A stretch of 64,000 bases of DNA from contig NZ_OCMS01000002.1 in assembly GCF_900215325.1 (NCBI RefSeq), positions 372,001 to 436,000 on the forward strand, given 5' to 3'. Under the pieces are notes generated by a model. It did no database searches. It saw only the letters and a program-made list of their open reading frames with translations, and was not told where the DNA came from. Position 1 is the first letter of the stretch, and every line of letters starts with the position of its first letter. Shown in pieces: positions 1-64,000 of the stretch. A program made the translations under genes and the position numbers. This stretch comes from Fibrobacter sp. UWB16. Lineage in GTDB: Bacteria > Fibrobacterota > Fibrobacteria > Fibrobacterales > Fibrobacteraceae.

Positions 1-2010
1 CGTGCAGAAACGGAACACCAGGAAAATATTGAACGCATTATGAGCCTTTCGGATCAGTACGAAGTCGTGTTCGATGTCAATATCGATACGGGCTTGTTTA
101 GCGTTTCGTTGACGGGCGGAAAGTTCAAAGATGTCATAAATGAAGAGACTGGAGAAGGCGTTGACTTCTTTAAGGACAGGGTGAAGGATGTCCGCAAGAT
201 TGTCTATAAGGACGATGTTGATTCCGTGCTCTCTTCGCTTAATCGCGATACCGTAATTGCTCGCTTGCAACACGATAACTCCTTCTTCCTGGATTATCGT
301 CGAGTGACTAATGAAGGGCTCAAGTGGTACCGTATGAAGGTGACCAAGATGGGCGACTGGTCTAAGTCTCGTCGAGTGCTTGTGGGACTTTTCAATAACG
401 ATGTCGTTTACCGCAAGGAAATGGCGCAGCAGGCAGCTCTTGAACAGGCGCTTGAAATGGCTAAGTCTGCATCGCGTGCAAAGACGATGTTCCTCAACAA
501 CATGAGCCATGATATCCGCACTCCGATGAATGCTATTATCGGCTATACGGAACTTGCGACCATGCACATTGGCAACAAGGAACAGGTCAAGGGATTCCTT
601 GGAAAGATTGAACTTTCGTCGAATCACTTGCTGTCGCTTATTAACGATGTGCTTGACATGAGTCGTATTGAATCGGGCAAGCTTAACTTGAACGCAAAGC
701 CTGAACGCCTGCCCGATATTGTTCATACGCTCAAGGATATTGTACAGGCGGATATCAATGCCAAGAAGTTGCAGTTCTTTGCCAATAGCATAGGCATTCA
801 CAATGAAGACGTTGTCTGTGATAGGCTCCGTTTGAACCAGGTTCTTCTGAACGTGATTTCGAATGCTATCAAGTACACACCTGCAGGTGGCTCTATCTGG
901 TTCTCCGTGGAGCAGAAGGAATCTCCGGAACCGGGCTTTGGGGCTTATGAATTTAGGATCAAAGACTCGGGCATTGGCATGAGTGAAGATTTCTTGCCGA
1001 AGATTTATGATGCCTTTACGCGTGTGAACTCCTCGACGGTTTCTGGTATTCAGGGAACGGGTCTTGGCATGGCGATTACAAAGAACATCGTCGATATGAT
1101 GAAGGGTTCCATTGATATCAAGAGCAAGGTGGATGAAGGGACTGATGTTGTTATCGACTTTAAGTTCAAGCTTGCTGGGACTAAGCAGGAATCGTCTCGC
1201 ATCAAGGAACTGGAAGGCAAGAGAGTTCTTGTCATTGATGATGATGTGGACTGCGCTAAGAGCATTCCGCAGATCTTTAAGGAGCTTGGTATCGAAGCGG
1301 ATTGTTGCTATTCTGGCGCTGACGCTTTGGAACATGTAAAAGCTGAAAAAGCTAATGGTCGTTTGTATGATGCGTTCCTCGTGGACTGGCGCATGCCGAA
1401 CATGGATGGCATGAAGACGACACAGATGCTTCGCGAATTGTTGGGGAATGATATCCTCGTGATTGTGATGTCGGCTTATGAATGGTCGGATATAGAGGAC
1501 AAGGCAACGGAAGTCGGAATCCACAACTTTGTAAGTAAACCGGTGTTCCCGTCGGATGCCCGAGATTCGTTGATGCGTTGCTTTGGGCTTCTGCAGGCGG
1601 AAACTCCAGTTTCGGATAAGAAGTTCTCTTTCAACGGCAAAAAAGTGCTGCTTGTCGATGATAACGAACTGAACCGTGAAATTGCTCAGGAAATCTTGGA
1701 AGACTGTGGCATTCAGGTGGCTACGGCTTGCGATGGCGAAAAGGCTGTGGAGTACATGAAGAATGTGCAGCCGGGCGCCTGCGACTTGATCTTGATGGAT
1801 GTCCAGATGCCGATTATGGATGGTTACGAGGCGACAAAGCTTATCCGCAAGCTCGATAACAAGATTGCGGCGGAGATTCCGATTATCGCCATGACGGCAA
1901 ATGCCTTTGCTGATGACCAGCAGGCGGCTTTGGATGCCGGCATGAACGAGCATGTGGCAAAACCCGTGAACGTCAACAAACTGAAGGAAGTTCTGTCAAG
2001 ATTCTTGTAG
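1..2010 (+). CDS. Hybrid sensor histidine kinase with two receiver domains (5' end outside window)
   Basis: The frame is open and coding-like from base 1, before the first ATG at 40, so the gene starts upstream. Numbering from that ATG, residues 1-125 resemble a PAS sensor domain, followed by a short helix and a HisKA domain with the phosphoacceptor in FLNNMSHDIRTPMN (H157). An HATPase domain follows, with its N box (NVISNAIKYT) and G boxes (DSGIGM, GTGLGM). Two receivers end the protein. The first has the phosphoacceptor Asp in LVDWRMPNMDG and the second in LMDVQMPIMDG, each with the conserved Lys-Pro. No transmembrane segment lies in the visible part, so membrane attachment cannot be judged. 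The architecture implies His-to-Asp phosphotransfer inside the protein and probably a separate output regulator. No partner gene is adjacent: rpsO follows after a 297-bp gap. The domain call is secure, the signal sensed is unknown. Confidence 0.93.
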   Translation, partial: RAETEHQENIERIMSLSDQYEVVFDVNIDTGLFSVSLTGGKFKDVINEETGEGVDFFKDRVKDVRKIVYKDDVDSVLSSLNRDTVIARLQHDNSFFLDYRRVTNEGLKWYRMKVTKMGDWSKSRRVLVGLFNNDVVYRKEMAQQAALEQALEMAKSASRAKTMFLNNMSHDIRTPMNAIIGYTELATMHIGNKEQVKGFLGKIELSSNHLLSLINDVLDMSRIESGKLNLNAKPERLPDIVHTLKDIVQADINAKKLQFFANSIGIHNEDVVCDRLRLNQVLLNVISNAIKYTPAGGSIWFSVEQKESPEPGFGAYEFRIKDSGIGMSEDFLPKIYDAFTRVNSSTVSGIQGTGLGMAITKNIVDMMKGSIDIKSKVDEGTDVVIDFKFKLAGTKQESSRIKELEGKRVLVIDDDVDCAKSIPQIFKELGIEADCCYSGADALEHVKAEKANGRLYDAFLVDWRMPNMDGMKTTQMLRELLGNDILVIVMSAYEWSDIEDKATEVGIHNFVSKPVFPSDARDSLMRCFGLLQAETPVSDKKFSFNGKKVLLVDDNELNREIAQEILEDCGIQVATACDGEKAVEYMKNVQPGACDLILMDVQMPIMDGYEATKLIRKLDNKIAAEIPIIAMTANAFADDQQAALDAGMNEHVAKPVNVNKLKEVLSRFL

Positions 2011-2038
2011 AGCTGTAAGACAAGGGCTTGGAAAATTG

Positions 2039-2113
2039 ACTGGATCCTTCACTATCGTTCAGGATGACGATTGTGTTGACGTCATTCTGACCCTGAAAGG
2101 GGAAGAATCCAGT
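2039..2113. repeat. Intergenic inverted repeat, GTCATTC...GAATC family
   Basis: The outer arms ACTGGATCCTTC (2039-2050) and GAAGAATCCAGT (2102-2113) pair apart from one mismatch. The inner arms GTTCAGGATGACG and CGTCATTCTGACC also pair. The whole element could fold into one long hairpin about 30 bp after the kinase stop. The same words recur at 57364-57539. It may also act as a 3' end for the kinase transcript. Confidence 0.7.
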
Positions 2114-2140
2114 TAAAAAGACCCTTTTTCCTGCATTTTC

Positions 2141-2172
2141 TAATAACTAATAACTATTAACTAATAACTAAT
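2141..2172. repeat. Tandem 7-bp repeat (TAATAAC units)
   Basis: TAATAAC occurs at 2141, 2148 and 2162 with a variant unit at 2155, so four units sit in exact 7-bp register, followed by a partial unit. This is one locus of a dispersed family also seen at 15258, 19655-19746, 20704-20783 and 58118-58209. It lies wholly in the gap between the kinase and rpsO. Confidence 0.75.
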
Positions 2173-2307
2173 TTTCTATATATGAGCTCAAATTGCATTT
2201 TTGCCTGGGTCCTGTGACCAGATTCGCCAATTCCACTGGTGCTAGAGCAGTAAACTCGGACAAAAACATGTAATGAAACAAACAATCAAAAAAAAGGAAT
2301 GGCTACA
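2173..2307 (+). promoter_or_regulatory. rpsO upstream region, possible S15 leader
   Basis: This stretch must hold the rpsO promoter or leader. It contains a small potential hairpin, GGTCCTGTGACC, and a non-coding run up to the Shine-Dalgarno sequence AAGGA at 2294-2298. S15 represses its own mRNA through leader structures in several phyla. That such a leader exists here is a guess: no known S15-binding fold was recognised. Confidence 0.25.
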
Positions 2308-2580
2308 ATGGCTACTATCACTAAAGAAAAGGCTGCAGAACTCACCGCTAAGTTTGGTGCTAACGAAAAGGACACCGGTAACGTCCGCGTTCAGATCGCT
2401 ATCCTCACGGAAAAGATCAAGAACCTCACCGAACACATCAAGACCAACAAGAAGGACTTCCACTCTCTCCGCGGTCTGTCCATGATGGTTGCAAAGCGCA
2501 AGAACCTTCTCAAGTACTACGGCGAAAAGGACATTATCGCTCAGCGTGCATTGATCAAGGATCTCGGTCTCCGCGGCTAA
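2308..2580 (+). CDS. rpsO: 30S ribosomal protein S15
   Basis: S15 is a primary 16S rRNA-binding protein of the small-subunit platform and contacts 23S rRNA in an intersubunit bridge. The family pattern is clear: a TGNVRVQIAILTEKI-like segment, the LTEHIKTNKKDFHSLRGL helix and MVAKRKNLLKYY. An in-frame ATG at 2299 sits directly against the Shine-Dalgarno AAGGA, which is too close to use. The ATG at 2308 is about 9 bases from it and gives 90 residues, near the usual 88-89, so 2308 is chosen. The gene is followed after 20 bp by pnp, the classical rpsO-pnp operon. Confidence 0.97.
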   Translation: MATITKEKAAELTAKFGANEKDTGNVRVQIAILTEKIKNLTEHIKTNKKDFHSLRGLSMMVAKRKNLLKYYGEKDIIAQRALIKDLGLRG

Positions 2581-2600
2581 TTCTCTGACTGGAGATTTTT

Positions 2601-4841
2601 ATGTCAACAGAAGCTTATCAAGCTAAATACGGCAAGATGCTCGACCCGAAGGAAGTGTCTGTAAACCTTCCGGATGGCCGTGTCATTACGTTTGAAACTG
2701 GCCGTATCGCAAAGCAGGCACGTGGTTCTGCTGTCGCCAAGATGGGGGACGCGTTTGTCCTTTCTACCGTTTGCTACGGTGAAGAAAAGGATGGTGACTT
2801 CTTCCCTCTGACAGTTGAATACCGCGAAAAGTCTTACGCTGCCGGACGCCTGCCTGGTGGCTATAGCAAGCGCGAACCGGGTCGTCCGAGCGATGAAGAA
2901 ATTCTTTCTGCTCGTATCATCGACCGTCCGATTCGTCCGATGTTCCCGGAAAACTTCACTCGTGAAGTCCAGGTCATCGTTCAGGTTCTTTCTTCCGACA
3001 AGAAGTTCGCTCCGGACGTTCTTGGTGTAAGTGCTGCATCTCTCTCTATCGGTCTTTCAGAACTCCCGTTCGAACAGCAGGTCGCTGCCGTTCGCGTGGC
3101 TGTCGTCGATGGCCAGAACATTGTGATGCCGACTTATGACCAGGTTGCCGTGGCCGATCTAGACCTCGTGGTCGCCGGTACGGAAGACTCTGTGTGCATG
3201 GTCGAAGGTGGTGCTTACGAAGTGTCCGAAGACACGATGATTGGCGCTATCCTCGCTGGTCACGAAGTCATCAAGCAGATGTGCAAGGCCCAACAGGAAC
3301 TGGTGGACCGCTGTGCTAAGCCGAAGATGGAACTCAAGCCGAAGTTTGTTGGTGAAGAACACGACAAGCTCGTTGCTACGGTCAAGGAAGTTGTCTGGGA
3401 CGAACTGAACAAGGACGTCCACTCCAACATGGTGAAGACGGACTTCTATCCGGCTATGGCAGACCTCTGCGCTCGTATGCTCGAAGATCCGCGTATCCTC
3501 GCTATCATCGGTGAAGGCGAAGCACAGAATGCTCAGCTCGCTGCTGATGCAAAGGGCATCTTCAGTGACCTCGAACGCACGGCTATGCGCGAAATGATTT
3601 TGAACGAAGGCGTTCGTCTTGACGGCCGTACCACGACCGAAGTCCGCCCGATCGAAATCGAAATGGGCGTGCTCCCGCGTGCTCACGGTTCTGCAATCTT
3701 CCAGCGTGGCGAAACCCAGGGTCTCGTCATTTGTACGCTTGGAACAAAGGCTGACGAACAACGTTTCGAAAGCTTGCAGGGCGAAGGCGCAAAGAGCTAC
3801 ATGCTCCATTACAACTTCCCGCCGTTCTCCGTCGGTGAATGCAAGAAGCTCGGTCTCTCTCGCCGTGAAATTGGTCACGGTCACTTGGCCGAACGCTCCC
3901 TCGCAGCAGTTCTTCCGCTCCCGGAAGACTTCCCGTACACGATCCGCGTGGTTTCCGAAATCATGGAATCCAACGGTTCTTCTTCCATGGCCTCTGTTTG
4001 CGGTGGCTGCCTCAGCTTGATGGACGCTGGTGTTCCTATCAAGGCTCCGGTTGCAGGTATCGCCATGGGCCTCATCTCCGAAAAGGGCTCCGTCAAGGAA
4101 GGCGGCAAGATCAAGATCTTGTCCGACATTACTGGTACGGAAGACCACCTCGGCGATATGGACTTCAAGGTAACGGGTACTGCTGAAGGTATCACTGCAT
4201 TCCAGATGGACATCAAGATCCGCGGTATCACCCCGGAACTTATGCGTGAAGCTTTGGAACAGGCTCGTCAGGGCCGTATCCATATTCTCGGCAAGATGGC
4301 TGAACTTGGCCTTCCGGCACCGCGTCCGCACGTTTCTGAAAAGGCTCCGACGATGCTCAAGATGCGCATCCCGACCACGAAGATTCGTGACGTTATCGGT
4401 TCTGGTGGCTCTGTCATCAAGGGTATGCAGGCTCAGACGGGCTGCACCATCAACATTGACGACAACGGCAATATCGACATCGCCGCCCCGACGGGTAAGG
4501 CTGGTGAAGTTTGCCGCCGCATGATCGAAGAACTCACTGCAGAACCGGAACCGGGCCGCAAGTACAAGGGCAAGGTCAAGACGATCCAGCCGTTTGGCGC
4601 ATTCGTCGAAATTCTCCCGGGTCGCGATGGTCTCGTTCACATCTCCGAACTTGCCGACCACCGTGTCGAAAAGGTCGAAGACGTTGTTCACGTTGGTGAC
4701 GAAGTCGAAGTGCTCTGCCTCGGTGTTGACCCGAAGGGCAAGGTGAAGCTCTCTATGAAGGCTTTGCTCCCTCCGAAGGCTGCCCCGGCTGCTGAAGCTG
4801 CTCCGGAAGCACCTGCTGCCGAAGCTCCGACTGAAGCATAG
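2601..4841 (+). CDS. pnp: Polyribonucleotide nucleotidyltransferase (PNPase)
   Basis: PNPase degrades RNA 3' to 5' using phosphate and releases nucleoside diphosphates. It is a cytoplasmic trimer and a core part of bacterial degradosomes. The 746-residue protein has a first RNase PH domain (about 15-230), an all-alpha linker, a second catalytic RNase PH domain (about 320-550, with GEGAKSYMLHYNFPPFS and the ITGTEDHLGDMDFKVTG region), a KH domain (about 580-640, TTKIRDVIGSGGSVIKGM) and an S1 domain (about 650-720). An Ala/Pro/Glu-rich tail of about 25 residues ends it. Start ATG with GGAG upstream. The second gene of the rpsO-pnp operon, closed by the terminator at 4872. Codon use is strongly biased, as in highly expressed genes here. 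Confidence 0.98.
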   Translation: MSTEAYQAKYGKMLDPKEVSVNLPDGRVITFETGRIAKQARGSAVAKMGDAFVLSTVCYGEEKDGDFFPLTVEYREKSYAAGRLPGGYSKREPGRPSDEEILSARIIDRPIRPMFPENFTREVQVIVQVLSSDKKFAPDVLGVSAASLSIGLSELPFEQQVAAVRVAVVDGQNIVMPTYDQVAVADLDLVVAGTEDSVCMVEGGAYEVSEDTMIGAILAGHEVIKQMCKAQQELVDRCAKPKMELKPKFVGEEHDKLVATVKEVVWDELNKDVHSNMVKTDFYPAMADLCARMLEDPRILAIIGEGEAQNAQLAADAKGIFSDLERTAMREMILNEGVRLDGRTTTEVRPIEIEMGVLPRAHGSAIFQRGETQGLVICTLGTKADEQRFESLQGEGAKSYMLHYNFPPFSVGECKKLGLSRREIGHGHLAERSLAAVLPLPEDFPYTIRVVSEIMESNGSSSMASVCGGCLSLMDAGVPIKAPVAGIAMGLISEKGSVKEGGKIKILSDITGTEDHLGDMDFKVTGTAEGITAFQMDIKIRGITPELMREALEQARQGRIHILGKMAELGLPAPRPHVSEKAPTMLKMRIPTTKIRDVIGSGGSVIKGMQAQTGCTINIDDNGNIDIAAPTGKAGEVCRRMIEELTAEPEPGRKYKGKVKTIQPFGAFVEILPGRDGLVHISELADHRVEKVEDVVHVGDEVEVLCLGVDPKGKVKLSMKALLPPKAAPAAEAAPEAPAAEAPTEA

Positions 4842-4871
4842 TCTTGGATTAGTCCAAATAGACTCTATTAA

Positions 4872-4907
4872 GGAAGCGCATGGTTTTGGCCGTGCGTTTC
4901 CTTTTTT
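4872..4907 (+). terminator. Rho-independent terminator of rpsO-pnp
   Basis: A 12-bp stem (4872-4883 with 4890-4901, two G-U pairs), a 6-base loop and a T6 run, 30 bp after the pnp stop. Confidence 0.88.
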
Positions 4908-4923
4908 ATATTTAAAATTGTCC

Positions 4924-4972
4924 TTTTGCAAAATGAACATTTTAGGAGGTGGCTTGTTCATTTTTTGCAAAA
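4924..4972. promoter_or_regulatory. Long inverted repeat with a Shine-Dalgarno-like loop
   Basis: TTTTGCAAAATGAACA and its near-complement TGTTCATTTTTTGCAAAA flank a loop containing AGGAGGTGGC. It sits between the pnp terminator and the first HD-GYP gene. As RNA it would be a strong hairpin exposing AGGAGG. As DNA it could be an operator. Function unknown. Confidence 0.45.
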
Positions 4973-5006
4973 ATAGATTAGCTTTATAAACGGTAGAATA
5001 CCGGAT

Positions 5007-6722
5007 GTGGATATGGGTTACATCTATTTAACATTGATGTTTGTTTTGTCCGCTGTCAATTTGGCAGTGCTGTCCCTCCGTTTTCAAAATCAGCGGAACA
5101 ATTACGTTTATTACGTCTTCTACGCAATACTTGTAGCTAATTTTGGCCATTGGCTGTTGGGCTTTTCGGAATCTGTTGAAGGAGCCATTATCGCTAACAA
5201 GGTGAACTACCTTGGCGGGTCCTTCCTCCCGATGTTCATGTTCTTTGCGCTTTTGCAGATCTGCAAGATGAGTATTCCTAAATGGTTGCACTTGTCTTTG
5301 ATTGTCATGAGTTTTACAATTTGCGCACTGGCTATGACGGTCGGATATTTCCCGGCGTATTACAAGACTGTGGAATATGTGGTCCAGGCTGGTGTCGGTA
5401 ACTATGTGGCGACTTATGGATGGGCTCATGGCTTGTTCAATGCCTTCTTGATTGGATTTGTTATCCTGGACATCTGGATTATTGTAAAGGCTCTCCTCAG
5501 TCAGAAAATGGTGTCGCTGAAGAATATCATTGCGATGATTGTCGGCGAAATTGCAACCATCCTCTCGTTCTTCCTGGCGCGCTATTTGGGGAGTGACATG
5601 CTCATTATGCCACTACTGTATGTGTTTGACCAAATTCTTTTGCTCTACATTTGCAGTAACGTCAAATGGTACGATATTACGGAATGTGTGATTGAATCCA
5701 TTGAAACGGAAAGTTCCTGTGCGTATATGTCATTCTCGATTGATGGCGCGTATCTTGGTGCCAACCGTATCGCAATGGACTTTTTCCCGGAACTTGCCAA
5801 GATGAGAGTGGACGCTCATCTGAAGGGCGAAACCGAGTTGCAGCAACTCATCATGTCCTGGATTGAAAAGTACAGAAAGTCCAAGATACTGACGGATTAC
5901 TGCCAAATGACTGAATTCAATCATTCGGGCCGCCATTACAAGTGCGAGGTCAAGGTCTTGAGGCAGGTGCATGGCCGCAATGTTTTCTTGTTCAGAATTG
6001 AAGACGATACGCAGGAACAGCAGTACATTGATGCCCTTGGCCGTAGCAATTCCATGTTGCAGAAGAACATGGTGAAAACGGAAAATGAAAAACTCTCGGA
6101 ACAGGAAAAGCTGATTGTCGGTATGGTGCAGATGGCCGAAAGTCGTGCCGAAAAGGACATGGCTGGTCATATCAAGCGTACAAGTGAAGTCGTAAAGATA
6201 CTTGTATCGATGATGCGCAAGAAGGGCTTTGAAGACCTGTCCGATAAGTTTCTTGATGTGCTTATCGCAGCTGCGCCGATGTATGACCTTGGCAAGATGG
6301 CGATTGACGAAGCCGTTCTCCGTAATGAGGGGCGCTATAATATAGACGATTATGAGATTATGAAAACTCATGCGGAGAAGGGGGCTAACATCATTGAAAA
6401 ACTCCTTTCCGATGTGAAGGACAATTATTTTGTGCGTGTCGCCAAGAATATGGCGTTATACCATCATGAACGTTGGGATGGCACTGGTTATCCGGAACAG
6501 CGTTCTGGGGAAAGCATCCCGATGGAAGCTAGAATCATGGCTTTGGCAGATGTGTACGATGCCTTGGTGAGCAAGCGCTGCTATAAGGAAAGAATGTCGT
6601 TTAGGGAAGCTCGCGATGTGATTCTCGCGTCGATGGGGAAGCAGTTTGATCCGCAACTGAAGGATAGTTTCTTGGAATGCCAAGATCAGCTGATGGATTA
6701 CTATTGTTCCGTAGATCATTGA
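5007..6722 (+). CDS. 7TM sensor protein with a degenerate HD-GYP domain
   Basis: The N-terminal ~220 residues hold about seven hydrophobic helices resembling the 7TM module of some histidine kinases. A PAS-like segment (about 225-340) and a short coiled coil lead to a C-terminal HD-GYP domain (about 370-565). HD-GYP proteins hydrolyse cyclic di-GMP. Most motifs are present: GHIKRTSEVV, KTHAEKGANII, YHHERWDGTGYP and ALADVYDALVSKRCYKE. The core HD, however, reads PMYDLGKM, so the metal-binding His is Tyr (Y426) while D427 is kept. The downstream paralogue has a normal HD. The protein is therefore probably a weak or inactive phosphodiesterase, perhaps a binding or regulatory partner. The start is GTG at 5007, or ATG at 5013; neither has a strong Shine-Dalgarno. 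The paralogue begins 23 bp downstream, so they are likely co-transcribed. Confidence 0.87.
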   Translation: MDMGYIYLTLMFVLSAVNLAVLSLRFQNQRNNYVYYVFYAILVANFGHWLLGFSESVEGAIIANKVNYLGGSFLPMFMFFALLQICKMSIPKWLHLSLIVMSFTICALAMTVGYFPAYYKTVEYVVQAGVGNYVATYGWAHGLFNAFLIGFVILDIWIIVKALLSQKMVSLKNIIAMIVGEIATILSFFLARYLGSDMLIMPLLYVFDQILLLYICSNVKWYDITECVIESIETESSCAYMSFSIDGAYLGANRIAMDFFPELAKMRVDAHLKGETELQQLIMSWIEKYRKSKILTDYCQMTEFNHSGRHYKCEVKVLRQVHGRNVFLFRIEDDTQEQQYIDALGRSNSMLQKNMVKTENEKLSEQEKLIVGMVQMAESRAEKDMAGHIKRTSEVVKILVSMMRKKGFEDLSDKFLDVLIAAAPMYDLGKMAIDEAVLRNEGRYNIDDYEIMKTHAEKGANIIEKLLSDVKDNYFVRVAKNMALYHHERWDGTGYPEQRSGESIPMEARIMALADVYDALVSKRCYKERMSFREARDVILASMGKQFDPQLKDSFLECQDQLMDYYCSVDH

Positions 6723-6745
6723 TTGAACTTGTTTGAGAGAGTGGT

Positions 6746-8512
6746 ATGTTTGTTATCTATTACTTGATCGCCATGTGCGTCTTTTCAGGGATAAACGCCT
6801 GCCTGCTTTCGTATTTCTATCGCAGGCCGTTAAATACGTATTTTACGGCGTTTTTCTTCTCTATTGTCCTTGCCGATTTTGGGTACCTCTTCTTGGCTCT
6901 CTCGACAACGATTGAAGGCGCTATTGTCGCGAACAAAGTGTGCTATCTGGGCGCATGTTTCTTGCCGCTCTTCTTGTTCTTGCTGATTTGCCGTCTTTGC
7001 TCGTTCAATTTATCTAGATGGATTAAGCTTGCTTTGTTCCTGTACAGTGCTCTTGTCTTTGCGTTGTCTTGTACTGTAGGCTTTAGCGATGTATTCTATG
7101 AATCTGTACGCTATGTTGTCTTGAATGGCTTTGGCAGCTACATGCCGACATATGGCCCTGGACATGTCTTGTGGAATATCCTGCTGTACTTTTATATGGT
7201 GGCCAATGTCGTTGTCATTGTTATTGCCGCAAAGAAAAAACGCAATGTCAGCTATAAGACGTTGATTGCTATTGCCGCCTTGGCTTTTGTTTCGATCGGT
7301 GCTTTTATCCTTGCTCGCAACATGGAAAACGACACGTTGCTGATGCCGCTTGTCTACTTGATTGATGAGTTTGTATTGCTCTATGTCTGCGCCTTGGTAA
7401 AGATGCATGATGTCATGAATAGCGTGCTTGAATCGCTTGAAGCCGAAAATAAGGCGGCTTACTTGGCATTCTCTCCGAAGGGACTTTATTTTGGCTGTAA
7501 CGATATTGCAACGCGCTATTTCCCGGAACTTTTGGAATGCCGTGTGGATCATTGCTTGCCGCCGGATACTGAGATCGCTAAGATTTTTAAGGAAGGCATG
7601 ACGCAGCTGAAAGGCGCAAGTGGCGATAAGATTTACCGTTTTATGTATAGGGAAAGCTATTATAAGGCGGTGATGAGGAATGTTCTCCAGAACAAGAAAT
7701 TGCAGATTTTGCTGTTCCGCATAGAAGACGAAACCACGATCCGACGTTACATCGAGCGTTTGGATGCGAATAATACGGAGCTTGCTGCCCTTATCAAGAA
7801 TAACAAGGATCAGATTCGCTTGTTCCACAATCAGATGCTTGTGGGCATGGCCGAAGTCGTCAATAACAGGGATGGCTTTACCGGCGCGCATTTGAAGCGG
7901 ACTAAGGAAGTCGTCCGTATCCTTGTCTCGAAAATGCAGAAAGACCCGAACTTGAGTTACTCGAAAGAATTTTATGATGATATGATTGCCGCGGCTCCGA
8001 TGCATGATATTGGTAAAATTGCCATTAAGGATAAGGTGCTTTGCAAGCCGGGCAAATTTACGCCTGAAGAATTTGAAGAAATGAAGAAGCATGCCCAGCA
8101 GGGCGCTAACATTATTAATAACCTTCTCTCGAATTACAATTTCCAGAGCAAACTGTTTGTGGATATCGCTAAAAACATGGCCGGCTATCATCATGAACGT
8201 TGGGATGGCAGTGGTTATCCGGATGGCTTGAAGGGCGAAAATATTCCGCTGGAAGCACGTGTGATGGCTGTTGCGGACGTGTATGATGCTCTCGTGAGTA
8301 AGCGGTGCTACAAGGAAGCGTTCTCTTTTGAAGATGCCTATAATATCATCGATCAGTCGATGGGTAAGCATTTTGATCCGAGTCTCAAGAAGTATTTTGA
8401 TCAGAGCCGTGAAGAGCTTGAAGAATATTACCGAAAGGAATGTGCAGAAGAAAGGGTTGAAGAGAAAAACACTGCTCCGGACAATGCTGCTGCCGAGATT
8501 GAGAAAAATTGA
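6746..8512 (+). CDS. 7TM sensor protein with intact HD-GYP domain (cyclic di-GMP phosphodiesterase)
   Basis: A paralogue of the preceding gene with the same layout: seven N-terminal hydrophobic helices (about 1-215), a PAS-like middle, a coiled coil and an HD-GYP domain (about 365-560). The motifs are canonical: NRDGFTGAHLKRT, PMHDIGKIAI (H420, D421), KKHAQQGANII, YHHERWDGSGYPDG and AVADVYDALVSKRCYKE. Cyclic di-GMP hydrolysis at the inner membrane is the expected activity. A charged tail of about 40 residues after the domain is not conserved between the two proteins. The start ATG has a GAGAG upstream. Both middle domains end in LFRIED.T, which supports duplication of one ancestral gene. The input signal is unknown. 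Confidence 0.9.
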   Translation: MFVIYYLIAMCVFSGINACLLSYFYRRPLNTYFTAFFFSIVLADFGYLFLALSTTIEGAIVANKVCYLGACFLPLFLFLLICRLCSFNLSRWIKLALFLYSALVFALSCTVGFSDVFYESVRYVVLNGFGSYMPTYGPGHVLWNILLYFYMVANVVVIVIAAKKKRNVSYKTLIAIAALAFVSIGAFILARNMENDTLLMPLVYLIDEFVLLYVCALVKMHDVMNSVLESLEAENKAAYLAFSPKGLYFGCNDIATRYFPELLECRVDHCLPPDTEIAKIFKEGMTQLKGASGDKIYRFMYRESYYKAVMRNVLQNKKLQILLFRIEDETTIRRYIERLDANNTELAALIKNNKDQIRLFHNQMLVGMAEVVNNRDGFTGAHLKRTKEVVRILVSKMQKDPNLSYSKEFYDDMIAAAPMHDIGKIAIKDKVLCKPGKFTPEEFEEMKKHAQQGANIINNLLSNYNFQSKLFVDIAKNMAGYHHERWDGSGYPDGLKGENIPLEARVMAVADVYDALVSKRCYKEAFSFEDAYNIIDQSMGKHFDPSLKKYFDQSREELEEYYRKECAEERVEEKNTAPDNAAAEIEKN

Positions 8513-8601
8513 TGCTTTTGCGCTTGTGACTAAGGCTTGAAAATGCGAAAATATTTTTTTCGCGCTTTGCTCACGTTATGTAAAATTTCTAGATTTTCGG
8601 C

Positions 8602-10350
8602 ATGCTAGATTTTACTACACTTCCGTATGTTGATGACCGTTTTAAGGCGGTTCGCAGGGAAACTGTTCAGGTCCGCGTAGGCGAGGCCTTGATAGGGGGC
8701 AACGCCCCCATTTTAGTTCAATCCATGACGACGACCAAGCCGAAGGACGTGGACGAAACCGTTCGCCAGACGCTTGCTCTTGCTAAGGCAGGATGTGGCT
8801 TGGTTCGCATCACGACTCCGACTTTTGCCGATGCTGCAGGGCTTGAAGATGTCATGAAGCGCGTGCGCGCAGCTGGTTGCACGGTGCCTGTTTCTGCAGA
8901 CATCCACTTCCAGCCGAAAGCTGCATTTGAAGCGCTCAAGTGGGTTGAAAAGGTCCGCATCAATCCGGGTAACTTTGTGGATACCGGTATTTTGACGCTC
9001 GACCAGCAGACGGACAAGTTGTTTGACGAAGGCAAGGAAAAGGTTGCCGAAGCATTTACGCCGTTTGTGCAGGAGGCTAAGCGCCTCGGCCGTGCGATTC
9101 GCATTGGCGTGAATCACGGCTCGCTTTCGGCACGTATGATTTACCGCTATGGCGACACCGTGGAAGGCATGGTGGAAAGCGCCTTGGAATATTTGGCAGT
9201 TTGCGAAGCTGAACATTTTGACCAGGTGGTCTTGAGCCTCAAGTCGAGCAATCCGCGTGTGGCTATTGCCGCTTATCGTTTGCTCGCTGCACGCTTGAAG
9301 CAGGAAAACTTCAAGCCGTATCCGTTCCACGTGGGTGTGACGGAAGCGGGTGCCGGTGCAGATGGTCGTTTGAAGTCTGCTGCTGGCATTGGCGCTTTGT
9401 TGCTCGACGGCCTTGCCGATACGATTCGCGTTTCGCTTACCGAAGATCCGGTGGCCGAAGTTCCTGTTGCCCAGGACTTGATTGAAGCTTGCGAACTCAA
9501 GGCTGATGCTCCGAAGTTTGAAGTGCCGGTGTTCAAGAAGGACCCGTATCATTATGAACGTCGCGAATCTTCTGTGGTGAAGATTGCTGGCGTGGAAATT
9601 GGCGGTAGCCTTCCGGTGAAGGTGGGCGTGAAGTCTGATGCTGCAAGCCTTACGGGTGAACGCCGTGGTCCTGAATTTGCTTTGGCTGGCTTCGATGCTT
9701 CTGCAGGTGCTAACATCGTGACGTTCAAGGACGCTATGGATGTGGCTGGCTTTGCTGCAAATTCGGCAAGCGTTCCGGCAGGCTCGATTTTCTGCTACAC
9801 GGGTAGCGACATGGTCTATGGCGTGCGTGCGCTTGCTTCTGCTTTGGCAGCCGCTGACCGCAAGGACCCGATTCTGCTTTATGCAAAGATTGGTAGCTCG
9901 GACAAGGATATGCTCCGCGTTTCCGCTGACTTTGGAAGCCTCTTGACGGATGGCCTTGGCGATGCAGTCGTGATTGACGGCTACAAGGGCGCTAAGGAAT
10001 CTGTTGCACTCGCATTTGATATTTTGCAGGCGGCCGCGTGCCGCCGCAGCAAGACGAACTTTATCAGCTGCCCGGGCTGCGGCCGCACGCTGTACGACAT
10101 TCGCACGGTGCTTGGCAAGATTAAGGAACGCTTTGGTCACTTGCAGGATATTTCCATCGCCGTGATGGGCTGCATTGTGAACGGCCCGGGCGAAATGGCG
10201 GACGCCGACTTCGGCTACGTCGGAGGTGGCCCCGGCCGCATTACGCTTTTTGAAGGCAAGACCGCAGTGAAGAAGAACATCCCTGAAGAGAACGCGATTG
10301 AAGAACTCGTGAATCTTCTCAAGGAAAAAGGTCGCTGGGTGGAACCGTAA
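8602..10350 (+). CDS. ispG: 4-hydroxy-3-methylbut-2-enyl diphosphate synthase (flavodoxin/ferredoxin), long form
   Basis: IspG makes HMBPP from MEcPP in the non-mevalonate isoprenoid pathway, using a [4Fe-4S] cluster. The N-terminal TIM-barrel half is clear (PILVQSMTTTKPKD, ADIHFQPKAA, KVRINPGNF, GVNHGSLS). The C-terminal iron-sulfur half has SCPGCGR (C490, C493) and MGCIVNGPGEMADADFG (C524, E531). At 582 residues it is the long type, with an extra central domain (about 290-450), as in Chlamydiae, Bacteroidetes and plants; the E. coli enzyme is about 372. No close upstream Shine-Dalgarno is obvious. It stands 30 bp before the serA-type gene, with no terminator between, so co-transcription is possible. 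Confidence 0.96.
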   Translation: MLDFTTLPYVDDRFKAVRRETVQVRVGEALIGGNAPILVQSMTTTKPKDVDETVRQTLALAKAGCGLVRITTPTFADAAGLEDVMKRVRAAGCTVPVSADIHFQPKAAFEALKWVEKVRINPGNFVDTGILTLDQQTDKLFDEGKEKVAEAFTPFVQEAKRLGRAIRIGVNHGSLSARMIYRYGDTVEGMVESALEYLAVCEAEHFDQVVLSLKSSNPRVAIAAYRLLAARLKQENFKPYPFHVGVTEAGAGADGRLKSAAGIGALLLDGLADTIRVSLTEDPVAEVPVAQDLIEACELKADAPKFEVPVFKKDPYHYERRESSVVKIAGVEIGGSLPVKVGVKSDAASLTGERRGPEFALAGFDASAGANIVTFKDAMDVAGFAANSASVPAGSIFCYTGSDMVYGVRALASALAAADRKDPILLYAKIGSSDKDMLRVSADFGSLLTDGLGDAVVIDGYKGAKESVALAFDILQAAACRRSKTNFISCPGCGRTLYDIRTVLGKIKERFGHLQDISIAVMGCIVNGPGEMADADFGYVGGGPGRITLFEGKTAVKKNIPEENAIEELVNLLKEKGRWVEP

Positions 10351-10380
10351 AAGTTTTAACTTAAAACAAAGGAATGAAAA

Positions 10381-11547
10381 ATGGCAACTATTAAGACAAT
10401 GAACAACATTTCCAAGAAAGGCTTGGGCTTGTTTGGCCCGTTCTACCAGATTTCCGATTCTATCGAAAATCCGGATGCTATCTTGGTGCGTTCTGCTCAG
10501 GTCGATACGGATAATTACGATGGCCTTTTGGCAGTCGCTCGCGCCGGTGCTGGCGTGAACAACATCACGATTGACAAAGCTTCTGCAAAGGGCATTTGCG
10601 TGTTCAACACTCCGGGTGCAAACGCAAACGCTGTTGCTGAACTCGTGATGACCGTGCTCGGCATGGCTGTCCGTAACGCTGACAAGGCTGCTGCTTGGGT
10701 CAAGAATCTCGATGTGAACGATCCGGATCTCGCCAAGACTGTTGAAAGCGGCAAGAAGAAGTTTGCTGGTATGGAACTTGCCGGCAAGACTCTCGGTGTT
10801 GTTGGCCTCGGCAAGATCGGTGTGCTCGTTGCTAACTATGCCCGTTGGAAGAACATGCGCGTGATCGCTTACGAACCGTATCCGAACGCAAACAACATGC
10901 ATGAACTTTCTAACAAGGTCGAAATTGCTGACCTCGACACCGTGATTGCAAATTCTGACTTCCTCACGGTTCACGTCCCGTTCATCAAGGGCGTTACCGA
11001 AAATCTCCTCAACAAGAAGAACCTCGCTCAGTTCAAGGGTTCTTACATCATGAACTTTGCTCGTGGCGGCATTGTTGAAATGGATCCGGTGAACGAAATG
11101 CTCGCTTCTGGTTCCCTCCAGGGCTACCTCTGCGACTTCCCGACTGCAGAACTCATCAAGAACGACAAGGTCACTTGCTTCCCGCACCTCGGCGCTTCTA
11201 CTGAAGAAGCTGAAGAAAACTGCGCAGTCATGGCTGTTGAAGAATTGAAGGACTACATCGAATACGGTTGCGTCCGCAATTCCGTGAACTTCCCGGCACT
11301 TGTCGATCATCCGCATGCAGGCATCAAGAGCCGCGTGGTCGTGATCAACCAGGACGTTCCGAACATGATTTCTGAAATCACGAAGGTGTTCGGTGCTGAA
11401 GGTATCAACATTGCTTCTTTCAGCAACAAGAGCAATGGCAAGATCGGTTACAACCTCGTTGACGTTGAAAGCAAGGTCGATGATTCCATCGTCGAAAAGC
11501 TCTCCAAGCTCGACAAGGTCATCAAGGTCCGCGTGATCCACTTCTAA
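10381..11547 (+). CDS. serA: D-3-phosphoglycerate dehydrogenase family protein
   Basis: The expected reaction is NAD-dependent oxidation of 3-phosphoglycerate to 3-phosphohydroxypyruvate, the first step of serine synthesis. The 388-residue protein has the split substrate domain and a Rossmann domain (GVVGLGKIGVLVANYA, about 138-153), the catalytic Arg in NFARGGIVE, and the catalytic His in FPHLGASTEEAEENCA. The expected acidic residue lies in DFPTAEL, as in clostridial and Bacteroidetes short SerA proteins. A C-terminal ACT domain (about 315-388) could mediate feedback by an amino acid. AAAGGAA precedes the ATG. It converges on the acyl-CoA synthetase gene with only 5 bp between the stop codons and no terminator hairpin. 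Other D-2-hydroxyacid dehydrogenase specificities cannot be excluded. Confidence 0.92.
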   Translation: MATIKTMNNISKKGLGLFGPFYQISDSIENPDAILVRSAQVDTDNYDGLLAVARAGAGVNNITIDKASAKGICVFNTPGANANAVAELVMTVLGMAVRNADKAAAWVKNLDVNDPDLAKTVESGKKKFAGMELAGKTLGVVGLGKIGVLVANYARWKNMRVIAYEPYPNANNMHELSNKVEIADLDTVIANSDFLTVHVPFIKGVTENLLNKKNLAQFKGSYIMNFARGGIVEMDPVNEMLASGSLQGYLCDFPTAELIKNDKVTCFPHLGASTEEAEENCAVMAVEELKDYIEYGCVRNSVNFPALVDHPHAGIKSRVVVINQDVPNMISEITKVFGAEGINIASFSNKSNGKIGYNLVDVESKVDDSIVEKLSKLDKVIKVRVIHF

Positions 11548-11552
11548 TAGGA

Positions 11553-13358
11553 TTACTCGTACATTTTCTCGATTTGTTCGGCGTACCGTTTTTCAGCAAC
11601 GGTGCGCCGAATTTTTAATGTGGGCGTCAAAAGCCCGGATTCAATTGTGAGCTCATCGCCAACCAGAGTCCATTTGCGAATTTGTTCCCAATGGTTCAGC
11701 TTTTTGTTGATGTGCTCGATATGGCGATTGATGGAATTTAAAATTAGCGGCGACTTTAGCGCGTTTTCGACATCGTAATCTTCGTTTTGCGGTTTGAGCA
11801 TACGGCGGGCGCCTACAGGGTTTAGCCAGATTATGGCCGATGCAAACTTGCGGTCATTGGCAATGACGAGCGCCTGTTCTACGAGCGGATGACGTGTGAT
11901 TTCAAGCTCGATGGGGTTTGGGCTTACGTATTTACCAGTGCTTGTTTTTAGCAGTTCCTTGATGCGTCCAGTAAAATAAAGGAATCCATCTTTGTCAAAG
12001 TAGCCTTGATCCCCTGTGTGGTAAAATCCATCGGGCGTGAAAATGTTGCTATTCAAGTCGGGGCGATTGTGGTAGCCCTTAAAAACGCTTTCTCCACGAA
12101 CTAGGATTTCGCTGCAATTACCGATTTTTACATCGAGATGGGCTAGCGGCTTGCCGATGGATCCTGGCTTTATGGCTTGTTTGCAATTTGCAGAAACAAC
12201 GGGGGAACATTCCGTCATGCCGTAGCCTTCGAAAACGGGCAGGCCGATGTTCAAAAGGAATCGCAAAATAGACTTGTTCAAGGCGCTGCTGCCCGAGATG
12301 ATCATTCGGAAATTGCCACCGACAGCATTCCTCATTTTTTTGTAGACAAGTCGATTGAATACCCAATGGAGTGGTTCGAATCGCCTATTTGGGTCTTTGA
12401 TCTTTGCAATTTTAATGGCTTGCTTGATCAGGAAACGCTTGATGCCTTTGGCGCGGTCTGAGGATGTCGTCATGCTTTCGTAAAGACGCTCGAGAATGCG
12501 CGGGACGACAATCATGATGGAGGGGCGGACTTCGCGCAGAATGTGCGAAAGATTTTTGGGATTGTCACCAAAGTAAATGGCAACTCCGCTTAGTGTGTAA
12601 AAATAGACCGCCATGCGTTCGAGAACATGTGCTACCGGTAGGATTGTGAGACATGTGTCTTTTTTGATGTCGAATCGGAACATCGGCTTGATGTTCTGAA
12701 TTTGTACCAACATGTTCCGGTGCGTTAGCTCAACGCCTTTGGGGCGTCCTGTAGAACCGCTTGTATAAATGATGCTGAAAATGTCATCAGGATTTGTGGT
12801 TGCAAGCTGGTTGTCTATCCATTTGGCACGAAATGGATCAGCGAGTGCATCAAGCCCTCGTCTAAGGAGTTCATCCCAGTAAATTCCGTTGTCAGGGAGG
12901 AATGATTCACTGTCGATGCAAATGATTTTTGAAAAAAGGGGTATTAAATCGTAAAGAGGTTCATCAAGTTCTTCGAAAGAATTGATGATGAGTATCTTGA
13001 TATTGCTATCGATGCTCTGGTACGCAAAGTTTTCCGATGAAATGTTTGGAAAAAGCGGTACAACGCGTGCGTGGTTCAGTTGAACGGCGATGTCTGCGAT
13101 AATCCAGTTTGGAGAACTTGGCGCGATAATGCCGACGCTTTCTTTTTCTTTTAGCCCGAGCGAATTTAAGGCGAGTGCAAGTGCCTTGGTGTTGCGTTTG
13201 AGTGTTTCTTTGGAATAGTGAATCCACTCGCCGTTCTTACGGTGATGCCATCCTTTAAAATCGGCTCTGTCGCAGTTCGCAAAGAACATGGACGGCAGAG
13301 ATGTAAATTCCAACGACTCCATACTTTTAAAATAACATTCTATTTTGCAATAGCTCAT
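11553..13358 (-). CDS. Long-chain fatty acid--CoA ligase (AMP-binding)
   Basis: An ANL-superfamily enzyme that adenylates a fatty acid and transfers it to CoA. Motifs in order: IYTSGSTGRPKGVELTHRN (ATP loop), EGYGMTECSPVVS, YHTGDQGYFDKDGFLYFTGR and the hinge IKELLKTSTGKYVSP. Length (601) and motif spelling match the bacterial FadD15 or AMP-forming long-chain acyl-CoA synthetase group. No signal peptide is seen, so it is probably cytoplasmic or peripheral. The start at 13358 overlaps nothing, but an internal ATG at 13322 (MESLEFTSLPS) may be the real start; neither has a strong Shine-Dalgarno. Divergent from the small membrane-protein gene, with 31 bp between starts, so promoters must overlap or lie within one of the genes. 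Confidence 0.92.
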   Translation of the reverse strand: MSYCKIECYFKSMESLEFTSLPSMFFANCDRADFKGWHHRKNGEWIHYSKETLKRNTKALALALNSLGLKEKESVGIIAPSSPNWIIADIAVQLNHARVVPLFPNISSENFAYQSIDSNIKILIINSFEELDEPLYDLIPLFSKIICIDSESFLPDNGIYWDELLRRGLDALADPFRAKWIDNQLATTNPDDIFSIIYTSGSTGRPKGVELTHRNMLVQIQNIKPMFRFDIKKDTCLTILPVAHVLERMAVYFYTLSGVAIYFGDNPKNLSHILREVRPSIMIVVPRILERLYESMTTSSDRAKGIKRFLIKQAIKIAKIKDPNRRFEPLHWVFNRLVYKKMRNAVGGNFRMIISGSSALNKSILRFLLNIGLPVFEGYGMTECSPVVSANCKQAIKPGSIGKPLAHLDVKIGNCSEILVRGESVFKGYHNRPDLNSNIFTPDGFYHTGDQGYFDKDGFLYFTGRIKELLKTSTGKYVSPNPIELEITRHPLVEQALVIANDRKFASAIIWLNPVGARRMLKPQNEDYDVENALKSPLILNSINRHIEHINKKLNHWEQIRKWTLVGDELTIESGLLTPTLKIRRTVAEKRYAEQIEKMYE

Positions 13359-13389
13359 TTTTTTTGAAAAATTTCAGTATATTAAGTAT

Positions 13390-13716
13390 ATGCTGAAAAA
13401 GTTGAGCGATTACGAAAATGAACTTTTGAAAATGGTTGCGGCAGGGGCGCCTTTGACGGCGGAACAGCTCTTGTCGGTGCGGACGCACATCGGCTTTTTT
13501 CAGCATGAGCGTTTGGTGCATGAGCTCGTGATGATTTTGTTTGCGCTTTTGACCGTTGGCGGGATTCTTTTCTTGGTGGTTGTGCCGGAAATACCGGTGC
13601 TTGCGCTTGACGTGCTTTTCTTTGCGCTCTTGGTGCCGTACGTGAAGCATTACTACGGGCTTGAGAATGGGGTGCAAAGGCTGTATGACGCTTATGAAAA
13701 ACTGGAAAAGTTATAG
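13390..13716 (+). CDS. Small two-helix membrane protein, unknown function
   Basis: A 108-residue protein. Residues 1-42 are a charged amphipathic helix region. Two adjacent hydrophobic segments (about 45-62 and 67-85) form a hairpin in the membrane, followed by a short helical tail. No family was recognised. It is divergent from the acyl-CoA synthetase gene and convergent with serS, sharing the bidirectional terminator at 13721. The reading frame and the precise terminator placement just after the stop support a real gene. Confidence 0.7.
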   Translation: MLKKLSDYENELLKMVAAGAPLTAEQLLSVRTHIGFFQHERLVHELVMILFALLTVGGILFLVVVPEIPVLALDVLFFALLVPYVKHYYGLENGVQRLYDAYEKLEKL

Positions 13717-13720
13717 ATGA

Positions 13721-13750
13721 AAAAAGCAAGTCCGTGGGGACTTGCTTTTT
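13721..13750. terminator. Bidirectional terminator between the small membrane protein and serS
   Basis: AAAAAGCAAGTCC, a four-base loop, then GGACTTGCTTTTT: a perfect stem with A and T runs on both sides, between two convergent stops. Confidence 0.92.
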
Positions 13751-13768
13751 GAAATTTAAAGGGGTTCC

Positions 13769-15055
13769 TTACTTCTTCGGGGTGATGAACTCAAGCCCAC
13801 CCATGTACGGACGCAGCACTTCAGGAATCTTGAGCGAGCCGTCTTTCTGCTGGTAGTTGTCGCAGATGCCGACCATCACGCGCGGAGTGGCGAGGCCAGA
13901 GCCGTTAAGTGTGTGGAGGTAGACGTTCTTGCCGTTGACCTTCGTCTTGATGTTGGCGCGGCGTGCCTGGTAGTCTTCGAAGTTCGAGCAGGAGCTGACT
14001 TCGAGCCACTTCTTTTCGACCGGAGCGTAAACTTCGAGGTCGTAGCACTTGGCTGCACCGAAACCGAGGTCGCCCTTGCAGAGTGCAAGGCGGTGGTACG
14101 GGAGGCCGAGCTTTTCGAGGAGCTTTTCGCCGAAGCGGGTGAGTTCTTCGTGGTCTTCGTAGCTGTGTTCCGGATGAGCGAAGTAGACCATTTCAACCTT
14201 GTTGAACTGGTGCAAGCGGAGGAGACCGCGGGTGTCCTTGCCGTAGCTACCAGCTTCACGGCGGAAGCAAGCAGAGTAGGCGCAGATGCGCTTCGGAAGT
14301 TCAGATTCCGGAATCACTTCGCCAGAGTAGAGGTTCGTGAGCGGAACTTCTGCAGTCGGGATGAGGAACAGGTCGTCGTCCTTGTCGCAGCGGTACATGT
14401 CTTCTTCGAACTTCGGAAGCTGACCCGTGCCGCGCATGGTGTTGCGGGTAACGAGGTACGGCGGAGTGAATTCTTCGAAGCCTGCCTTCTGGTGTTCGTC
14501 GAGGAAGAACTGGATGAGGGCGCGTTCGAGACGAGAGCCGAGACCGCGGTAGACCGGGAAACCGGAACCGGATATCTTGGCGCCACGTTCAAAGTCAAAA
14601 ATGCCAAGGCGTTCGCCGAGAGTCTTGTGGTCGACGCGGGCGAAGTCATCGTTCTTGGTGTAGTAGTCAAACGGGATCGGGCCGTCTTTTTCGACAACGT
14701 TATCGCTGGAGTCCTTGCCTTCCGGAGAACGCGGAGCGATGTTCGGAACGTGCATGAGCATTTCGGTCTGCTTGTAGTCAAGTTCCTTGAGCTTCTTGTC
14801 GAGTTCGTCAATCTTGTTGCCGAGTTCGCGTGTTGCGGCCTGGGCTTCGTCTGCGTTTTCGCCCTTCTTCTTGAGTTCGCCAATGCGCTTGGACTGGGCG
14901 TTGCGTTCGCTCTTGAGGCGTTCGACTTCGGTGAGGAGCGGGCGGCGTTCGTTATCGACAGCGAGCACGTCACGAAGGCTTACTGTCGTATATTTCTTTT
15001 CGGTTTCAGCAATATAATATTCCGGATTTTCACGGATCTTTTTAATATCAAGCAT
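13769..15055 (-). CDS. serS: Seryl-tRNA synthetase
   Basis: Charges tRNA-Ser (and tRNA-Sec, if present) with serine in the cytoplasm. The N-terminal long antiparallel coiled coil that grips the tRNA variable arm spans about residues 28-105. The class II core follows, with motif 2 (CFRREAGSYGKDTRGLLRLHQF) in usual position and motif 3 read as LATPRVMVGICDNYQ near the C-terminus. The length of 428 is normal for the family. Start is the ATG of MLDIKKIRENPEYY, the usual bacterial N-terminus. It stands alone, closed by the shared terminator at 13721. Confidence 0.98.
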   Translation of the reverse strand: MLDIKKIRENPEYYIAETEKKYTTVSLRDVLAVDNERRPLLTEVERLKSERNAQSKRIGELKKKGENADEAQAATRELGNKIDELDKKLKELDYKQTEMLMHVPNIAPRSPEGKDSSDNVVEKDGPIPFDYYTKNDDFARVDHKTLGERLGIFDFERGAKISGSGFPVYRGLGSRLERALIQFFLDEHQKAGFEEFTPPYLVTRNTMRGTGQLPKFEEDMYRCDKDDDLFLIPTAEVPLTNLYSGEVIPESELPKRICAYSACFRREAGSYGKDTRGLLRLHQFNKVEMVYFAHPEHSYEDHEELTRFGEKLLEKLGLPYHRLALCKGDLGFGAAKCYDLEVYAPVEKKWLEVSSCSNFEDYQARRANIKTKVNGKNVYLHTLNGSGLATPRVMVGICDNYQQKDGSLKIPEVLRPYMGGLEFITPKK

Positions 15056-15097
15056 TTTATGCCTCTGTTGAAAATTTTACGAGGGGAAATTTAGCAA

Positions 15098-15213
15098 AAG
15101 GCGAGTGCCGCGGCAAAACAATTTTTTGTTTTGACATGGCTGAGCCGAGCTAAACGCGCTCAGAATGAGCGCCAATTTAGCAACTTTTGCGTAAGGCGAG
15201 TGCCGCGGCAAAA
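15098..15213. repeat. 21-bp direct repeat pair, 95 bp apart
   Basis: An identical 21-base word beginning AAGGCGAGTGCC occurs at 15098-15118 and 15193-15213. The flanks share AATTTAGCA before each copy. The second copy is preceded by AACTTTTGCGTA, which recurs in reverse complement near 62075-62090. Confidence 0.75.
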
Positions 15214-15257
15214 GTGAGCAAGGCGAGAAAGCGTAAAAAACTTGTTTTTGCGTTTTC

Positions 15258-15292
15258 AATAACTAACGACTATAGACTAATGACCAATGACT
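15258..15292. repeat. Tandem 7-bp repeat (AATGACT-like units)
   Basis: Five units in exact register: AATAACT, AACGACT, ATAGACT, AATGACC, AATGACT. A single-orientation locus of the heptamer family. Confidence 0.75.
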
Positions 15293-15337
15293 TTTTATTT
15301 AGTTCTTCTGTTGTTTGTGTTTACATCGGTAATTAAG

Positions 15338-15366
15338 CGGGACGTGTTGTCCCGAAATTTTTTGAA
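15338..15366 (+). terminator. Terminator-like hairpin upstream of the esterase gene
   Basis: A six-bp GC-rich stem CGGGAC/GTCCCG with a five-base loop, then AAATTTTTTTG. It lies about 70 bp before the esterase start and could be an attenuator or the end of an unseen transcript. Confidence 0.4.
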
Positions 15367-15435
15367 TATACATTATAACTTGGGAAAGGAAGAGAACAAT
15401 GGGTAAACAAGGAAGGAATCTAGAGGAGTACAAAC

Positions 15436-16902
15436 ATGAAATTTCCTTTACTGCTTTTAGTAGCCGCATCGTTCTCTTTTGCCCAGTGGGGCGGCGGTGG
15501 CGGAAAATCGCTAAACGACTATAAAAAAGAATCGGTGTCGGGGAGAGATATCCACGTGTATGCGCCGAGCAATCTTGCACCCAAGAGCCCATTGCTCATT
15601 TCGTGCCATGGCATGGACCAAGACCCCAATTACCAGCAGTCCAATACGCATTGGGAAGCGGTTGCCGATACGGCGGGATTTGTCGTCGTGTATCCTAGAG
15701 GTGGGACAGGGATGAGTACCTGGGATATTAGCGGTGACAAGGATACAAAATGGGTGGTGCAAATTATCGAACAGATGGTCAAGGAATATGACATTGACCA
15801 AAAGCGTGTTTACCTTTCGGGATTCTCAATGGGGGGCATGTTCACTTACCATGCAATGAGCAAGATTGCAGATAAAATAGCGGCGTTTGCGCCAACATCT
15901 GGTACAAATGTGATGGGTGCGTCAAAGGCGATGCGTCCTGTGCCTATCATTCACCCGCATGGAACAAGTGACGATGTCTTGAATTACAGCCAGGTTGAAG
16001 GCTTTATCAAGAATTACCGTGATCAGTTCCATTGCCCGTCTCAGGCCGAAGTTCAAAATAATTACCCCAATAGTGAAAACAGGGCGACGATGTATACTTG
16101 GGGCCCTTGCGATGAAGGCGTTTATATTAAACACCTTAAGCTTGAAGGCCGTGGCCATAGCCCTTCCAAGGCCGATGTTTCTGACATCTGGAATTTCGTG
16201 AAACAGTATTCTTTGGATGGTGCCTCGATTACGCCGTCGATTGAAGTTCCTACAAACAGGGATTCCGTGTTTAACGGCTCTTTCTCGGATTCGCTTAAGC
16301 TTGCTGGCTGGATTTTGCAGCAACATAGCGGCGAAGGATCCTTGAAGTTGACTGAAGGCAAGGCCGAAATCAACGTGACCAAGACGGGTACGAATGCTTA
16401 TGATGTACAAATGATTCAGAATGGCGTGCATTACGAAAAAGGTAAAAGTTACAAGGTGACTTTTGATGCCTATGCATCTGCGGTGAGAACGCTTGAAGTG
16501 AATATCGAAAAGGATACCAATCCGTGGACGAGTTATTTGGGCGATGCCAAAACATTTGATCTCGGTACCGAGAAAAAGAACTTTGAAATTGTGTTCACGA
16601 TGAATGAGGCTACGGATGAAAATGGTCGTGTTTCCTTTAATGCAGGGCTTGCTACGGGCAGCGTGTTCATTGACAACGTTGTGCTTAGCAAAGTTGATGG
16701 CACGATTGGTATTGCAAACGATGTCCGCGTGCTCTCTGGCGAAAGAACGCTTGATGTCTACAATATGAAGGGTGGCTTTGTATGTCGGCTGAAGGGAACC
16801 CGTTTGGGCGATGTCCAGTCGAAATTGAATTCGATGAAGCTTGAAAAGGGCTTGTATGTTGTAAAGAAAGGCTCTTTCAACAAGATTTTCTCTGTGAAAT
16901 AG
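15436..16902 (+). CDS. Secreted CE1-like esterase with C-terminal carbohydrate-binding-like and T9SS-type domains
   Basis: An N-terminal signal peptide (MKFPLLLLVAASFSFA) is followed by a Gly-rich linker and an alpha/beta-hydrolase domain (about 30-270) of the LpqC/PHB depolymerase/feruloyl-acetylxylan esterase type. The nucleophile is S131 in SGFSMGG, with the likely acid D179 or D180 in HGTSDDVL and H241 in GRGHSPS. Residues about 275-420 form a beta-rich module like CBM4/9-type carbohydrate-binding domains (GWILQQHSGEG...FIDNVVLSK). The last ~65 residues (TLDVYNMKGGFV...GLYVVKKG...KIFSVK) look like a type A T9SS sorting tail. A plausible job is to remove feruloyl or acetyl groups from hemicellulose outside the cell. 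The substrate is not decided by the sequence. It stands alone, with its own terminator. Confidence 0.87.
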   Translation: MKFPLLLLVAASFSFAQWGGGGGKSLNDYKKESVSGRDIHVYAPSNLAPKSPLLISCHGMDQDPNYQQSNTHWEAVADTAGFVVVYPRGGTGMSTWDISGDKDTKWVVQIIEQMVKEYDIDQKRVYLSGFSMGGMFTYHAMSKIADKIAAFAPTSGTNVMGASKAMRPVPIIHPHGTSDDVLNYSQVEGFIKNYRDQFHCPSQAEVQNNYPNSENRATMYTWGPCDEGVYIKHLKLEGRGHSPSKADVSDIWNFVKQYSLDGASITPSIEVPTNRDSVFNGSFSDSLKLAGWILQQHSGEGSLKLTEGKAEINVTKTGTNAYDVQMIQNGVHYEKGKSYKVTFDAYASAVRTLEVNIEKDTNPWTSYLGDAKTFDLGTEKKNFEIVFTMNEATDENGRVSFNAGLATGSVFIDNVVLSKVDGTIGIANDVRVLSGERTLDVYNMKGGFVCRLKGTRLGDVQSKLNSMKLEKGLYVVKKGSFNKIFSVK

Positions 16903-16931
16903 CAGAAACCGGTTAAAACGTATTATGTGAA

Positions 16932-16965
16932 GTCCATGGCAATTTTGTTGTCATGGATTTTTTTT
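16932..16965 (+). terminator. Terminator of the esterase gene
   Basis: GTCCATGGCAA pairs with TTGTCATGGAT (two G-U pairs) around a five-base loop, followed by T8, 30 bp after the stop. Confidence 0.88.
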
Positions 16966-16989
16966 GTCCCATTTATTACATTTTGTAAC

Positions 16990-17505
16990 ATGAATTTTTG
17001 CAAGAATATTTCTCGCCTGTTTTGTGCTTTGATCGTGGCGATGGCTGCGTGCATGCTTTCTGGTTGCTATAGCTTTACTGCGAGTACGCTCCCAAGCCAT
17101 ATCAAGACGGTTAACATCCATGAGGTTGATGATAAAACTCTAGATCCGGTGCTTGCCAATAACATTCATACCGCAGTTGTTGATATGTTCAAGCGTAATG
17201 CTGGCGGTGTGCGCCTCGTCAATGATAATGCCAATGCCGATTTTGAAATAACTCTGTTAAGCTATTCGAACAAGCCCGAAAACTACAACAGCAATAGTGA
17301 TGTCGAAACGTACCGCGTCACGATTCGTGTTGAAGTTAAGTTTTACGATAACGTAAAAGAAAGAATCATCTACGAGAGCAAGTCCCTTTCGGCAGATGGT
17401 GTTTATGACGTCCAAGCGAACGAGACCGAAGACCGCCATGGTCAGACGCGTGCCGTTGAAAAGCTCCAGGACTTGATTGTCTCGAACGCCCTTGCCAAGT
17501 GGTAA
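16990..17505 (+). CDS. LptE-like outer-membrane lipoprotein
   Basis: A lipoprotein of 171 residues. Its signal ends in the lipobox MLSGC, with the lipidated Cys at 26. The mature part opens YSFTASTLPSHIKTVNIHE and continues with TAVVDMFKRNAGGVRLVND, the pattern of the LptE-related family in Bacteroidetes-type bacteria. LptE plugs the LptD barrel and helps place lipopolysaccharide in the outer leaflet. An in-frame GTG at 16927 would start inside the preceding terminator and place a second hydrophobic segment before the signal, so ATG 16990 is preferred although it has no clear Shine-Dalgarno. No lptD is in the window. The family call is by pattern only. Confidence 0.8.
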   Translation: MNFCKNISRLFCALIVAMAACMLSGCYSFTASTLPSHIKTVNIHEVDDKTLDPVLANNIHTAVVDMFKRNAGGVRLVNDNANADFEITLLSYSNKPENYNSNSDVETYRVTIRVEVKFYDNVKERIIYESKSLSADGVYDVQANETEDRHGQTRAVEKLQDLIVSNALAKW

Positions 17506-17506
17506 T

Positions 17507-17554
17507 AAAAAAAGCGACTCGGCAATATCGTAGGAATACGCATCTTGCCGAGTC
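17507..17554 (-). terminator. Terminator of the Nudix gene (minus strand)
   Basis: A 10-bp perfect stem (17516-17525 with 17545-17554). Read on the minus strand it is followed by T7. It may also stall the convergent LptE-like transcript. Confidence 0.75.
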
Positions 17555-17654
17555 TGGGGTTGGTTTGGAGTATTACAAATATGCTTAATTTTGTCGCTTT
17601 TGTTAAGCCCTGCTTTGAATAATACCCCCAAAAAGTTGCGAATAATCACATTTG

Positions 17655-18140
17655 CTATAGAAAATCTTGTAGCGTAACGGGCTTTTCGTTGAGCAGAGCT
17701 TCGGTGAGTGTGCTGCCCTTGTAGGTGAGCTTTAGCGAAAAGAACGGTTCGCCGCGTTCCAGGAGGGCTAGGAATATCAGGTCGCCGTCCCAATGGGGGA
17801 GTTCCTTCACTTTTTGCTTGTCCACCCATTCCAGTACGCCTTCGTCGCACTCCTTGATGGAGCCTGTAAATTCGGTTGCGGTAAAGAGGTGCATGAATTC
17901 GGTCTGGTCCATGCCGTCGCTGATGAACGTGACTATGCCGCGGTACTTGGGGCGGATGAGTGTGAGCCCTGTTTCTTCGAGTGCTTCGCGGTGGATGCAA
18001 TCTTCGGGCGATTCCCATTCTTCGAACTTTCCGCCAATGCCGATCCACTTGTCCTTGTTGATGTCGTTTTTCTTTTTGATGCGGTGGAGCAGCAGATACT
18101 TGCCGTCTTGTTCGATATAGCATAGGGTTGTATTGATCAT
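17655..18140 (-). CDS. Nudix hydrolase (MutT/YfaO-type)
   Basis: A 161-residue protein with a full Nudix box, GKFEEWESPEDCIHREALEE then TGL, fitting G-x5-E-x7-REUxEExGU. Nudix enzymes hydrolyse nucleoside diphosphates linked to another group. The N-terminal TTLCYIEQDGKYLLLHR and the 8-oxo-dGTPase-like C-terminus resemble small MutT-type house-cleaning enzymes, but the substrate cannot be read from sequence. The frame stays open upstream for 86 codons, but that extension overlaps the divergent kinase gene. The ATG at 18140 (MINTTLCYIE) matches the usual family start. It has its own terminator at 17507. Confidence 0.88.
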   Translation of the reverse strand: MINTTLCYIEQDGKYLLLHRIKKKNDINKDKWIGIGGKFEEWESPEDCIHREALEETGLTLIRPKYRGIVTFISDGMDQTEFMHLFTATEFTGSIKECDEGVLEWVDKQKVKELPHWDGDLIFLALLERGEPFFSLKLTYKGSTLTEALLNEKPVTLQDFL

Positions 18141-18264
18141 GTACAGAAATATAGAATTGTTTGCATTTAAGCACATTTTTTGAGGCTTTTTGCAGAAATG
18201 TTGGCAAATTCCGCAATATAAATGTATAATTATCGTATGATTTACGAAACTTTTGGCTGGTACT

Positions 18265-18678
18265 ATGCAGAATTGGGTTAAAGAAATCGTCGTAGATTCA
18301 AAATTTGAAAATGTTAGAACTTTGACTGATTTTGTTGAAAGCTCCTTGGAGCCGCTGAATCCGTCGCCTAAGGCTATCATGCAAATTGGCGTAGCCATTG
18401 ATGAACTGTTCAGTAACGTTGTTCGCTATTCTGGTTCGTCGAATATGAAACTTATCCTGAATGTCAATGAAGATGTGCTGACTGCAAAGCTGACCTTTAT
18501 TGACGAGGGGGTGGAATACGATCCGCTGAAGAAAACGGATCCGGACGTTTCGCTCTCGGCGGAAGACCGTGAAATTGGCGGGCTCGGAATATTCCTCGTG
18601 AAGAAAATCATGGATGGCGTTGAGTACAAACGTGATGGTCAGAAGAATGTTTTAACTGTTGTTAAAAAACTGGGTTAA
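18265..18678 (+). CDS. RsbW/SpoIIAB-like ATP-binding anti-sigma or serine kinase
   Basis: A 137-residue GHKL-type ATPase (HATPase_c_2). The N box is AIDELFSNVVRYS, with FIDEGVEYDPL and EIGGLGIFLVKKIMD as the ATP-lid and G boxes. In partner-switching systems such kinases bind a sigma factor or other target and phosphorylate a STAS antagonist. The next gene, 38 bp away, encodes a STAS protein, so the two form a likely pair. No sigma factor or PP2C phosphatase gene is next to them. The ATG at 18265 is chosen over an upstream in-frame TTG. The Nudix gene diverges on the other side. Confidence 0.88.
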   Translation: MQNWVKEIVVDSKFENVRTLTDFVESSLEPLNPSPKAIMQIGVAIDELFSNVVRYSGSSNMKLILNVNEDVLTAKLTFIDEGVEYDPLKKTDPDVSLSAEDREIGGLGIFLVKKIMDGVEYKRDGQKNVLTVVKKLG

Positions 18679-18716
18679 TTTATTACAGATTTTATAAATA
18701 CAAAGAGAGGCTGATA

Positions 18717-19013
18717 ATGAAAATCGAAAAAAATGTGGATGGTTCCAATACCTCTTTCGCTTTGGAAGGGCGCTTGGATACGATGACGGCTCCTTTGCTC
18801 GAAGCTGAAATTCAGGGCAAATTGGATGGTGTCTCGGACCTGGAATTTGACTTTGCCAAGCTGACGTATATTTCTTCGGCAGGTTTGCGCGTGTTGCTTT
18901 CCGCCCAGAAGATTATGAATAAGCAGGGCAAGATGACCATCAAGAATGTCTGCGATGAAATCAAGGAAATTTTTGAGGTGACGGGATTCTCGGACATTCT
19001 GACTGTCGTGTAG
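18717..19013 (+). CDS. STAS-domain anti-anti-sigma factor (SpoIIAA/RsbV-like)
   Basis: A 98-residue single STAS domain. The phosphorylatable serine region reads KLTYISSAGLRVLL, the family signature. It is the expected substrate and antagonist of the kinase encoded just upstream: unphosphorylated it would sequester the kinase and free the target. The upstream spacer has an AGAGAGG Shine-Dalgarno. The pair ends at the bidirectional terminator at 19038. Confidence 0.92.
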   Translation: MKIEKNVDGSNTSFALEGRLDTMTAPLLEAEIQGKLDGVSDLEFDFAKLTYISSAGLRVLLSAQKIMNKQGKMTIKNVCDEIKEIFEVTGFSDILTVV

Positions 19014-19037
19014 TTTGGTTAAGAATTTGTATAGATG

Positions 19038-19067
19038 AAAAAACGGCACCTGCGCGGTGCCGTTTTT
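19038..19067. terminator. Bidirectional terminator between the STAS gene and gmk
   Basis: AAAAACGGCACC, a short loop, GGTGCCGTTTTT. It serves the converging STAS and gmk transcripts. Confidence 0.92.
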
Positions 19068-19088
19068 GTATAATGTATTCTTTAAAAG

Positions 19089-19649
19089 TTACTTCTGACT
19101 CAGGATTGCGCGGAGTTCGTCAGCGGCTTTCTGAAGATCATCGTTCACGATGGTGTATTCGTACTTGCCCTTCGTCTTTGCAAATTCGATTTCTTTCTTC
19201 GCGTTTGCAAGGCGGAGTTGGATGACTTCTTCGCTATCGGTGCCACGGCCACGGAGGCGGCGTTCGAGTTCTTCGTCGCTTGGCGGCAAAATGAAAATGC
19301 CTGTTGCGTCAGGGTAGACCTTGTCGAAGTTCACCTTGCCGAAAACGTCAAGGTCAAACAGCACGCGGTTTCCTTCGGCGAGAGTCTTCTCGACAAAGCT
19401 CTTGGGCGTTCCGTAGTAGTTCCCGTGAACCAGGTTGTATTCGACTAGGGCGTCGTCCTTGATCATCTGCTCGAATTCTTCCTTGGTCTTGAAGAAGTAG
19501 TGGACTCCGTCGATTTCGCCTTCGCGCGGTTTGCGCGTTGTAGCCGAAATGGAATACTTGATGTCCGGGAAATCCTTGATGACAAGATCCTTGAGGGTGG
19601 TCTTGCCTGCGCCACTGGCGGCACTCATAACGAAAAGCTTGTTTTTCAT
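19089..19649 (-). CDS. gmk: Guanylate kinase
   Basis: Phosphorylates GMP to GDP with ATP. The P-loop reads SAASGAGKTTL, followed by the GMP-binding YSISATTRKPREGEIDGVHY segment, VEYNLVHGNYYGTP and FDLDVFGKVNF. The lid region ends in RGTDSEEVIQLRLANAKKEIE. The length of 186 is slightly short of the usual 200. The first Gly of the usual GPSG is replaced, as seen in some other gmk proteins. Alone between the terminator at 19038 and a heptamer repeat, upstream of its start. Confidence 0.95.
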   Translation of the reverse strand: MKNKLFVMSAASGAGKTTLKDLVIKDFPDIKYSISATTRKPREGEIDGVHYFFKTKEEFEQMIKDDALVEYNLVHGNYYGTPKSFVEKTLAEGNRVLFDLDVFGKVNFDKVYPDATGIFILPPSDEELERRLRGRGTDSEEVIQLRLANAKKEIEFAKTKGKYEYTIVNDDLQKAADELRAILSQK

Positions 19650-19654
19650 TTTTT

Positions 19655-19746
19655 AGTCAATGGTCAATAGTTGTTAGTCAATAGCCATTAGCTTTAACTA
19701 GGCTCTATATGCGCCAAATATAACTAATAACCAATGACTAACAACT
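19655..19746. repeat. Inverted pair of 7-bp tandem arrays
   Basis: The left array has AGTCAAT-like units at 19655, 19662, 19669, 19676 and 19683. The right array has ACTAATA, ACCAATG and ACTAACA at 19723-19743. The units are reverse complements, so the locus is head-to-head around a 30-bp centre. It fills the gap between gmk and the GT2 gene. Confidence 0.75.
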
Positions 19747-19753
19747 CGCTCGT

Positions 19754-20665
19754 CTATTTCTTGTCTTCGATGTACAGCGGACGCTGCTTGACTTCGTCGT
19801 AGATTCGGCCGATGTATTCGCCGAGAATGCCGATGGTCAAAAGCTGCACGCCTGCGAAGAACACGATGGCGGTCATGAGCGATGCCCAGCCCGGAACCGT
19901 TGTTGCAGGGGAGAGGAACTTTTCGAGAATCGACCAGACGAGAAGCACAAAGCCAACGATGGTTGCAATGAAGCCCATGTAGAAGCTGAGCTTGAGCGGA
20001 GCCGAGCTGAAACCCGTGATGCCGTCGAACGCGAGGCGAAGCATCTTCTTGAGCGGATACTTCGAAGTGCCTGCGGTGCGTTCGGCGCGGTCGTACTTGA
20101 CGCCAATCTTCTTGAAGCCGACCCAGCATACGAGCCCGCGCAAGAAGCGGCTGCGTTCCGGGAGGTTCTTGAGCTGGTCCACCACGCAGCGGTCCATGAG
20201 TCTGAAGTCGCCCGTGTCAGGCGGAATGTCGATACTCGTGAGCTTGCCAATCAAGCGGTAGAAGCAAAATGCCGTAAAGCGCTTGAAGAGTGTCTCGCCT
20301 TTGCGCTTGTTGCGCTGGGCGTAAACGACTTGATAGCCTTCGCGCCATTTTTCAAGCATTTCGTGAATCAGGCTTGGCGGGTCTTGCAAGTCACCGTCAA
20401 TGATTACCACGGCATCGCCAATGCAATGGTCGAGGCCTGCGCTAAATGCAGCCTGGTGGCCGAAGTTGCGGCTGAAGTTGATAATCTTGTTGTTCGGGTT
20501 CCCAGGGAGGAGACCTTCCACGATTTCTCGGGTGCGGTCCTTGGAACCGTCGTTTACGAAAATGAGTTCGTGTTCGATATCCTTGAGCTCTTCCTCCAAG
20601 ACGCGGTAGGTTTCGGCAACGATCTCTTCTTCATTAAAAACAGGTATAATTACGGATAAAAGCAT
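19754..20665 (-). CDS. Polyprenyl-phosphate glycosyltransferase (GT2, DPM1/GtrB-like)
   Basis: A GT-A domain (about 1-225): VIIPVFNEE, FVNDGSKDRT, the DxD-like IDGDLQDPP, and DTGDFRLMDR, which is typical of the dolichyl/undecaprenyl-phosphate sugar synthases. Two C-terminal transmembrane helices (about 230-255 and 265-290) and GILGEYIGRIYDEVKQRP complete the GtrB/ArnC pattern. It probably charges undecaprenyl phosphate with a hexose on the cytoplasmic face. The neighbouring GT-C protein, transcribed from the same strand just upstream, would use such a lipid-linked sugar on the outer face. The sugar is not identifiable. Confidence 0.92.
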   Translation of the reverse strand: MLLSVIIPVFNEEEIVAETYRVLEEELKDIEHELIFVNDGSKDRTREIVEGLLPGNPNNKIINFSRNFGHQAAFSAGLDHCIGDAVVIIDGDLQDPPSLIHEMLEKWREGYQVVYAQRNKRKGETLFKRFTAFCFYRLIGKLTSIDIPPDTGDFRLMDRCVVDQLKNLPERSRFLRGLVCWVGFKKIGVKYDRAERTAGTSKYPLKKMLRLAFDGITGFSSAPLKLSFYMGFIATIVGFVLLVWSILEKFLSPATTVPGWASLMTAIVFFAGVQLLTIGILGEYIGRIYDEVKQRPLYIEDKK

Positions 20666-20703
20666 AGTGCAATTATAGCAATTTTATGATAAAGTTTTTA
20701 GAA

Positions 20704-20783
20704 GTTGGTCATTAGTCATTAGCTAAATAATCGCGGCTTTGCCGCCATACGTAAAACTAATGACTTGTGACTATTGACTAAGG
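20704..20783. repeat. Inverted pair of 7-bp tandem arrays abutting a gene end
   Basis: Left: GGTCATT, AGTCATT, AGCTAAA at 20707-20727. Right: ACTAATG, ACTTGTG, ACTATTG, ACTAAGG at 20756-20783. The centre holds a GCGGCTTTGCCGC hairpin. The right array supplies the stop codon of the upstream GT-C gene (20778-20780). Confidence 0.78.
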
Positions 20784-23336
20784 TATAAATACCGGGTTAA
20801 TGATGTCTACGTGGCTGCAATTGATGCCCTCTTTGGGGAAGGATCTAATCGTGAGCTTTTGGACTCCTGCAATATTTGCCTCGACTTTGTGCAATTCGCC
20901 ATTCCTAAAGAATGGTGTCTTTGCAAGTGACTTGCCATCACCGAGAACTTCAACACCAACGCCTTCGCTGCAGAGCGATTCGTCATCGAGGCCGACCGAG
21001 AATTTGACCGTTGCAAATTTCTTGGCGACGTCAAAAATCGTTGTGGAAGAGGCGTGCGTACCAATACCGTTTATAAAGCTTTGACCGTTCACACTGAGCT
21101 TGTTTCCTTCAATGCTTTCGTTCCTGTGCAGATTACCCCATTCCTGCTTGTGGTTTTCGATGGGGTAGTCCGTGAGAGCAATCGCTCCATTTGCAGCTTC
21201 GAAATAGAATTTTGAGACATCGGCAAGTTTGCTCTTTGTTGAGAGGTCCTGTATGACAAAACGTACCTGGTTGAAGCCAGGCTGCAAAAGTGCAAGGTTC
21301 ACTTCTTTGTCATAAGAGCCGAACTTGTAATCGCCTTGTTCGATTATTTTGTCGTTGATTAGGAGTGCGAACTTCCATTTGGCAGCGGCCTGTCCCTGTT
21401 CCTTGAGCTCGTAATGAACTTTGAGCATGGCGGGCTTTGTGGCGATAGAATCGGCGGGAGCGACTTCCAATTCGTTTATGGAGATAATTTTTTCGGGGTT
21501 GTAGTTCTTACGTCCGTTGAATTTTGCAATCTGGACCCAGTAGTTGTTCGTAATCAAGATGTTCTTGACGCCTGTTAAGTCCATCTCACGTTCGAATACG
21601 TCGCAGGTCGTGGCGATGCGGTGTTCCACAGCTTTTCTGTGGTAAGTGTGGCTGTCCCAGCAGTCCAAGCCGCGAATGTAATAGACTTCGCCTTTGTACT
21701 TCTCGATTAATTCCTTCATCTCGCTGTTCGTCATTCTGCGAGCGTTGTCGTAATGAATGGACGACATGCCGTAACCCACGAAGTGCCAGGGACGACCGTA
21801 AATAAAGAATCGGTCCGCTTGCGGCTGTTCCTTGAGCCAACCGAGAATTTCGTGCTCTTCGATGGTCAAGTGGTTGCGGTTGTACATGATATTATCGTTG
21901 AAGTTCTTCTTGTAATGGATTGTCCAGCCGGTGAAAAGCAAGGCGGCAATGAGCATGCCGACAAAGGCTGTCTTGCTGTTCAGCTTGCCGCCGGTAGGCG
22001 TTGCGAAGTACTGGATCATGTGGGTGACCGGGAGGGCCGCCACAAAAGCCATGGTCGGCAACATCACAAGGCTATAGCGCTGGTTGATTTCGATGCTGAA
22101 GTCGCCAGAGACGTTTTCGAGAATCACATACGTTTGCAGGTGGTAGAGAAGCAAAAAAGCGAGAATCTTGAGGTAAGTAAAGTTCCTCTTTCTTGCGCCG
22201 TTAATCGCGCGGAAGGTAAGATAGATGCCGCCAATGGCAAAGAGATAGTTGAAGTAACTCAGGAACGGATTCGTGAGATTGCCATTCTTATCGAGCTTTG
22301 TGGTCATCACTTCCCAGTTCTTGGCGAGATCTTCGAAGAAGTGTCCGTGGGCTTCAAATTCGCCTCCCTGGAAGCCGAATCCTTGGAAGTAGCTAATTGT
22401 AAGGAGTGCCGGTATGGAGAAAAGCGAAAGCGTCACAAAGAAGACAGGTGCTTTATAATCTTTCTTGTTGAGAAGTTTCGGGAGCGCAAAAAGGACGAAT
22501 GCGAAGATGCAGAAGATTGTTTCTTGGCGGGTCTGGGCGAAGAAGGCCAGAATGAGGGCGAGGAGAGTCCAGTGCCAAACGGTGTTTCTGTCATAAGCCC
22601 ACTTGAATACGAACAGTGCAAGAGCCGAGAGGAATATATAGAGCGGTTCAACGGACATGGCGCGGAACTGGAAAAGTACCGTCGGTTGGAGTGCCATGAG
22701 TAGCGAGGCGAGGAAGGCAAGGAGGGGTTGTTTGGTCCAGGCGACAATCGCAAGGAACATGAGGAGGAACGCAAGCGGCAGCATCAGGAGTTCTGCGGTG
22801 AAAATCCAGTGGAGGTCGCTACCAAATAGCGGCATGCCGAGGTAGTAAAGGAAAGAGAGCCCTTTAGTTTTAAAGCTGTTGGATGTGGATTTGCAGCTCA
22901 GTGAGCCGTTGTCGAATTCGCCCTGGTTGCAGGTGCCAGATTCGTGGTTGTAGTACATGTTCTGGGCAACAGCCATGAAGACGCTTTCGTCACTTTGGAC
23001 GCGGTGGCGGGCTTCTATTTGCGTGCCTGCGAAAATGGAAATGGCGACAGCAAATACGAGAGTCATGATGCTCACGGACTTTGCGGGGAGGATTCCCTTG
23101 AGCCATTCTCTAAAATCCTTATTCAAAAAACAGAAAATAACGATTCCAAGAATGAACTGTACCCCAAAAAGCGGGAGCGGCCAGTTCAAATCCATCTGTC
23201 GGATGGTTTCCCTGTGCTTGATGTTCGGGGCGAGGTAAATAAGGAAGGGTATGGCTATAGCAACGAGTGTGCCGAAAATGCCTGCGGGGTGAGCTAAGTT
23301 CTTGAATAGTCTCAAGATAGCGTCTTTGATATTCAT
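20778..23336 (-). CDS. GT-C-type membrane glycosyltransferase with C-terminal NPCBM domain
   Basis: An 852-residue protein. About eleven hydrophobic helices span residues 10-480, with the early periplasmic loop containing DE (SDESVFMAVAQNMYY), as in PMT/ArnT-like GT-C enzymes that use polyprenyl-phosphate sugars. Residues about 480-720 are a soluble periplasmic region. The end (about 735-850) is an NPCBM domain, marked by NGIGTHASST, FSVGLDDES and VDIINPVF. The start ATG at 23336 has AGAAGGA at ideal spacing; the upstream in-frame GTG lies before this ribosome site. It pairs with the GT2 gene downstream. Fusion of a GT-C enzyme to an NPCBM suggests that its acceptor is a surface glycan or glycoprotein, but this is inference. 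Confidence 0.82.
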   Translation of the reverse strand: MNIKDAILRLFKNLAHPAGIFGTLVAIAIPFLIYLAPNIKHRETIRQMDLNWPLPLFGVQFILGIVIFCFLNKDFREWLKGILPAKSVSIMTLVFAVAISIFAGTQIEARHRVQSDESVFMAVAQNMYYNHESGTCNQGEFDNGSLSCKSTSNSFKTKGLSFLYYLGMPLFGSDLHWIFTAELLMLPLAFLLMFLAIVAWTKQPLLAFLASLLMALQPTVLFQFRAMSVEPLYIFLSALALFVFKWAYDRNTVWHWTLLALILAFFAQTRQETIFCIFAFVLFALPKLLNKKDYKAPVFFVTLSLFSIPALLTISYFQGFGFQGGEFEAHGHFFEDLAKNWEVMTTKLDKNGNLTNPFLSYFNYLFAIGGIYLTFRAINGARKRNFTYLKILAFLLLYHLQTYVILENVSGDFSIEINQRYSLVMLPTMAFVAALPVTHMIQYFATPTGGKLNSKTAFVGMLIAALLFTGWTIHYKKNFNDNIMYNRNHLTIEEHEILGWLKEQPQADRFFIYGRPWHFVGYGMSSIHYDNARRMTNSEMKELIEKYKGEVYYIRGLDCWDSHTYHRKAVEHRIATTCDVFEREMDLTGVKNILITNNYWVQIAKFNGRKNYNPEKIISINELEVAPADSIATKPAMLKVHYELKEQGQAAAKWKFALLINDKIIEQGDYKFGSYDKEVNLALLQPGFNQVRFVIQDLSTKSKLADVSKFYFEAANGAIALTDYPIENHKQEWGNLHRNESIEGNKLSVNGQSFINGIGTHASSTTIFDVAKKFATVKFSVGLDDESLCSEGVGVEVLGDGKSLAKTPFFRNGELHKVEANIAGVQKLTIRSFPKEGINCSHVDIINPVFIP

Positions 23337-23530
23337 TGGGTTCCTTCTCGATAACACGTAAAAGCGCTCCAGGAATTGCTTCTTTTGGGGCGTTTGTGGA
23401 TTATTTTAGGTTATTGCGAAAATATAACTTTTTATTGCTTTGGGCTTTTCATTTGACAATATACCTTGAGAGTTTCGCAAGAAAAAACTAAATTTGCCGC
23501 GTAAAAACAAAACTCTAAAGGGGTTAGACC

Positions 23531-25606
23531 GTGCAAGATTCATTAGTTACAAAAGCAGCTGACAACGTCCGTATCCTTTCTGCCGCGATGGTGCAGAAGG
23601 CCAAGTCCGGACATCCGGGTGGAGCCATGGGCGCCGCAGACGCCATCACGCTTTTGTTTGCTGAATTCTTGCGTTACGATCCGGACGATGCCAACTGGAT
23701 GGCTCGCGACCGCTTCTTCATGGACCCGGGCCACATGAGCCCGCTCCTCTACTCCGAACTCGTCCTCACGAACCGCCTCACGCTCGAAGACGTGAAGAAC
23801 TTCCGCCAGCTTGGCAGCCGCACTCCGGGCCATCCGGAAGTCGACGTTGCCCTCGGTATTGAAAACTCCTCGGGCCCGCTCGGTATCGGTCACGGCATTG
23901 CTCTCGGTGGTGCTATCGCCGAACGCTTCATGGTCGAACGCTTTGGCTCCATCCTCGAACACAAGACCGTCTGCCTCGTTTCTGACGGCGGTCTCGAAGA
24001 AGAAATCGCATACGGCGTGGGCCGCATTGCTGGTCACCTCAAGCTTTCGAACCTCATTTTCTTCTACGATGCAAACCAGGTCCAGCTCAGCTGCAAGACT
24101 GAAGACGTGATGGACCACGACTTCGTTGGTCAGTACGAATCCTGGGGCTTTCGCGTGATTGAATGCGACGGTTCCAACATTGCAGAACTCCGCAAGGCTT
24201 TCAAGGCCGCTTGGGCAGAAACCGAAAAGCCGGTTCTCGTCTACGGTCACACTACGATGGCTAAGGGCGCTATCGCCGAAGACGGCAAGAGCTACGAAGG
24301 CGCTGTCTCTACGCACGGTCAGCCGCTTAATGCTGCAGGTGCTTCTACCTCTGCTACGGTCAAGAATCTCGGTGGCAATCCGGACGATCCGTTCCAGGTC
24401 TTTGACGATGTGAAGGCTGGCTTTGAAGCCCGCGCTAACGAACTCCGCAAGCAGGTCGCCGAATGGAAGAAGGCTAAGGCTGCTTGGGACAAGGCTAACG
24501 CCGAAAAGTCCGCAACCCTCAATGAATGGCTCTCGGGCAAGGGTCTCAAGATCGACCTCTCCAAGCTCAACATCAAGGAAGGTGTTGCAACTCGCGTCAC
24601 TAGCGGTACGGTTCTTGGCTACCTCGCCGAAAATTATCACAACATCATCTGCAGCTCTGCAGACCTTTCGAACTCCGACAACACGCAGGCATTCCTCGAC
24701 AAGACGGGCATCTTCCGTGCTAACGACTTCAAGGGTGCATTTGTCCAGGTTGGCGTTGCAGAACTCACGATGGGTGCTATTGCAAATGGTATCGCTCTCC
24801 ACGGCGGTCTCTATCCGATTTGCGCAACGTTCTTTGTCTTCAGTGACTTCATGAAGCCGGCAATCCGTATGGCTGCTCTCATGGGCCTCCCGGTCAAGTA
24901 CGTGTTCACGCACGACAGCTTCCGCGTGGGCGAAGACGGCCCGACGCACCAGCCGATTGAACACGAAACGCAGATTCGTTTGCTCGAAAGCCTCACGAAG
25001 GCTAGCGGCAAGGCCGAAATGCTCGTGCTCCGCCCGGCAGACGCTTACGAAACTCTCGCCGCATGGGAAATGGCTTTCGAAAACAACGACAGCCCGACGG
25101 CTCTCATCCTCACTCGTCAGGTCGTGAACACGCTTCCGGGTGAAAACCGCTACGAAGCTGCCAAGGCTTGCCGTAAGGGCGCTTACATTGTCAGCGACAA
25201 CACTGCCGCAGGCAAGAAGCCGGATCTTACTTTGGTTGCAAACGGCAGTGACGTTCTCCTCGAACACCAGGCTGCTGAACTCCTCCGCGACGAAGGCAAG
25301 TCTGTGCGCGTAGTTTCCATGATCAGCCCGGCTCTCTTCCTCAAGCAGCCGAAATCCTACCGCGATAGCATCATCGCTCCGTGGACTCCGGTGTTTGCAA
25401 AGTCCAGTGGTCTTCCGCTCTTGTTCGCCCAGGTCGTGGGTGGCTTCGGTAAGGTCTCCGGTCTCGAACGCTTCGGTGCTTCTGCTCCGGCAGGCGTCCT
25501 CGAAAAGGAATTCGGTTATGTTCCGGAAGCTGTTGCTGCAGCCGCTAAGGAATACCTCGCTGAATACGCCAAGAACGTCGAAGACTTCAAGAAAGCTAAC
25601 GCTTAA
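23531..25606 (+). CDS. tkt: Transketolase
   Basis: A thiamine-diphosphate enzyme moving two-carbon units in the pentose phosphate pathway. The 691-residue protein has the usual three domains. The TPP site reads SDGGLEEEIAYG...NQVQLS in place of the common GDGC form, and GEDGPTHQPIEHE is in the Pyr domain. KSGHPGGAMG, RTPGHPE and SSGPLGIGHG mark the N-terminal domain. The start is GTG with AAAGGGG upstream. TTGACA at 23454 may be part of a -35 box. The codon bias is strong, pointing to high expression. It is monocistronic, closed by the terminator at 25613. Confidence 0.95.
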   Translation: MQDSLVTKAADNVRILSAAMVQKAKSGHPGGAMGAADAITLLFAEFLRYDPDDANWMARDRFFMDPGHMSPLLYSELVLTNRLTLEDVKNFRQLGSRTPGHPEVDVALGIENSSGPLGIGHGIALGGAIAERFMVERFGSILEHKTVCLVSDGGLEEEIAYGVGRIAGHLKLSNLIFFYDANQVQLSCKTEDVMDHDFVGQYESWGFRVIECDGSNIAELRKAFKAAWAETEKPVLVYGHTTMAKGAIAEDGKSYEGAVSTHGQPLNAAGASTSATVKNLGGNPDDPFQVFDDVKAGFEARANELRKQVAEWKKAKAAWDKANAEKSATLNEWLSGKGLKIDLSKLNIKEGVATRVTSGTVLGYLAENYHNIICSSADLSNSDNTQAFLDKTGIFRANDFKGAFVQVGVAELTMGAIANGIALHGGLYPICATFFVFSDFMKPAIRMAALMGLPVKYVFTHDSFRVGEDGPTHQPIEHETQIRLLESLTKASGKAEMLVLRPADAYETLAAWEMAFENNDSPTALILTRQVVNTLPGENRYEAAKACRKGAYIVSDNTAAGKKPDLTLVANGSDVLLEHQAAELLRDEGKSVRVVSMISPALFLKQPKSYRDSIIAPWTPVFAKSSGLPLLFAQVVGGFGKVSGLERFGASAPAGVLEKEFGYVPEAVAAAAKEYLAEYAKNVEDFKKANA

Positions 25607-25612
25607 AAAATC

Positions 25613-25638
25613 GGGGCCGCAAGGCCCCTTTTTCTTTT
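25613..25638 (+). terminator. Terminator of tkt
   Basis: GGGGCC-GCAA-GGCCCC followed by a T-rich run, directly after the stop. Confidence 0.9.
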
Positions 25639-25693
25639 GTAATTTTATTGTGATTTTGCGCACTTTCCCCTTAAAAAGTGCTATATTCAAAGC

Positions 25694-26137
25694 ATGATTT
25701 GCCCGTTTTGCAAGAATGATAACGACAAGGTTGTCGATAGTCGCGTGAGTGGCTCTTCGATTCGTCGTCGTCGTGAATGTTGTGCTTGTGGCCGTCGCTT
25801 TACGACCCGTGAATATATCGAAGTCCAGCCGTTGACCGTTATCAAGCGCAGTGGCGAACGCGAACCTTTCCAGCGTGAAAAATTGCAACGTGGCATTATG
25901 AACTCCTGCAAAAAACGCCCGGTGTCCATGGACGATATCGAACAGCTTGTGACGCGCGTGGAAAATTCGTTGCAGATGTCGGAAGGCTTTGAAGTGAGCT
26001 ACGACCAGATTGGCAACCTTGTGATGCAGGAATTAAAAAAGCTTGACGCTGTGGCGTATGTGCGTTTCGCCTCCATCTACCGCGAATTCAAGGAAGTGGG
26101 CGAGTTCGTCGACCAGATCAAGACTCTTGATAAGTAG
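25694..26137 (+). CDS. nrdR: Transcriptional repressor NrdR
   Basis: NrdR represses ribonucleotide reductase genes by binding NrdR boxes in response to ATP/dATP. The N-terminal zinc ribbon has C3, C6 and the CACG pair (C31, C34), with the RRRREC motif. The ATP cone follows (PLTVIKRSGEREPFQREKLQRG to VRFASIYREFKEVGEF). The length of 147 is standard. No nrd gene lies in the window. A small GGCGC-AGA-GCGCC hairpin just after the stop (26141-26153) followed by TTT may end the transcript. Confidence 0.96.
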   Translation: MICPFCKNDNDKVVDSRVSGSSIRRRRECCACGRRFTTREYIEVQPLTVIKRSGEREPFQREKLQRGIMNSCKKRPVSMDDIEQLVTRVENSLQMSEGFEVSYDQIGNLVMQELKKLDAVAYVRFASIYREFKEVGEFVDQIKTLDK

Positions 26138-26181
26138 AGCGGCGCAGAGCGCCTTTGAGGTTTGGGCTCGCTACGCTTTGG

Positions 26182-26271
26182 GGTATGAGCGATATTATTT
26201 CTGCAATAAAAAGCTATCTTTGAATTAAATCTTATACCTCAGAGGGAGCCGGAGGCGACCGTGCTCATACC
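26182..26271. repeat. Inverted repeat in the nrdR-methyltransferase gap
   Basis: GGTATGAGC at 26182-26190 and GCTCATACC at 26263-26271 are perfect inverse copies. A third, related word, CTTATACCTCA, lies at 26231-26241. The remaining gap holds nothing else recognisable. Confidence 0.5.
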
Positions 26272-26289
26272 TCATAGCTGCAGTTTCTT

Positions 26290-27330
26290 ATGAATTATAA
26301 ATACTCCGATCTTTTAAAGTCTGCATTATCCAAGCGCGCTCCGTTATTTGATGTAACGGATGCTTTGCGCATTGTGAATGGCGCTGCCGACGGTTTCCCG
26401 GGACTTACGATAGACAAGTTCGGCGACCGTTACCAGATGCAGTTTTTTGGACCGGAGCTTTTGACGAGCAAAACTGAAATTGTCGAGGCTTTGGCCTCCC
26501 TTTTCAATCCCGTTTGCGTAGTCTCTAAGGAACGCCTTTCGAGCTCTGGAAAATCGCTTGAGAACGCTCCGATGGATGTCGTGATTGGCACGCGTGAAGA
26601 TGCTGTGGGAACAGTTCGCGAGGGCAATGCCAATTTTCATGTGGACTTGCTCGATACAATCAATCCGGGACTTTTCCTCGACATGCGTCACGTGCGCCTC
26701 GAAGTCGAAGAACGTTTCCGCGCTATGTCCGGCGCATCTCCGGCGAATTTCGAAGCCTCGGCGCATCTCGCTGACTTGGCGAATCTCGAAAATTCCGCGC
26801 AAACCGGCCTCCGTTTTTTGAACCTATTCAGCTATACGTGCAGTTTCTCCGTACACGCCCGTCTAGGCGGTGCTGCGGTCGCTACAAATGCCGATATCAG
26901 CGGCAAGATTCTCGACAAAGGCCGTGAAAATTACGCCTTAAACGGCCTTGATTTGCGCCCAGGAGAGTTCTTCCGCGGTAACGCTATCGAATACGTGCAT
27001 TGGGCCCAAAAGAAGGGCTTACGTTTTGATGGTATTGTACTTGATCCGCCGAGCTTTGCTCGTTTCAAGGGCTTTAACTTTAACGTGCGCGAACACTTGA
27101 TGCCGCTCGTTGCCGACTGCGCGACGCTTTTAAATCCCGGCGGATTTTTCATGGTGAGTTCCAACTACAGCGAATTCAACCTGTCCGCATTTGCCCGCGA
27201 TGTGCTTGCCGCCGTTTCTTCCGTGCACCCGAATGCAAAAACGTCTTGGAAAAAATCCCAAGACGTAGACTTTGTCGGTAGCGGTTCTACGAAAGATTCT
27301 TGCTTAGTCGCGACTCTTGTAGAGGTGTAG
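26290..27330 (+). CDS. RlmI-like SAM-dependent 23S rRNA methyltransferase lacking the PUA domain
   Basis: The 346-residue protein matches the RlmI/RlmK-type fold. ALRIVNGAADGFPGLTIDKFG is the start of the EEHEE region, LNLFSYTCSFSVHARLGG is the SAM-binding motif I, and LDPPSFARFKG is the catalytic DPPS-type motif. RlmI methylates C1962 of 23S rRNA to m5C. E. coli RlmI carries an N-terminal PUA domain of about 75 residues, which is absent here; the protein starts close to the second domain. The specific target is therefore uncertain. It converges on the sigma-54 activator gene with 24 bp between stops. Confidence 0.85.
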   Translation: MNYKYSDLLKSALSKRAPLFDVTDALRIVNGAADGFPGLTIDKFGDRYQMQFFGPELLTSKTEIVEALASLFNPVCVVSKERLSSSGKSLENAPMDVVIGTREDAVGTVREGNANFHVDLLDTINPGLFLDMRHVRLEVEERFRAMSGASPANFEASAHLADLANLENSAQTGLRFLNLFSYTCSFSVHARLGGAAVATNADISGKILDKGRENYALNGLDLRPGEFFRGNAIEYVHWAQKKGLRFDGIVLDPPSFARFKGFNFNVREHLMPLVADCATLLNPGGFFMVSSNYSEFNLSAFARDVLAAVSSVHPNAKTSWKKSQDVDFVGSGSTKDSCLVATLVEV

Positions 27331-27354
27331 GAGCCTGCGCGATTCTTGACAGCG

Positions 27355-28911
27355 CTAGTCTTCGCCGCCGTCCATTTCGATTTTGAGCTCTTTGAGCTTG
27401 CGCCAAAGTGTGGCACGGCTGATGCCGAGCTTCTTGCAGACTTCAGTCTTGTTGCCTTTGCAAATGCTGAGCGCATGCAAGATGTGTCTGCGTTCCATCT
27501 CGTCGAGCGAAAGAATTTCTTCTTCTTCGGGCGCAGGATTATGTGTGATGAACTTCGTCGGGTTGTGCGTCAAAAGTCCTGCTCTATCCGTCTTGCCCGA
27601 GATCGGTTCAAAATGAATCGGCTTTCCGAGAGGATTCTCGACAGACTTTTCATTCTCTTCCGCATCTTCGGCGTTGTCGAAAACAGGCTCGCTAGCGCTT
27701 TCTTTAAGACTAGCAGCATCCTTGATATGCGGAATCGCAACAGTCTTTTCGCGGGCTTCCACTTGCACGTATTCGGGCAAGTCTTCGAGCTTGATGATTC
27801 CACCTTCCGAAAGCACAATCGCATGCTCCATGATGTTTTCGAGCTCGCGGATGTTGCCGGGGTAGGGGTACTTTGTCAAAGCGTAAAGAGCCGCGGGTTC
27901 AATGTCATGGATTTCCTTGCCTTGCGCTTCCTTGTTCTTTAAGATAAAGTAACGGATTAAGTTCGGAATGACGGGCTTCCTGTCGCGGAGCGGCGGGAGC
28001 TGCAAGTGGAACGTGTTTAAACGGTAATAAAGGTCTTCGCGGAAACGACCTTCGTGCATCGCTTGTTGCAAATTGCGGTTGGTAGCTGCAATAATGCGAA
28101 TGTCCAAGTAACGGGCTTCAGTTTCGCCCACGCGACGAATCTCGTGGCTTTGCAGAAAACGTAAAAGCTTGACTTGTGTTGCCAGAGAAAGCTCACCGAC
28201 TTCATCGAGGAACAGCGTACCGCCATTGGCGGATTCGAACAAGCCCTTCTTGTCGGCGGTAGAACCTGTATACGATCCCTTCTTGCTTCCGAAGAGTTCA
28301 CTTTCCACGAGGTTCTCGGGAATGGCTCCGCAGTTGACTGGCACAAACGGTTCGTTCGCGCGTTTGCTGTAGCGGTGGACGACGTTTGCCAAAAATTCCT
28401 TGCCCGAACCGGACTCGCCGGTTATAAGCAAGGTACTGTTGGTCGGTGCGACCTTATAAACTGTTTTTAGAATTTTGCGCATCTCGGGCGTGTCGCCGAG
28501 AAGGCTGTCCAACACCTGGGATTCCATGAGCTGCGTGTTGGACTTGTTTTGTTGCTGAGCCTGGATCTTGCTTGTCGTGCTCTCAAGGAGCGATAGCGTG
28601 ACCGGCTTCTTCAAGAAGCTGCTTGCTCCACGAGTAATGGCGCTAGCGGCCCCCTGCCAGTTGCGGTCATCGCACAGCACGAAGATTTCAATACCAGGCT
28701 GGCGTTCCTTCAAATAGCTGATCAAATCCATATTGTCGAGCATCAAAAAAGGAACCTCGATAAACGCAAGGTCTATCGACGTCTTCTTAATTAGCGGCAT
28801 CAGAGTCTTATCGTCGGAGCAGACCAGTAGGTTCGTTCCGGCTACAGACCAGTTCCGCTGTAGCTCCTCGACAAATTTCCGATCAAAATCAGCGATCAGG
28901 ATATTCATCAT
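27355..28911 (-). CDS. Sigma-54-dependent transcriptional activator with a pseudo-receiver domain
   Basis: The 518-residue protein has a receiver-like domain (1-115), an AAA+ domain (about 140-370), a long linker and a Fis-type HTH (about 470-510, NKTEVCKKLGISRATLWRKL). The AAA+ domain has GESGSGKE (Walker A), GGTLFLDEVGEL (Walker B) and the sigma-54 contact loop as GSYTGS in place of GAFTGA. In the receiver the phosphoacceptor position is Glu (E52, AFIEVPF), one of the paired acidic residues is Phe (ADFD), and the Thr/Ser position is C80; the Lys (K102) is kept. It probably cannot be phosphorylated. Between the AAA+ domain and the HTH lies an unusual insert of about 75 mostly polar residues. 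It is the last gene of the kinase-receiver-activator operon. Confidence 0.93.
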   Translation of the reverse strand: MMNILIADFDRKFVEELQRNWSVAGTNLLVCSDDKTLMPLIKKTSIDLAFIEVPFLMLDNMDLISYLKERQPGIEIFVLCDDRNWQGAASAITRGASSFLKKPVTLSLLESTTSKIQAQQQNKSNTQLMESQVLDSLLGDTPEMRKILKTVYKVAPTNSTLLITGESGSGKEFLANVVHRYSKRANEPFVPVNCGAIPENLVESELFGSKKGSYTGSTADKKGLFESANGGTLFLDEVGELSLATQVKLLRFLQSHEIRRVGETEARYLDIRIIAATNRNLQQAMHEGRFREDLYYRLNTFHLQLPPLRDRKPVIPNLIRYFILKNKEAQGKEIHDIEPAALYALTKYPYPGNIRELENIMEHAIVLSEGGIIKLEDLPEYVQVEAREKTVAIPHIKDAASLKESASEPVFDNAEDAEENEKSVENPLGKPIHFEPISGKTDRAGLLTHNPTKFITHNPAPEEEEILSLDEMERRHILHALSICKGNKTEVCKKLGISRATLWRKLKELKIEMDGGED

Positions 28912-28919
28912 TTATGCTA

Positions 28920-29294
28920 TTACGAATGTGCCTTGATAATCTCGTCAACTTTGTTGCGGAGCTGCTGGAGATCCAGCGGCTTGCTGAAAATTGCGGCTAC
29001 ATCGAAGTGCTGAGCCGTTGCAAGATAGTCTTCAGCAGACGTACGTCCACCACCGCTAATCGCGATCGTGCGGTCGCTCATGCCCATACGGCGAAGGTCA
29101 AGGACAACTTCAAATCCGTCACCTTCCGGCATGATGATGTCGGTGATGATTACATCGTACGTGTTCTTCTGATAAAGAGTCTTTGCTTTCTTACCGTTGC
29201 TAGCAGTATCGACAGTATAACCTTTCAATTCCAGAGCAGACTTCAACATGAGGTTGAGCTGAGCGTCATCGTCAATGATGAGTATTGTAGACAT
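28920..29294 (-). CDS. Stand-alone response regulator receiver protein
   Basis: A 124-residue single receiver domain with all key residues: the acidic cluster in IIDDDA, the phosphoacceptor in VIITDIIMPEGDG, Ser in AISGGG and Lys in FSKPLD. No output domain. The ATG at 29294 overlaps the TAA stop of the upstream kinase by one base (TAATG) and has a strong GGAGG, so translation is coupled; the longer ORF with 11 more residues lies inside the kinase gene. It probably takes phosphate from that kinase and acts by protein-protein contact, possibly on the activator downstream. Confidence 0.93.
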   Translation of the reverse strand: MSTILIIDDDAQLNLMLKSALELKGYTVDTASNGKKAKTLYQKNTYDVIITDIIMPEGDGFEVVLDLRRMGMSDRTIAISGGGRTSAEDYLATAQHFDVAAIFSKPLDLQQLRNKVDEIIKAHS

Positions 29295-31672
29295 TAAGCC
29301 TCCATTTTCTCGTTTCTTATAGACCAATATAGATTAAAAATAGTTCCTTCGCCCAAGGTTGTTTGTACTGTGTAGCCCGCATTGCCTTCTTTTAGCAGTC
29401 TAAGTGCCGAAGAAAGGCCCAATCCGAGGCCTTCACCCGGTGCCTTGGTCGTAAAGAACGGTGAAAAGATGCGTTCGAGGGTCGCCGTGTCCATGCCGGT
29501 GCCTGTATCTTCGACGGTAATCTTGGCATAGGTGCCCGCATCGATCTGCGGGGCGTACGGCGTAATGAGCGGTTCCGGGAGCACTTCGCGCTTGAGGGCG
29601 ATGGTGAGGGTTCCGCCGTTTTCTTTCATGGCAAAGATGGCGTTGTTCGCAAGGTTACTGATAATGCGGTCGAGTGCCGAGACGTTTCCGACAATGCGGA
29701 TGTTCTTGTCGAGGTTGTCTGCCTTGACCTTTACGTTCGGCGGGAGCGTAATCCAGAGCTTCTTTACCACGTCGTCGATAATCATGTACGGCGCAAATTC
29801 CGTGAGCTTGTCCTTTTCGGAGGTCTTGCCGCGGATGGTGTTCAAAAGCTCTTCGAGGGATTCCTTGCCGCGTGTGGCTGCCTTGCGTGCTTCCTGGATG
29901 AACATGTAGGCCTGGTTATCTTTGTCGAGCACTTCAAGCGCCAGATCGCAGAACCCAATCTGAGAGCCAAGGATGTTGTTGTAGTCGTGTGCAAAGCCAC
30001 CGCAGATGGTGCCCAGTTCTTCGAGCCTCGAGTGGATGTGCTTTTGTTCTTGCAACATGTCGCGTTCTTTTTCGAGACGCATTTCCTTGGTAATATCGAT
30101 CTTGATGCCGATAATCTTGTACGGCTTGCGCGGGGCCATAATGGGGATGAACATGTTGTTGAAAATCATGATATCCTTGGCGATCCCTTTACGGACGGCC
30201 ATGTTGTAGTCGTCCTGCTTCAAAATCTCGATATCGTCTTCTTCTTCGTTATTCTCGTTGAAAGTCTTCTTAATTCGTTCGTAAGAAATGAAACTTTGCG
30301 GTTCGCCTTCGTTACGAGCTAAAAGTTCTTGAGGCAAAATCTTGCTGTCCGGTTCAGAGGTCTGCAACAGGTTTCCGCGACTCTTGATATCGGTCTGGTT
30401 CTGCGTCATGAACACGCCCTGTTCGTTCTTGGACCAAAAGCGGAATGGGAGTGTACTGATAAGCGTATCCAGGAAGTATTTACTTTCATCGACCTTCTTT
30501 TTCCAGATGTTCAATCGTTCCTGGTAGCGGATCTGGTCAAGCTGGTATTCCTTGAACTGCTCGTCGCGGGTCTTGATAATCTGCTGGTAATGCAGCGTGT
30601 TCGAAACATCGCTAAAGAAAGCTACGTTGTAGTTTGTTGTCAATGATTGACGAATCTGGAAAATGGAAACGTTGAAAATATGGTCTTCGTTGTCAATCTT
30701 GATTCTTATTTTGTTGTAAGTCGCTTCACGTGTAGGGTCTTGAATCTGCGGAAATACTGACGTGATTTTCTTGTCGTGGAGTGCTTCTTGTGTGGTGTGC
30801 AAAATTCCAAGAGCTGCCGGGTTGGCAAGCTGGATTTCGCCTTTATAATTGTAGTATAAAAGACCATCCACCATTTTGTCTTTTAGCTTGTCCAAAAACC
30901 AGGATGCACTTTTGTTCTTGAATGAGACCGAAGTGAAATATTGCCCGGAAAGGATGGCCAAAAAGACCGAGATGAACTGAGACCATTTTAAGAACTGGTC
31001 ATAACCGTTAAATTTCGTGGATATGGGAATGATAAAATCAAAAAGGACGGCTAACGCGACAAAGAACGTGAACGAGGCCAACATGTATATGCTAACCTGG
31101 TGGGGGAGTGTTGTATCGCTTGCCTGCACTATGTTGCGAATTATGTCATATGAAGTGACAATGATGTTTGGCAGTACAAATAAGGCCAAAAGAAGGCTGT
31201 AAAAATTAAATATGGGCCTTTCTGCAAAAGGTCTGTAGCCAAAGAAATCTAGGCTTGGGATATAGCTTGGATCATTGATAAAGAAGTAGGTCGAAATAAG
31301 AACCGCTAAAGCTCCGAAAATGTTCATGAGCTTCCAGCCGTTCTTGCGCTTCATCTTGAGACTGATTTCTGCGGTATGGTGTATGGCGTTCCCGAGCTGG
31401 ATCCAGCCAAGGGCTGCCGCGCAGAATATGAGTTGCCTTGCCGTATAGGCTTTGGTCCCTGCAATAAAGTTATCGCCACTAAAGAAAATGTCGCCAATCA
31501 AGTTGCTCGCTTGCCAGAATATGCTGATGATGACCAGCTGGTGTATGGGGCGAGGGAGCTGCTTGACGGACGTCTTTTGACCAAGCATGATGGGAAAATA
31601 GCATACGATGATCAACGCTACTACAGTAAGCGTTATAACGTAGGGCGAGTTTGTAAATAGACTCTCGTGCAT
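29294..31672 (-). CDS. 7TM sensor histidine kinase (NtrB-like catalytic region)
   Basis: The 792-residue protein has about seven hydrophobic segments in residues 10-245, resembling the histidine kinase 7TM sensor module also seen in the two HD-GYP proteins of this window. One PAS-like domain (about 265-370) and a second, longer one (about 400-545) follow. The phosphoacceptor is H562 in GGFAHDYNNILG, then an HATPase domain with LANNAIFAM (N box), DTGTGMD and GEGLGLGLSSAL (G boxes). The AHDYNN form is typical of kinases paired with sigma-54 activators. The gene starts 24 bp after the stop of a GH9 cellulase gene, with no terminator, suggesting read-through from it. Confidence 0.93.
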   Translation of the reverse strand: MHESLFTNSPYVITLTVVALIIVCYFPIMLGQKTSVKQLPRPIHQLVIISIFWQASNLIGDIFFSGDNFIAGTKAYTARQLIFCAAALGWIQLGNAIHHTAEISLKMKRKNGWKLMNIFGALAVLISTYFFINDPSYIPSLDFFGYRPFAERPIFNFYSLLLALFVLPNIIVTSYDIIRNIVQASDTTLPHQVSIYMLASFTFFVALAVLFDFIIPISTKFNGYDQFLKWSQFISVFLAILSGQYFTSVSFKNKSASWFLDKLKDKMVDGLLYYNYKGEIQLANPAALGILHTTQEALHDKKITSVFPQIQDPTREATYNKIRIKIDNEDHIFNVSIFQIRQSLTTNYNVAFFSDVSNTLHYQQIIKTRDEQFKEYQLDQIRYQERLNIWKKKVDESKYFLDTLISTLPFRFWSKNEQGVFMTQNQTDIKSRGNLLQTSEPDSKILPQELLARNEGEPQSFISYERIKKTFNENNEEEDDIEILKQDDYNMAVRKGIAKDIMIFNNMFIPIMAPRKPYKIIGIKIDITKEMRLEKERDMLQEQKHIHSRLEELGTICGGFAHDYNNILGSQIGFCDLALEVLDKDNQAYMFIQEARKAATRGKESLEELLNTIRGKTSEKDKLTEFAPYMIIDDVVKKLWITLPPNVKVKADNLDKNIRIVGNVSALDRIISNLANNAIFAMKENGGTLTIALKREVLPEPLITPYAPQIDAGTYAKITVEDTGTGMDTATLERIFSPFFTTKAPGEGLGLGLSSALRLLKEGNAGYTVQTTLGEGTIFNLYWSIRNEKMEA

Positions 31673-31696
31673 ATTTTCCCAGCTTCTTGACCTTTT

Positions 31697-34600
31697 TTAC
31701 TTGGTTCTCTTGATACCGAAAGTCTTTTTCTGCTCGAAGGAGTTCTTTGTAGAGAAGTTCTTGATAACCTTCGGGTTGCCCTTGACTTCGGAGTTGTTCA
31801 TGTTAGGTGTAAATTTAGTTTCGATTTCGGCCTTGTAAATATATGCACCTGTGCCAACTGCTCTATCATCCTTGCTTCTGATGCCCGATGGAGCCTTATT
31901 TGCCCATTCAATGACGAATTCCACCTGGTTGTTGGGCGTGAGATAAAGCTTCGGGTCTACGTTGAAGGACTTGTTGAAGCGGTTGACAAAGCTTCCGAGG
32001 TTAGAATAGATCGGAATGCGGAACTTGACGTTCAGGTTGCTCCATGCGCATTCGGTGCTTAAGGAGGCGCCGCGAGGTACGGTGAGCTTCACGTCAAAGA
32101 TGGCACCACCGATATCGGTAGAATCGATACCTGTCAAGGTCACCTTGCCGTCCTGAATCAAGTCATACTTGTTGCTAGACGGATTCTTGACGTAGAGTCG
32201 CATGGTTTCCTTGACATCAACCTTGGTGCGGTTGTTCGAGTTCAAGTCGGAGACGATGTCGCGCAATTTCACGTCGAACTTGATCTTCGGTGCGCCATTG
32301 CCGTTGACCAAAACCCAAGGAACATCAAATTCCGGATAGTTGCCATTAGCATCCTTGAAGGCGCTTGTCATCATGGAGCCCATTCTCACAAAATCGCCTT
32401 CCATGACAGTTCCCGAAAGATCGTTCATGAAGAGGATGGACAAGCCCGTATTGTTTTGGGCAAAGTTCCAGAGCGAGAATGCGCTGCTGAATACGTTGGA
32501 CTGTTTTTCGGCGCGCTTGTGTCTGTAGAACTGCTGCGTCGAATCTGCTAAGACGAGAGGTTCACTTGCTGTAATGGAGAGAATGTCTGCCGTAGCGGTT
32601 TGGCTAATGACCGCAGAAACAAAGACCGGTCCAACCTTATCTTCGGCGAGAACGGAGTTCGTTTCGGTGGCAGCACCTGTTCCGAGATATTGCGTGACCT
32701 GACCTGCGTGGACAAGCTGCTTGCCGCCTGGGAGGGCGCCTTCAAAGTTACCGGCCGTATTGCCGAACTGGAACGGCTTTTCAAGGTCGATAGAGAGGTT
32801 TTCGCCGTTAAACACGAACAGGCTCTTATCGACGGTGAGCGTTTCGGGCTTTGCCGTACCGAAGATGATTTCCAGGTATTCCGGTGTATGCTTTGCATCA
32901 AGAGGTTTCTGGAAAGAGACGTTGACATGGCTTGCATAACCGTTTTGGAGCTTGTCTGTGATGACGGCGTATGTCATCGGAATCGGCAAGATCTTCAGGA
33001 GAATTTCAACCTTTTCCGGTGTACAGAGGCCTGCGACGCCATTGCCGTTCAAGTCGGTGATGGTGCCTGCCGGGTCGAGCTGACCCCACATGCCTGCAGT
33101 TACTAGGGATCCTGCACTTGCATCGATTTCGAAGTCCCAGATGTTCTTTGCGTCATTATAGAGCTTGGCAGAAAGGACTGTCGGCGTTGCTGCCTTGGTC
33201 ACCTGGTCGGCCGCATAGAGAACGAGCGGGAAGTTTGTACCTGGTGCAGAAATCGGTTCGCTGAATTGCAGATAGAGGTGGTCCGGTGCGGTCGGTTCAG
33301 ATTCAAGGCGTTCAAGAACCGTTGCCGAGAGAAGTGCCGGAGCGATTCCGTCTGCATACGAGTCGTCGACCGTTTTGACGTTACCCTGAATGTCGCTTGT
33401 GAGAGTGATTTTTCCGGTAGCGTTCGTCACGATTTCCTGTGGAACGTTGATTTCAACAATAAGCGACTTGCCGTTCAGCGATTTAACCTTGTTGGCGGTG
33501 ATGGTCTCGCTTCCGTATGTGAACGTAATCGAGGTGAAGTGCTGGTTTTCCGCATATTCAGAGGAAAGCGTAATGTCCATGGCGTCAGGAATGTGGTCGC
33601 AGTTCAAGTCTACAATCTTTGCGAAGTCGATAATCGGCCATGGCGGAAGCTCTTCAATGGTAAGCGTTGCTGTTGCCGGCGTGTAAGAATAGTCCTTGGT
33701 GTTGGAATGCGTTGCCGATATGGTTGTCGTTACGGCGACCTTGGAGCTCACATAGAATGTGGCCTCGCCATCGTAAAGCGTTATGGTTGTGACCGGAATC
33801 GTTGCCGTAGGATCCGTGTAGAAGAGAACGTTCGGATCTTCGCTGACGAGTTCTACGTTCAGGTTCTTTTCGCTCTTGAGAAGTTCGAGGGCGCTGTCGA
33901 GGAGCGATACGTGCACTTCGACAAACTTGTCCTTGTAGCCGACGATATTACCGCTGTTAAAGACGAGATAGCGTTTTTCGAGCGGCTTCGTGATACTGTC
34001 GATTTCAACATTGCTACGGACAACAGCGCAGGCGCAGTCGTACTTGTTTTCTTCCTTCTGGTTGGCGTTTCTGTTGTGCCAGCTGACCCATTCCATGTAG
34101 TTGTTGCCGTAGGCAAGCGTTGTGTCTGGGGTTGTACCGAAATAGATTTCTGTTTTGCTGGTCGGGCTGATATAGTCGAACTTGTAAGGATCGCTATTCA
34201 TTTCAACGGCATCGAGAAAACCTGTGGGAGTGACCTTACTTGTTGCGGCATAGACGGTTTTAGGGTCAACTCTTTCGGTGGAGTATCTCGGGCTTACGAA
34301 CGGTTCCGTGAAGGATATTTCAACATTGCGTTTGACCTGAGGTCCCTTTTCTGGCGTGTAGTCCGGGCCATAGCCGTAGATGTGCTTGCCGTGGTAATGG
34401 ACGGTAATATAGGGGTCTCGGGTAAAGGCAACCACTTTTTCGCCTTTAGAGTTGTGTTCAAGGAACGTTGTTTCAGAACCCTTGAAGTAAGGAGCTTGGG
34501 TCAAGTCGATTCCTTCGAAATATTCAGGATCAGTATTTTCGGTGTGTGCGCGAAGAGACCAGGAATTATCGATGTCCTTGAATGTCACTGTCTTTACATT

Positions 34601-37561
34601 AGGATCGTAGTTGTGGAAAATAATTTGGATAATCAACTGTCCAGAAACTTCTACAGTGCCCTTGACGTTAATGGGTAAATAGTAGCCTCCAAAACCGTCA
34701 TCCTGTGCTGTGCCAAACATTACACTGATCGGTTTGCCCATTTGACCGTCGCCACCGAAGTTCTGATGGGCGTTTCCGAGGGCAGAAAGGTTTTGATCCT
34801 TGAGATACATGCGGATTTCGAAGTCTTCGAATGGTACGGTGTCGTTGTTTGCAAGCGACAAGATAAAGGCGTGGCAATCTTGCCATTGGCTACAGGCTGC
34901 TTCTCCACCGTAAGAACTCGGTTTCAAAGAAATATCGAGATCAGCGTAGGTGGCGTGGGTTTCTGTGGTAAATGAGTATTCTTCAGAAGTCTTTGCGCCC
35001 GAGGAAACGGTAAAGTAATAGGTCGTACCGGCTTCTAGTCCTGTGAGCTCGGCTTCGTGGAAAAGGACTGCGCTGCCACTTGCATTTTGGGTTTCAGTGT
35101 AGGCTCCCTTGGCCTTTCCGTAGTTGACGACTCCATTCAGACGGTCGGTGCTCCACCAGTAAATCTTTGCACTGCGGTGGTCTACCTGGCAAATCGTAAC
35201 TCCCTTGATTTCAGTCAGTTTGGGAGTCATGGTAAAGGAGTACCAATAACCATGGTTGTCATCCGTGGTTAGATTTCTCTTGGTATCCACACCTTCGAGG
35301 AAGAAGTAGTATGTCTGGCCAGGAACGAGATTTGTAAGTGTTATAGCACCGCCCTTGGATGCCTTTTCCTGTTGCACGGATTTTGCCGTATTGGGGTTTG
35401 TGGTCACATCGTAGAATACGGTTACAAGTGCAACTTCATTTGCATCCCAGCTTATAATCGCTTCGGTATCCGAAATCGGGGTTCCTACGATGTTGCTGAA
35501 AATCGGACCTTCGTTATCGGGCGGGAGTGTTTCTGCAAGGCTCTGTGCCGGGAAGAGGAACTGTGCCGAGAAGTCGATGCATGTTTCTGTCGAGGTGTAC
35601 TTGCTCCAGTCTTCAATAAGAGTTTTTTCCGGATCGCGACCACCCATGAGGGCGCCCTTCGGGCAGCGATACTGGTAAGGCATACCACCGGTATTGAGGC
35701 CATCGGGGTTTGCAGAACGGTTGTGCGGGTGTTGCGGGTTCTTGTCGCCTGCGCCCATCAAAAGTGAAATATCCCACGGGTTTGCGCCAAGGGCGTAATA
35801 CATGTTGTCCAAAGCGACCCTCAGGTAGCGTTCGTCCTTCGTGAGTTCATACATCAAGAAGATGGAAACGGCCGTACCCAGGTTGTAACGGATGACACCC
35901 CAGTCAAAGCTCGTCCATACAAGGTTGTAGGGTGTGATGACCTTGAGGTCTGTTGGCCCTTCATGAGCTTCGCTTTTTTCGTTGGATTCTACACCCGGGT
36001 TGACGAGAACAGTAGAGTCACCCTGATTTGTGGCGTCATTCAGAATTTTGCGGAATGTGGCCATCGTACGCATAGAGAGCGAGTCTCGTTCGATTTCAGT
36101 AAGGCCGAATTCTGCTGCTGTTTCTGTGCTCTTCAAAATCAAGTTCTGGAAAGCGAACAGCACATAGGTGTGAATGTTCTGGTAGTCTGTTGCCCAGCCG
36201 CCAGGAGAAAAGCCGCTTTCGTTGCCGAGGAATCCTGCTTTGAAGTAGTCCAGGTTGAATCTAGAGTTGGTGGGGTTGTTGAAAATGTTGGTATTCTTGT
36301 AAAGGTCGTAACGGTAGGTCGTGTCCTTTGTGGCGTACCACAAGGCGAGTGCAGCTGCCGCACCGTCGTCATAACGCGGACCGCCACCAGTGTAGAATCC
36401 CGGGAAGTCCGTTGTCTTTCCCATTTCGTTTCCGTTGCCGTAGTCAAAGAGCGGCATCATCACGTTTTTGTAGATGTCCTTTGCGGCTTCGATGAGCGTA
36501 TCTGAATAGGCCGGGTCATAAACGCGATAGCCGGCTGCGACGTTTGCAAGGGCTGCAACGAACATGCCCGAAGTATTGGCTCCAATGCCTGTGAGCACAA
36601 CGCGGTCCGGACCACCCTTTGCTTCGGTCTGTGAATCTTGGCGTTCCGGCAAGTCCCAGAACGAGTGGTCCTTTTCGTCAACGCCTACGGAATGGTACAT
36701 GTCATTTTTGGCAATCAATCCATCTTCTTTGGAGGCCTTGTAAAGCTTGAGTATGTAATCGGCACCGATTTTTGCTTCATAGAGAATATCCGGGATACCG
36801 TCTGTAAAGACCGTGTCCGCATAGGAATGACCATAGCGGTCTTCGGCCTTGTTGGGGTAGGTGAGGTAGACCATCGAAAGCACGTAGGCCGTGTAGCCGA
36901 GCGTTTCGGAAACTTTGAAATGGTCACCGCAGTCATGCCATCCGCCCGTCAAGTCATGTCCGACTTTGGAGCCGTCTTTCAAGTGGCAGGGCTTGTGGAA
37001 GTGCGAATCTGTGTTACCGCAGCGTTGAATCCCGAAGAACTGCAAGGAGTTCTCAAGGATGGCGTTGAAAATAGAAGGGTGCACATGGAATGTGGCCGAA
37101 GTATCGTTTCCGACAACAAGGAAGTATTCACCTGTAGTCGAAAGTGTTGTAAAGTCTGCGCGATACAGGTCTTCTTTTTCTGTGCTGATAGAATCCTGCT
37201 TGCCGAACTCATAGACGCTTTCCATTGAGTTGAACGCTCCGTTAATCCAGATGTTAGGCTTTGTAGCGCCTTTCTTGATGAGCGAGAGGTTTCCGCCACC
37301 AGGAACTTCTTTACCGCTATTGGCGTCAATGACCTTGAACGTCATTTCCTTCGGATTGGCAACGTAGGCGTACTTGTAGTCCTGTGGCCTGAACCCGCTT
37401 TGGTTCAGGCGGATTGGGCGTCTGTTATAGACGTTCAATGAGTCCAGGTAACGACGGTTACAGTTTGTACACGTCCTGTCGATATTAGGGAGTTCCCCTG
37501 CAATAGAATAGTCCATGCAGAGTAAGGCCAGTAAAGAAATTGCGCTAAGTAGTTTTTTCAT
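31697..37561 (-). CDS. Giant secreted GH9 cellulase, copy 1 (1,954 residues)
   Basis: A signal peptide (1-22, ending SIAG) is followed by a CelD_N-type Ig-like domain (about 50-165, IRLNQSGFRP...), a GH9 catalytic domain (about 170-670), two Fn3-like domains (about 690-870), a beta-sandwich of unknown family (about 870-1055) and roughly 900 residues of Ig-like modules with FSEPI motifs. GH9 enzymes cleave beta-1,4-glucan with inversion. The catalytic pieces are present: GGWHDCGDHF (D210, D213), HPHNRSA and the acid E659 in STETCID. The C-terminus has the pattern RAVGTGAYIYKAEIE...TFGIKRTK, a FlgD-like/T9SS-type tail shared with the other copies. It differs from copies 2 and 3 in its leader and is shorter. 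It lies 76 bp after copy 2, with a terminator-like hairpin between, and leads into the sensor-kinase operon. Confidence 0.95.
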   Translation of the reverse strand: MKKLLSAISLLALLCMDYSIAGELPNIDRTCTNCNRRYLDSLNVYNRRPIRLNQSGFRPQDYKYAYVANPKEMTFKVIDANSGKEVPGGGNLSLIKKGATKPNIWINGAFNSMESVYEFGKQDSISTEKEDLYRADFTTLSTTGEYFLVVGNDTSATFHVHPSIFNAILENSLQFFGIQRCGNTDSHFHKPCHLKDGSKVGHDLTGGWHDCGDHFKVSETLGYTAYVLSMVYLTYPNKAEDRYGHSYADTVFTDGIPDILYEAKIGADYILKLYKASKEDGLIAKNDMYHSVGVDEKDHSFWDLPERQDSQTEAKGGPDRVVLTGIGANTSGMFVAALANVAAGYRVYDPAYSDTLIEAAKDIYKNVMMPLFDYGNGNEMGKTTDFPGFYTGGGPRYDDGAAAALALWYATKDTTYRYDLYKNTNIFNNPTNSRFNLDYFKAGFLGNESGFSPGGWATDYQNIHTYVLFAFQNLILKSTETAAEFGLTEIERDSLSMRTMATFRKILNDATNQGDSTVLVNPGVESNEKSEAHEGPTDLKVITPYNLVWTSFDWGVIRYNLGTAVSIFLMYELTKDERYLRVALDNMYYALGANPWDISLLMGAGDKNPQHPHNRSANPDGLNTGGMPYQYRCPKGALMGGRDPEKTLIEDWSKYTSTETCIDFSAQFLFPAQSLAETLPPDNEGPIFSNIVGTPISDTEAIISWDANEVALVTVFYDVTTNPNTAKSVQQEKASKGGAITLTNLVPGQTYYFFLEGVDTKRNLTTDDNHGYWYSFTMTPKLTEIKGVTICQVDHRSAKIYWWSTDRLNGVVNYGKAKGAYTETQNASGSAVLFHEAELTGLEAGTTYYFTVSSGAKTSEEYSFTTETHATYADLDISLKPSSYGGEAACSQWQDCHAFILSLANNDTVPFEDFEIRMYLKDQNLSALGNAHQNFGGDGQMGKPISVMFGTAQDDGFGGYYLPINVKGTVEVSGQLIIQIIFHNYDPNVKTVTFKDIDNSWSLRAHTENTDPEYFEGIDLTQAPYFKGSETTFLEHNSKGEKVVAFTRDPYITVHYHGKHIYGYGPDYTPEKGPQVKRNVEISFTEPFVSPRYSTERVDPKTVYAATSKVTPTGFLDAVEMNSDPYKFDYISPTSKTEIYFGTTPDTTLAYGNNYMEWVSWHNRNANQKEENKYDCACAVVRSNVEIDSITKPLEKRYLVFNSGNIVGYKDKFVEVHVSLLDSALELLKSEKNLNVELVSEDPNVLFYTDPTATIPVTTITLYDGEATFYVSSKVAVTTTISATHSNTKDYSYTPATATLTIEELPPWPIIDFAKIVDLNCDHIPDAMDITLSSEYAENQHFTSITFTYGSETITANKVKSLNGKSLIVEINVPQEIVTNATGKITLTSDIQGNVKTVDDSYADGIAPALLSATVLERLESEPTAPDHLYLQFSEPISAPGTNFPLVLYAADQVTKAATPTVLSAKLYNDAKNIWDFEIDASAGSLVTAGMWGQLDPAGTITDLNGNGVAGLCTPEKVEILLKILPIPMTYAVITDKLQNGYASHVNVSFQKPLDAKHTPEYLEIIFGTAKPETLTVDKSLFVFNGENLSIDLEKPFQFGNTAGNFEGALPGGKQLVHAGQVTQYLGTGAATETNSVLAEDKVGPVFVSAVISQTATADILSITASEPLVLADSTQQFYRHKRAEKQSNVFSSAFSLWNFAQNNTGLSILFMNDLSGTVMEGDFVRMGSMMTSAFKDANGNYPEFDVPWVLVNGNGAPKIKFDVKLRDIVSDLNSNNRTKVDVKETMRLYVKNPSSNKYDLIQDGKVTLTGIDSTDIGGAIFDVKLTVPRGASLSTECAWSNLNVKFRIPIYSNLGSFVNRFNKSFNVDPKLYLTPNNQVEFVIEWANKAPSGIRSKDDRAVGTGAYIYKAEIETKFTPNMNNSEVKGNPKVIKNFSTKNSFEQKKTFGIKRTK

Positions 37562-37580
37562 ACTTCTAATTTATCTTGTT

Positions 37581-37623
37581 CAAAAAAATAAAGAAGCCGC
37601 CTGAATAGCTAGATCCAGGTGGC
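37581..37623 (-). terminator. Terminator-like hairpin between GH9 copies 2 and 1
   Basis: On the minus strand, GCCACCTG pairs with CAGGCGGC (one G-U pair) over a 12-base loop, followed by TTCTTTATTTTTTT. It leaves little room for a promoter before copy 1, so partial read-through from copy 2 is possible. Confidence 0.72.
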
Positions 37624-37637
37624 TCCATGTTTATTAA

Positions 37638-40600
37638 TTATTTCTTTCTCTTAAAGCCGAGAGTCTTTGTCTTGCTGTCGGTTGCCTTTTCCTTTCTTTC
37701 GCCAACGGTCTTGCAAGCAAGCTTGTAGTCGTTGCTAGAAGCTTCGAAGGTCGTTGCGCAGTAGGTTTCGGCGGTAAGGTCGAACTTCGCGATGTAGGCG
37801 CCGGTTCCAATCTTATTGCCCTTCTTTGCTACAGGTGCCTCGTTGTCCTTGGCTGCCCATTCCACGTTGAGCTTAAGAATACCGTTGTCTACAAGTTCGC
37901 GTATTGCCGAGAATTTTTCCTTCGGAATGTCGAGATTGTACGTGTTGATGTACTGTCCAAGATTGTCGTAGAGGTCCATGACGATCTTCAGGCGGTAATC
38001 AAACATGGGGATTCCTTCGTGAGTCGTGAAGGCTGCCGAAGGCATTGTAATCTGGATATCGAAGTTCGGACCCGATCTGTAGTACATGGCAGTATCGGCT
38101 TGACCGAGAATATTTCCGTTATCGCTGATGAAGCTGTTCTTGCCACCGATCGTCGCTGTCGTAACGAAGGCGTTATCCTTGGCTGCAATCGGACGACCTG
38201 CATAAGCGTTGGCCTTCGGGGTCGAGACCGGCTTTGTGAGTGTCACGTTGAAGCGGATGTTGTCGTCACCAGTGATACGGACGTAGGGGTTCGCGCTTGT
38301 CGGAGCGTTGTTGTTCTTGTCAAGGTAGGCAGAACCGATTGCGTCCGGAACGAGGCGGATACGGTCACCGGCATGGACAACGTTATCCTTTTCGTTGTAC
38401 ATGAAGACCTGGGCCTTGCTGGAGCCTTGCGGCTTTTCGGACGGAATGTAGCTGTCACGTTCACGCTGGATGTACTTGCCCGTTTCGAGAATGGTGAGCG
38501 GTTCAGACATATTGACCGTAAGCATTCCCTTGATCATGCGGGCCGAAGAGATAACCGGCGGGCACTTGTCGTACAATGTGTAGTTCGTTTCGAAGAAGCC
38601 GTTTGCGGTACCCTTGAGCGGGGAGACCGTTCCGTTGCCGTCCTTGTCGCCGCTTGTAGATCCGTAAGGATAGGCCTTGGAGGCAGGAATGGTGATTTCG
38701 ATAATGCTGTTGGTATCTTGCACGAGCTTGGTGTTGACTGAATCAACCGCTACAGTGTACGGAGCCGAAAGTGTATCACGGATGGTCCAGTAGCTTTCTT
38801 TAGGCTTGATTACACCTCCAGTGGTGTCTGCAGTCGTGATGAAGCTACGAGTGATGCCCGGGGTGCCCCAGACCGTGACGATGCTGTCGAACACGTCCTT
38901 CGTCTTGAGCTTCTTTTCGAACATCATGTAGATAACATCGGGGACGCCATCGCCTTCAAGGTCAATCATTTCAGCATGGTAAATAGGTACCGGGCGAGAA
39001 ATCAGCGTTACCGGAACGGTCGGCTTGCAGCCTACCGGATCAATAGCGTTGAAGCTTTCGTCGGTAATGGTGAAGTTGCCAGTAGTTCTTGCCGATGCGA
39101 GTGCGCCGACAGGGACAAGCGAATTGTTTTCGTTACCGGTGATGATAATCTGCCAGCTCTTGCCGTTGTTGGTCGTCGTTGCAGATCCAACTACTGTAGG
39201 CATGCCCGCGGTATTCGAGATAACGAGCGGCCATTCGTTCATGGAAGAGAACACAACAGGTTCAGAGAAGGCGACCATGACGGTATCGAAACCACTGTTG
39301 TCGTCGTCAGCCTTTTCGAGAATCGATACGCTCACGAGCGTGGGGAGAATACCATCGGTAATCTTGGCCGTTTCTGCGTTTGCAATGCCATTTTCTGCAA
39401 CGTAGGTCGTGATCTTTCCAGAAGGACTTGCGTTTACAGGGTGGAGGCTCGTGTCGATTGCGACAACGACTTCGTTTTGGTCAAGATAGTTCTTTGCGAC
39501 AAGCGGAACCTTGATGGTGTCTGCCATACCTTCGATGAAGTACTTGATGCTGTCGAGCGTGTAGTTGTCGGTAAGCTTGTTCGTGAAAGTAATTCTCAGC
39601 TGGTCCGCCTTGTTGTCGCAGTCGGTATCTTCTGCAAGAACCTTTTGCGGAGACGGAATCTTGGATTCGGCGTAGAATGTCTGCTTAGAGATATCTTCTT
39701 CATCGTCTGGGTCGATGTAGATAACCTGGATCGTGTCGCCAGCGTAGAACGAAATTTCAGAAGTCTGGTTCCTCGTTTCCTTGGAATGGTTGACTGCTGT
39801 AATCGGTCCTCCGACGAAGTGGCCAGGATTATTAGCATCTGCCGTCAAAGTCACCTTGAGGACATCGTCCTTCTTGTTATTGATGATCTGGACTTCAACA
39901 GTCTTGACATTGCCCTTAATCTTATCCTTGTCCATCACGTCGATGTAGAACGTCGTTCCTTCCGGCTTTGCAGGGCTTGCAATCGGGTTGCCTGCGGCAT
40001 CCTTGATCACGAGCGTCGAAGCGGTAGCATCGCCCTTGGAGAAGTTCACGTAGTAGCTTCTGTTTTCAAATGCGCAACCGCCATTTTCGGTGCAGGCGTC
40101 GCAGGTCGGATCCGGGCCAACAAATATGGTCACGTCAACCTTGTTACTGCCGATACCCATCTTGACCGGAATATCGAGATCCCACATGTCGCTTGGAATG
40201 TCGTACTTGGCGATAATCTGGGTTCCGGATTCATCGAGGAGCCACTTGTTCATGCCGTCGACATATCCCTGACCGCTAACCTTCACGCCGTTTGCCCAAA
40301 TCTTTGTGATGTGGCCATTTTCTGTGACGTGAGCCTTACCGGTGACATGCACGATGCTGCTGGTCTGGTCGATTTCGATGAAGGAGCCGTTAGAGACGTT
40401 GAACGGTTTATCGAGAGTCAGAGAAATCTTGTAATTAGCCCTCTTGGTTTCCATTTCCTTTCTGGATGGGCTGTAACCCCAGACAAACTGGTCTTTACGA
40501 TAAACAGTGATATACGGGTCTACAGGAATGTCGCCGTCGATATCGCCGTAGTCCTTGTCTTCGACTGGCATACCGTCATAATCGGCGCCATCTTCCATGT

Positions 40601-43600
40601 AGGTGTGCGGACGCCAGGACCAGTCGCCAGATTCCTTGCTGAAGCGCTTTTTGCCCGGGGCGCGTATGGTTTCGCAGGTCTTGTAACCGTCGTTTGAGAT
40701 ACCGGAAGAGAAGCCGAAGTCTACGCGGAGACGAGACTGGGACTTGATGACGGAGGAGCCCAACGGAGCCGGGAAGTAGTAGGAGTATTTTCCTGTTGCC
40801 GGATCATAGGTGTCGTCCAGGCGAACCGGAAGTGCGGCACGCAGCAAGTCGCGAAGTTCGCGGTCGTTTTCGCAAGGCTTGTTGAAGCCTGCTTCGTCGT
40901 ATGCCTGGCAAATATCGGAGTCGATCAAAGTAGCGCACTTTTCGACTTCTTCAGGCAATGCGGTGAAGTAGAGGCGAAGTGTCAAGCTGTCGAACGGTCT
41001 TGCTTCGTTGTTGTAAACGTTCAAGTTCAAGAAGTCCATGCCACCGAAGATGTACTGGTAGCCGCGGACGCTAAAGTCATACTGCGTCACAGGAGTCGTG
41101 AACTTGAGGAGTTCGCCATTGTCGTTGACATTGGTGAACACGCCGTTGCTTTCGACCATGAAGTAGTATGTCGTCTTTTCCTGAAGTCCGCCAATCTTTA
41201 CGTAATGGAACTTGGTTGGAATGCCGGAAACGTCGGCGTTTCCGCTACCAGAATTGTATGCGAATTCAGCTGCCGTGGAGTGCGGCTTTGTATCCCAGTA
41301 AACCTTGGATTCGTATTCGCCGTTCGGGGTGTACCACATGATTTCTGCGGTATCTGCCGTGACGTTACAGACGGTCACGTTCACGATGTTTGCGTTTTCA
41401 ATAGTGTTGAGCGTCGTAAATGTGAACGGAGTCTGAGTGCTGTCGACAAGGAACTTGGTCTTGGAATTCTCGGGCTTATAAGCGTTAAGACCGGTAACGT
41501 AGAAGTAGTAGGTTGTGCCCGGAGTGAGGTTGCGGAGCACCATTTCGTGCTGGACGCCGGCTACGGTATCAGCTGCCGTCAGTGTGTACTGGCCTTCGGC
41601 GGTACCGTAAGATATGACGGTTGTACCGCGCTGGGTGAGCTTCACCATTACGATAGCGGAGTCCATGCTCACGTGGCGGATTTCCACGTTGATGTCCGGT
41701 GCTGCGGTCTTGTCAAATTTCTGGGAGGCGATCATGTTCGAGCTAACCAGCGTTGCTGCAGCGTCGATACAGGTTTCGGACTTGTGGTAGTCTTCCCAGC
41801 TCTTGTTGTCGGGGACCATGGAGTTTTCTGTACCCGGCTTGACACCACCATAAAGGGCGCCTGTCGGCGGATTGTACTTATAGGCTGCACCCGGCTGGTT
41901 CTTGCCTTCGGGGTTTGCTGCACGGTGGTGCGGGTGAGCGTCGTTCTTGTCGCCAACACCCAAGATGTAAGAAACATCCCACGGGTTCACACCAAGGAGA
42001 TAGTTCAACTGGTTGATGCCCAACTGGCGCATTTCGTCGGCCTTCCAGTCCGGAGTGCCGAGGTCGGGGAGGCTAATACCCTTTTCGGTAATGTCTTTGG
42101 CGACATCGGAATAGGCAAGAACTTCAAAGATGTTGCCGGCCTGGTAACGGTTATAGATCCAGTCCTGGTCCGTCTGCATGGTGTACCAGATCGGGTCGTA
42201 CTTGACTGAGTTCGGCTTCCAGCCGATACCTTTCCAGTTCGGGCTTGTGGGGAGCACGATTTCTGCGGTTCCAGAGCCCAAGCTCATGTCGCCGAGGTTG
42301 TAAATCATGTCCATGATACAGTCTTCAACGGCGTGAGCCCATTCGGTTTCGGTAAGGCCGTAAACTGTTGTTGCTTTAGTCTTGTCAGCAAGAATGAGCT
42401 TGTAAAGGGCGTAGAGGGCGTAGCTGTAGGCGTTTGCCCAGCTCGTGTTCTTGACGTTCTTCAAGAAGCCCTTGTTGTCTGTAACGAACCAGCCACCTTC
42501 AAAGCAGCCGGAGCAGTCCATAAAATCTTGGGGAACAGTTGTTTTGAGTGTTCTGGAACGGATTGCGTCATCGCCATACTTAGAATCTTCGGTTGCATAC
42601 CACAGGGCGACCGATGCAAGTGCAAGATCATCAAAGTATTCGTTGTTGCCGTTGTAGGCCGGGCTAGACCAACCGGCTGCTTCGGTGTTGTTCTTGTAGG
42701 TCTTGCCTTGTGCCATCGACTTTGCAAAGTCGTACATTTCTATTGCGACTTTCAAGCAGCTGTCAGCGAAAGCTTTGTATTCGGGGTAATCCTGGTACAT
42801 CTTACCGACAATGGCAAGGCCTGCTGCCGTTTCACCACCGATGTTTGCACCGATTTCACCGAGACGCACCGTACGGGATGCCGGACCACCACGGTCTGTT
42901 GCCGAGGCGGAGTTGTCGACCGGGAGCTTGTCCTGGTTTTCGGGGCGTCCCCACCAGCCGTGGTCAGAGCCGAAGTTACCGACAGAGAGGGCCATGTCGT
43001 CGATGACGCCTTTTGCGCGAACGTAAGCACGGAGAACGAAGTCTGCGCCGTGCTTTGCTTCACGGAGCATGTCCGGTATACCGTCGGTATTGACCGTTTC
43101 GCCCTGGTTAAAGGCGTAGACGTCCTGGTCTGCATCCGGGTTTGTCGCTGCCATCACAGCTGCGACCATGAATGCATACATTTGGGTCTGAGATTCCTTC
43201 AGATGGTCACCGCAGTCATAGTAACCGCCTTCAAGCGTCCCGGCGAGGGAGGCGTTGAACGGACCGCGAACATCGTCTGCTCCGGTGACGACCGGACCAC
43301 CACCATCAAGAGTGTGGCTAGCCGGGTGGAACCAGGACTCGCCATTACCACTGCGGTTGATGCCGTAGAACTTGAGGGCGGCATTCTTCACCATGGAGTA
43401 AACCTGGTTACTGATGATGAATGTACTCGAAATTTCTTTGCCGACTTTGATACGGAGACGGGTTTCGGTCGGAACACCCTGCGGAATGTTACCGATCATG
43501 ATCTTGCCGGCTTGGCCTGTGATATCGACCTGGTAACGCTTCTGGTCGTTTGTAGCAGCGTTTGTGCCTGCGATAATCGTCCAGTCCGAGGTTATGCTTT

Positions 43601-44021
43601 GGCCATTGGGAGCGGGCTTAAGGGTGCCAGTTACAGCAGGGCTAAGGGATTGGCCGTTGACGTCAACGACTTCAAAGGAACTTTCGTTGCCGATGACATA
43701 GAATTGGCGTTCCAAGTCGGATTCAAGATAACCCGCCTGGTTGACGCGGATAGGCGACATGCGGACGTTAATGGCGTCCAGATATGCCTGGTTCAGTGTA
43801 TCGGGAATTAAAGCATTGGGTGCATAGGAGGCCGGAGTTCTGTTCTTCGGCACCATGTTGTGCTTGTTCGTGACCGTTGTATCGAACCGGTTGAATACGG
43901 TGCTGTCCCACGTTAACGGATAGGTGGGGCGAATCAAGTCATAAGGAGTCGGTTGTTCCTGTTGTGCTGCCATTACGGATGTTGCAGCGCACAATGCAAA
44001 CAGATACTTCTTAATACTCAC
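37638..44021 (-). CDS. Giant secreted GH9 cellulase, copy 2 (2,127 residues)
   Basis: The start is GTG at 44021, chosen because AAAGGAG lies five bases upstream and a typical signal peptide (VSIKKYLFALCAATSVMAA) follows; the longer ORF starts upstream of this ribosome site. A leader PTPYDLIRP precedes the CelD_N Ig-like domain (about 85-210). The GH9 domain spans about 215-770, with GGYYDCGDHLK (D269, D272), HPHHRAANPEG and the acid E749 in KSETCID. Two Fn3-like domains (about 780-975), the unassigned beta-sandwich (about 975-1180, with DWSWRPHT and DPYITVYRKDQFVWGYSP) and about 900 residues of Ig-like modules with EDTDCDNKADQL, FSEPV and EGDGVPD repeats follow. The tail is GNKIGTGAYIAKFDLTAE...TLGFKRKK. 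Close kin of copy 3, so likely a tandem duplication. Confidence 0.95.
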   Translation of the reverse strand: MSIKKYLFALCAATSVMAAQQEQPTPYDLIRPTYPLTWDSTVFNRFDTTVTNKHNMVPKNRTPASYAPNALIPDTLNQAYLDAINVRMSPIRVNQAGYLESDLERQFYVIGNESSFEVVDVNGQSLSPAVTGTLKPAPNGQSITSDWTIIAGTNAATNDQKRYQVDITGQAGKIMIGNIPQGVPTETRLRIKVGKEISSTFIISNQVYSMVKNAALKFYGINRSGNGESWFHPASHTLDGGGPVVTGADDVRGPFNASLAGTLEGGYYDCGDHLKESQTQMYAFMVAAVMAATNPDADQDVYAFNQGETVNTDGIPDMLREAKHGADFVLRAYVRAKGVIDDMALSVGNFGSDHGWWGRPENQDKLPVDNSASATDRGGPASRTVRLGEIGANIGGETAAGLAIVGKMYQDYPEYKAFADSCLKVAIEMYDFAKSMAQGKTYKNNTEAAGWSSPAYNGNNEYFDDLALASVALWYATEDSKYGDDAIRSRTLKTTVPQDFMDCSGCFEGGWFVTDNKGFLKNVKNTSWANAYSYALYALYKLILADKTKATTVYGLTETEWAHAVEDCIMDMIYNLGDMSLGSGTAEIVLPTSPNWKGIGWKPNSVKYDPIWYTMQTDQDWIYNRYQAGNIFEVLAYSDVAKDITEKGISLPDLGTPDWKADEMRQLGINQLNYLLGVNPWDVSYILGVGDKNDAHPHHRAANPEGKNQPGAAYKYNPPTGALYGGVKPGTENSMVPDNKSWEDYHKSETCIDAAATLVSSNMIASQKFDKTAAPDINVEIRHVSMDSAIVMVKLTQRGTTVISYGTAEGQYTLTAADTVAGVQHEMVLRNLTPGTTYYFYVTGLNAYKPENSKTKFLVDSTQTPFTFTTLNTIENANIVNVTVCNVTADTAEIMWYTPNGEYESKVYWDTKPHSTAAEFAYNSGSGNADVSGIPTKFHYVKIGGLQEKTTYYFMVESNGVFTNVNDNGELLKFTTPVTQYDFSVRGYQYIFGGMDFLNLNVYNNEARPFDSLTLRLYFTALPEEVEKCATLIDSDICQAYDEAGFNKPCENDRELRDLLRAALPVRLDDTYDPATGKYSYYFPAPLGSSVIKSQSRLRVDFGFSSGISNDGYKTCETIRAPGKKRFSKESGDWSWRPHTYMEDGADYDGMPVEDKDYGDIDGDIPVDPYITVYRKDQFVWGYSPSRKEMETKRANYKISLTLDKPFNVSNGSFIEIDQTSSIVHVTGKAHVTENGHITKIWANGVKVSGQGYVDGMNKWLLDESGTQIIAKYDIPSDMWDLDIPVKMGIGSNKVDVTIFVGPDPTCDACTENGGCAFENRSYYVNFSKGDATASTLVIKDAAGNPIASPAKPEGTTFYIDVMDKDKIKGNVKTVEVQIINNKKDDVLKVTLTADANNPGHFVGGPITAVNHSKETRNQTSEISFYAGDTIQVIYIDPDDEEDISKQTFYAESKIPSPQKVLAEDTDCDNKADQLRITFTNKLTDNYTLDSIKYFIEGMADTIKVPLVAKNYLDQNEVVVAIDTSLHPVNASPSGKITTYVAENGIANAETAKITDGILPTLVSVSILEKADDDNSGFDTVMVAFSEPVVFSSMNEWPLVISNTAGMPTVVGSATTTNNGKSWQIIITGNENNSLVPVGALASARTTGNFTITDESFNAIDPVGCKPTVPVTLISRPVPIYHAEMIDLEGDGVPDVIYMMFEKKLKTKDVFDSIVTVWGTPGITRSFITTADTTGGVIKPKESYWTIRDTLSAPYTVAVDSVNTKLVQDTNSIIEITIPASKAYPYGSTSGDKDGNGTVSPLKGTANGFFETNYTLYDKCPPVISSARMIKGMLTVNMSEPLTILETGKYIQRERDSYIPSEKPQGSSKAQVFMYNEKDNVVHAGDRIRLVPDAIGSAYLDKNNNAPTSANPYVRITGDDNIRFNVTLTKPVSTPKANAYAGRPIAAKDNAFVTTATIGGKNSFISDNGNILGQADTAMYYRSGPNFDIQITMPSAAFTTHEGIPMFDYRLKIVMDLYDNLGQYINTYNLDIPKEKFSAIRELVDNGILKLNVEWAAKDNEAPVAKKGNKIGTGAYIAKFDLTAETYCATTFEASSNDYKLACKTVGERKEKATDSKTKTLGFKRKK

Positions 44022-44327
44022 GTTGTCTCCTTTACATATGTAAAAAGCGGGCAAAACTAGTCTTGCCCTCTAATTATATTCTCTCAAAAGATAAAATAGA
44101 TTATTTATGTAAAAATGTTTTGTGATATATTCCTTTTTTGTTCTCAGAATATTCTCTATTTTGCTTTTCTGATTTGTTAAGTGTATCATATGAATAAGGA
44201 AATAAAAAAATGGGCCCAAAGGTTTCATTGAGCTTCCACTTATTCTTTATGTAATGTATATAAAAGTTTACCATTTTGAGAAAAAAGTCTCCTAGACCGT
44301 TAAATCCAGGAGACTTTTTTCTGATTT
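44022..44327. promoter_or_regulatory. Regulatory gap between GH9 copies 3 and 2
   Basis: No gene is seen. It holds the terminator of copy 3 (44281-44320), the Shine-Dalgarno of copy 2, and a 20-bp palindrome at 44049-44068 (GGGCAA...TTGCCC), which on the coding strand forms a hairpin in the leader just before the ribosome site. A TAAAATAGATTATTTA block at about 44091-44106 is shared in form with TAAAATAATTTATTTA upstream of copy 3, so it may be a common promoter element. Confidence 0.5.
44281..44320. terminator. Terminator of GH9 copy 3
   Basis: AAAAAAGTCTCCT and AGGAGACTTTTTT form a perfect 13-bp stem over a 14-base loop, 8 bp after the copy 3 stop. Symmetrical, so it can work in both directions. 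Confidence 0.92.
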
Positions 44328-47300
44328 TTACATTTTCCTCTTGAAGCCGAATGTCTTGGTTTTGCTATCGGAAGCTTTCTCTGCCTTGATTCCGGCTTTT
44401 TCGCATGATAGCTTGTAATCGTTGCTGGACTTGTCAAAATTCGTGGCGCAGAAGGATTCTGCCGTGAGGTCGAATTTTGCAATATAGGCTCCAGTTCCAA
44501 TCTTGTTGCCCTTCTTGGCTACAGGAGCTTCGTTGTCTTTGGCGGCCCATTCCAGGTTCAACTTAAAAAGACCGTTATTGATCAGGTTTCGCATCTCTGC
44601 AAATTTTTCTTTTGGAATATCAAGCTTATAGGTGTTGATGTACTGTCCGAGGTTGTCATAGAGGTCCATGACGACTTTCAGGCGGAAATCGTACATTGGC
44701 AATCCTTCGTGAGTCGTAAAGCTTGCGGACGGCATCATGACTTCGATTTCGAAGTTCGGGCCCGAACTGAAATAAGCAGCCGTATCCACTTGACCGAGAA
44801 CGGAACCGTCTCCGTTGATAAAGTTGTGCTTGCCGTTGATGACTGCGCTTGTGACGAAGGATTCGTTGGCGATTGTTTCTGGGCGCCCGATGTAGGCTTC
44901 TGCCTTTGGCTTAGAAACAGGCTTGGTCAGCGTCACGTTGAAGCGGATCTTGTCATTGCCTGTGATGCGTACGTAGGGATTAGAAATTGTCGGTGCAATT
45001 CCGTTCTTGTCGATGAATGCTGAACCGAGTATGTCTGGGACGAGACGGACGCGGTCGCCGGCATGGAAGACGTTATCCTTTTCGTTGTAGGTGAATAGGT
45101 AGCTCTTGCCGTAGCCTTGTGGCTTTTCGGATGGAATGTATTCGTCGTGTTCCCGCTGTATGTACTTGCCTGTTTCGAGTATATTTACCGATTCAGATAT
45201 GTTGACCGTGAGTAAACCACTGACTAGACGTGCCGAGGTGATGATTGGGGGGCATTTGTCGTAAAGTGTGTAGATGGTTTCGAAAAATCCATTAGTAATG
45301 CCTTTGTGCGGGGAAATCGTACCGTTTCCGTCATTTTCGCCGCTTGTAGAACCTATTGGATAGGCTTTGTTTTCTGGAATGTTGATTTCGATAATGCTAT
45401 ACGTGTTGACGGAATCCTTTTTCGTAACGGAGTCTATTTGCACGGAGAACGGTGCCGATACGGAGTCACGGATTGTCCAGTAGGATTCATTTGGCTTGAT
45501 GACGCCGCCTGTGGTGTCCGCCGTTGTGATAAAGCTGCGTGTAATGCCCGGATTTCCCCAGCTCGTCACGATGCTATCGAACATGTCCTTTGTTTTCAGC
45601 TTGCTTTCGAACATGATGTAGATCTTGTCCGGAATGCCGTCGCCTTGGATGTCTATCATTTCTGCGTGATAGACCGGAACTGGGCGGCTGATGAGCGTTA
45701 CTGGTACCGTAGGCTTGCAACCAGTTGGATCAATCGGATTGAAATTTTGGTCGGTAATGGAATATCCGCCGGTCGTTCTTGCGGCAGCTTGGGCGCCAAT
45801 GGGTACTAGTGTATTGTCCTTGTTTCCGCTGATGATAAATTGCCAGCTCATTCCGTTGTTTGTTGTTGTACCTTTTCCGGTGACGGTTGGTACTCCTGCT
45901 GCTCCCGAAATGGAAAGCGGCCATTCGCTTTGGGATGAAAGGATTACCGGTTCTGAGAATGTTATCAAGACGGTATCAAGGTCGTTGTTGTCATTGTCCG
46001 ATTTTTCGAGAATCGAGACACTCACGAGTGTGGGGAGGATGCCGTCCGTTATTTTTGTCGTTTCTGCATTAGGCGTGCCCTTGTCTGCAATGTAAGTCGT
46101 GATTTTTCCGGACGGGGTTGCATCGGTCGGGATAAGGCTTGTGTCAATAGGGATGGTGACTTCATTCAAGTCCGCATATTTCGAGGCTGTAAGCGGAACC
46201 TTTATGGAGTCTGTCATGCCTTCGATAAAGTACTTGATGCTGTCAAGCGTGTATCCCTCAGTAATCTTGTTCGAAAAAATGATTCTCAGCTGGTCTGCTT
46301 TGTTATCGCAGTCGGTATCTTCGGCGAGAACCTTCTGTGGCGACGGAACCTTGGATATGGCGTAGAACGATTGCTTCGAAATATCGTCTTCGTCATTCGG
46401 GTCGGTATAGACAACCTGGATGGTGTCGCCTGCGAAGAATGAAATCTCGGAAGTCTGGTTTCTCGTTTCCTTGGAATGGTTGACTGCGGTAATCGGCCCG
46501 CAGGTAAAGTGGCCTGGATTTGCTGCATCTGCTTTCAAGGTGACGGTGAGTTCGTCATTCCTCTTGCTGTTGATGATTTGGACATCGATTGTCTTTGTGT
46601 TGCTCTTGACTTTATCTTTGTCCATCACGTCAATGTAGAATGTCGTGCCTTCCGGATTGGCGGGGCTGATAATTGGGTTGCCGTTGACCAAGGCGTCCTT
46701 GATGACAAGCTGCGATTCCGTGGCATCGCCTTTGGAGAAGTTCACGTAGTAGGATCTGTTCTCGAAGGCGCATCCGCCGTTTTCTAGGCATGCATCGCAT
46801 GTGGGGTCAGGCCCTGCGAACAGGGTTATATCGACCTTCTTGCTTCCGATGCTCATTTTGACCGGAATGTCGAGATTCCACATGTCGGTCGGAATATCGT
46901 ACTTGGCGATGATTTTTGTTCCTGATTCGTCAAGAATCCATTTATTCAAACCGTCAACATATGGAACGCCACTCACTTTGACGCCGTTGGCCCAAATCTT
47001 TGTAATGTATCCTCCTTCAGAAATGTGAGCCTTGCCGGTGACGTGGACGGTGCTGCTGGTTTGGTCGATATCGATATGGGAACCGTTGGATACATTGAAC
47101 GGTGGATCAAGTACCATGTTGATTTTGTAGTTCGCTCTCTTAGTCTGCATTTCCTTCTTGGAAGGACTGTAACCCCAGATAAATTCATCCTTGCGGTACA
47201 CGGATACATAAGGATTCACCGGAGCCGCGTCAAAGTCTTTGTCTCCTTCGTCTTTTTCGATACACGGCATGCCTGGGTAATCCAGTTCTTCGCCGTTTGC

Positions 47301-50300
47301 GCGAGAGTGCGGCATCCAGCTCCAGTCACCCGGATTTTCATCCAAGGTTGGGGCGCCCGGAGTTTCGTTGGACGGGGCGTACCATTTGTTGCCAGAATAG
47401 CAATAAAGCTTTTTGTTTGGCGCTTCGTTCATCAAGTCCTTGTAAGGTGGGTACGGACTGCGGTGATCAAATCTCACGTCAAAGCGCAGGCGGCTTGAAC
47501 TTTTGATGACTGTGGAGCCGAGGTTTAGCGGGAAGTACCATTGCCATGTTCCAGTAGCATCGTCGTAGGTGTCTTCAATTTTGACAGGATGGGCGTCGCG
47601 CAGGAGTCTTGCAAGTTCCTCGATGGTTTCTTCAGGGCATGAGCCGCTGAAACCCGCTTCGTCATAGTCGTTACAAATGTCTGTACCCATGCCGATATCG
47701 TTTTCGATTTCGTCGGTACCGCGCATGTAAAGGCGGATGGTCAAACTGTCGAATGCTCTAGATTCGTTATTGAAAATGTTGATGTTGACCATGGCCATAT
47801 CGACCTGCCAAGGGTACTGGTAAGTCTTTACGCTAAAGTCGTACCACGTGACGGGTGTCGTGAATTTTAACGGCTTGCCGTCATCGTCGACATTGGCAAA
47901 TGTGCCATTGCTTTCGACCATGAAGTAATAAGTCGTCTTTTCCTTGAGCTCACCAATCTTTACGTAATGGAATTGGGTCGGAATGCCAGATACATCGGCG
48001 TTTCCTGCACCGGTATTGTAGGCGTATTCGGTTGCTGTAGAGTGCGGCTGGACGTCCCAGTAAATTCTGGATTCGTATTCGCCGTTCGGGGTGTACCACA
48101 TGATTTCGGCGCTGTCTGCAGATACGTTACAGACGGTGACGTTGGTGATTTCTGCGCTTTCAACGGAACTTAGGGTCGTGAATGAATACGGCGTTTGTGT
48201 GCTGTCGACGAGATATTTGGGCTTTTCGTTTTCAGGCTTGTAGGCGTTTGCTCCCGTAACGTAGAAGTAATAGGTGGTGCCGGGCGTTAAGTTGCGGAGG
48301 ACGATATCGTGCTGGACGCCTTTAAGGTTGTCTGTTGCGGTAAGCGAGTATTCACCTTCTGTGGTGCCGTAATGAATGACGGCTGTTCCTCGTATGGTCA
48401 GATTTACAGTCACAATGGCGGAGTCTGCGCTTTTGTGGCGAATTTCTACGCTTATGTCTGGCGCCTGGGTCATATCGAATTTGTGGGCGACAAGGCTAAC
48501 CGCGCCTAAGAACGTAGCAGAGGCGTCGATGCAGACTTCGGATTTTTCATAATCTTCCCAGCTCATTGTCTTTGGAACAAATGAATTGGCTCCACCGGGC
48601 TTGATGCCTCCAAGGAAGGCGCCTGTGGGGATTTTATACGGGTAATGACCGCCTGGAACATTTGTTCCTTCTGGGTTTGAAGCACGGTGGTGCGGGTGGG
48701 CATCATTCTTGTCTCCGACGCCGTAGATAAACGAAATGTCCCACGGATTCACGCCAAGCATGTAGTTCATCTGGTTGATGGCGAGCTGTTGCATTTCGTC
48801 GGTTTTCCAGTTGGGGGTGCCCATGTGCGGGAGCGTAATGCCTTGAGCTTCTATGCTTTTGGCGACATCGACGTATGCCATGACATCAAAGATGTTGCCT
48901 GCTTGGTAGCGGTTGTAAATCCAATCCCCAGATGGCGAGGCCATGTTGTACCAATCGTCGTCGTATGTCACTTTATTCTGTTTCCAGATGATGCTGCCCA
49001 TGGGTAGTTCGATGGAGGCTCCGGCACCTTCGGACATGTCGGAAACGTTATAAATCAAGTTGGCAACGCAGTCTTCAACGGCGTTCAGCCATTCATCTTC
49101 GGTCAGGCCGTATTGCGTGATTGCCTTGTTCTTGTCGGCGAGGATGAGCTTGTACAAAGCGTAAAGGGCGAATGTGTAGCTGTTGGCCCAACTTGTAGAC
49201 TTTACGTTTTTCAAGAACCCCTTGTCGTTTGTGACGAACCAGCCGCCTTCAAAGCAACCGGCACAGTTTTCCATATATTCCTGAGTTGGAGCCGTTTGCC
49301 CTTTATCGCCAATTTTTACTCCTGCTGGCACTAATTTCCTGGTACGGATCATATCATCGGCGTATTGCTTGTTTCCGGTGGCGTAGAGAAGGGCTACAGA
49401 AGCGAGTGCCAAGTCGTCGTAGAATTCATTGTTGCCGTTATAGGCTTGACTGGACCAGCTTGCTGCAGATGTGTTGTTCTTAATCGGCTTGTCGCCGTCA
49501 TAGGTGCTTTTACCTTGAGCGATGGCTTTGGCCAGGCTGTACATTTTTTCTGCAACCATCAAGCAGCTGTCCGCAAAATCTTCGTATTCGGAATAATCTT
49601 TGAACATCTTGCCAAGAATGGCAAGGCCTGCGGCTGTTTCACCGCCGATATTCGAGCCTATTTCACCTAAACGGACCATTCTTGAACTTGGGCCGCCTCG
49701 GTCTGTTGCTGATGGCGAGCCGTCTACCGGAATGCCATCCTGATTTTCCGGGCGTCCCCACCAACCGTGGTCAGAACCTTTGGCTCCAATGGAAAGGGCC
49801 ATGTCGTCGATGACGCCTTTTGCCCTTACAAAGGAACGGAGTACAAAATCAGCGCCGTGCTTCGCTTCGCGGAGCATGTCCGGGACACCGTCGCGTCCGC
49901 CTGCTCCATGGTTGAATTTGTAATGGTCTACGTCTACATCCGGGTTTGTTGCCGCCATGACCGCAGCGACCATGAAGGCATACATCTGGGTTTGGGATTC
50001 TTTCAGGTGGTCACCGCAGTCGTAGTAACCGCCTTCGAGAGTCCCTGCCATTGATGCGTCGTAATAGTTTCGAACTTCTGCTTTGTCGCCGACGGTTACT
50101 GCGCCGGCGCCATCTTTCGTGTGGCTTGATGGGTGGAACCAAGAATCTCCGTAACCGCTGCGGTTGATGCCGTAAAATTTGATGGCGGCATCCTTGACCA
50201 TAGTGTACACCTGGTCGGAAATGATGAACGTGCTAGAAATTTCATTGCCGACTTTAATGCGGAGGCGGGTGTCTGTGGGGACTCCCTGCGGAATGTTCCC

Positions 50301-50822
50301 AATCATGATGGTGCCGGATTGACCGGTAATATCCACTTTATAGCGCATCTGGTCATTTGTGGCGGCGTTTGTGCCTGCGACAATGGTCCAGTCAGAGGAT
50401 GTCGTGTGGCCAGAAGACTTTAGCGAGCCGGTAATGGCAGGGCTAAAAGGCTTGCCGTTGACATCGACAATTTCAAAGGTGGAGGCTGTTCCGATGTAGT
50501 AGAATTGACGTTCCTTGTCGCTTTCGAGATAGCCCGCCTGGTTTACGCGGATGGGCGACATGTGGTAATTGATGGCGTCAAGATAAGCCTGGTCTAGGGT
50601 GTCGACAATATAGGCGTTCGGCGCGTAAAATGGAGTTGTCCTGATTTTGGGAACGGTATTCTTTTTCTTGGTGACCGATGCATCGTAATGATCAAAAACG
50701 GTCGTGTCCCATGTTAGCGGAAATGTTGGCCTGATTAGGTCATATGGAGTGGGTTGTTCTTGTTGTGCGATTGCTAAGGGTACAACAAAAAACAGTATCA
50801 AAAGATACTTTATAATAGACAT
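44328..50822 (-). CDS. Giant secreted GH9 cellulase, copy 3 (2,164 residues)
   Basis: The start ATG at 50822 has GGGAGGA just upstream and begins the signal peptide MSIIKYLLILFFVVPLAIA; nine codons of the longer ORF are dropped. The architecture equals copy 2: the leader PTPYDLIRPTFPLTWD, CelD_N Ig-like domain, GH9 (about 215-780; D268, D271, E762 in SEVCID, HPHHRASNPEG), two Fn3-like domains, the unassigned beta-sandwich (about 990-1207), a long run of Ig-like modules and a tail ending TFGFKRKM. The match to copy 2 runs over the full length. Compared with copy 2, it has extra residues in the beta-sandwich and in the GH9 domain. It would be the first gene transcribed of the three. Extracellular or surface cellulose hydrolysis is the likely role. 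Confidence 0.95.
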   Translation of the reverse strand: MSIIKYLLILFFVVPLAIAQQEQPTPYDLIRPTFPLTWDTTVFDHYDASVTKKKNTVPKIRTTPFYAPNAYIVDTLDQAYLDAINYHMSPIRVNQAGYLESDKERQFYYIGTASTFEIVDVNGKPFSPAITGSLKSSGHTTSSDWTIVAGTNAATNDQMRYKVDITGQSGTIMIGNIPQGVPTDTRLRIKVGNEISSTFIISDQVYTMVKDAAIKFYGINRSGYGDSWFHPSSHTKDGAGAVTVGDKAEVRNYYDASMAGTLEGGYYDCGDHLKESQTQMYAFMVAAVMAATNPDVDVDHYKFNHGAGGRDGVPDMLREAKHGADFVLRSFVRAKGVIDDMALSIGAKGSDHGWWGRPENQDGIPVDGSPSATDRGGPSSRMVRLGEIGSNIGGETAAGLAILGKMFKDYSEYEDFADSCLMVAEKMYSLAKAIAQGKSTYDGDKPIKNNTSAASWSSQAYNGNNEFYDDLALASVALLYATGNKQYADDMIRTRKLVPAGVKIGDKGQTAPTQEYMENCAGCFEGGWFVTNDKGFLKNVKSTSWANSYTFALYALYKLILADKNKAITQYGLTEDEWLNAVEDCVANLIYNVSDMSEGAGASIELPMGSIIWKQNKVTYDDDWYNMASPSGDWIYNRYQAGNIFDVMAYVDVAKSIEAQGITLPHMGTPNWKTDEMQQLAINQMNYMLGVNPWDISFIYGVGDKNDAHPHHRASNPEGTNVPGGHYPYKIPTGAFLGGIKPGGANSFVPKTMSWEDYEKSEVCIDASATFLGAVSLVAHKFDMTQAPDISVEIRHKSADSAIVTVNLTIRGTAVIHYGTTEGEYSLTATDNLKGVQHDIVLRNLTPGTTYYFYVTGANAYKPENEKPKYLVDSTQTPYSFTTLSSVESAEITNVTVCNVSADSAEIMWYTPNGEYESRIYWDVQPHSTATEYAYNTGAGNADVSGIPTQFHYVKIGELKEKTTYYFMVESNGTFANVDDDGKPLKFTTPVTWYDFSVKTYQYPWQVDMAMVNINIFNNESRAFDSLTIRLYMRGTDEIENDIGMGTDICNDYDEAGFSGSCPEETIEELARLLRDAHPVKIEDTYDDATGTWQWYFPLNLGSTVIKSSSRLRFDVRFDHRSPYPPYKDLMNEAPNKKLYCYSGNKWYAPSNETPGAPTLDENPGDWSWMPHSRANGEELDYPGMPCIEKDEGDKDFDAAPVNPYVSVYRKDEFIWGYSPSKKEMQTKRANYKINMVLDPPFNVSNGSHIDIDQTSSTVHVTGKAHISEGGYITKIWANGVKVSGVPYVDGLNKWILDESGTKIIAKYDIPTDMWNLDIPVKMSIGSKKVDITLFAGPDPTCDACLENGGCAFENRSYYVNFSKGDATESQLVIKDALVNGNPIISPANPEGTTFYIDVMDKDKVKSNTKTIDVQIINSKRNDELTVTLKADAANPGHFTCGPITAVNHSKETRNQTSEISFFAGDTIQVVYTDPNDEDDISKQSFYAISKVPSPQKVLAEDTDCDNKADQLRIIFSNKITEGYTLDSIKYFIEGMTDSIKVPLTASKYADLNEVTIPIDTSLIPTDATPSGKITTYIADKGTPNAETTKITDGILPTLVSVSILEKSDNDNNDLDTVLITFSEPVILSSQSEWPLSISGAAGVPTVTGKGTTTNNGMSWQFIISGNKDNTLVPIGAQAAARTTGGYSITDQNFNPIDPTGCKPTVPVTLISRPVPVYHAEMIDIQGDGIPDKIYIMFESKLKTKDMFDSIVTSWGNPGITRSFITTADTTGGVIKPNESYWTIRDSVSAPFSVQIDSVTKKDSVNTYSIIEINIPENKAYPIGSTSGENDGNGTISPHKGITNGFFETIYTLYDKCPPIITSARLVSGLLTVNISESVNILETGKYIQREHDEYIPSEKPQGYGKSYLFTYNEKDNVFHAGDRVRLVPDILGSAFIDKNGIAPTISNPYVRITGNDKIRFNVTLTKPVSKPKAEAYIGRPETIANESFVTSAVINGKHNFINGDGSVLGQVDTAAYFSSGPNFEIEVMMPSASFTTHEGLPMYDFRLKVVMDLYDNLGQYINTYKLDIPKEKFAEMRNLINNGLFKLNLEWAAKDNEAPVAKKGNKIGTGAYIAKFDLTAESFCATNFDKSSNDYKLSCEKAGIKAEKASDSKTKTFGFKRKM

Positions 50823-50979
50823 TTTTCCTCCCAAACATGGAAAATGCAAAAAAAAATATTTTGCTTAATTACTTTATCTTATCTAGAAGTAAAATAATTT
50901 ATTTACATGGGGATGACTTAAAATAAATTTATTTCTGTTCTCTAGCTGTTCCTCATTTTTGCAAAATTTTTGGACGCAC

Positions 50980-51010
50980 AAAAAAAAAAGACCGTCCTTG
51001 CGGGCGGTCT
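50980..51010 (-). terminator. Terminator of the Ala-rich protein gene
   Basis: On the minus strand AGACCGCCC-GCAA-GGACGGTCT is followed by T10. It separates this gene from GH9 copy 3 downstream. The remaining 50823-50979 stretch holds the copy 3 promoter region. Confidence 0.9.
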
Positions 51011-51045
51011 CCAAATTTTTAGAAAAGCGTTCTTAAAATCGCTTA

Positions 51046-51738
51046 TTAGTCCCCAGTGAAGATGATCACGAGAACAGAGGCGATGAATGCTGCAGAAACG
51101 GCGATGAATTCCCACGGATTGTCCATGACTGCGGATTTTGCCGTGCCGCTTGTTTCATTTTCGACGTTCTTCTGTTCTTCTTCAGCCTTTGCCTTAGCTT
51201 CGGCTTCAGCGGCCTTCTTTTCTTCTTCGGCCTTGGCGAGAGCTGCGGAGTCTACCGGAGCTTCGGTCTTGGCTTCGAGAACTTCAGTGGCTTCAGCGGC
51301 CTGAGCCTTTGCTGTGTCAGCGACGGCTTGTGCCTGAGCCTGTGCGGAATCTGCTGTTGCAGTTACTGCCTGTGCTGCGTCAGCGGCTTGGGCCTGCGTT
51401 GCAGCTGCTGCATCTGTTGCCTGGGTCTGTGCTGCTTCGGCGGTGGCGGTTGCCTGAGCCTGTGCTGCATCAGTCGTTGCTGCGGCTTGAGCCTGAGCTG
51501 CAGCTGCGGTGTTGTCAGCTGTTTTAGCTGCTGCAGCGGTTGCTTCTGCTGCCTGAGTCTGGGTAGCGGCTGTGGCTTCAGCAGCCTTTGCCTCTACTGC
51601 GGCCGGAGCTTCGGCTGCTTTTTCTACCTTGGCGGCGACGGCCTTCTTGGCCGGAGCTGCCTTGCTAACCTTTTTTGCGGCCGGAGCTGCAAAAACCATA
51701 GCTGCCGAAATCATCGTGGCGAGCAGAATCTTTTTCAT
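51046..51738 (-). CDS. Ala/Gln-rich hendecad-repeat periplasmic protein with C-terminal membrane anchor
   Basis: A 230-residue protein of unknown function. It has a signal peptide (1-18, ending FAA), a Lys/Ala-rich stretch (20-50), a very Ala-rich region (50-150) and a Glu/Lys/Ala-rich helix (165-190). The last ~20 residues (about 210-228) are one transmembrane helix with a three-residue tail. QxQ pairs fall at 60, 82, 93, 104, 115 and 135, all in 11- or 22-residue steps (133 and 137 complete a cluster), so the middle is a hendecad repeat. This suggests a long straight helix or coiled coil anchored in the inner membrane and reaching into the periplasm. Low-complexity sequence prevents a family call. 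Alone, with its own terminator and AGAGGATT before the ATG. Confidence 0.8.
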   Translation of the reverse strand: MKKILLATMISAAMVFAAPAAKKVSKAAPAKKAVAAKVEKAAEAPAAVEAKAAEATAATQTQAAEATAAAAKTADNTAAAAQAQAAATTDAAQAQATATAEAAQTQATDAAAATQAQAADAAQAVTATADSAQAQAQAVADTAKAQAAEATEVLEAKTEAPVDSAALAKAEEEKKAAEAEAKAKAEEEQKNVENETSGTAKSAVMDNPWEFIAVSAAFIASVLVIIFTGD

Positions 51739-51967
51739 TATTCAATCCTCTTAGAAAAGAAAGTTTTTTGTTTCGTTATCAAAAATAATACATCTTCTGT
51801 GATTTTGGTCATGAAAAAAGTAAAAAAGTTCAAAAAAATTGTGAAAAAGGGTGATGAACGGTCGGTTCTAGGGGATAAGTGGAACAAAGTTGGGTAGCTT
51901 TTTCGATGGAAAGAATTATTTTTACAGCCGAAAGTAACGAAATAACCCTTAACCCCTATTATCTACT

Positions 51968-53605
51968 ATGGCATTCAAATACGAAGCTACCGTCCAGCAC
52001 GGTGAAGATACTACCGAATACGTAAATCTCGGTAAAGATGGCGTTTCTGTCGCCGAATTCGAAGGCAAGAAGATCCTCAAGGTTTCCAAGGAAGCTTTGA
52101 CGAAGATCGCTCAGGCTGCATTCGAAGAAGTTGAATTCTGCCTCCGTCCGGCCCATACGGCCAAGGTCGCCAAGATTCTCCAGGATCCGGAAGCTTCGGA
52201 TAACGACAAGTTTGTCGCCCTCACCATGCTCAAGAACGCATGCGTTGCCGCTAAGGGCATTCTCCCGTTCTGCCAGGATACCGGTACGGCTATTTGCGTT
52301 GCCCACAAGGGCCAGCAGGTCTGGACGGGCTTTGATGACGCCGAAGCTATTTCTGAAGGTGTCTACAACGCTTACACCACCAAGAACCTTCGCTACAGCC
52401 AAATTGCTCCCTTGACCATGTACGAAGAAAAGAACACGGGCTGCAACCTCCCGGCTCAGATTGATATCCATGCCGAAGAAGGTGCCGAAATGAAGTTCTT
52501 GTTCGTCGCCAAGGGCGGTGGTTCTGCTAACAAGACTTACTACTGGCCGATGACCAAGGCGCTCCTCAACCCGAAGTCCTTGGAAAAGTTCCTCGCCGAA
52601 AAGGTGAAGACGCTCGGTACAGCCGCTTGCCCTCCGTACCACCTTGCTATCGTGATTGGCGGTACCTCTGCCGAAATGAACACGCACATGGTGAAGCTCG
52701 CTAGCTGCGGCTACCTCGACGATATTCCGACGAGCGGTTCTGAAGGCGGTCGTATTTTCCGCGACCTCGAAATGGAAGAAAAGGTTCTCCACATTTGCCA
52801 GAAGACAGGCATTGGCGCCCAGTTCGGTGGCAAGTACCTCGTACACGATGTTCGCGTGATCCGCGCTCCGCGTCATGCTGCAAGCTGCCCGGTTTCCATC
52901 GGCGTTTCTTGCTCTGCTGACCGTAACATCAAGGCCAAGATTGACGAAAACGGCCTCTGGCTCGAAAAGATGGAACACCATCCGGAAAATTATATCCCGG
53001 CTGGCAACGCCGTGAACCTTGCTCCGGCTATCGAAATTGACCTTGACCGTCCGATGAAGGAAGTGCTCGCCGACCTCACCAAGTATCCGGTGAAGACGCG
53101 TCTTTCCCTCAAGGGTACGATGATCGTGGCTCGCGACATGGCCCACGCGAAGATTGCTGAAATCTTCGACAAGCAGGAACGCGGCGAAGAACTCACGGAC
53201 GAAGAAAAGACCGTGCTCAAGGTTGTTTCTGACCACCCGATTTACTACGCTGGCCCGGCCAAGACTCCGGCAGGCATGCCGACGGGTAGCTTTGGCCCGA
53301 CGACGGCTAACCGCATGGACCCGTACGTGATGCGCTTCCAGAGCAAGGGTGCTTCGATGATCATGGTCGCTAAGGGCAACCGCTCTCAGGACGTGACCGA
53401 CGCCTGCAAGAAGTACGGTGGATTCTTCCTCGGCTCTATCGGCGGTCCGGCAGCCATCCTCGCTGAACAGAACATTCTCAGCAACGACATCGTGGCCTTC
53501 CCGGAACTCGGCATGGAAGCCATCCGCAAGATCACCATCAAGGACTTCCCGGCATTCATCTTGGTCGATGACAAGGGCAACAACTTCTTTGAAGGACTTA
53601 TCTAA
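51968..53605 (+). CDS. fumA: Class I fumarate hydratase
   Basis: Interconverts malate and fumarate with an oxygen-sensitive [4Fe-4S] cluster. The 545 residues cover the N-terminal (alpha) and C-terminal (beta) domains in one chain. Recognisable parts are [45 protein letters not shown], the [15 protein letters not shown] stretch and [17 protein letters not shown]. The Cys in CQDTGT and those in SCGY and SCPVS are candidate cluster ligands. In Fibrobacter this reaction feeds fumarate reductase and succinate production (known physiology). It is alone, with codon bias suggesting high expression. It is followed by a GTCATTC palindrome and a terminator-like hairpin. Confidence 0.95.
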
Positions 53606-53616
53606 TCGGATGAATT

Positions 53617-53641
53617 GTCATTCCCGCCTTGAGCGGGAATC
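53617..53641. repeat. GTCATTCCCGC...GCGGGAATC palindrome
   Basis: ATTCCCGC and GCGGGAAT arms with a short loop follow the fumarase stop. Such GTCATTCC...GGAATC palindromes are widespread bacterial intergenic repeats. It belongs in form with the elements at 2039 and 57364. Confidence 0.7.
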
Positions 53642-53652
53642 TCCCTTTCATT

Positions 53653-53690
53653 AAGAACGTCCCGCAAGTTTGTGCTTGCGGGGCGTTCTT
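53653..53690 (+). terminator. Terminator-like hairpin after fumarase
   Basis: A 16-bp stem (one G-U pair) with a six-base loop but no long T run. It overlaps an in-frame upstream extension of the next ORF, which is one reason to place that start at 53721. Confidence 0.7.
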
Positions 53691-53720
53691 GTATATAGGA
53701 ATTTGTATATATTTAAAGCG

Positions 53721-54086
53721 ATGTTTAAGGCTTTGCGTATCGCTGTATTTCTTTTGATGTGCTGCAGTTCTGTAGCGATGGCCCAGCTTTTATCTGATGT
53801 TCAGAAATCTCAAAACGAAGAGAATGTTTGGGTCCCTGAATCTGTATTATACATGTCTCCAAATTTACCCAAATGCATGGACTTAGGGAACGGATGTCTA
53901 GGGGAAAACCTTAATTATGATAAAGTAAAAGATGGAATAGAGTGGGACAAGTGCCGTAATGGAGATAAGGATTGCTATTTGACAAAAAATGTGAAGAATG
54001 CGGAACCCTTTGTTAAAGCTCTAGTACAGCCGTTTATCTATAATCACGAAAAGCGTGAACGCCAGTCCGGCGAATCGTCAAAATAA
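53721..54086 (+). CDS. Small secreted protein, unknown function
   Basis: A 121-residue protein with a signal peptide (MFKALRIAVFLLMCCSSVAMAQ). The mature part has four Cys in two pairs (KCMDLGNGC and DKCRNGDKDC), suggesting disulfides after export. No family was recognised. The gene lies between the fumarase terminator and the terminator of the convergent GH54 gene. Base composition is somewhat more A/T-rich than its neighbours. It could be surface-exposed or released; nothing in the sequence decides. Confidence 0.65.
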   Translation: MFKALRIAVFLLMCCSSVAMAQLLSDVQKSQNEENVWVPESVLYMSPNLPKCMDLGNGCLGENLNYDKVKDGIEWDKCRNGDKDCYLTKNVKNAEPFVKALVQPFIYNHEKRERQSGESSK

Positions 54087-54107
54087 TCGTAATGTAATTG
54101 CTATTGA

Positions 54108-54137
54108 AAAAAGCAGACTTCTTTCGAAGCCTGCTTG
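54108..54137 (-). terminator. Terminator of the GH54 gene
   Basis: AAGCAG-A-CTTC with TTTC loop and GAAG-C-CTGCTT. On the minus strand the hairpin is followed by T6. Its position between convergent genes suggests it also limits transcription from the plus strand. Confidence 0.78.
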
Positions 54138-54162
54138 AATGAGTTTGGTTGTGAGGAGTGTG

Positions 54163-55893
54163 TTATTTCGTATTTGAAATTCGAATTGTTTTGCTATTGG
54201 TCTTGATGACGTAAATGCCACCTGGTAGATTTACACGAGCTTTATCCCAAATGTTTTGCATAGAGCTTTCGCTTGCTTGGAATGAGGTCACGCGGTTCCC
54301 AAGGACATCATAGACGGAGTAAGCTTGCGATGAATTTGTCCGAATGCTGAATTTAGGCAATGCCGTTTTTTCTTTGGCCGCAGCAATTTCAATCCAATCG
54401 AGATTAAAGTATGGCTTGTCTATTCGAATTTTGAGTACATGGTCGCCCGCGGTAATTGCAGGTACGGTCGTTGTGACGGTTTCGAAGTTTTTCCAGTCAC
54501 CGGTGTTGGGAACAGTGATTTTAGCGATATCTTTATCATCAACGAGAATGGAGAAGAATGTGCTATCGCTTGGCGACGATACGCGTGCGGTAATGTCGAG
54601 CGAATCGTTTTTGGAGACTTTTATCGTATAACGCAGCCAATCGTTGGCATAACCCCAGCCGTAAATAATGGCGTCGCCTGCGCTGTCGAGGCCTGCATTG
54701 TCTTCGCGGTAGAGCGAGTTCTCGTTTTCAATGTCGGTGTCCAAGAATCCCTGACCGTTGCCGCCCTTGTCGTAGTTTTCTGCTTCGATTTTTCCCGGGA
54801 TGGTAAGCGTATCCTTAAACGGTTCAATCGGATCAGGCTTCTTGAGTTCAATTTTACTTCCATAACCGGCAGCGACAATGTTTGCTTGAACTTTATCGTC
54901 AATAGAATCTGGCGGGTTGCCGATTGTCATGCAGCCTTCGAAGAATGTTCCTGCGCCGCCATCGCTGCCGTCACCGCCGTTGCCGAGGACAATGGCGCCT
55001 TGGAGCTTGCGCGGACTATAGCCTCTTTTGCGGGGACCATCCCACATAGTGGTGAGCTTTCCTTCTTGCGCACTGCCGCCTTTCAGTTTGAATGTGCCGT
55101 CGTTCGGTCCTTTGAGCATGGCTGTAGCGTAGTCGGCATCAATTGTTTGTGCATCTGGCCATGGGGTAGTATGTGTTCTGCCCCACATGTATCCGGCATC
55201 GTTGCCTTTGAACACGCCGTCTTCCAAGTCGGCGGCGACCCATGGGCCTGTGCCTTGTCCAGGACCGCCCCAATCCTTGTCGTCACCGAAATAAATACAT
55301 TCCATGGTTCCCGGGCCGTCGTCATTGCCGGTTGTTTCAGCGTTGCCGTAGTTGAAACAGCACATGTCATTGTAGTGCCTGCCATCGACCACCATGTACA
55401 TGGATTCTTCTTCGTCTCCGGTAGCGACACCTTTGGTTTCGTTGTTGCGGTAACCTGTAGAAGACCACGCGTCGCGATAAAAGCCGTACGCTTTTCGACC
55501 GTTGATGTAGATGGGCGCCCTGTCGGCGATGGCTTCTCTGCCGCCTTCTTTAAGCCAAAAGACGGGAGGCGATTTTTTCAAATCGTTTTTGTAACTACTC
55601 TGGTCATAAATGATTGAAATTGTGCATTTGGAGCCTGCACAAAAGTCGTCTTGCACGGAAGATTTGACATAACCTCCCATGGTCTCAACCGGAATGTCCT
55701 TGGTTTCGCCGTCGGCACGGCGGACCTGGTAAAGATTCCCGTTGTAATTGCCGTACAAGGCTCGGGTTAAACTGTGTGCGGCTACGCATGGCGTATTGGC
55801 TCTTGCGTAAATGTCGCACGGACCTTCGTTAGCATAGACTGTTATGGCTGTAGCCGCTAACAAGGCTACAACCTTGATTGTTGTGTATTTCAT
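54163..55893 (-). CDS. Secreted GH54 alpha-L-arabinofuranosidase with CBM6 and T9SS tail
   Basis: Signal peptide (1-21). Residues about 23-345 match the GH54 catalytic domain (AbfB): GPCDIYARANTPCVAAHS, TRALYGNYNGNLYQVRRADG, the vicinal disulfide pair C178-C179 and E198 in GTMECIYFG at the nucleophile position. GH54 releases arabinofuranose side chains from arabinoxylan and arabinan. A CBM6 follows (about 365-505, IEAENYDKGGNGQGFLDTD...NLDWIEI). The final ~60 residues (SVYDVLGNRV...GGIYVIKTNSKTIRISNTK) are a type A T9SS sorting tail. GH54 is best known from fungi, where the usual partner is CBM42, not CBM6, so this may be an old transfer from a fungus. Monocistronic. Confidence 0.93.
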   Translation of the reverse strand: MKYTTIKVVALLAATAITVYANEGPCDIYARANTPCVAAHSLTRALYGNYNGNLYQVRRADGETKDIPVETMGGYVKSSVQDDFCAGSKCTISIIYDQSSYKNDLKKSPPVFWLKEGGREAIADRAPIYINGRKAYGFYRDAWSSTGYRNNETKGVATGDEEESMYMVVDGRHYNDMCCFNYGNAETTGNDDGPGTMECIYFGDDKDWGGPGQGTGPWVAADLEDGVFKGNDAGYMWGRTHTTPWPDAQTIDADYATAMLKGPNDGTFKLKGGSAQEGKLTTMWDGPRKRGYSPRKLQGAIVLGNGGDGSDGGAGTFFEGCMTIGNPPDSIDDKVQANIVAAGYGSKIELKKPDPIEPFKDTLTIPGKIEAENYDKGGNGQGFLDTDIENENSLYREDNAGLDSAGDAIIYGWGYANDWLRYTIKVSKNDSLDITARVSSPSDSTFFSILVDDKDIAKITVPNTGDWKNFETVTTTVPAITAGDHVLKIRIDKPYFNLDWIEIAAAKEKTALPKFSIRTNSSQAYSVYDVLGNRVTSFQASESSMQNIWDKARVNLPGGIYVIKTNSKTIRISNTK

Positions 55894-56007
55894 CCAAATA
55901 TCCCCCTTTGGTGATTACTATTAAGAAAATATCTCTTTGAAGGGGGATAAATATTGGCTTTTAGAAATCTTCCATTGTCAATTTATCAAAGGCGAATAAT
56001 CGGATGT

Positions 56008-56559
56008 TTAAATAACTTTGTCTGTGACGATGCGCCATTCGCCGGGCTTTAATTTGCCAAGCGGGATGTTTCCGATTTGCACGCGGACAAGGCGGAGCGT
56101 GGGGAAGCCTACGGCTGCAGTCATGTGACGGACTTGGCGGTTCTTGCCTTCGATGAGCGTTAAACGGACCCAGCTGGTGGGAATGTTTGCGCGGAAACGT
56201 ACTGGCGGATTGCGTTCCCAAATCCAGTCCGGGGCTTCGACAATTTCAGCTTTGCAGGGCTTCGTGTGGTAGCCCTTGATGTCTACTCCTTTTGCGAGCT
56301 TGCGAACGGCTTCTTCGGTGATTTGGCCGTCTACTTGCGCGAGGTATGTGCGTGGGTGCTCGTATTTTGGGTCTAGAAGCTTTTTGATGAGCTTGCCGTT
56401 ATCGGTCAGGAGCAAAGCGCCCTCGCTATCGTGGTCGAGTCGGCCTGCGGCGTACACTCCTGGCGGAAATCCGAAGCTATCGAGGGCGGGGTGGCCCGCT
56501 TCGGGGGTGAACTGGCTCAAAACACCAAAAGGCTTATTGAAAATAATAACGGTAGACAT
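56008..56559 (-). CDS. rluE: Ribosomal large-subunit pseudouridine synthase (RluE/RsuA family)
   Basis: The 183-residue protein starts at the FNKPFGVLSQF motif and has GRLDHDSEGALLLTDNG with the catalytic Asp D42, then a TYLAQVDGQITEEAV region and RQVRHMTAAVGFPTLRLVRVQIG. There is no S4 domain, which fits RluE, which isomerises U2457 of 23S rRNA in E. coli. Related RluB/F and RsuA are longer. It diverges from the thioesterase gene with a short shared promoter gap. Confidence 0.9.
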   Translation of the reverse strand: MSTVIIFNKPFGVLSQFTPEAGHPALDSFGFPPGVYAAGRLDHDSEGALLLTDNGKLIKKLLDPKYEHPRTYLAQVDGQITEEAVRKLAKGVDIKGYHTKPCKAEIVEAPDWIWERNPPVRFRANIPTSWVRLTLIEGKNRQVRHMTAAVGFPTLRLVRVQIGNIPLGKLKPGEWRIVTDKVI

Positions 56560-56594
56560 GCGCCCAAATGATAAAAAAAATTATATTAAAAACC

Positions 56595-57350
56595 ATGATT
56601 GATATTTATACTTTGGCGAAAAATCCGCTCGTGTTCCAAAAGCCGAGAACAATTACTTCGGCTTATATTGATGTGTCTGGAAAGATGGGTCTTGCACAGA
56701 CTGTGCTCATGGTCCAGGACAATATTACTGAAAATTTTGGCGCCATGAAAATGGATAATTTCGTGGTGAAAGAAAAGGGCGGCTTCTGGGTCGTTTACAA
56801 GGCTAAGTTCAAGTTCCTCAAGCGCCCGTATTGGCGTGACAAGGTTGTGACGACGTCTTTTCCGGCGGATAATCAGCTGATTCGTTTGAACGAAAATACG
56901 GCAATCACCACGGTGGAAGGCGAACCGATTATTTTTGCAAAACAGGAAATGTGCTGCCTCAGTCTCGATCGCCATCGCCCGATGCGACTTTCTTCGGTGG
57001 ACTTCCCGACGGAAGGTTTCCCGGAAGCGTTTATGACGGATGAATTCGACCGCTTTAACGTGAAGCCCGAAGAGTACGAAGAAGTTTATCAGCAAAAGGT
57101 GCTGCCGCAGCATATCGACATGTCGCACCACATGAACAACATTGAATATGTGAAGCTTGCGCTCAATGTGTTTAGCGCTTCGGATTTGGAACTCTGCATT
57201 CCGTCTGAACTCGAAGTTCATTACTTGGGCGAATCCGAAGAAGGGCAGACGATGAGAGTCTTCCGTGCCGATCACAACGGTGCTACGTACATGCGAATTC
57301 TCGACGAAAATGATCGCCCCGTCTTCGAGATGAAACTTAGAATGATGTAA
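56595..57350 (+). CDS. Acyl-ACP thioesterase family protein
   Basis: A 251-residue double hot-dog protein of the FatA/FatB-like family (PF01643). The N-terminal hot dog has QDNITENFGAMKMDNF. The second hot dog opens DRFNVKPEEYEEVYQQKV and has HIDMSHHMNNIEYVKLAL, where the N and H residues resemble the catalytic NxHxN pattern. Bacterial members release fatty acids from acyl-ACP, ending synthesis or supplying free acids. An upstream ATG at 56568 would only add a short basic extension and sits 9 bp from the divergent rluE start, so 56595 is preferred; neither has a Shine-Dalgarno. The acyl-CoA synthetase at 11.5 kb could act on its product, but they are not linked. Confidence 0.85.
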   Translation: MIDIYTLAKNPLVFQKPRTITSAYIDVSGKMGLAQTVLMVQDNITENFGAMKMDNFVVKEKGGFWVVYKAKFKFLKRPYWRDKVVTTSFPADNQLIRLNENTAITTVEGEPIIFAKQEMCCLSLDRHRPMRLSSVDFPTEGFPEAFMTDEFDRFNVKPEEYEEVYQQKVLPQHIDMSHHMNNIEYVKLALNVFSASDLELCIPSELEVHYLGESEEGQTMRVFRADHNGATYMRILDENDRPVFEMKLRMM

Positions 57351-57363
57351 ACTATTACGCTCG

Positions 57364-57539
57364 TCGTCATTCTGACGACCGTAGGGCGGAAGAATCGAGT
57401 GCGAGGTGAGCAAAGCAGGGCTGCTTGCAGACCTATTTTTGAGCCGAAGCCTCGGACGGCGTAGCCGTCAATCCAGTAATTTCTTGAGTTCTTCGCTAGA
57501 CTTGACTGGATCTTTCCGCCGTTGGCGTCAAGATGACGA
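57364..57539. repeat. Long inverted repeat, GTCATTC...GAATC family, with an internal second repeat
   Basis: The left arm (57364-57400, GTCATTCTGACG, GGAAGAATC) pairs with the right arm (57505-57539, ACTGGATCTTTCCGCC, GTCAAGATGACG). The centre (57401-57446, reverse complement) carries the 45-bp word also found at 62032-62082. The element nearly fills the gap between two convergent genes, so it may serve as a transcript end. Confidence 0.7.
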
Positions 57540-57548
57540 GATGCATCT

Positions 57549-58100
57549 TTATTGCTGCAATATCTGAAAGAATTCCGGGCGGTGAAAGTCCGGTTTTTCT
57601 GTTTCTATGCGGAATGCGCTCAGGTAATGGGGCGTGTTTGCTTTATCGGCGCATTTGTAGAGGTTTCCGCGGAGTGGCGCCTCGAATGCTTTTATTCCAA
57701 AAATCTCGGCAGGAATTTCGACCGTCATTGTCCAATAGACAGAATCGTCCTGAATGCTCGGCGCTGTTCCTGAACGCTTGATTTTCGCGATAGTGTCGAG
57801 CGGAAGCGTTTGTCTGTTGTTGCGATCGTTTCCTCGGGCGGCGAGCACAAAGCCTCGGCTTGTCGTTTCGAAGTTGAAATATTCGGCTGGGTTCGTTGGG
57901 TTCTGCAAAAAAATTTCCACGCAGGAATCTTCCCAGCTGCGTCCGTTGTCTTCTTGAACGGCGGCGCGGTAGCAGTCCAAAGGTTCTTCTACGGTAAACT
58001 TAACGACGACGCTGTTTGTCGTTTGCGAAAACTCGGCTGTGACCATTGGGTGAATGATTCCCTGGTTGGCCGTCCATTGCATATTCGGTTTTAAAAGCAT
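57549..58100 (-). CDS. CBM9-like carbohydrate-binding protein without signal peptide
   Basis: The 183-residue protein has the beta-sandwich pattern of the CBM9-like family: VVVKFTVEEPLDCYRAAV, SWEDSCVEIFLQNPTNPAEYFNFE, YWTMTVEIPAEIFG, LRGNLYKCADKANTPHYLSAF. Such domains are normally on exported proteins. Here no signal peptide, lipobox or transmembrane segment is present at the ATG (MLLKPNMQWTANQG). It may bind sugars in the cytoplasm, or be exported in an unrecognised way. A role in intracellular sugar or glycogen handling is conceivable but not shown. Alone between two repeats. Confidence 0.75.
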   Translation of the reverse strand: MLLKPNMQWTANQGIIHPMVTAEFSQTTNSVVVKFTVEEPLDCYRAAVQEDNGRSWEDSCVEIFLQNPTNPAEYFNFETTSRGFVLAARGNDRNNRQTLPLDTIAKIKRSGTAPSIQDDSVYWTMTVEIPAEIFGIKAFEAPLRGNLYKCADKANTPHYLSAFRIETEKPDFHRPEFFQILQQ

Positions 58101-58117
58101 GGGTAGAAGTTAGAAAA

Positions 58118-58209
58118 AGTTATTGGTAGTTGGTCATTGGTTATTGGTCTTTGGTTGATTGTTGAAACTAAAGATTTTCTAATGACCATTGACTAATGAC
58201 TATTGACCT
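58118..58209. repeat. Inverted pair of 7-bp tandem arrays
   Basis: Left: GGTAGTT, GGTCATT, GGTTATT, GGTCTTT at 58125-58152. Right: CTAATGA, CCATTGA, CTAATGA, CTATTGA at 58179-58206. The two arrays are reverse complements, the fullest copy of the family here. Confidence 0.8.
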
Positions 58210-58278
58210 TATTTTATAGCTTTAATTTAATGTGGATAAAGTATTGAATTTGATTAACTTATATGAATTAAAAAGACT

Positions 58279-58306
58279 GATTAATCAGTGGTTAAATCGA
58301 TTAATC
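58279..58306. promoter_or_regulatory. Tandem palindromes, possible enhancer sites for a sigma-54 activator
   Basis: GATTAATC occurs at 58279-58286 and 58299-58306, 20 bp from start to start, about two helical turns. Both are part of TGATTAATCA-like dyads. They lie about 75-95 bp upstream of the sigma-54 promoter, the normal range for activator binding. Confidence 0.6.
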
Positions 58307-58361
58307 ACTTTTTTATTTGAATGAAAGTGCTGAAATTTGCTTAAAAACGCCAATTTTTGCT

Positions 58362-58378
58362 TTGGCACGCCTTTTGCA
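58362..58378 (+). promoter_or_regulatory. Sigma-54 promoter of spoVG-comM
   Basis: TTGGCACGCCTTTTGCA matches the -24/-12 consensus TGGCACG-N4-TTGCA exactly, with GG (58364-58365) and GC (58376-58377) separated by the canonical 10 bases. Transcription would begin near 58388, about 60 bp before spoVG. It was the only such site found by eye in the intergenic regions. Confidence 0.85.
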
Positions 58379-58448
58379 TACTGTGTTGTGTTCCGCTAGA
58401 ATGCGAGTGCATTTGCCTGCGGTTAATCTTCAAAAATAGGAGGCCGAT

Positions 58449-58781
58449 ATGGCTGAAAAAACAGAAAAGAAAACATCGTGTATCCCTGCAATGTCCCCGG
58501 CGTTTGACTGTCTTGCCGTGACGAATGTTCAAGTTTATCCGTTCAAGGAAGGGGCTAATCTTGGCCACATGAAGGGGATTGCGACAATTGTACTGAATGA
58601 CCAAATTCAGATTCGTGGGCTCCGCGTGATGGATGGCGAAAATGGCATGTTTGTGGGGTATCCGCTTGATACATTCTACAAGGGCGAAGATTACCGCACT
58701 GTATGTTTGCCGATTACGCGACAGCTGCGTGAACATATCGAAAATTGCGTGCTTGAAAAGTATCAGGCTGCAGTAGCGTAA
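58449..58781 (+). CDS. spoVG: SpoVG family regulatory protein
   Basis: A 110-residue protein. After a polar N-terminal extension of about 20 residues, the family core reads VTNVQVYPFKEGANLGHMKGIATIVLNDQIQIRGLRVMD (in pieces), GMFVGYPLD, and a C-terminal TRQLREHIENCVLEKY helix. SpoVG proteins are small nucleic-acid-binding regulators that affect septation in Bacillus and RNA or DNA control elsewhere. The strong AGGAGG confirms the ATG. The gene is behind a sigma-54 promoter and followed by comM after 12 bp, so the two should be one operon. Confidence 0.9.
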   Translation: MAEKTEKKTSCIPAMSPAFDCLAVTNVQVYPFKEGANLGHMKGIATIVLNDQIQIRGLRVMDGENGMFVGYPLDTFYKGEDYRTVCLPITRQLREHIENCVLEKYQAAVA

Positions 58782-58793
58782 GGTAGGTGCAAA

Positions 58794-60323
58794 TTGTTTC
58801 GTAGAATCCGTTCTTATTGCTTGTTTGGAATAAAGGCTGTTCCCGTGAGTGTAGAAGTCGATGCCTCTCAAGGACTGCCAGGTTTTACTCTTGTTGGGCT
58901 TCCGGACAATGCGGTAAGGGAATCTCGAGAGCGAGTCGTTTCGGCAATACGTTCCATCGGGAAAGTGGTGACTGGTTTCCGTACAACGGTGAACTTGTCG
59001 CCTGCGGATTTACGAAAGGAGGGGAGTGCATTAGACCTTCCGCTAGCGATTGGCTTGCTTGTTTCGACTGGGGAAATTGAAATTCCACAGCTGGATCGCT
59101 ATGTCTTTGTGGGCGAACTTTCATTGGATGGTTTGTTGAAGCCTGTCCGTGGAGTGTTATCTATCGCAATGAATTTGTCTACAGAACGTGAGCGCATTCT
59201 CGTTATTCCGCGCGGGAATGTGCAGGAAGCCTCGCTAGTGGAAGGTCTTCGTTTTATTTGTGCGGATACACTTGGGGAATGTGTTGAAATTCTAGAGCGC
59301 AATTCAAGCCAAGATGTGAAAATCTCAAAAGGGATTGCGTCGTGTCGGGCGGATATTGGTAATGGCGTTCCTGATTTTAAGAATGTGGTGGGGATGGAAG
59401 GTGTAAAGCGAGCGCTTGAAATTGCTGCTGCGGGAGCGCATAATTTTTTGCTTGTGGGCTCTCCTGGTGCGGGCAAGACGCTTTGTGCGAAATGCTTGCC
59501 GGGAATCCTCCCTGAGATGACGGAACAGGAAATCTTGGAAACAACGCGAATCCATTCCTGTGCGCGTCGTGCTGGTGATTCTGATGAGTTTAAACCTGTA
59601 CTTACGCGGCCATTCCGTTCACCGCATCATTCGGCGTCTATGGCTTCGCTTGTAGGCGGTGGCACACGGCTCTTGCCGGGCGAGGCGAGCTTGGCACATA
59701 ATGGCGTATTGTTCTTGGATGAGTTGCCTGAGTTCAACCGGAGCGTCTTGGAAGCTTTACGCGAGCCGATGGAAGAAGGTGAAATCTCGGTTAGCCGAGC
59801 TAGCGGTACTGTGGTGTGGCCTGCTCGATTTATGATGGGGGCTGCTATGAACCCGTGCCCATGCGGCTATTCAATGGACCCGAAACGCGAGTGTACTTGC
59901 TTGCCCGAGGCTCGCAAACGTTATCGTGAAAAAATCTCGGGACCGCTATTGGACCGTATCGATATCCAGGTGAGCGTGCCACCTGTAGATGCTGCCATGT
60001 TTGCGATAAAAGGGCGAGGGGAGTCGTCTGCGGATATTCGCAGGCGCGTGTGTACTGCACGATCTGTTCAGCGGGAGCGCTTTCGCAATTTGACTTTTAA
60101 ATCCAATGCCGAAATGTCGTCGGAATACGCACGGAAATTTGCGGAGATGACTCCTGCTGTAGAAAGCTTTGCGGTAAATGCCGCTGCTAAAATGGAATTG
60201 AGTGCGCGCGGATACTTTAGGTTGTTAAAAGTCGCGCGCACGATCGCTGACTTGCGCGGCGCCTCCGCCGTTGATATTATGGATCTTTCAGAAGCTTTGC
60301 GCTACCGCGCCTTTAGAGGCTAA
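58794..60323 (+). CDS. comM: YifB/ComM family AAA+ ATPase (Mg-chelatase-like)
   Basis: The 509-residue protein starts at TTG with AGGTAGG upstream and the family N-terminus FRRIRSYCLFGIKAVPVSVEVD. A lon-like N-terminal domain (about 1-165) is followed by the AAA+ core with GSPGAGKT (Walker A), VLFLDELPEF (Walker B) and the C-terminal NPCPCGYSMDPKREC/TC Cys motif, then RISGPLLDRIDIQV-like sensor residues. ComM is a hexameric branch-migration helicase that helps integrate incoming DNA during natural transformation; other members are less well known. It overlaps the folB stop by four bases at convergent 3' ends. Confidence 0.93.
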   Translation: MFRRIRSYCLFGIKAVPVSVEVDASQGLPGFTLVGLPDNAVRESRERVVSAIRSIGKVVTGFRTTVNLSPADLRKEGSALDLPLAIGLLVSTGEIEIPQLDRYVFVGELSLDGLLKPVRGVLSIAMNLSTERERILVIPRGNVQEASLVEGLRFICADTLGECVEILERNSSQDVKISKGIASCRADIGNGVPDFKNVVGMEGVKRALEIAAAGAHNFLLVGSPGAGKTLCAKCLPGILPEMTEQEILETTRIHSCARRAGDSDEFKPVLTRPFRSPHHSASMASLVGGGTRLLPGEASLAHNGVLFLDELPEFNRSVLEALREPMEEGEISVSRASGTVVWPARFMMGAAMNPCPCGYSMDPKRECTCLPEARKRYREKISGPLLDRIDIQVSVPPVDAAMFAIKGRGESSADIRRRVCTARSVQRERFRNLTFKSNAEMSSEYARKFAEMTPAVESFAVNAAAKMELSARGYFRLLKVARTIADLRGASAVDIMDLSEALRYRAFRG

Positions 60324-60682
60324 TCTCTACTAATCTTAATGCTTGCTTCGGCGCCAAGGCAACCGGGAACGGCTTTGGGCTTTGCGACGGATACTTCGAC
60401 GGCGGTTGCTTTGGGGTAATGCTCCAGAACGTATTCCGCGGTCTTAACGACCAGAGTCTCGACTAGCTTAAAACAAGAAAGGCGGATGAACCCTTTGAGT
60501 TCTTCCGCCAGCTTTGCATAATCGATAGATTCGTTTAAATCTTCAGTTTCTGCAGCTTTGGCAAAGTCCAACCAAAGGGTCAGGTTCAAGATGATTGGCT
60601 GTTCGTTTTCGCGTTCGTAGGGGAGTATGCCTACAATGCAATCAAATTGAACGTCTTTGAGTCGGATTCGCCCTTGTTCCAT
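60320..60682 (-). CDS. folB: Dihydroneopterin aldolase
   Basis: FolB cleaves dihydroneopterin in folate synthesis. The 120-residue protein has IRLKDVQFDCIVGILPYERENEQPI, SIDYAKLAEEL, LVETLVVKTAEYVLE and the C-terminal VSVAKPKAVPG with the catalytic Lys. ATG 60682 shares its A with the TAA stop of the upstream gene (TAATG), suggesting coupling; an ATG two codons earlier is possible. Length is typical. Confidence 0.93.
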   Translation of the reverse strand: MEQGRIRLKDVQFDCIVGILPYERENEQPIILNLTLWLDFAKAAETEDLNESIDYAKLAEELKGFIRLSCFKLVETLVVKTAEYVLEHYPKATAVEVSVAKPKAVPGCLGAEASIKISRD

Positions 60683-61740
60683 TACCATGCGAACAACACG
60701 ATAGCTGTTGTCAAGGAGATTGCTGTGACGCCGAACCAGATGTTGCGGCCCATAGCGTAAGAATCCTTGGTGTCCGTGTTAACCTTCATTCTGTCTTGGA
60801 GGTCTGCATAAGTCCAGCCACTAGCCATGAATGCGCCTCTATTAGTTTCAGTCGTAGCGTTTCTTGTTGTCTTGTAGTGGTCAATGCAAGCTTTCTGGTC
60901 CGTGACACCGTTAATCTTGCTGCAAGCGGTCTTGATCTTGTCTTCGACGATGTCAGAAACTTTCTTAAGCTTCTTGTAGGCGTCGTTTGCTTCGCTAGAC
61001 TTCATCTGCTGGTAGATGCCCATGACGGCGCTGCCTGCTGCAACTGCGGAGAGGGCGACTGCGCTCCAGAAGCGGACTTCGTCAGCAATACCGAAACGGT
61101 CGGTAACATCTTGTGCTGCTGCAGAAGCGGAGTAATCGCGAGCATCGGCACGAGCGTTAGTGCTATTCAAGTCACCGGAAACATCGTAGTTCTTGCCGCT
61201 TTTTGCTGCAATGATGTCTTCGTCGCAAGAAACGTCAAATTCGTCGCATTCCTGCTTCGGAGCAGAGGCGCTTTCAGCCGGAGCTTCGCCCTTGAGGTCA
61301 ACCTGTACGCCGTTGACAAATGCGATTGCGGACGTTGCACCCGGGATGTAAACGAACTTGCCGTCAAAGTAAACCTTTTCTGCGTCATCACCCGGCTTCA
61401 TGCCGCGGCGAACGTAAAGCTTGGACTTCACAACGTTTTTGTAAGAGGCGGTAGAAGGAACGCTCAACGCTGTCATGGAAGAAATATCACCGACATCACC
61501 GATGTAAAGCTGATAGGCGTTAATGCCGGATTCCTGAGCAAACTTCTGACGGAGAACGATTTTTCCAGAAGGAACAGATGCTGCTTCATCAACAGAAACT
61601 GTGTTCAGTTCGCCGTAAGAGGCAAAAATCTGATTGTCAGACGAGACGGCATCTTTTGCCGTGAAATCAGCAATATCATAAACTCCAGCGAATGCTGCTG
61701 CAGCGGAAAGGCAGAGGGCCAATAAGAAAGAACGCTTCAT
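60682..61740 (-). CDS. Exported protein with two transmembrane helices, unknown function
   Basis: The start at 61740 (MKRSFLLALCLSAAAAFAGVYD) gives a clean signal peptide; 31 upstream codons of the longer ORF are A/T-rich and unlikely. The 352-residue protein has a beta-rich N-terminal region (about 30-160), a Cys-containing acidic patch (ECDEFDVSCDED), a transmembrane helix (about 235-255, FWSAVALSAVAAGSAVMG), a charged helical stretch with further Cys, and a C-terminal hydrophobic helix (NIWFGVTAISLTTAIVLFAW). No family was recognised. It is upstream of and coupled to folB. The partial gene at 63688 encodes a protein of similar type (signal peptide, then FW-x-Gly/Ala-rich helix). Confidence 0.78.
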   Translation of the reverse strand: MKRSFLLALCLSAAAAFAGVYDIADFTAKDAVSSDNQIFASYGELNTVSVDEAASVPSGKIVLRQKFAQESGINAYQLYIGDVGDISSMTALSVPSTASYKNVVKSKLYVRRGMKPGDDAEKVYFDGKFVYIPGATSAIAFVNGVQVDLKGEAPAESASAPKQECDEFDVSCDEDIIAAKSGKNYDVSGDLNSTNARADARDYSASAAAQDVTDRFGIADEVRFWSAVALSAVAAGSAVMGIYQQMKSSEANDAYKKLKKVSDIVEDKIKTACSKINGVTDQKACIDHYKTTRNATTETNRGAFMASGWTYADLQDRMKVNTDTKDSYAMGRNIWFGVTAISLTTAIVLFAW

Positions 61741-61899
61741 CGTATCTACTCCGAATAATCCAATTTTTTTGGAAAATATATAAAAAAAACACCAGTAATG
61801 AATTATATAATTTTTTTTCACGAAAGGAATCACGATTTGGGCGAATAAATTATTAGTGTGATGAAAATATCATGTAATTATAGGGTTTAATTGGCTTCG

Positions 61900-61921
61900 T
61901 TTGTAAACGTCTATTTACAAA
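61900..61921. promoter_or_regulatory. TTTGTAAA-N6-TTTACAAA inverted repeat
   Basis: A perfect 8-bp inverted repeat with a six-base centre in the divergent gap upstream of pgk. It has the form of a dimeric regulator operator. The regulator is unknown. Confidence 0.5.
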
Positions 61922-62007
61922 ATGCAAGGCTGGGCTAAATGGGGGGGGATGGGGTTGGCGCCTTCTTGTGAAATCGGAATTAGGAAATTGTCGCAGCTCT
62001 CGCCTTT

Positions 62008-62028
62008 GACGCTCTTTGAGCGTCTTTT
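62008..62028 (+). terminator. Terminator-like hairpin upstream of pgk
   Basis: GACGCTC-TTT-GAGCGTC followed by TTTT. No gene on the plus strand ends before it, so it may be an attenuator for pgk or part of the neighbouring repeat. Confidence 0.45.
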
Positions 62029-62031
62029 GCT

Positions 62032-62082
62032 GGGCTCAAAAATGAATCTGCAAGCAGCTTCGCTTTGTTCGCCCTACGCAAA
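62032..62082 (+). repeat. Dispersed 45-bp repeat, copy at pgk
   Basis: GGGCTCAAAAAT, then TCTGCAAGCAGC, GCTTTG and TTCGCCC. The reverse complement of 57401-57446 gives the same order of words with only a few changes. CTACGCAAAAGTT further right matches the reverse complement of 15181-15193. Confidence 0.65.
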
Positions 62083-62135
62083 AGTTACTATATTTTCCCG
62101 CGTGAAATTTTAACCCTAAAAAAGAAGGTGCTATA

Positions 62136-63392
62136 ATGGCAAAGCTTTCTATCGAAGATCTCGAACTCGCCGGCAAGCGCGTGTTCATCCGTGTCGACTT
62201 CAACGTTCCGCAGGACAAGGTGACTGGTGAAATCACCAACACCAAGCGTATCGAAGCCGCTCTCCCGACCATCCAGTACGCTCTCGACAAGGGTGCAGCC
62301 GTCGTGCTCGCTTCCCACCTCGGCCGTCCGAATGGCGAAAAGAACATGAAGTACACGCTCGCTCCGGTTGCAAAGAAGCTCGAAGAACTCATCAAGAAGC
62401 CGGTGAAGTTCCTCTCCGACTGCGTTGGTCCGGAAGTCGAAGCCGCCTGCGCCGCTATCAAGCCGGGTGAAATCATCCTCCTCGAAAACCTCCGCTTCCA
62501 CATCGAAGAAGAAGGCAAGCGCAAGATCAAGAACGCTGATGGCACCGAAACCAAGGAAAAGGCCGACAAGGAAGCCGTCAAGGCATTCCGCGCAAGCCTC
62601 ACCAAGCTCGCTGACGTTTATGTGAACGACGCTTTCGGTACCGCTCACCGCGATCACTCTTCCATGACTGGTGTCGCACTCCCGCAGCGTGCCGCTGGTT
62701 TCCTCATGAACAAGGAACTCAAGGCTTTCGACCAGGTGCTCAACAATCCTCCGCGTCCGTTCCTCGCCATCCTCGGCGGTGCAAAGGTCGCTGACAAGAT
62801 CCAGCTCATCAACAACCTCCTCGACAAGGCCGACAAGATCATCATCGGCGGCGGCATGGCTTTCACCTTCAAGAAGGTTCTCAACAACATCGAAATCGGT
62901 TCTTCTTTGTTTGACGAAGAAGGTGCCAAGCTCGTTCCGGATCTCATGGCTAAGGCTAAGGCTGCTGGCAAGGAAATCATCCTCCCGGTTGACTACATCG
63001 CTGCCGACAAGTTCGCTGCCGATGCTGCTACTAAGGCTGTCACGGATGCCGAAGGCATTCCGGCTGGCTGGATGGGCCTCGATGTGGGCGCTGAATCCAC
63101 CAAGCTCTTCGTGAATGCTATCAAGTCCGCAAAGACCATCGTCTGGAACGGTCCTGCAGGCGTGTTTGAATTCGAAGCCTTTGAAAAGGCTACCAAGGCT
63201 ATGGCCGACGCTATCGTCGAAGCTACCGCTGCTGGCGCAATCACCGTGATCGGTGGTGGCGATACCGCTACGGCTGCCAAGAAGTACGGCGCTGACAAGA
63301 AGGTGACCCACACCTCTACGGGTGGTGGCGCATCCCTCGAACTCCTCGAAGGAAAGGTGCTCCCGGGCGTCGCTGTGCTTACTGATAAGTAA
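62136..63392 (+). CDS. pgk: Phosphoglycerate kinase
   Basis: Transfers phosphate from 1,3-bisphosphoglycerate to ADP in glycolysis. Family landmarks: [75 protein letters not shown] and the C-terminal [20 protein letters not shown] followed by [14 protein letters not shown]. Length (418) is normal for the bacterial enzyme. AAAGAAGG precedes the ATG. Codon bias is strong. It is followed by its own terminator and has no operon partner. Confidence 0.98.
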
Positions 63393-63451
63393 TCCACAGG
63401 AAAGTCATCCTGGAGCCCTAAAAAGGGCGATAGGATCCATCACCTTTGAAA

Positions 63452-63481
63452 GACTCTGCAAGTTTTTGCAGGGTCTTTTTT
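63452..63481 (+). terminator. Terminator of pgk
   Basis: GACTCTGCA pairs with TGCAGGGTC (one G-U pair), followed by T6. Confidence 0.88.
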
Positions 63482-63489
63482 GTGTTGTC

Positions 63490-63604
63490 ATGCCGCACTT
63501 GCTAATAGCCACTTGCAGCTTTGCTGCTTAGTGGATATAGTCCTCGAAACGGGGAAGGCGGCATCGCCTTTTTAGAGACTCTCGCGTTCTCGCGAGATTT
63601 TTTT
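63490..63604. terminator. Cluster of hairpins between pgk and the next gene
   Basis: Two more terminator-like hairpins follow: AAGGCG-GCAT-CGCCTT-TTT (63555-63573) and TCTCGCG-TTCT-CGCGAGA-T7 (63580-63604). Before them lies a palindrome centred on CAGCTTTGCTG (about 63516-63530). ATGCCGC (63490) and GCGGCAT (63558) also form an outer inverted repeat, so part of this may be one mobile repeat. Confidence 0.6.
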
Positions 63605-63687
63605 CGTTCTATATATCTTTTTTATTGCTTTGTCAGTTATTCGCTTTTTTTTCAGAGAATCTGGAATCATTATTCTATTTTATTTGC

Positions 63688-64000
63688 ATGCATTTTTACA
63701 AACATTTGATTGTAGCTTTGATTTTGCTTTGTTCGTTCAGTTTTGCGCAGGAAAAGTCTTTGAACGGCTCGATTCCTGTTGCGAAGACTCCTGTGGATTC
63801 TGCTGCGTATTATCAGAAAATGTATGAGTACAATTTGGAAAAATATCACACCGATGTTTTTGTGAAAGACGTGATGTTCTGGACTTATATCGGAGGCATG
63901 ATTGCTTCTGGTTGTATCTCTTTGCCTGTGGCTTTGGGGGCGGGAGTTCGCGGTGGAAAAATATCTACTATGGAGAAGGTTGGGATTATTGCTCCTTTAG
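63688..64000 (+). CDS. Exported protein, N-terminal part (continues beyond window)
   Basis: The frame from ATG 63688 is open to the window end. It encodes a signal peptide (MHFYKHLIVALILLCSFSFA) followed by EKSLNGSIPVAKTP, a Tyr-rich helix and a hydrophobic segment around FWTYIGGMIASGCISLPVAL that is probably a transmembrane helix. No family was recognised. The layout resembles that of the exported protein at 60682-61740. Only 104 codons are visible. Confidence 0.7.
   Translation, partial: MHFYKHLIVALILLCSFSFAQEKSLNGSIPVAKTPVDSAAYYQKMYEYNLEKYHTDVFVKDVMFWTYIGGMIASGCISLPVALGAGVRGGKISTMEKVGIIAPL

Follow-up and report, generated by a model that had tools for sequence, protein, structure and literature searches.

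Regulons that combine sigma-54 with a bacterial enhancer-binding protein (bEBP) are already known. Promoters of the NtrC/NifA type consist of a GG-N10-GC element preceded by tandem palindromes in helical phase, depend on an obligate AAA+ activator, and serve nitrogen, flagellar and transport genes. PspF is an activator without an N-terminal sensor, in which an AAA+ domain with a GAFTGA-type loop is joined to a Fis-type HTH. RtcR, the activator of an RNA-repair regulon, serves a stress-type system tied to nucleic-acid damage; it carries a CARF-type sensor and acts on one local operon. In competence regulons, such as that of Sxy/CRP in Haemophilus, comM is among the regulated genes. Toxin–antitoxin (TA) operons are usually viewed as individually regulated by their own antitoxins, and they often carry operator palindromes. 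In the titles and abstracts of the literature searched, there is no precedent linking sigma-54 to toxin–antitoxin systems, or Fibrobacter to sigma-54/RpoN, and the box, the activator family and the set of targets presented here are undescribed there.

The window, the whole 64-kb stretch of DNA that was analysed, contains spoVG (58449..58781, forward strand; 110 aa; PF04026, E 2.5e-18), preceded by the ribosome-binding site AGGAGG (58438..58443, forward) and followed after 12 bp by comM (58794..60323, forward). The latter starts with TTG and encodes a 509-aa AAA ATPase of the ComM/YifB family (PF01078, PF13541 and PF13335, with a TIGR00368 match above cut-off), the canonical Gram-negative branch-migration helicase (PMC11612176). 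Upstream of both genes and on the same strand lies the sigma-54 promoter TGGCACGCCTTTTGC (58363..58377), an exact TGGCAC-N5-TTGC in which GG (58364-58365) and GC (58376-58377) are separated by N10, and from which transcription of spoVG is predicted to start at about 58388. Tandem TGATTAATCA boxes are found 56 bp upstream of this element: a distal one, TGATTAATCA (58278..58287, forward), a degenerate middle one, TGGTTAAATC (58289..58298, forward), which is absent from the sequence-only reading and in the triple-box versions of relatives is a full TGATTAATCA, and a proximal one, CGATTAATCA (58298..58307, forward). Their core, GATTAATC, is invariant in an alignment (A1) of 25 box-bearing promoters and is present in the window in two copies only, at 58279-58286 and 58299-58306. 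A sequence-only reading of this DNA had described a -24/-12 consensus with exact GG-N10-GC spacing ahead of spoVG-comM and two palindromes whose starts are 20 bp apart, and both observations are confirmed. The arrangement is that of an NtrC/NifA-type promoter, although the box sequence appears to be new.

An imperfect A/T-rich dyad, TGCTGAAATTT-GCTT-AAAAACGCCA (58328..58352, forward), lies between the boxes and the -24 element, and the corresponding columns of A1 read GGCGAAATTT-nnnn-AAAATCGCC. It was considered as the site of a specific regulator and rejected as such: similar dyads are present at the sigma-54 promoters L022 and L037, which have no boxes, so that this dyad is probably a general architectural (DNA-bending) element.

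Taken alone, the -24/-12 match would be weak support for a promoter, since relaxed forms of the pattern are no more frequent than expected by chance: the exact TGGCAC-N5-TTGC is present once in the 64-kb window, but with up to two mismatches it is found 66 times against 61 expected. The observation stands out from chance through the recurrence and conservation of the boxes together with the promoter. In the 3.56-Mb genome of the window (Fibrobacter group), a search for GATTAATC-N(8-16)-GATTAATC gives exactly three matches, and one for the reversed control pattern gives none; each of the three is accompanied by TGGCAY-N5-TTGC at equal distance and on the same side. The sequence-only reading had proposed such a genome search for paired boxes upstream of promoters; besides spoVG-comM it returns C1:417629 and C4:149278, each followed by TGGCAT-N5-TTGC. 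Downstream of the promoter, locus L001 encodes a VapB15-like antitoxin, whose match is below its curated cut-off, and a PIN toxin, and locus L003 a Gp49/HigB-like toxin and an HTH antitoxin. A profile built from the 25 promoters of A1 (R1) retrieves three sites of this genome at E 1e-19 to 1e-23, with the next match at 8e-5, and no further full match besides spoVG-comM and the two TA operons. A duplicated or mobile promoter cassette is rejected as the sole cause of this recurrence, because the three promoters have boxes, spacing and -24/-12 element in common, while the sequence between these elements and downstream of them is mostly different. The same profile search also leads to the rejection of a competence regulon, as no other competence gene of this genome has the motif: unlike in Haemophilus, the search reveals no comEC/dprA/pil set, and sigma-54 takes the place of CRP/Sxy.

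Exact TGGCAC-N5-TTGC sites without boxes served as a background within this genome. Some of them fall inside genes, and at the 13 intergenic ones that were read no TA gene was recognised; therefore, the TA content follows the boxes and not sigma-54 promoters in general. The box-free sites L016, L017, L020, L022 and L030 precede groES, htpG, a sigma-70-family factor, clpB and dnaK, so that the protein-quality-control genes of this Fibrobacter genome may, unusually, be under sigma-54 control. Others (L025, L028, L029) precede acetolactate synthase, gltB (glutamate synthase large subunit) and dapF, and the gltB and dapF sites are close to the NifA-like bEBP P0001 (C2:1003334).

Within the phylum, paired or triple boxes are found almost only in Fibrobacteraceae, where 109 of 111 genomes match R1 at E <= 0.01 and where almost every genome in which the region ahead of spoVG was read (about 60 more) has the -24/-12 element there. 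Thus, the conservation of the -24/-12 element and the dyads in relatives, to which the sequence-only reading had looked, holds across the family. When 84,980 species were scanned for the combination of boxes and promoter, 28 contigs matched, 27 of which are titled Fibrobacter or Fibrobacterales. The remaining one, from a 'Ruminococcaceae' MAG (L390:422-2926, CADAGA010000157.1), has a Fibrobacter promoter and the start of an Rpn gene fused in frame to unrelated sequence; horizontal transfer is rejected here, since the contig looks chimeric. Carriage of the promoter by phages or prophages is likewise rejected, as no viral contig of IMG/VR has the boxes and promoter. The distance from the proximal box to the -24 element, measured in 83 site calls, is 53-58 bp in 73 and 65-67 bp in 10, and never 59-64 bp. 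An extra helical turn is tolerated and a half turn is not, which fits helical phasing and is the pattern expected for a looping activator that is obliged to face the polymerase.

Across Fibrobacteraceae, 82 distinct sites were classified, of which 34 precede spoVG-comM. That leaves 48, of which two are truncated by contig ends and a few stand before genes that could not be named; about 40 of the 46 readable ones lead into TA, abortive-infection or Rpn-nuclease genes of unrelated families. Among the genes at the 48 sites are three kinds of HigB-like Gp49 toxin, PIN toxins, PemK/MazF, RelB-YafQ, Rpn/PDDEXK_2 and YhgA-like nucleases, DUF3800, DUF4160 pairs, GIY-YIG, DUF6169, a DUF4258/CopG (BrnTA-like) pair, the type III toxin ToxN, a stand-alone HTH protein and AbiD (PADLOC 3e-61). 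At one ToxN locus (L125), short repeats between the promoter and the toxin gene are probably the ToxI RNA antitoxin. In UBA1765 (L388), boxes and a sigma-54 site stand ahead of a gene for a 155-aa protein that is DprA/SLOG-like by eye and whose first 55 residues gave no family match when scanned; this protein may further tie the system to DNA processing. These targets set the system apart from NtrC/NifA-type promoters, and also from RtcR, as the loci are scattered and the candidate activator is sensorless.

The genome encodes one RpoN and seven true bEBPs. Among these, the likely box-binding activator, as judged from sequence, is P0004 (C6:90584-91528), a PspF-like and family-restricted protein that has only about 20 residues before Walker A and hence no N-terminal sensor or regulatory domain. 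It carries GESGVGKE (Walker A), GSYTGA (the GAFTGA-type loop, mostly GAFTGA or GAYTGA in its orthologs), LFLDE (Walker B) and the Fis-type HTH_8. Although it shares this layout with PspF, P0004 scores well below the equivalog cut-offs (194 vs 443.55 and 177 vs 529 bits), would act on different targets, and has FleQ and NtrC as its closest solved AAA+ domains by sequence. When the genes around it were inspected by eye, no PspA-like neighbour was recognised. Nor was a partner gene found beside it, as no conserved same-strand neighbour could be named. Each of the 11 genera of Fibrobacteraceae has orthologs of P0004, whereas elsewhere in the phylum the matches are weak and to other bEBPs only. At E <= 1e-10, P0004 is undetected in 8 of the 111 genomes of the family. 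Among these are G068 (96% complete) and G055 (94%), both of which have retained boxes at the spoVG promoter; assembly gaps or divergence could account for the missing matches.

The discriminating evidence for the choice of activator comes from lineages in which the box has changed. In genera g4 and g2 and in several species of the window's genus, the boxes at spoVG are TGTTTAAACA, TGTCTAGACA or of TGTCC type instead of TGATTAATCA, and the -24/-12 element is retained. With box type read at the spoVG promoter and residues given in Fis numbering, position 89 of P0004 is Tyr in 17 of 17 TGTTTAAACA/TGTCC genomes, three of which (g4) were assigned their box type by genus, their spoVG promoter being unread. 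Of the 24 TGATTAATCA genomes, 22 have C, N, A, T or D at this position, and the two with Tyr (G101 and G104) have hybrid boxes. The association gives a Fisher p of 1.1e-5 over 35 automatically scored genomes, a value that ignores relatedness. On a tree of the P0004 core, on which the box-type labels (A/B) of 7 genomes were set by eye, box type needs about five changes by parsimony, only one of them forced by well-supported branches, and residue 89 moves the same way as box type in most pairings; since independent box switches are few, a sign or independent-pairs test has no power. The dyad thus appears to be a box that can change and that does so in step with the recognition helix of one particular bEBP, a feature absent from the sequence-only reading.

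Taken as a whole, the elements, their spacing, their conservation, the targets and the covariation of the recognition helix make it probable that this is a true sigma-54 promoter driven by P0004 from the upstream box array, within a regulon that has spoVG-comM as its core and TA, abortive-infection and Rpn genes as a variable part. The same regulon might instead be read by another bEBP, namely P0007, P0002, P0006 or a NifA-like paralog, which is considered unlikely. P0007, a response-regulator bEBP of 518 aa encoded in the window (27355..28911, reverse strand), occurs in more family genomes than P0004 (108 of 111), and its residue 86 partly follows box type; yet its DNA-contacting residues (S84, R85, T87, L88, W89, R90 and K91) are kept in every genome read, whichever the box, and in G121, which has TGTCC-type boxes, its recognition helix is the same as in TGATTAATCA genomes, so that it was judged the less likely candidate. 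The family-wide profiling also covered P0006 and P0002. The N-terminal region of P0006 was not found in genera g4, g7, g8 and g9, nor that of P0002 in g2, g3, g4 and g8, and both were rejected because these genera keep a boxed spoVG sigma-54 promoter. The three NifA-like paralogs (P0001, P0003 and P0005) have nitrogen and biosynthesis promoters in their vicinity, which may count against them.

It could also be argued that the boxes are operators of a different DNA-binding protein, for example a repressor or SpoVG itself, and stand at a fixed place by coincidence. The boxes are indeed short palindromes of the sort that TA operons often carry as operators, and SpoVG is known to bind nucleic acid. 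Nevertheless, this explanation is regarded as quite improbable: identical boxes serve Gp49/HTH, PIN, PemK, YafQ/RelB, ToxN, AbiD and Rpn loci as well as spoVG, which argues against operators specific to an antitoxin, their location at about -85 to -110 with a phasing of 10–11 bp is typical of bEBP sites, and their type tracks a bEBP recognition helix. Least credible of all, to the point of being rejected, is a chance match to the consensus with no sigma-54 function; the chance frequency of the two-mismatch pattern in the window and the several exact matches inside coding sequence would favour it, but it is contradicted by the recurrence at unrelated genes in fixed helical phase with the boxes and by conservation in about 100 genomes.

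The proposed model for activation by P0004 is as follows. The tandem TGATTAATCA boxes, some 95 bp ahead of the start and always on the same side of the helix, would be bound by P0004. From there P0004 would loop onto the RpoN-RNA polymerase at -24/-12, where its GAFTGA-type loop and ATP hydrolysis would open the promoter in an rpoN-dependent manner. The same arrangement would control the conserved spoVG-comM core and an accessory set that differs from genome to genome and is made up of unrelated TA, abortive-infection and Rpn-type nuclease genes. Lacking a sensor domain, P0004 is probably controlled through its own abundance or by a partner protein. The content of the regulon, with its toxins, abortive proteins, nucleases and branch-migration helicase, suggests that the signal would be phage, envelope or genome stress; in this respect it would resemble the RtcR system.

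A further layer of control may act on the spoVG transcript. In its predicted 5' leader, a two-tier hairpin (58393..58422, forward) is formed by pairing of CCGC (58393-58396) with GCGG (58419-58422) in the outer tier and of GAATGC (58399-58404) with GCATTT (58409-58414) in the inner one, and in the folds of the window's subclade it stands directly before the ribosome-binding site. Compensatory changes are found in five of the six inner pairs (14 sequences), the covariation score is higher than in all 500 shuffles, and slid controls all collapse. Since SpoVG proteins bind RNA, a natural guess is that this hairpin is a candidate site for autoregulation by SpoVG at the RNA level.

The claim of the sequence-only reading that a sigma-54 activator acts through the dyads on spoVG-comM is supported by the conservation, the phased spacing and the presence of rpoN and seven bEBPs, and its idea that the two genes are co-regulated can be extended, as spoVG-comM appears to be one member of a wider regulon that consists mostly of TA and abortive-defence genes. 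The shared promoter and activator boxes suggest that a single activator switches all targets together. A more far-reaching proposal, held tentatively and at somewhat less than even chances, is that of a dedicated sigma-54 defence or dormancy regulon, in which one sensorless bEBP would co-induce type II and type III TA systems, abortive-infection proteins, Rpn nucleases and the SpoVG-ComM core, and in which incoming TA modules would be kept or spread because they carry the promoter. The switch of the boxes from TGATTAATCA to TGTTTAAACA/TGTCC makes the system a clean natural case of co-evolution between an activator and its binding site. If the regulon is as proposed, unrelated TA and abortive modules and a recombination helicase would have a common sigma-54 activator, which would give a handle on the timing of their expression; otherwise self-regulated toxins would be under a master transcriptional switch, and new defence genes would be predictable from whatever else follows this promoter.
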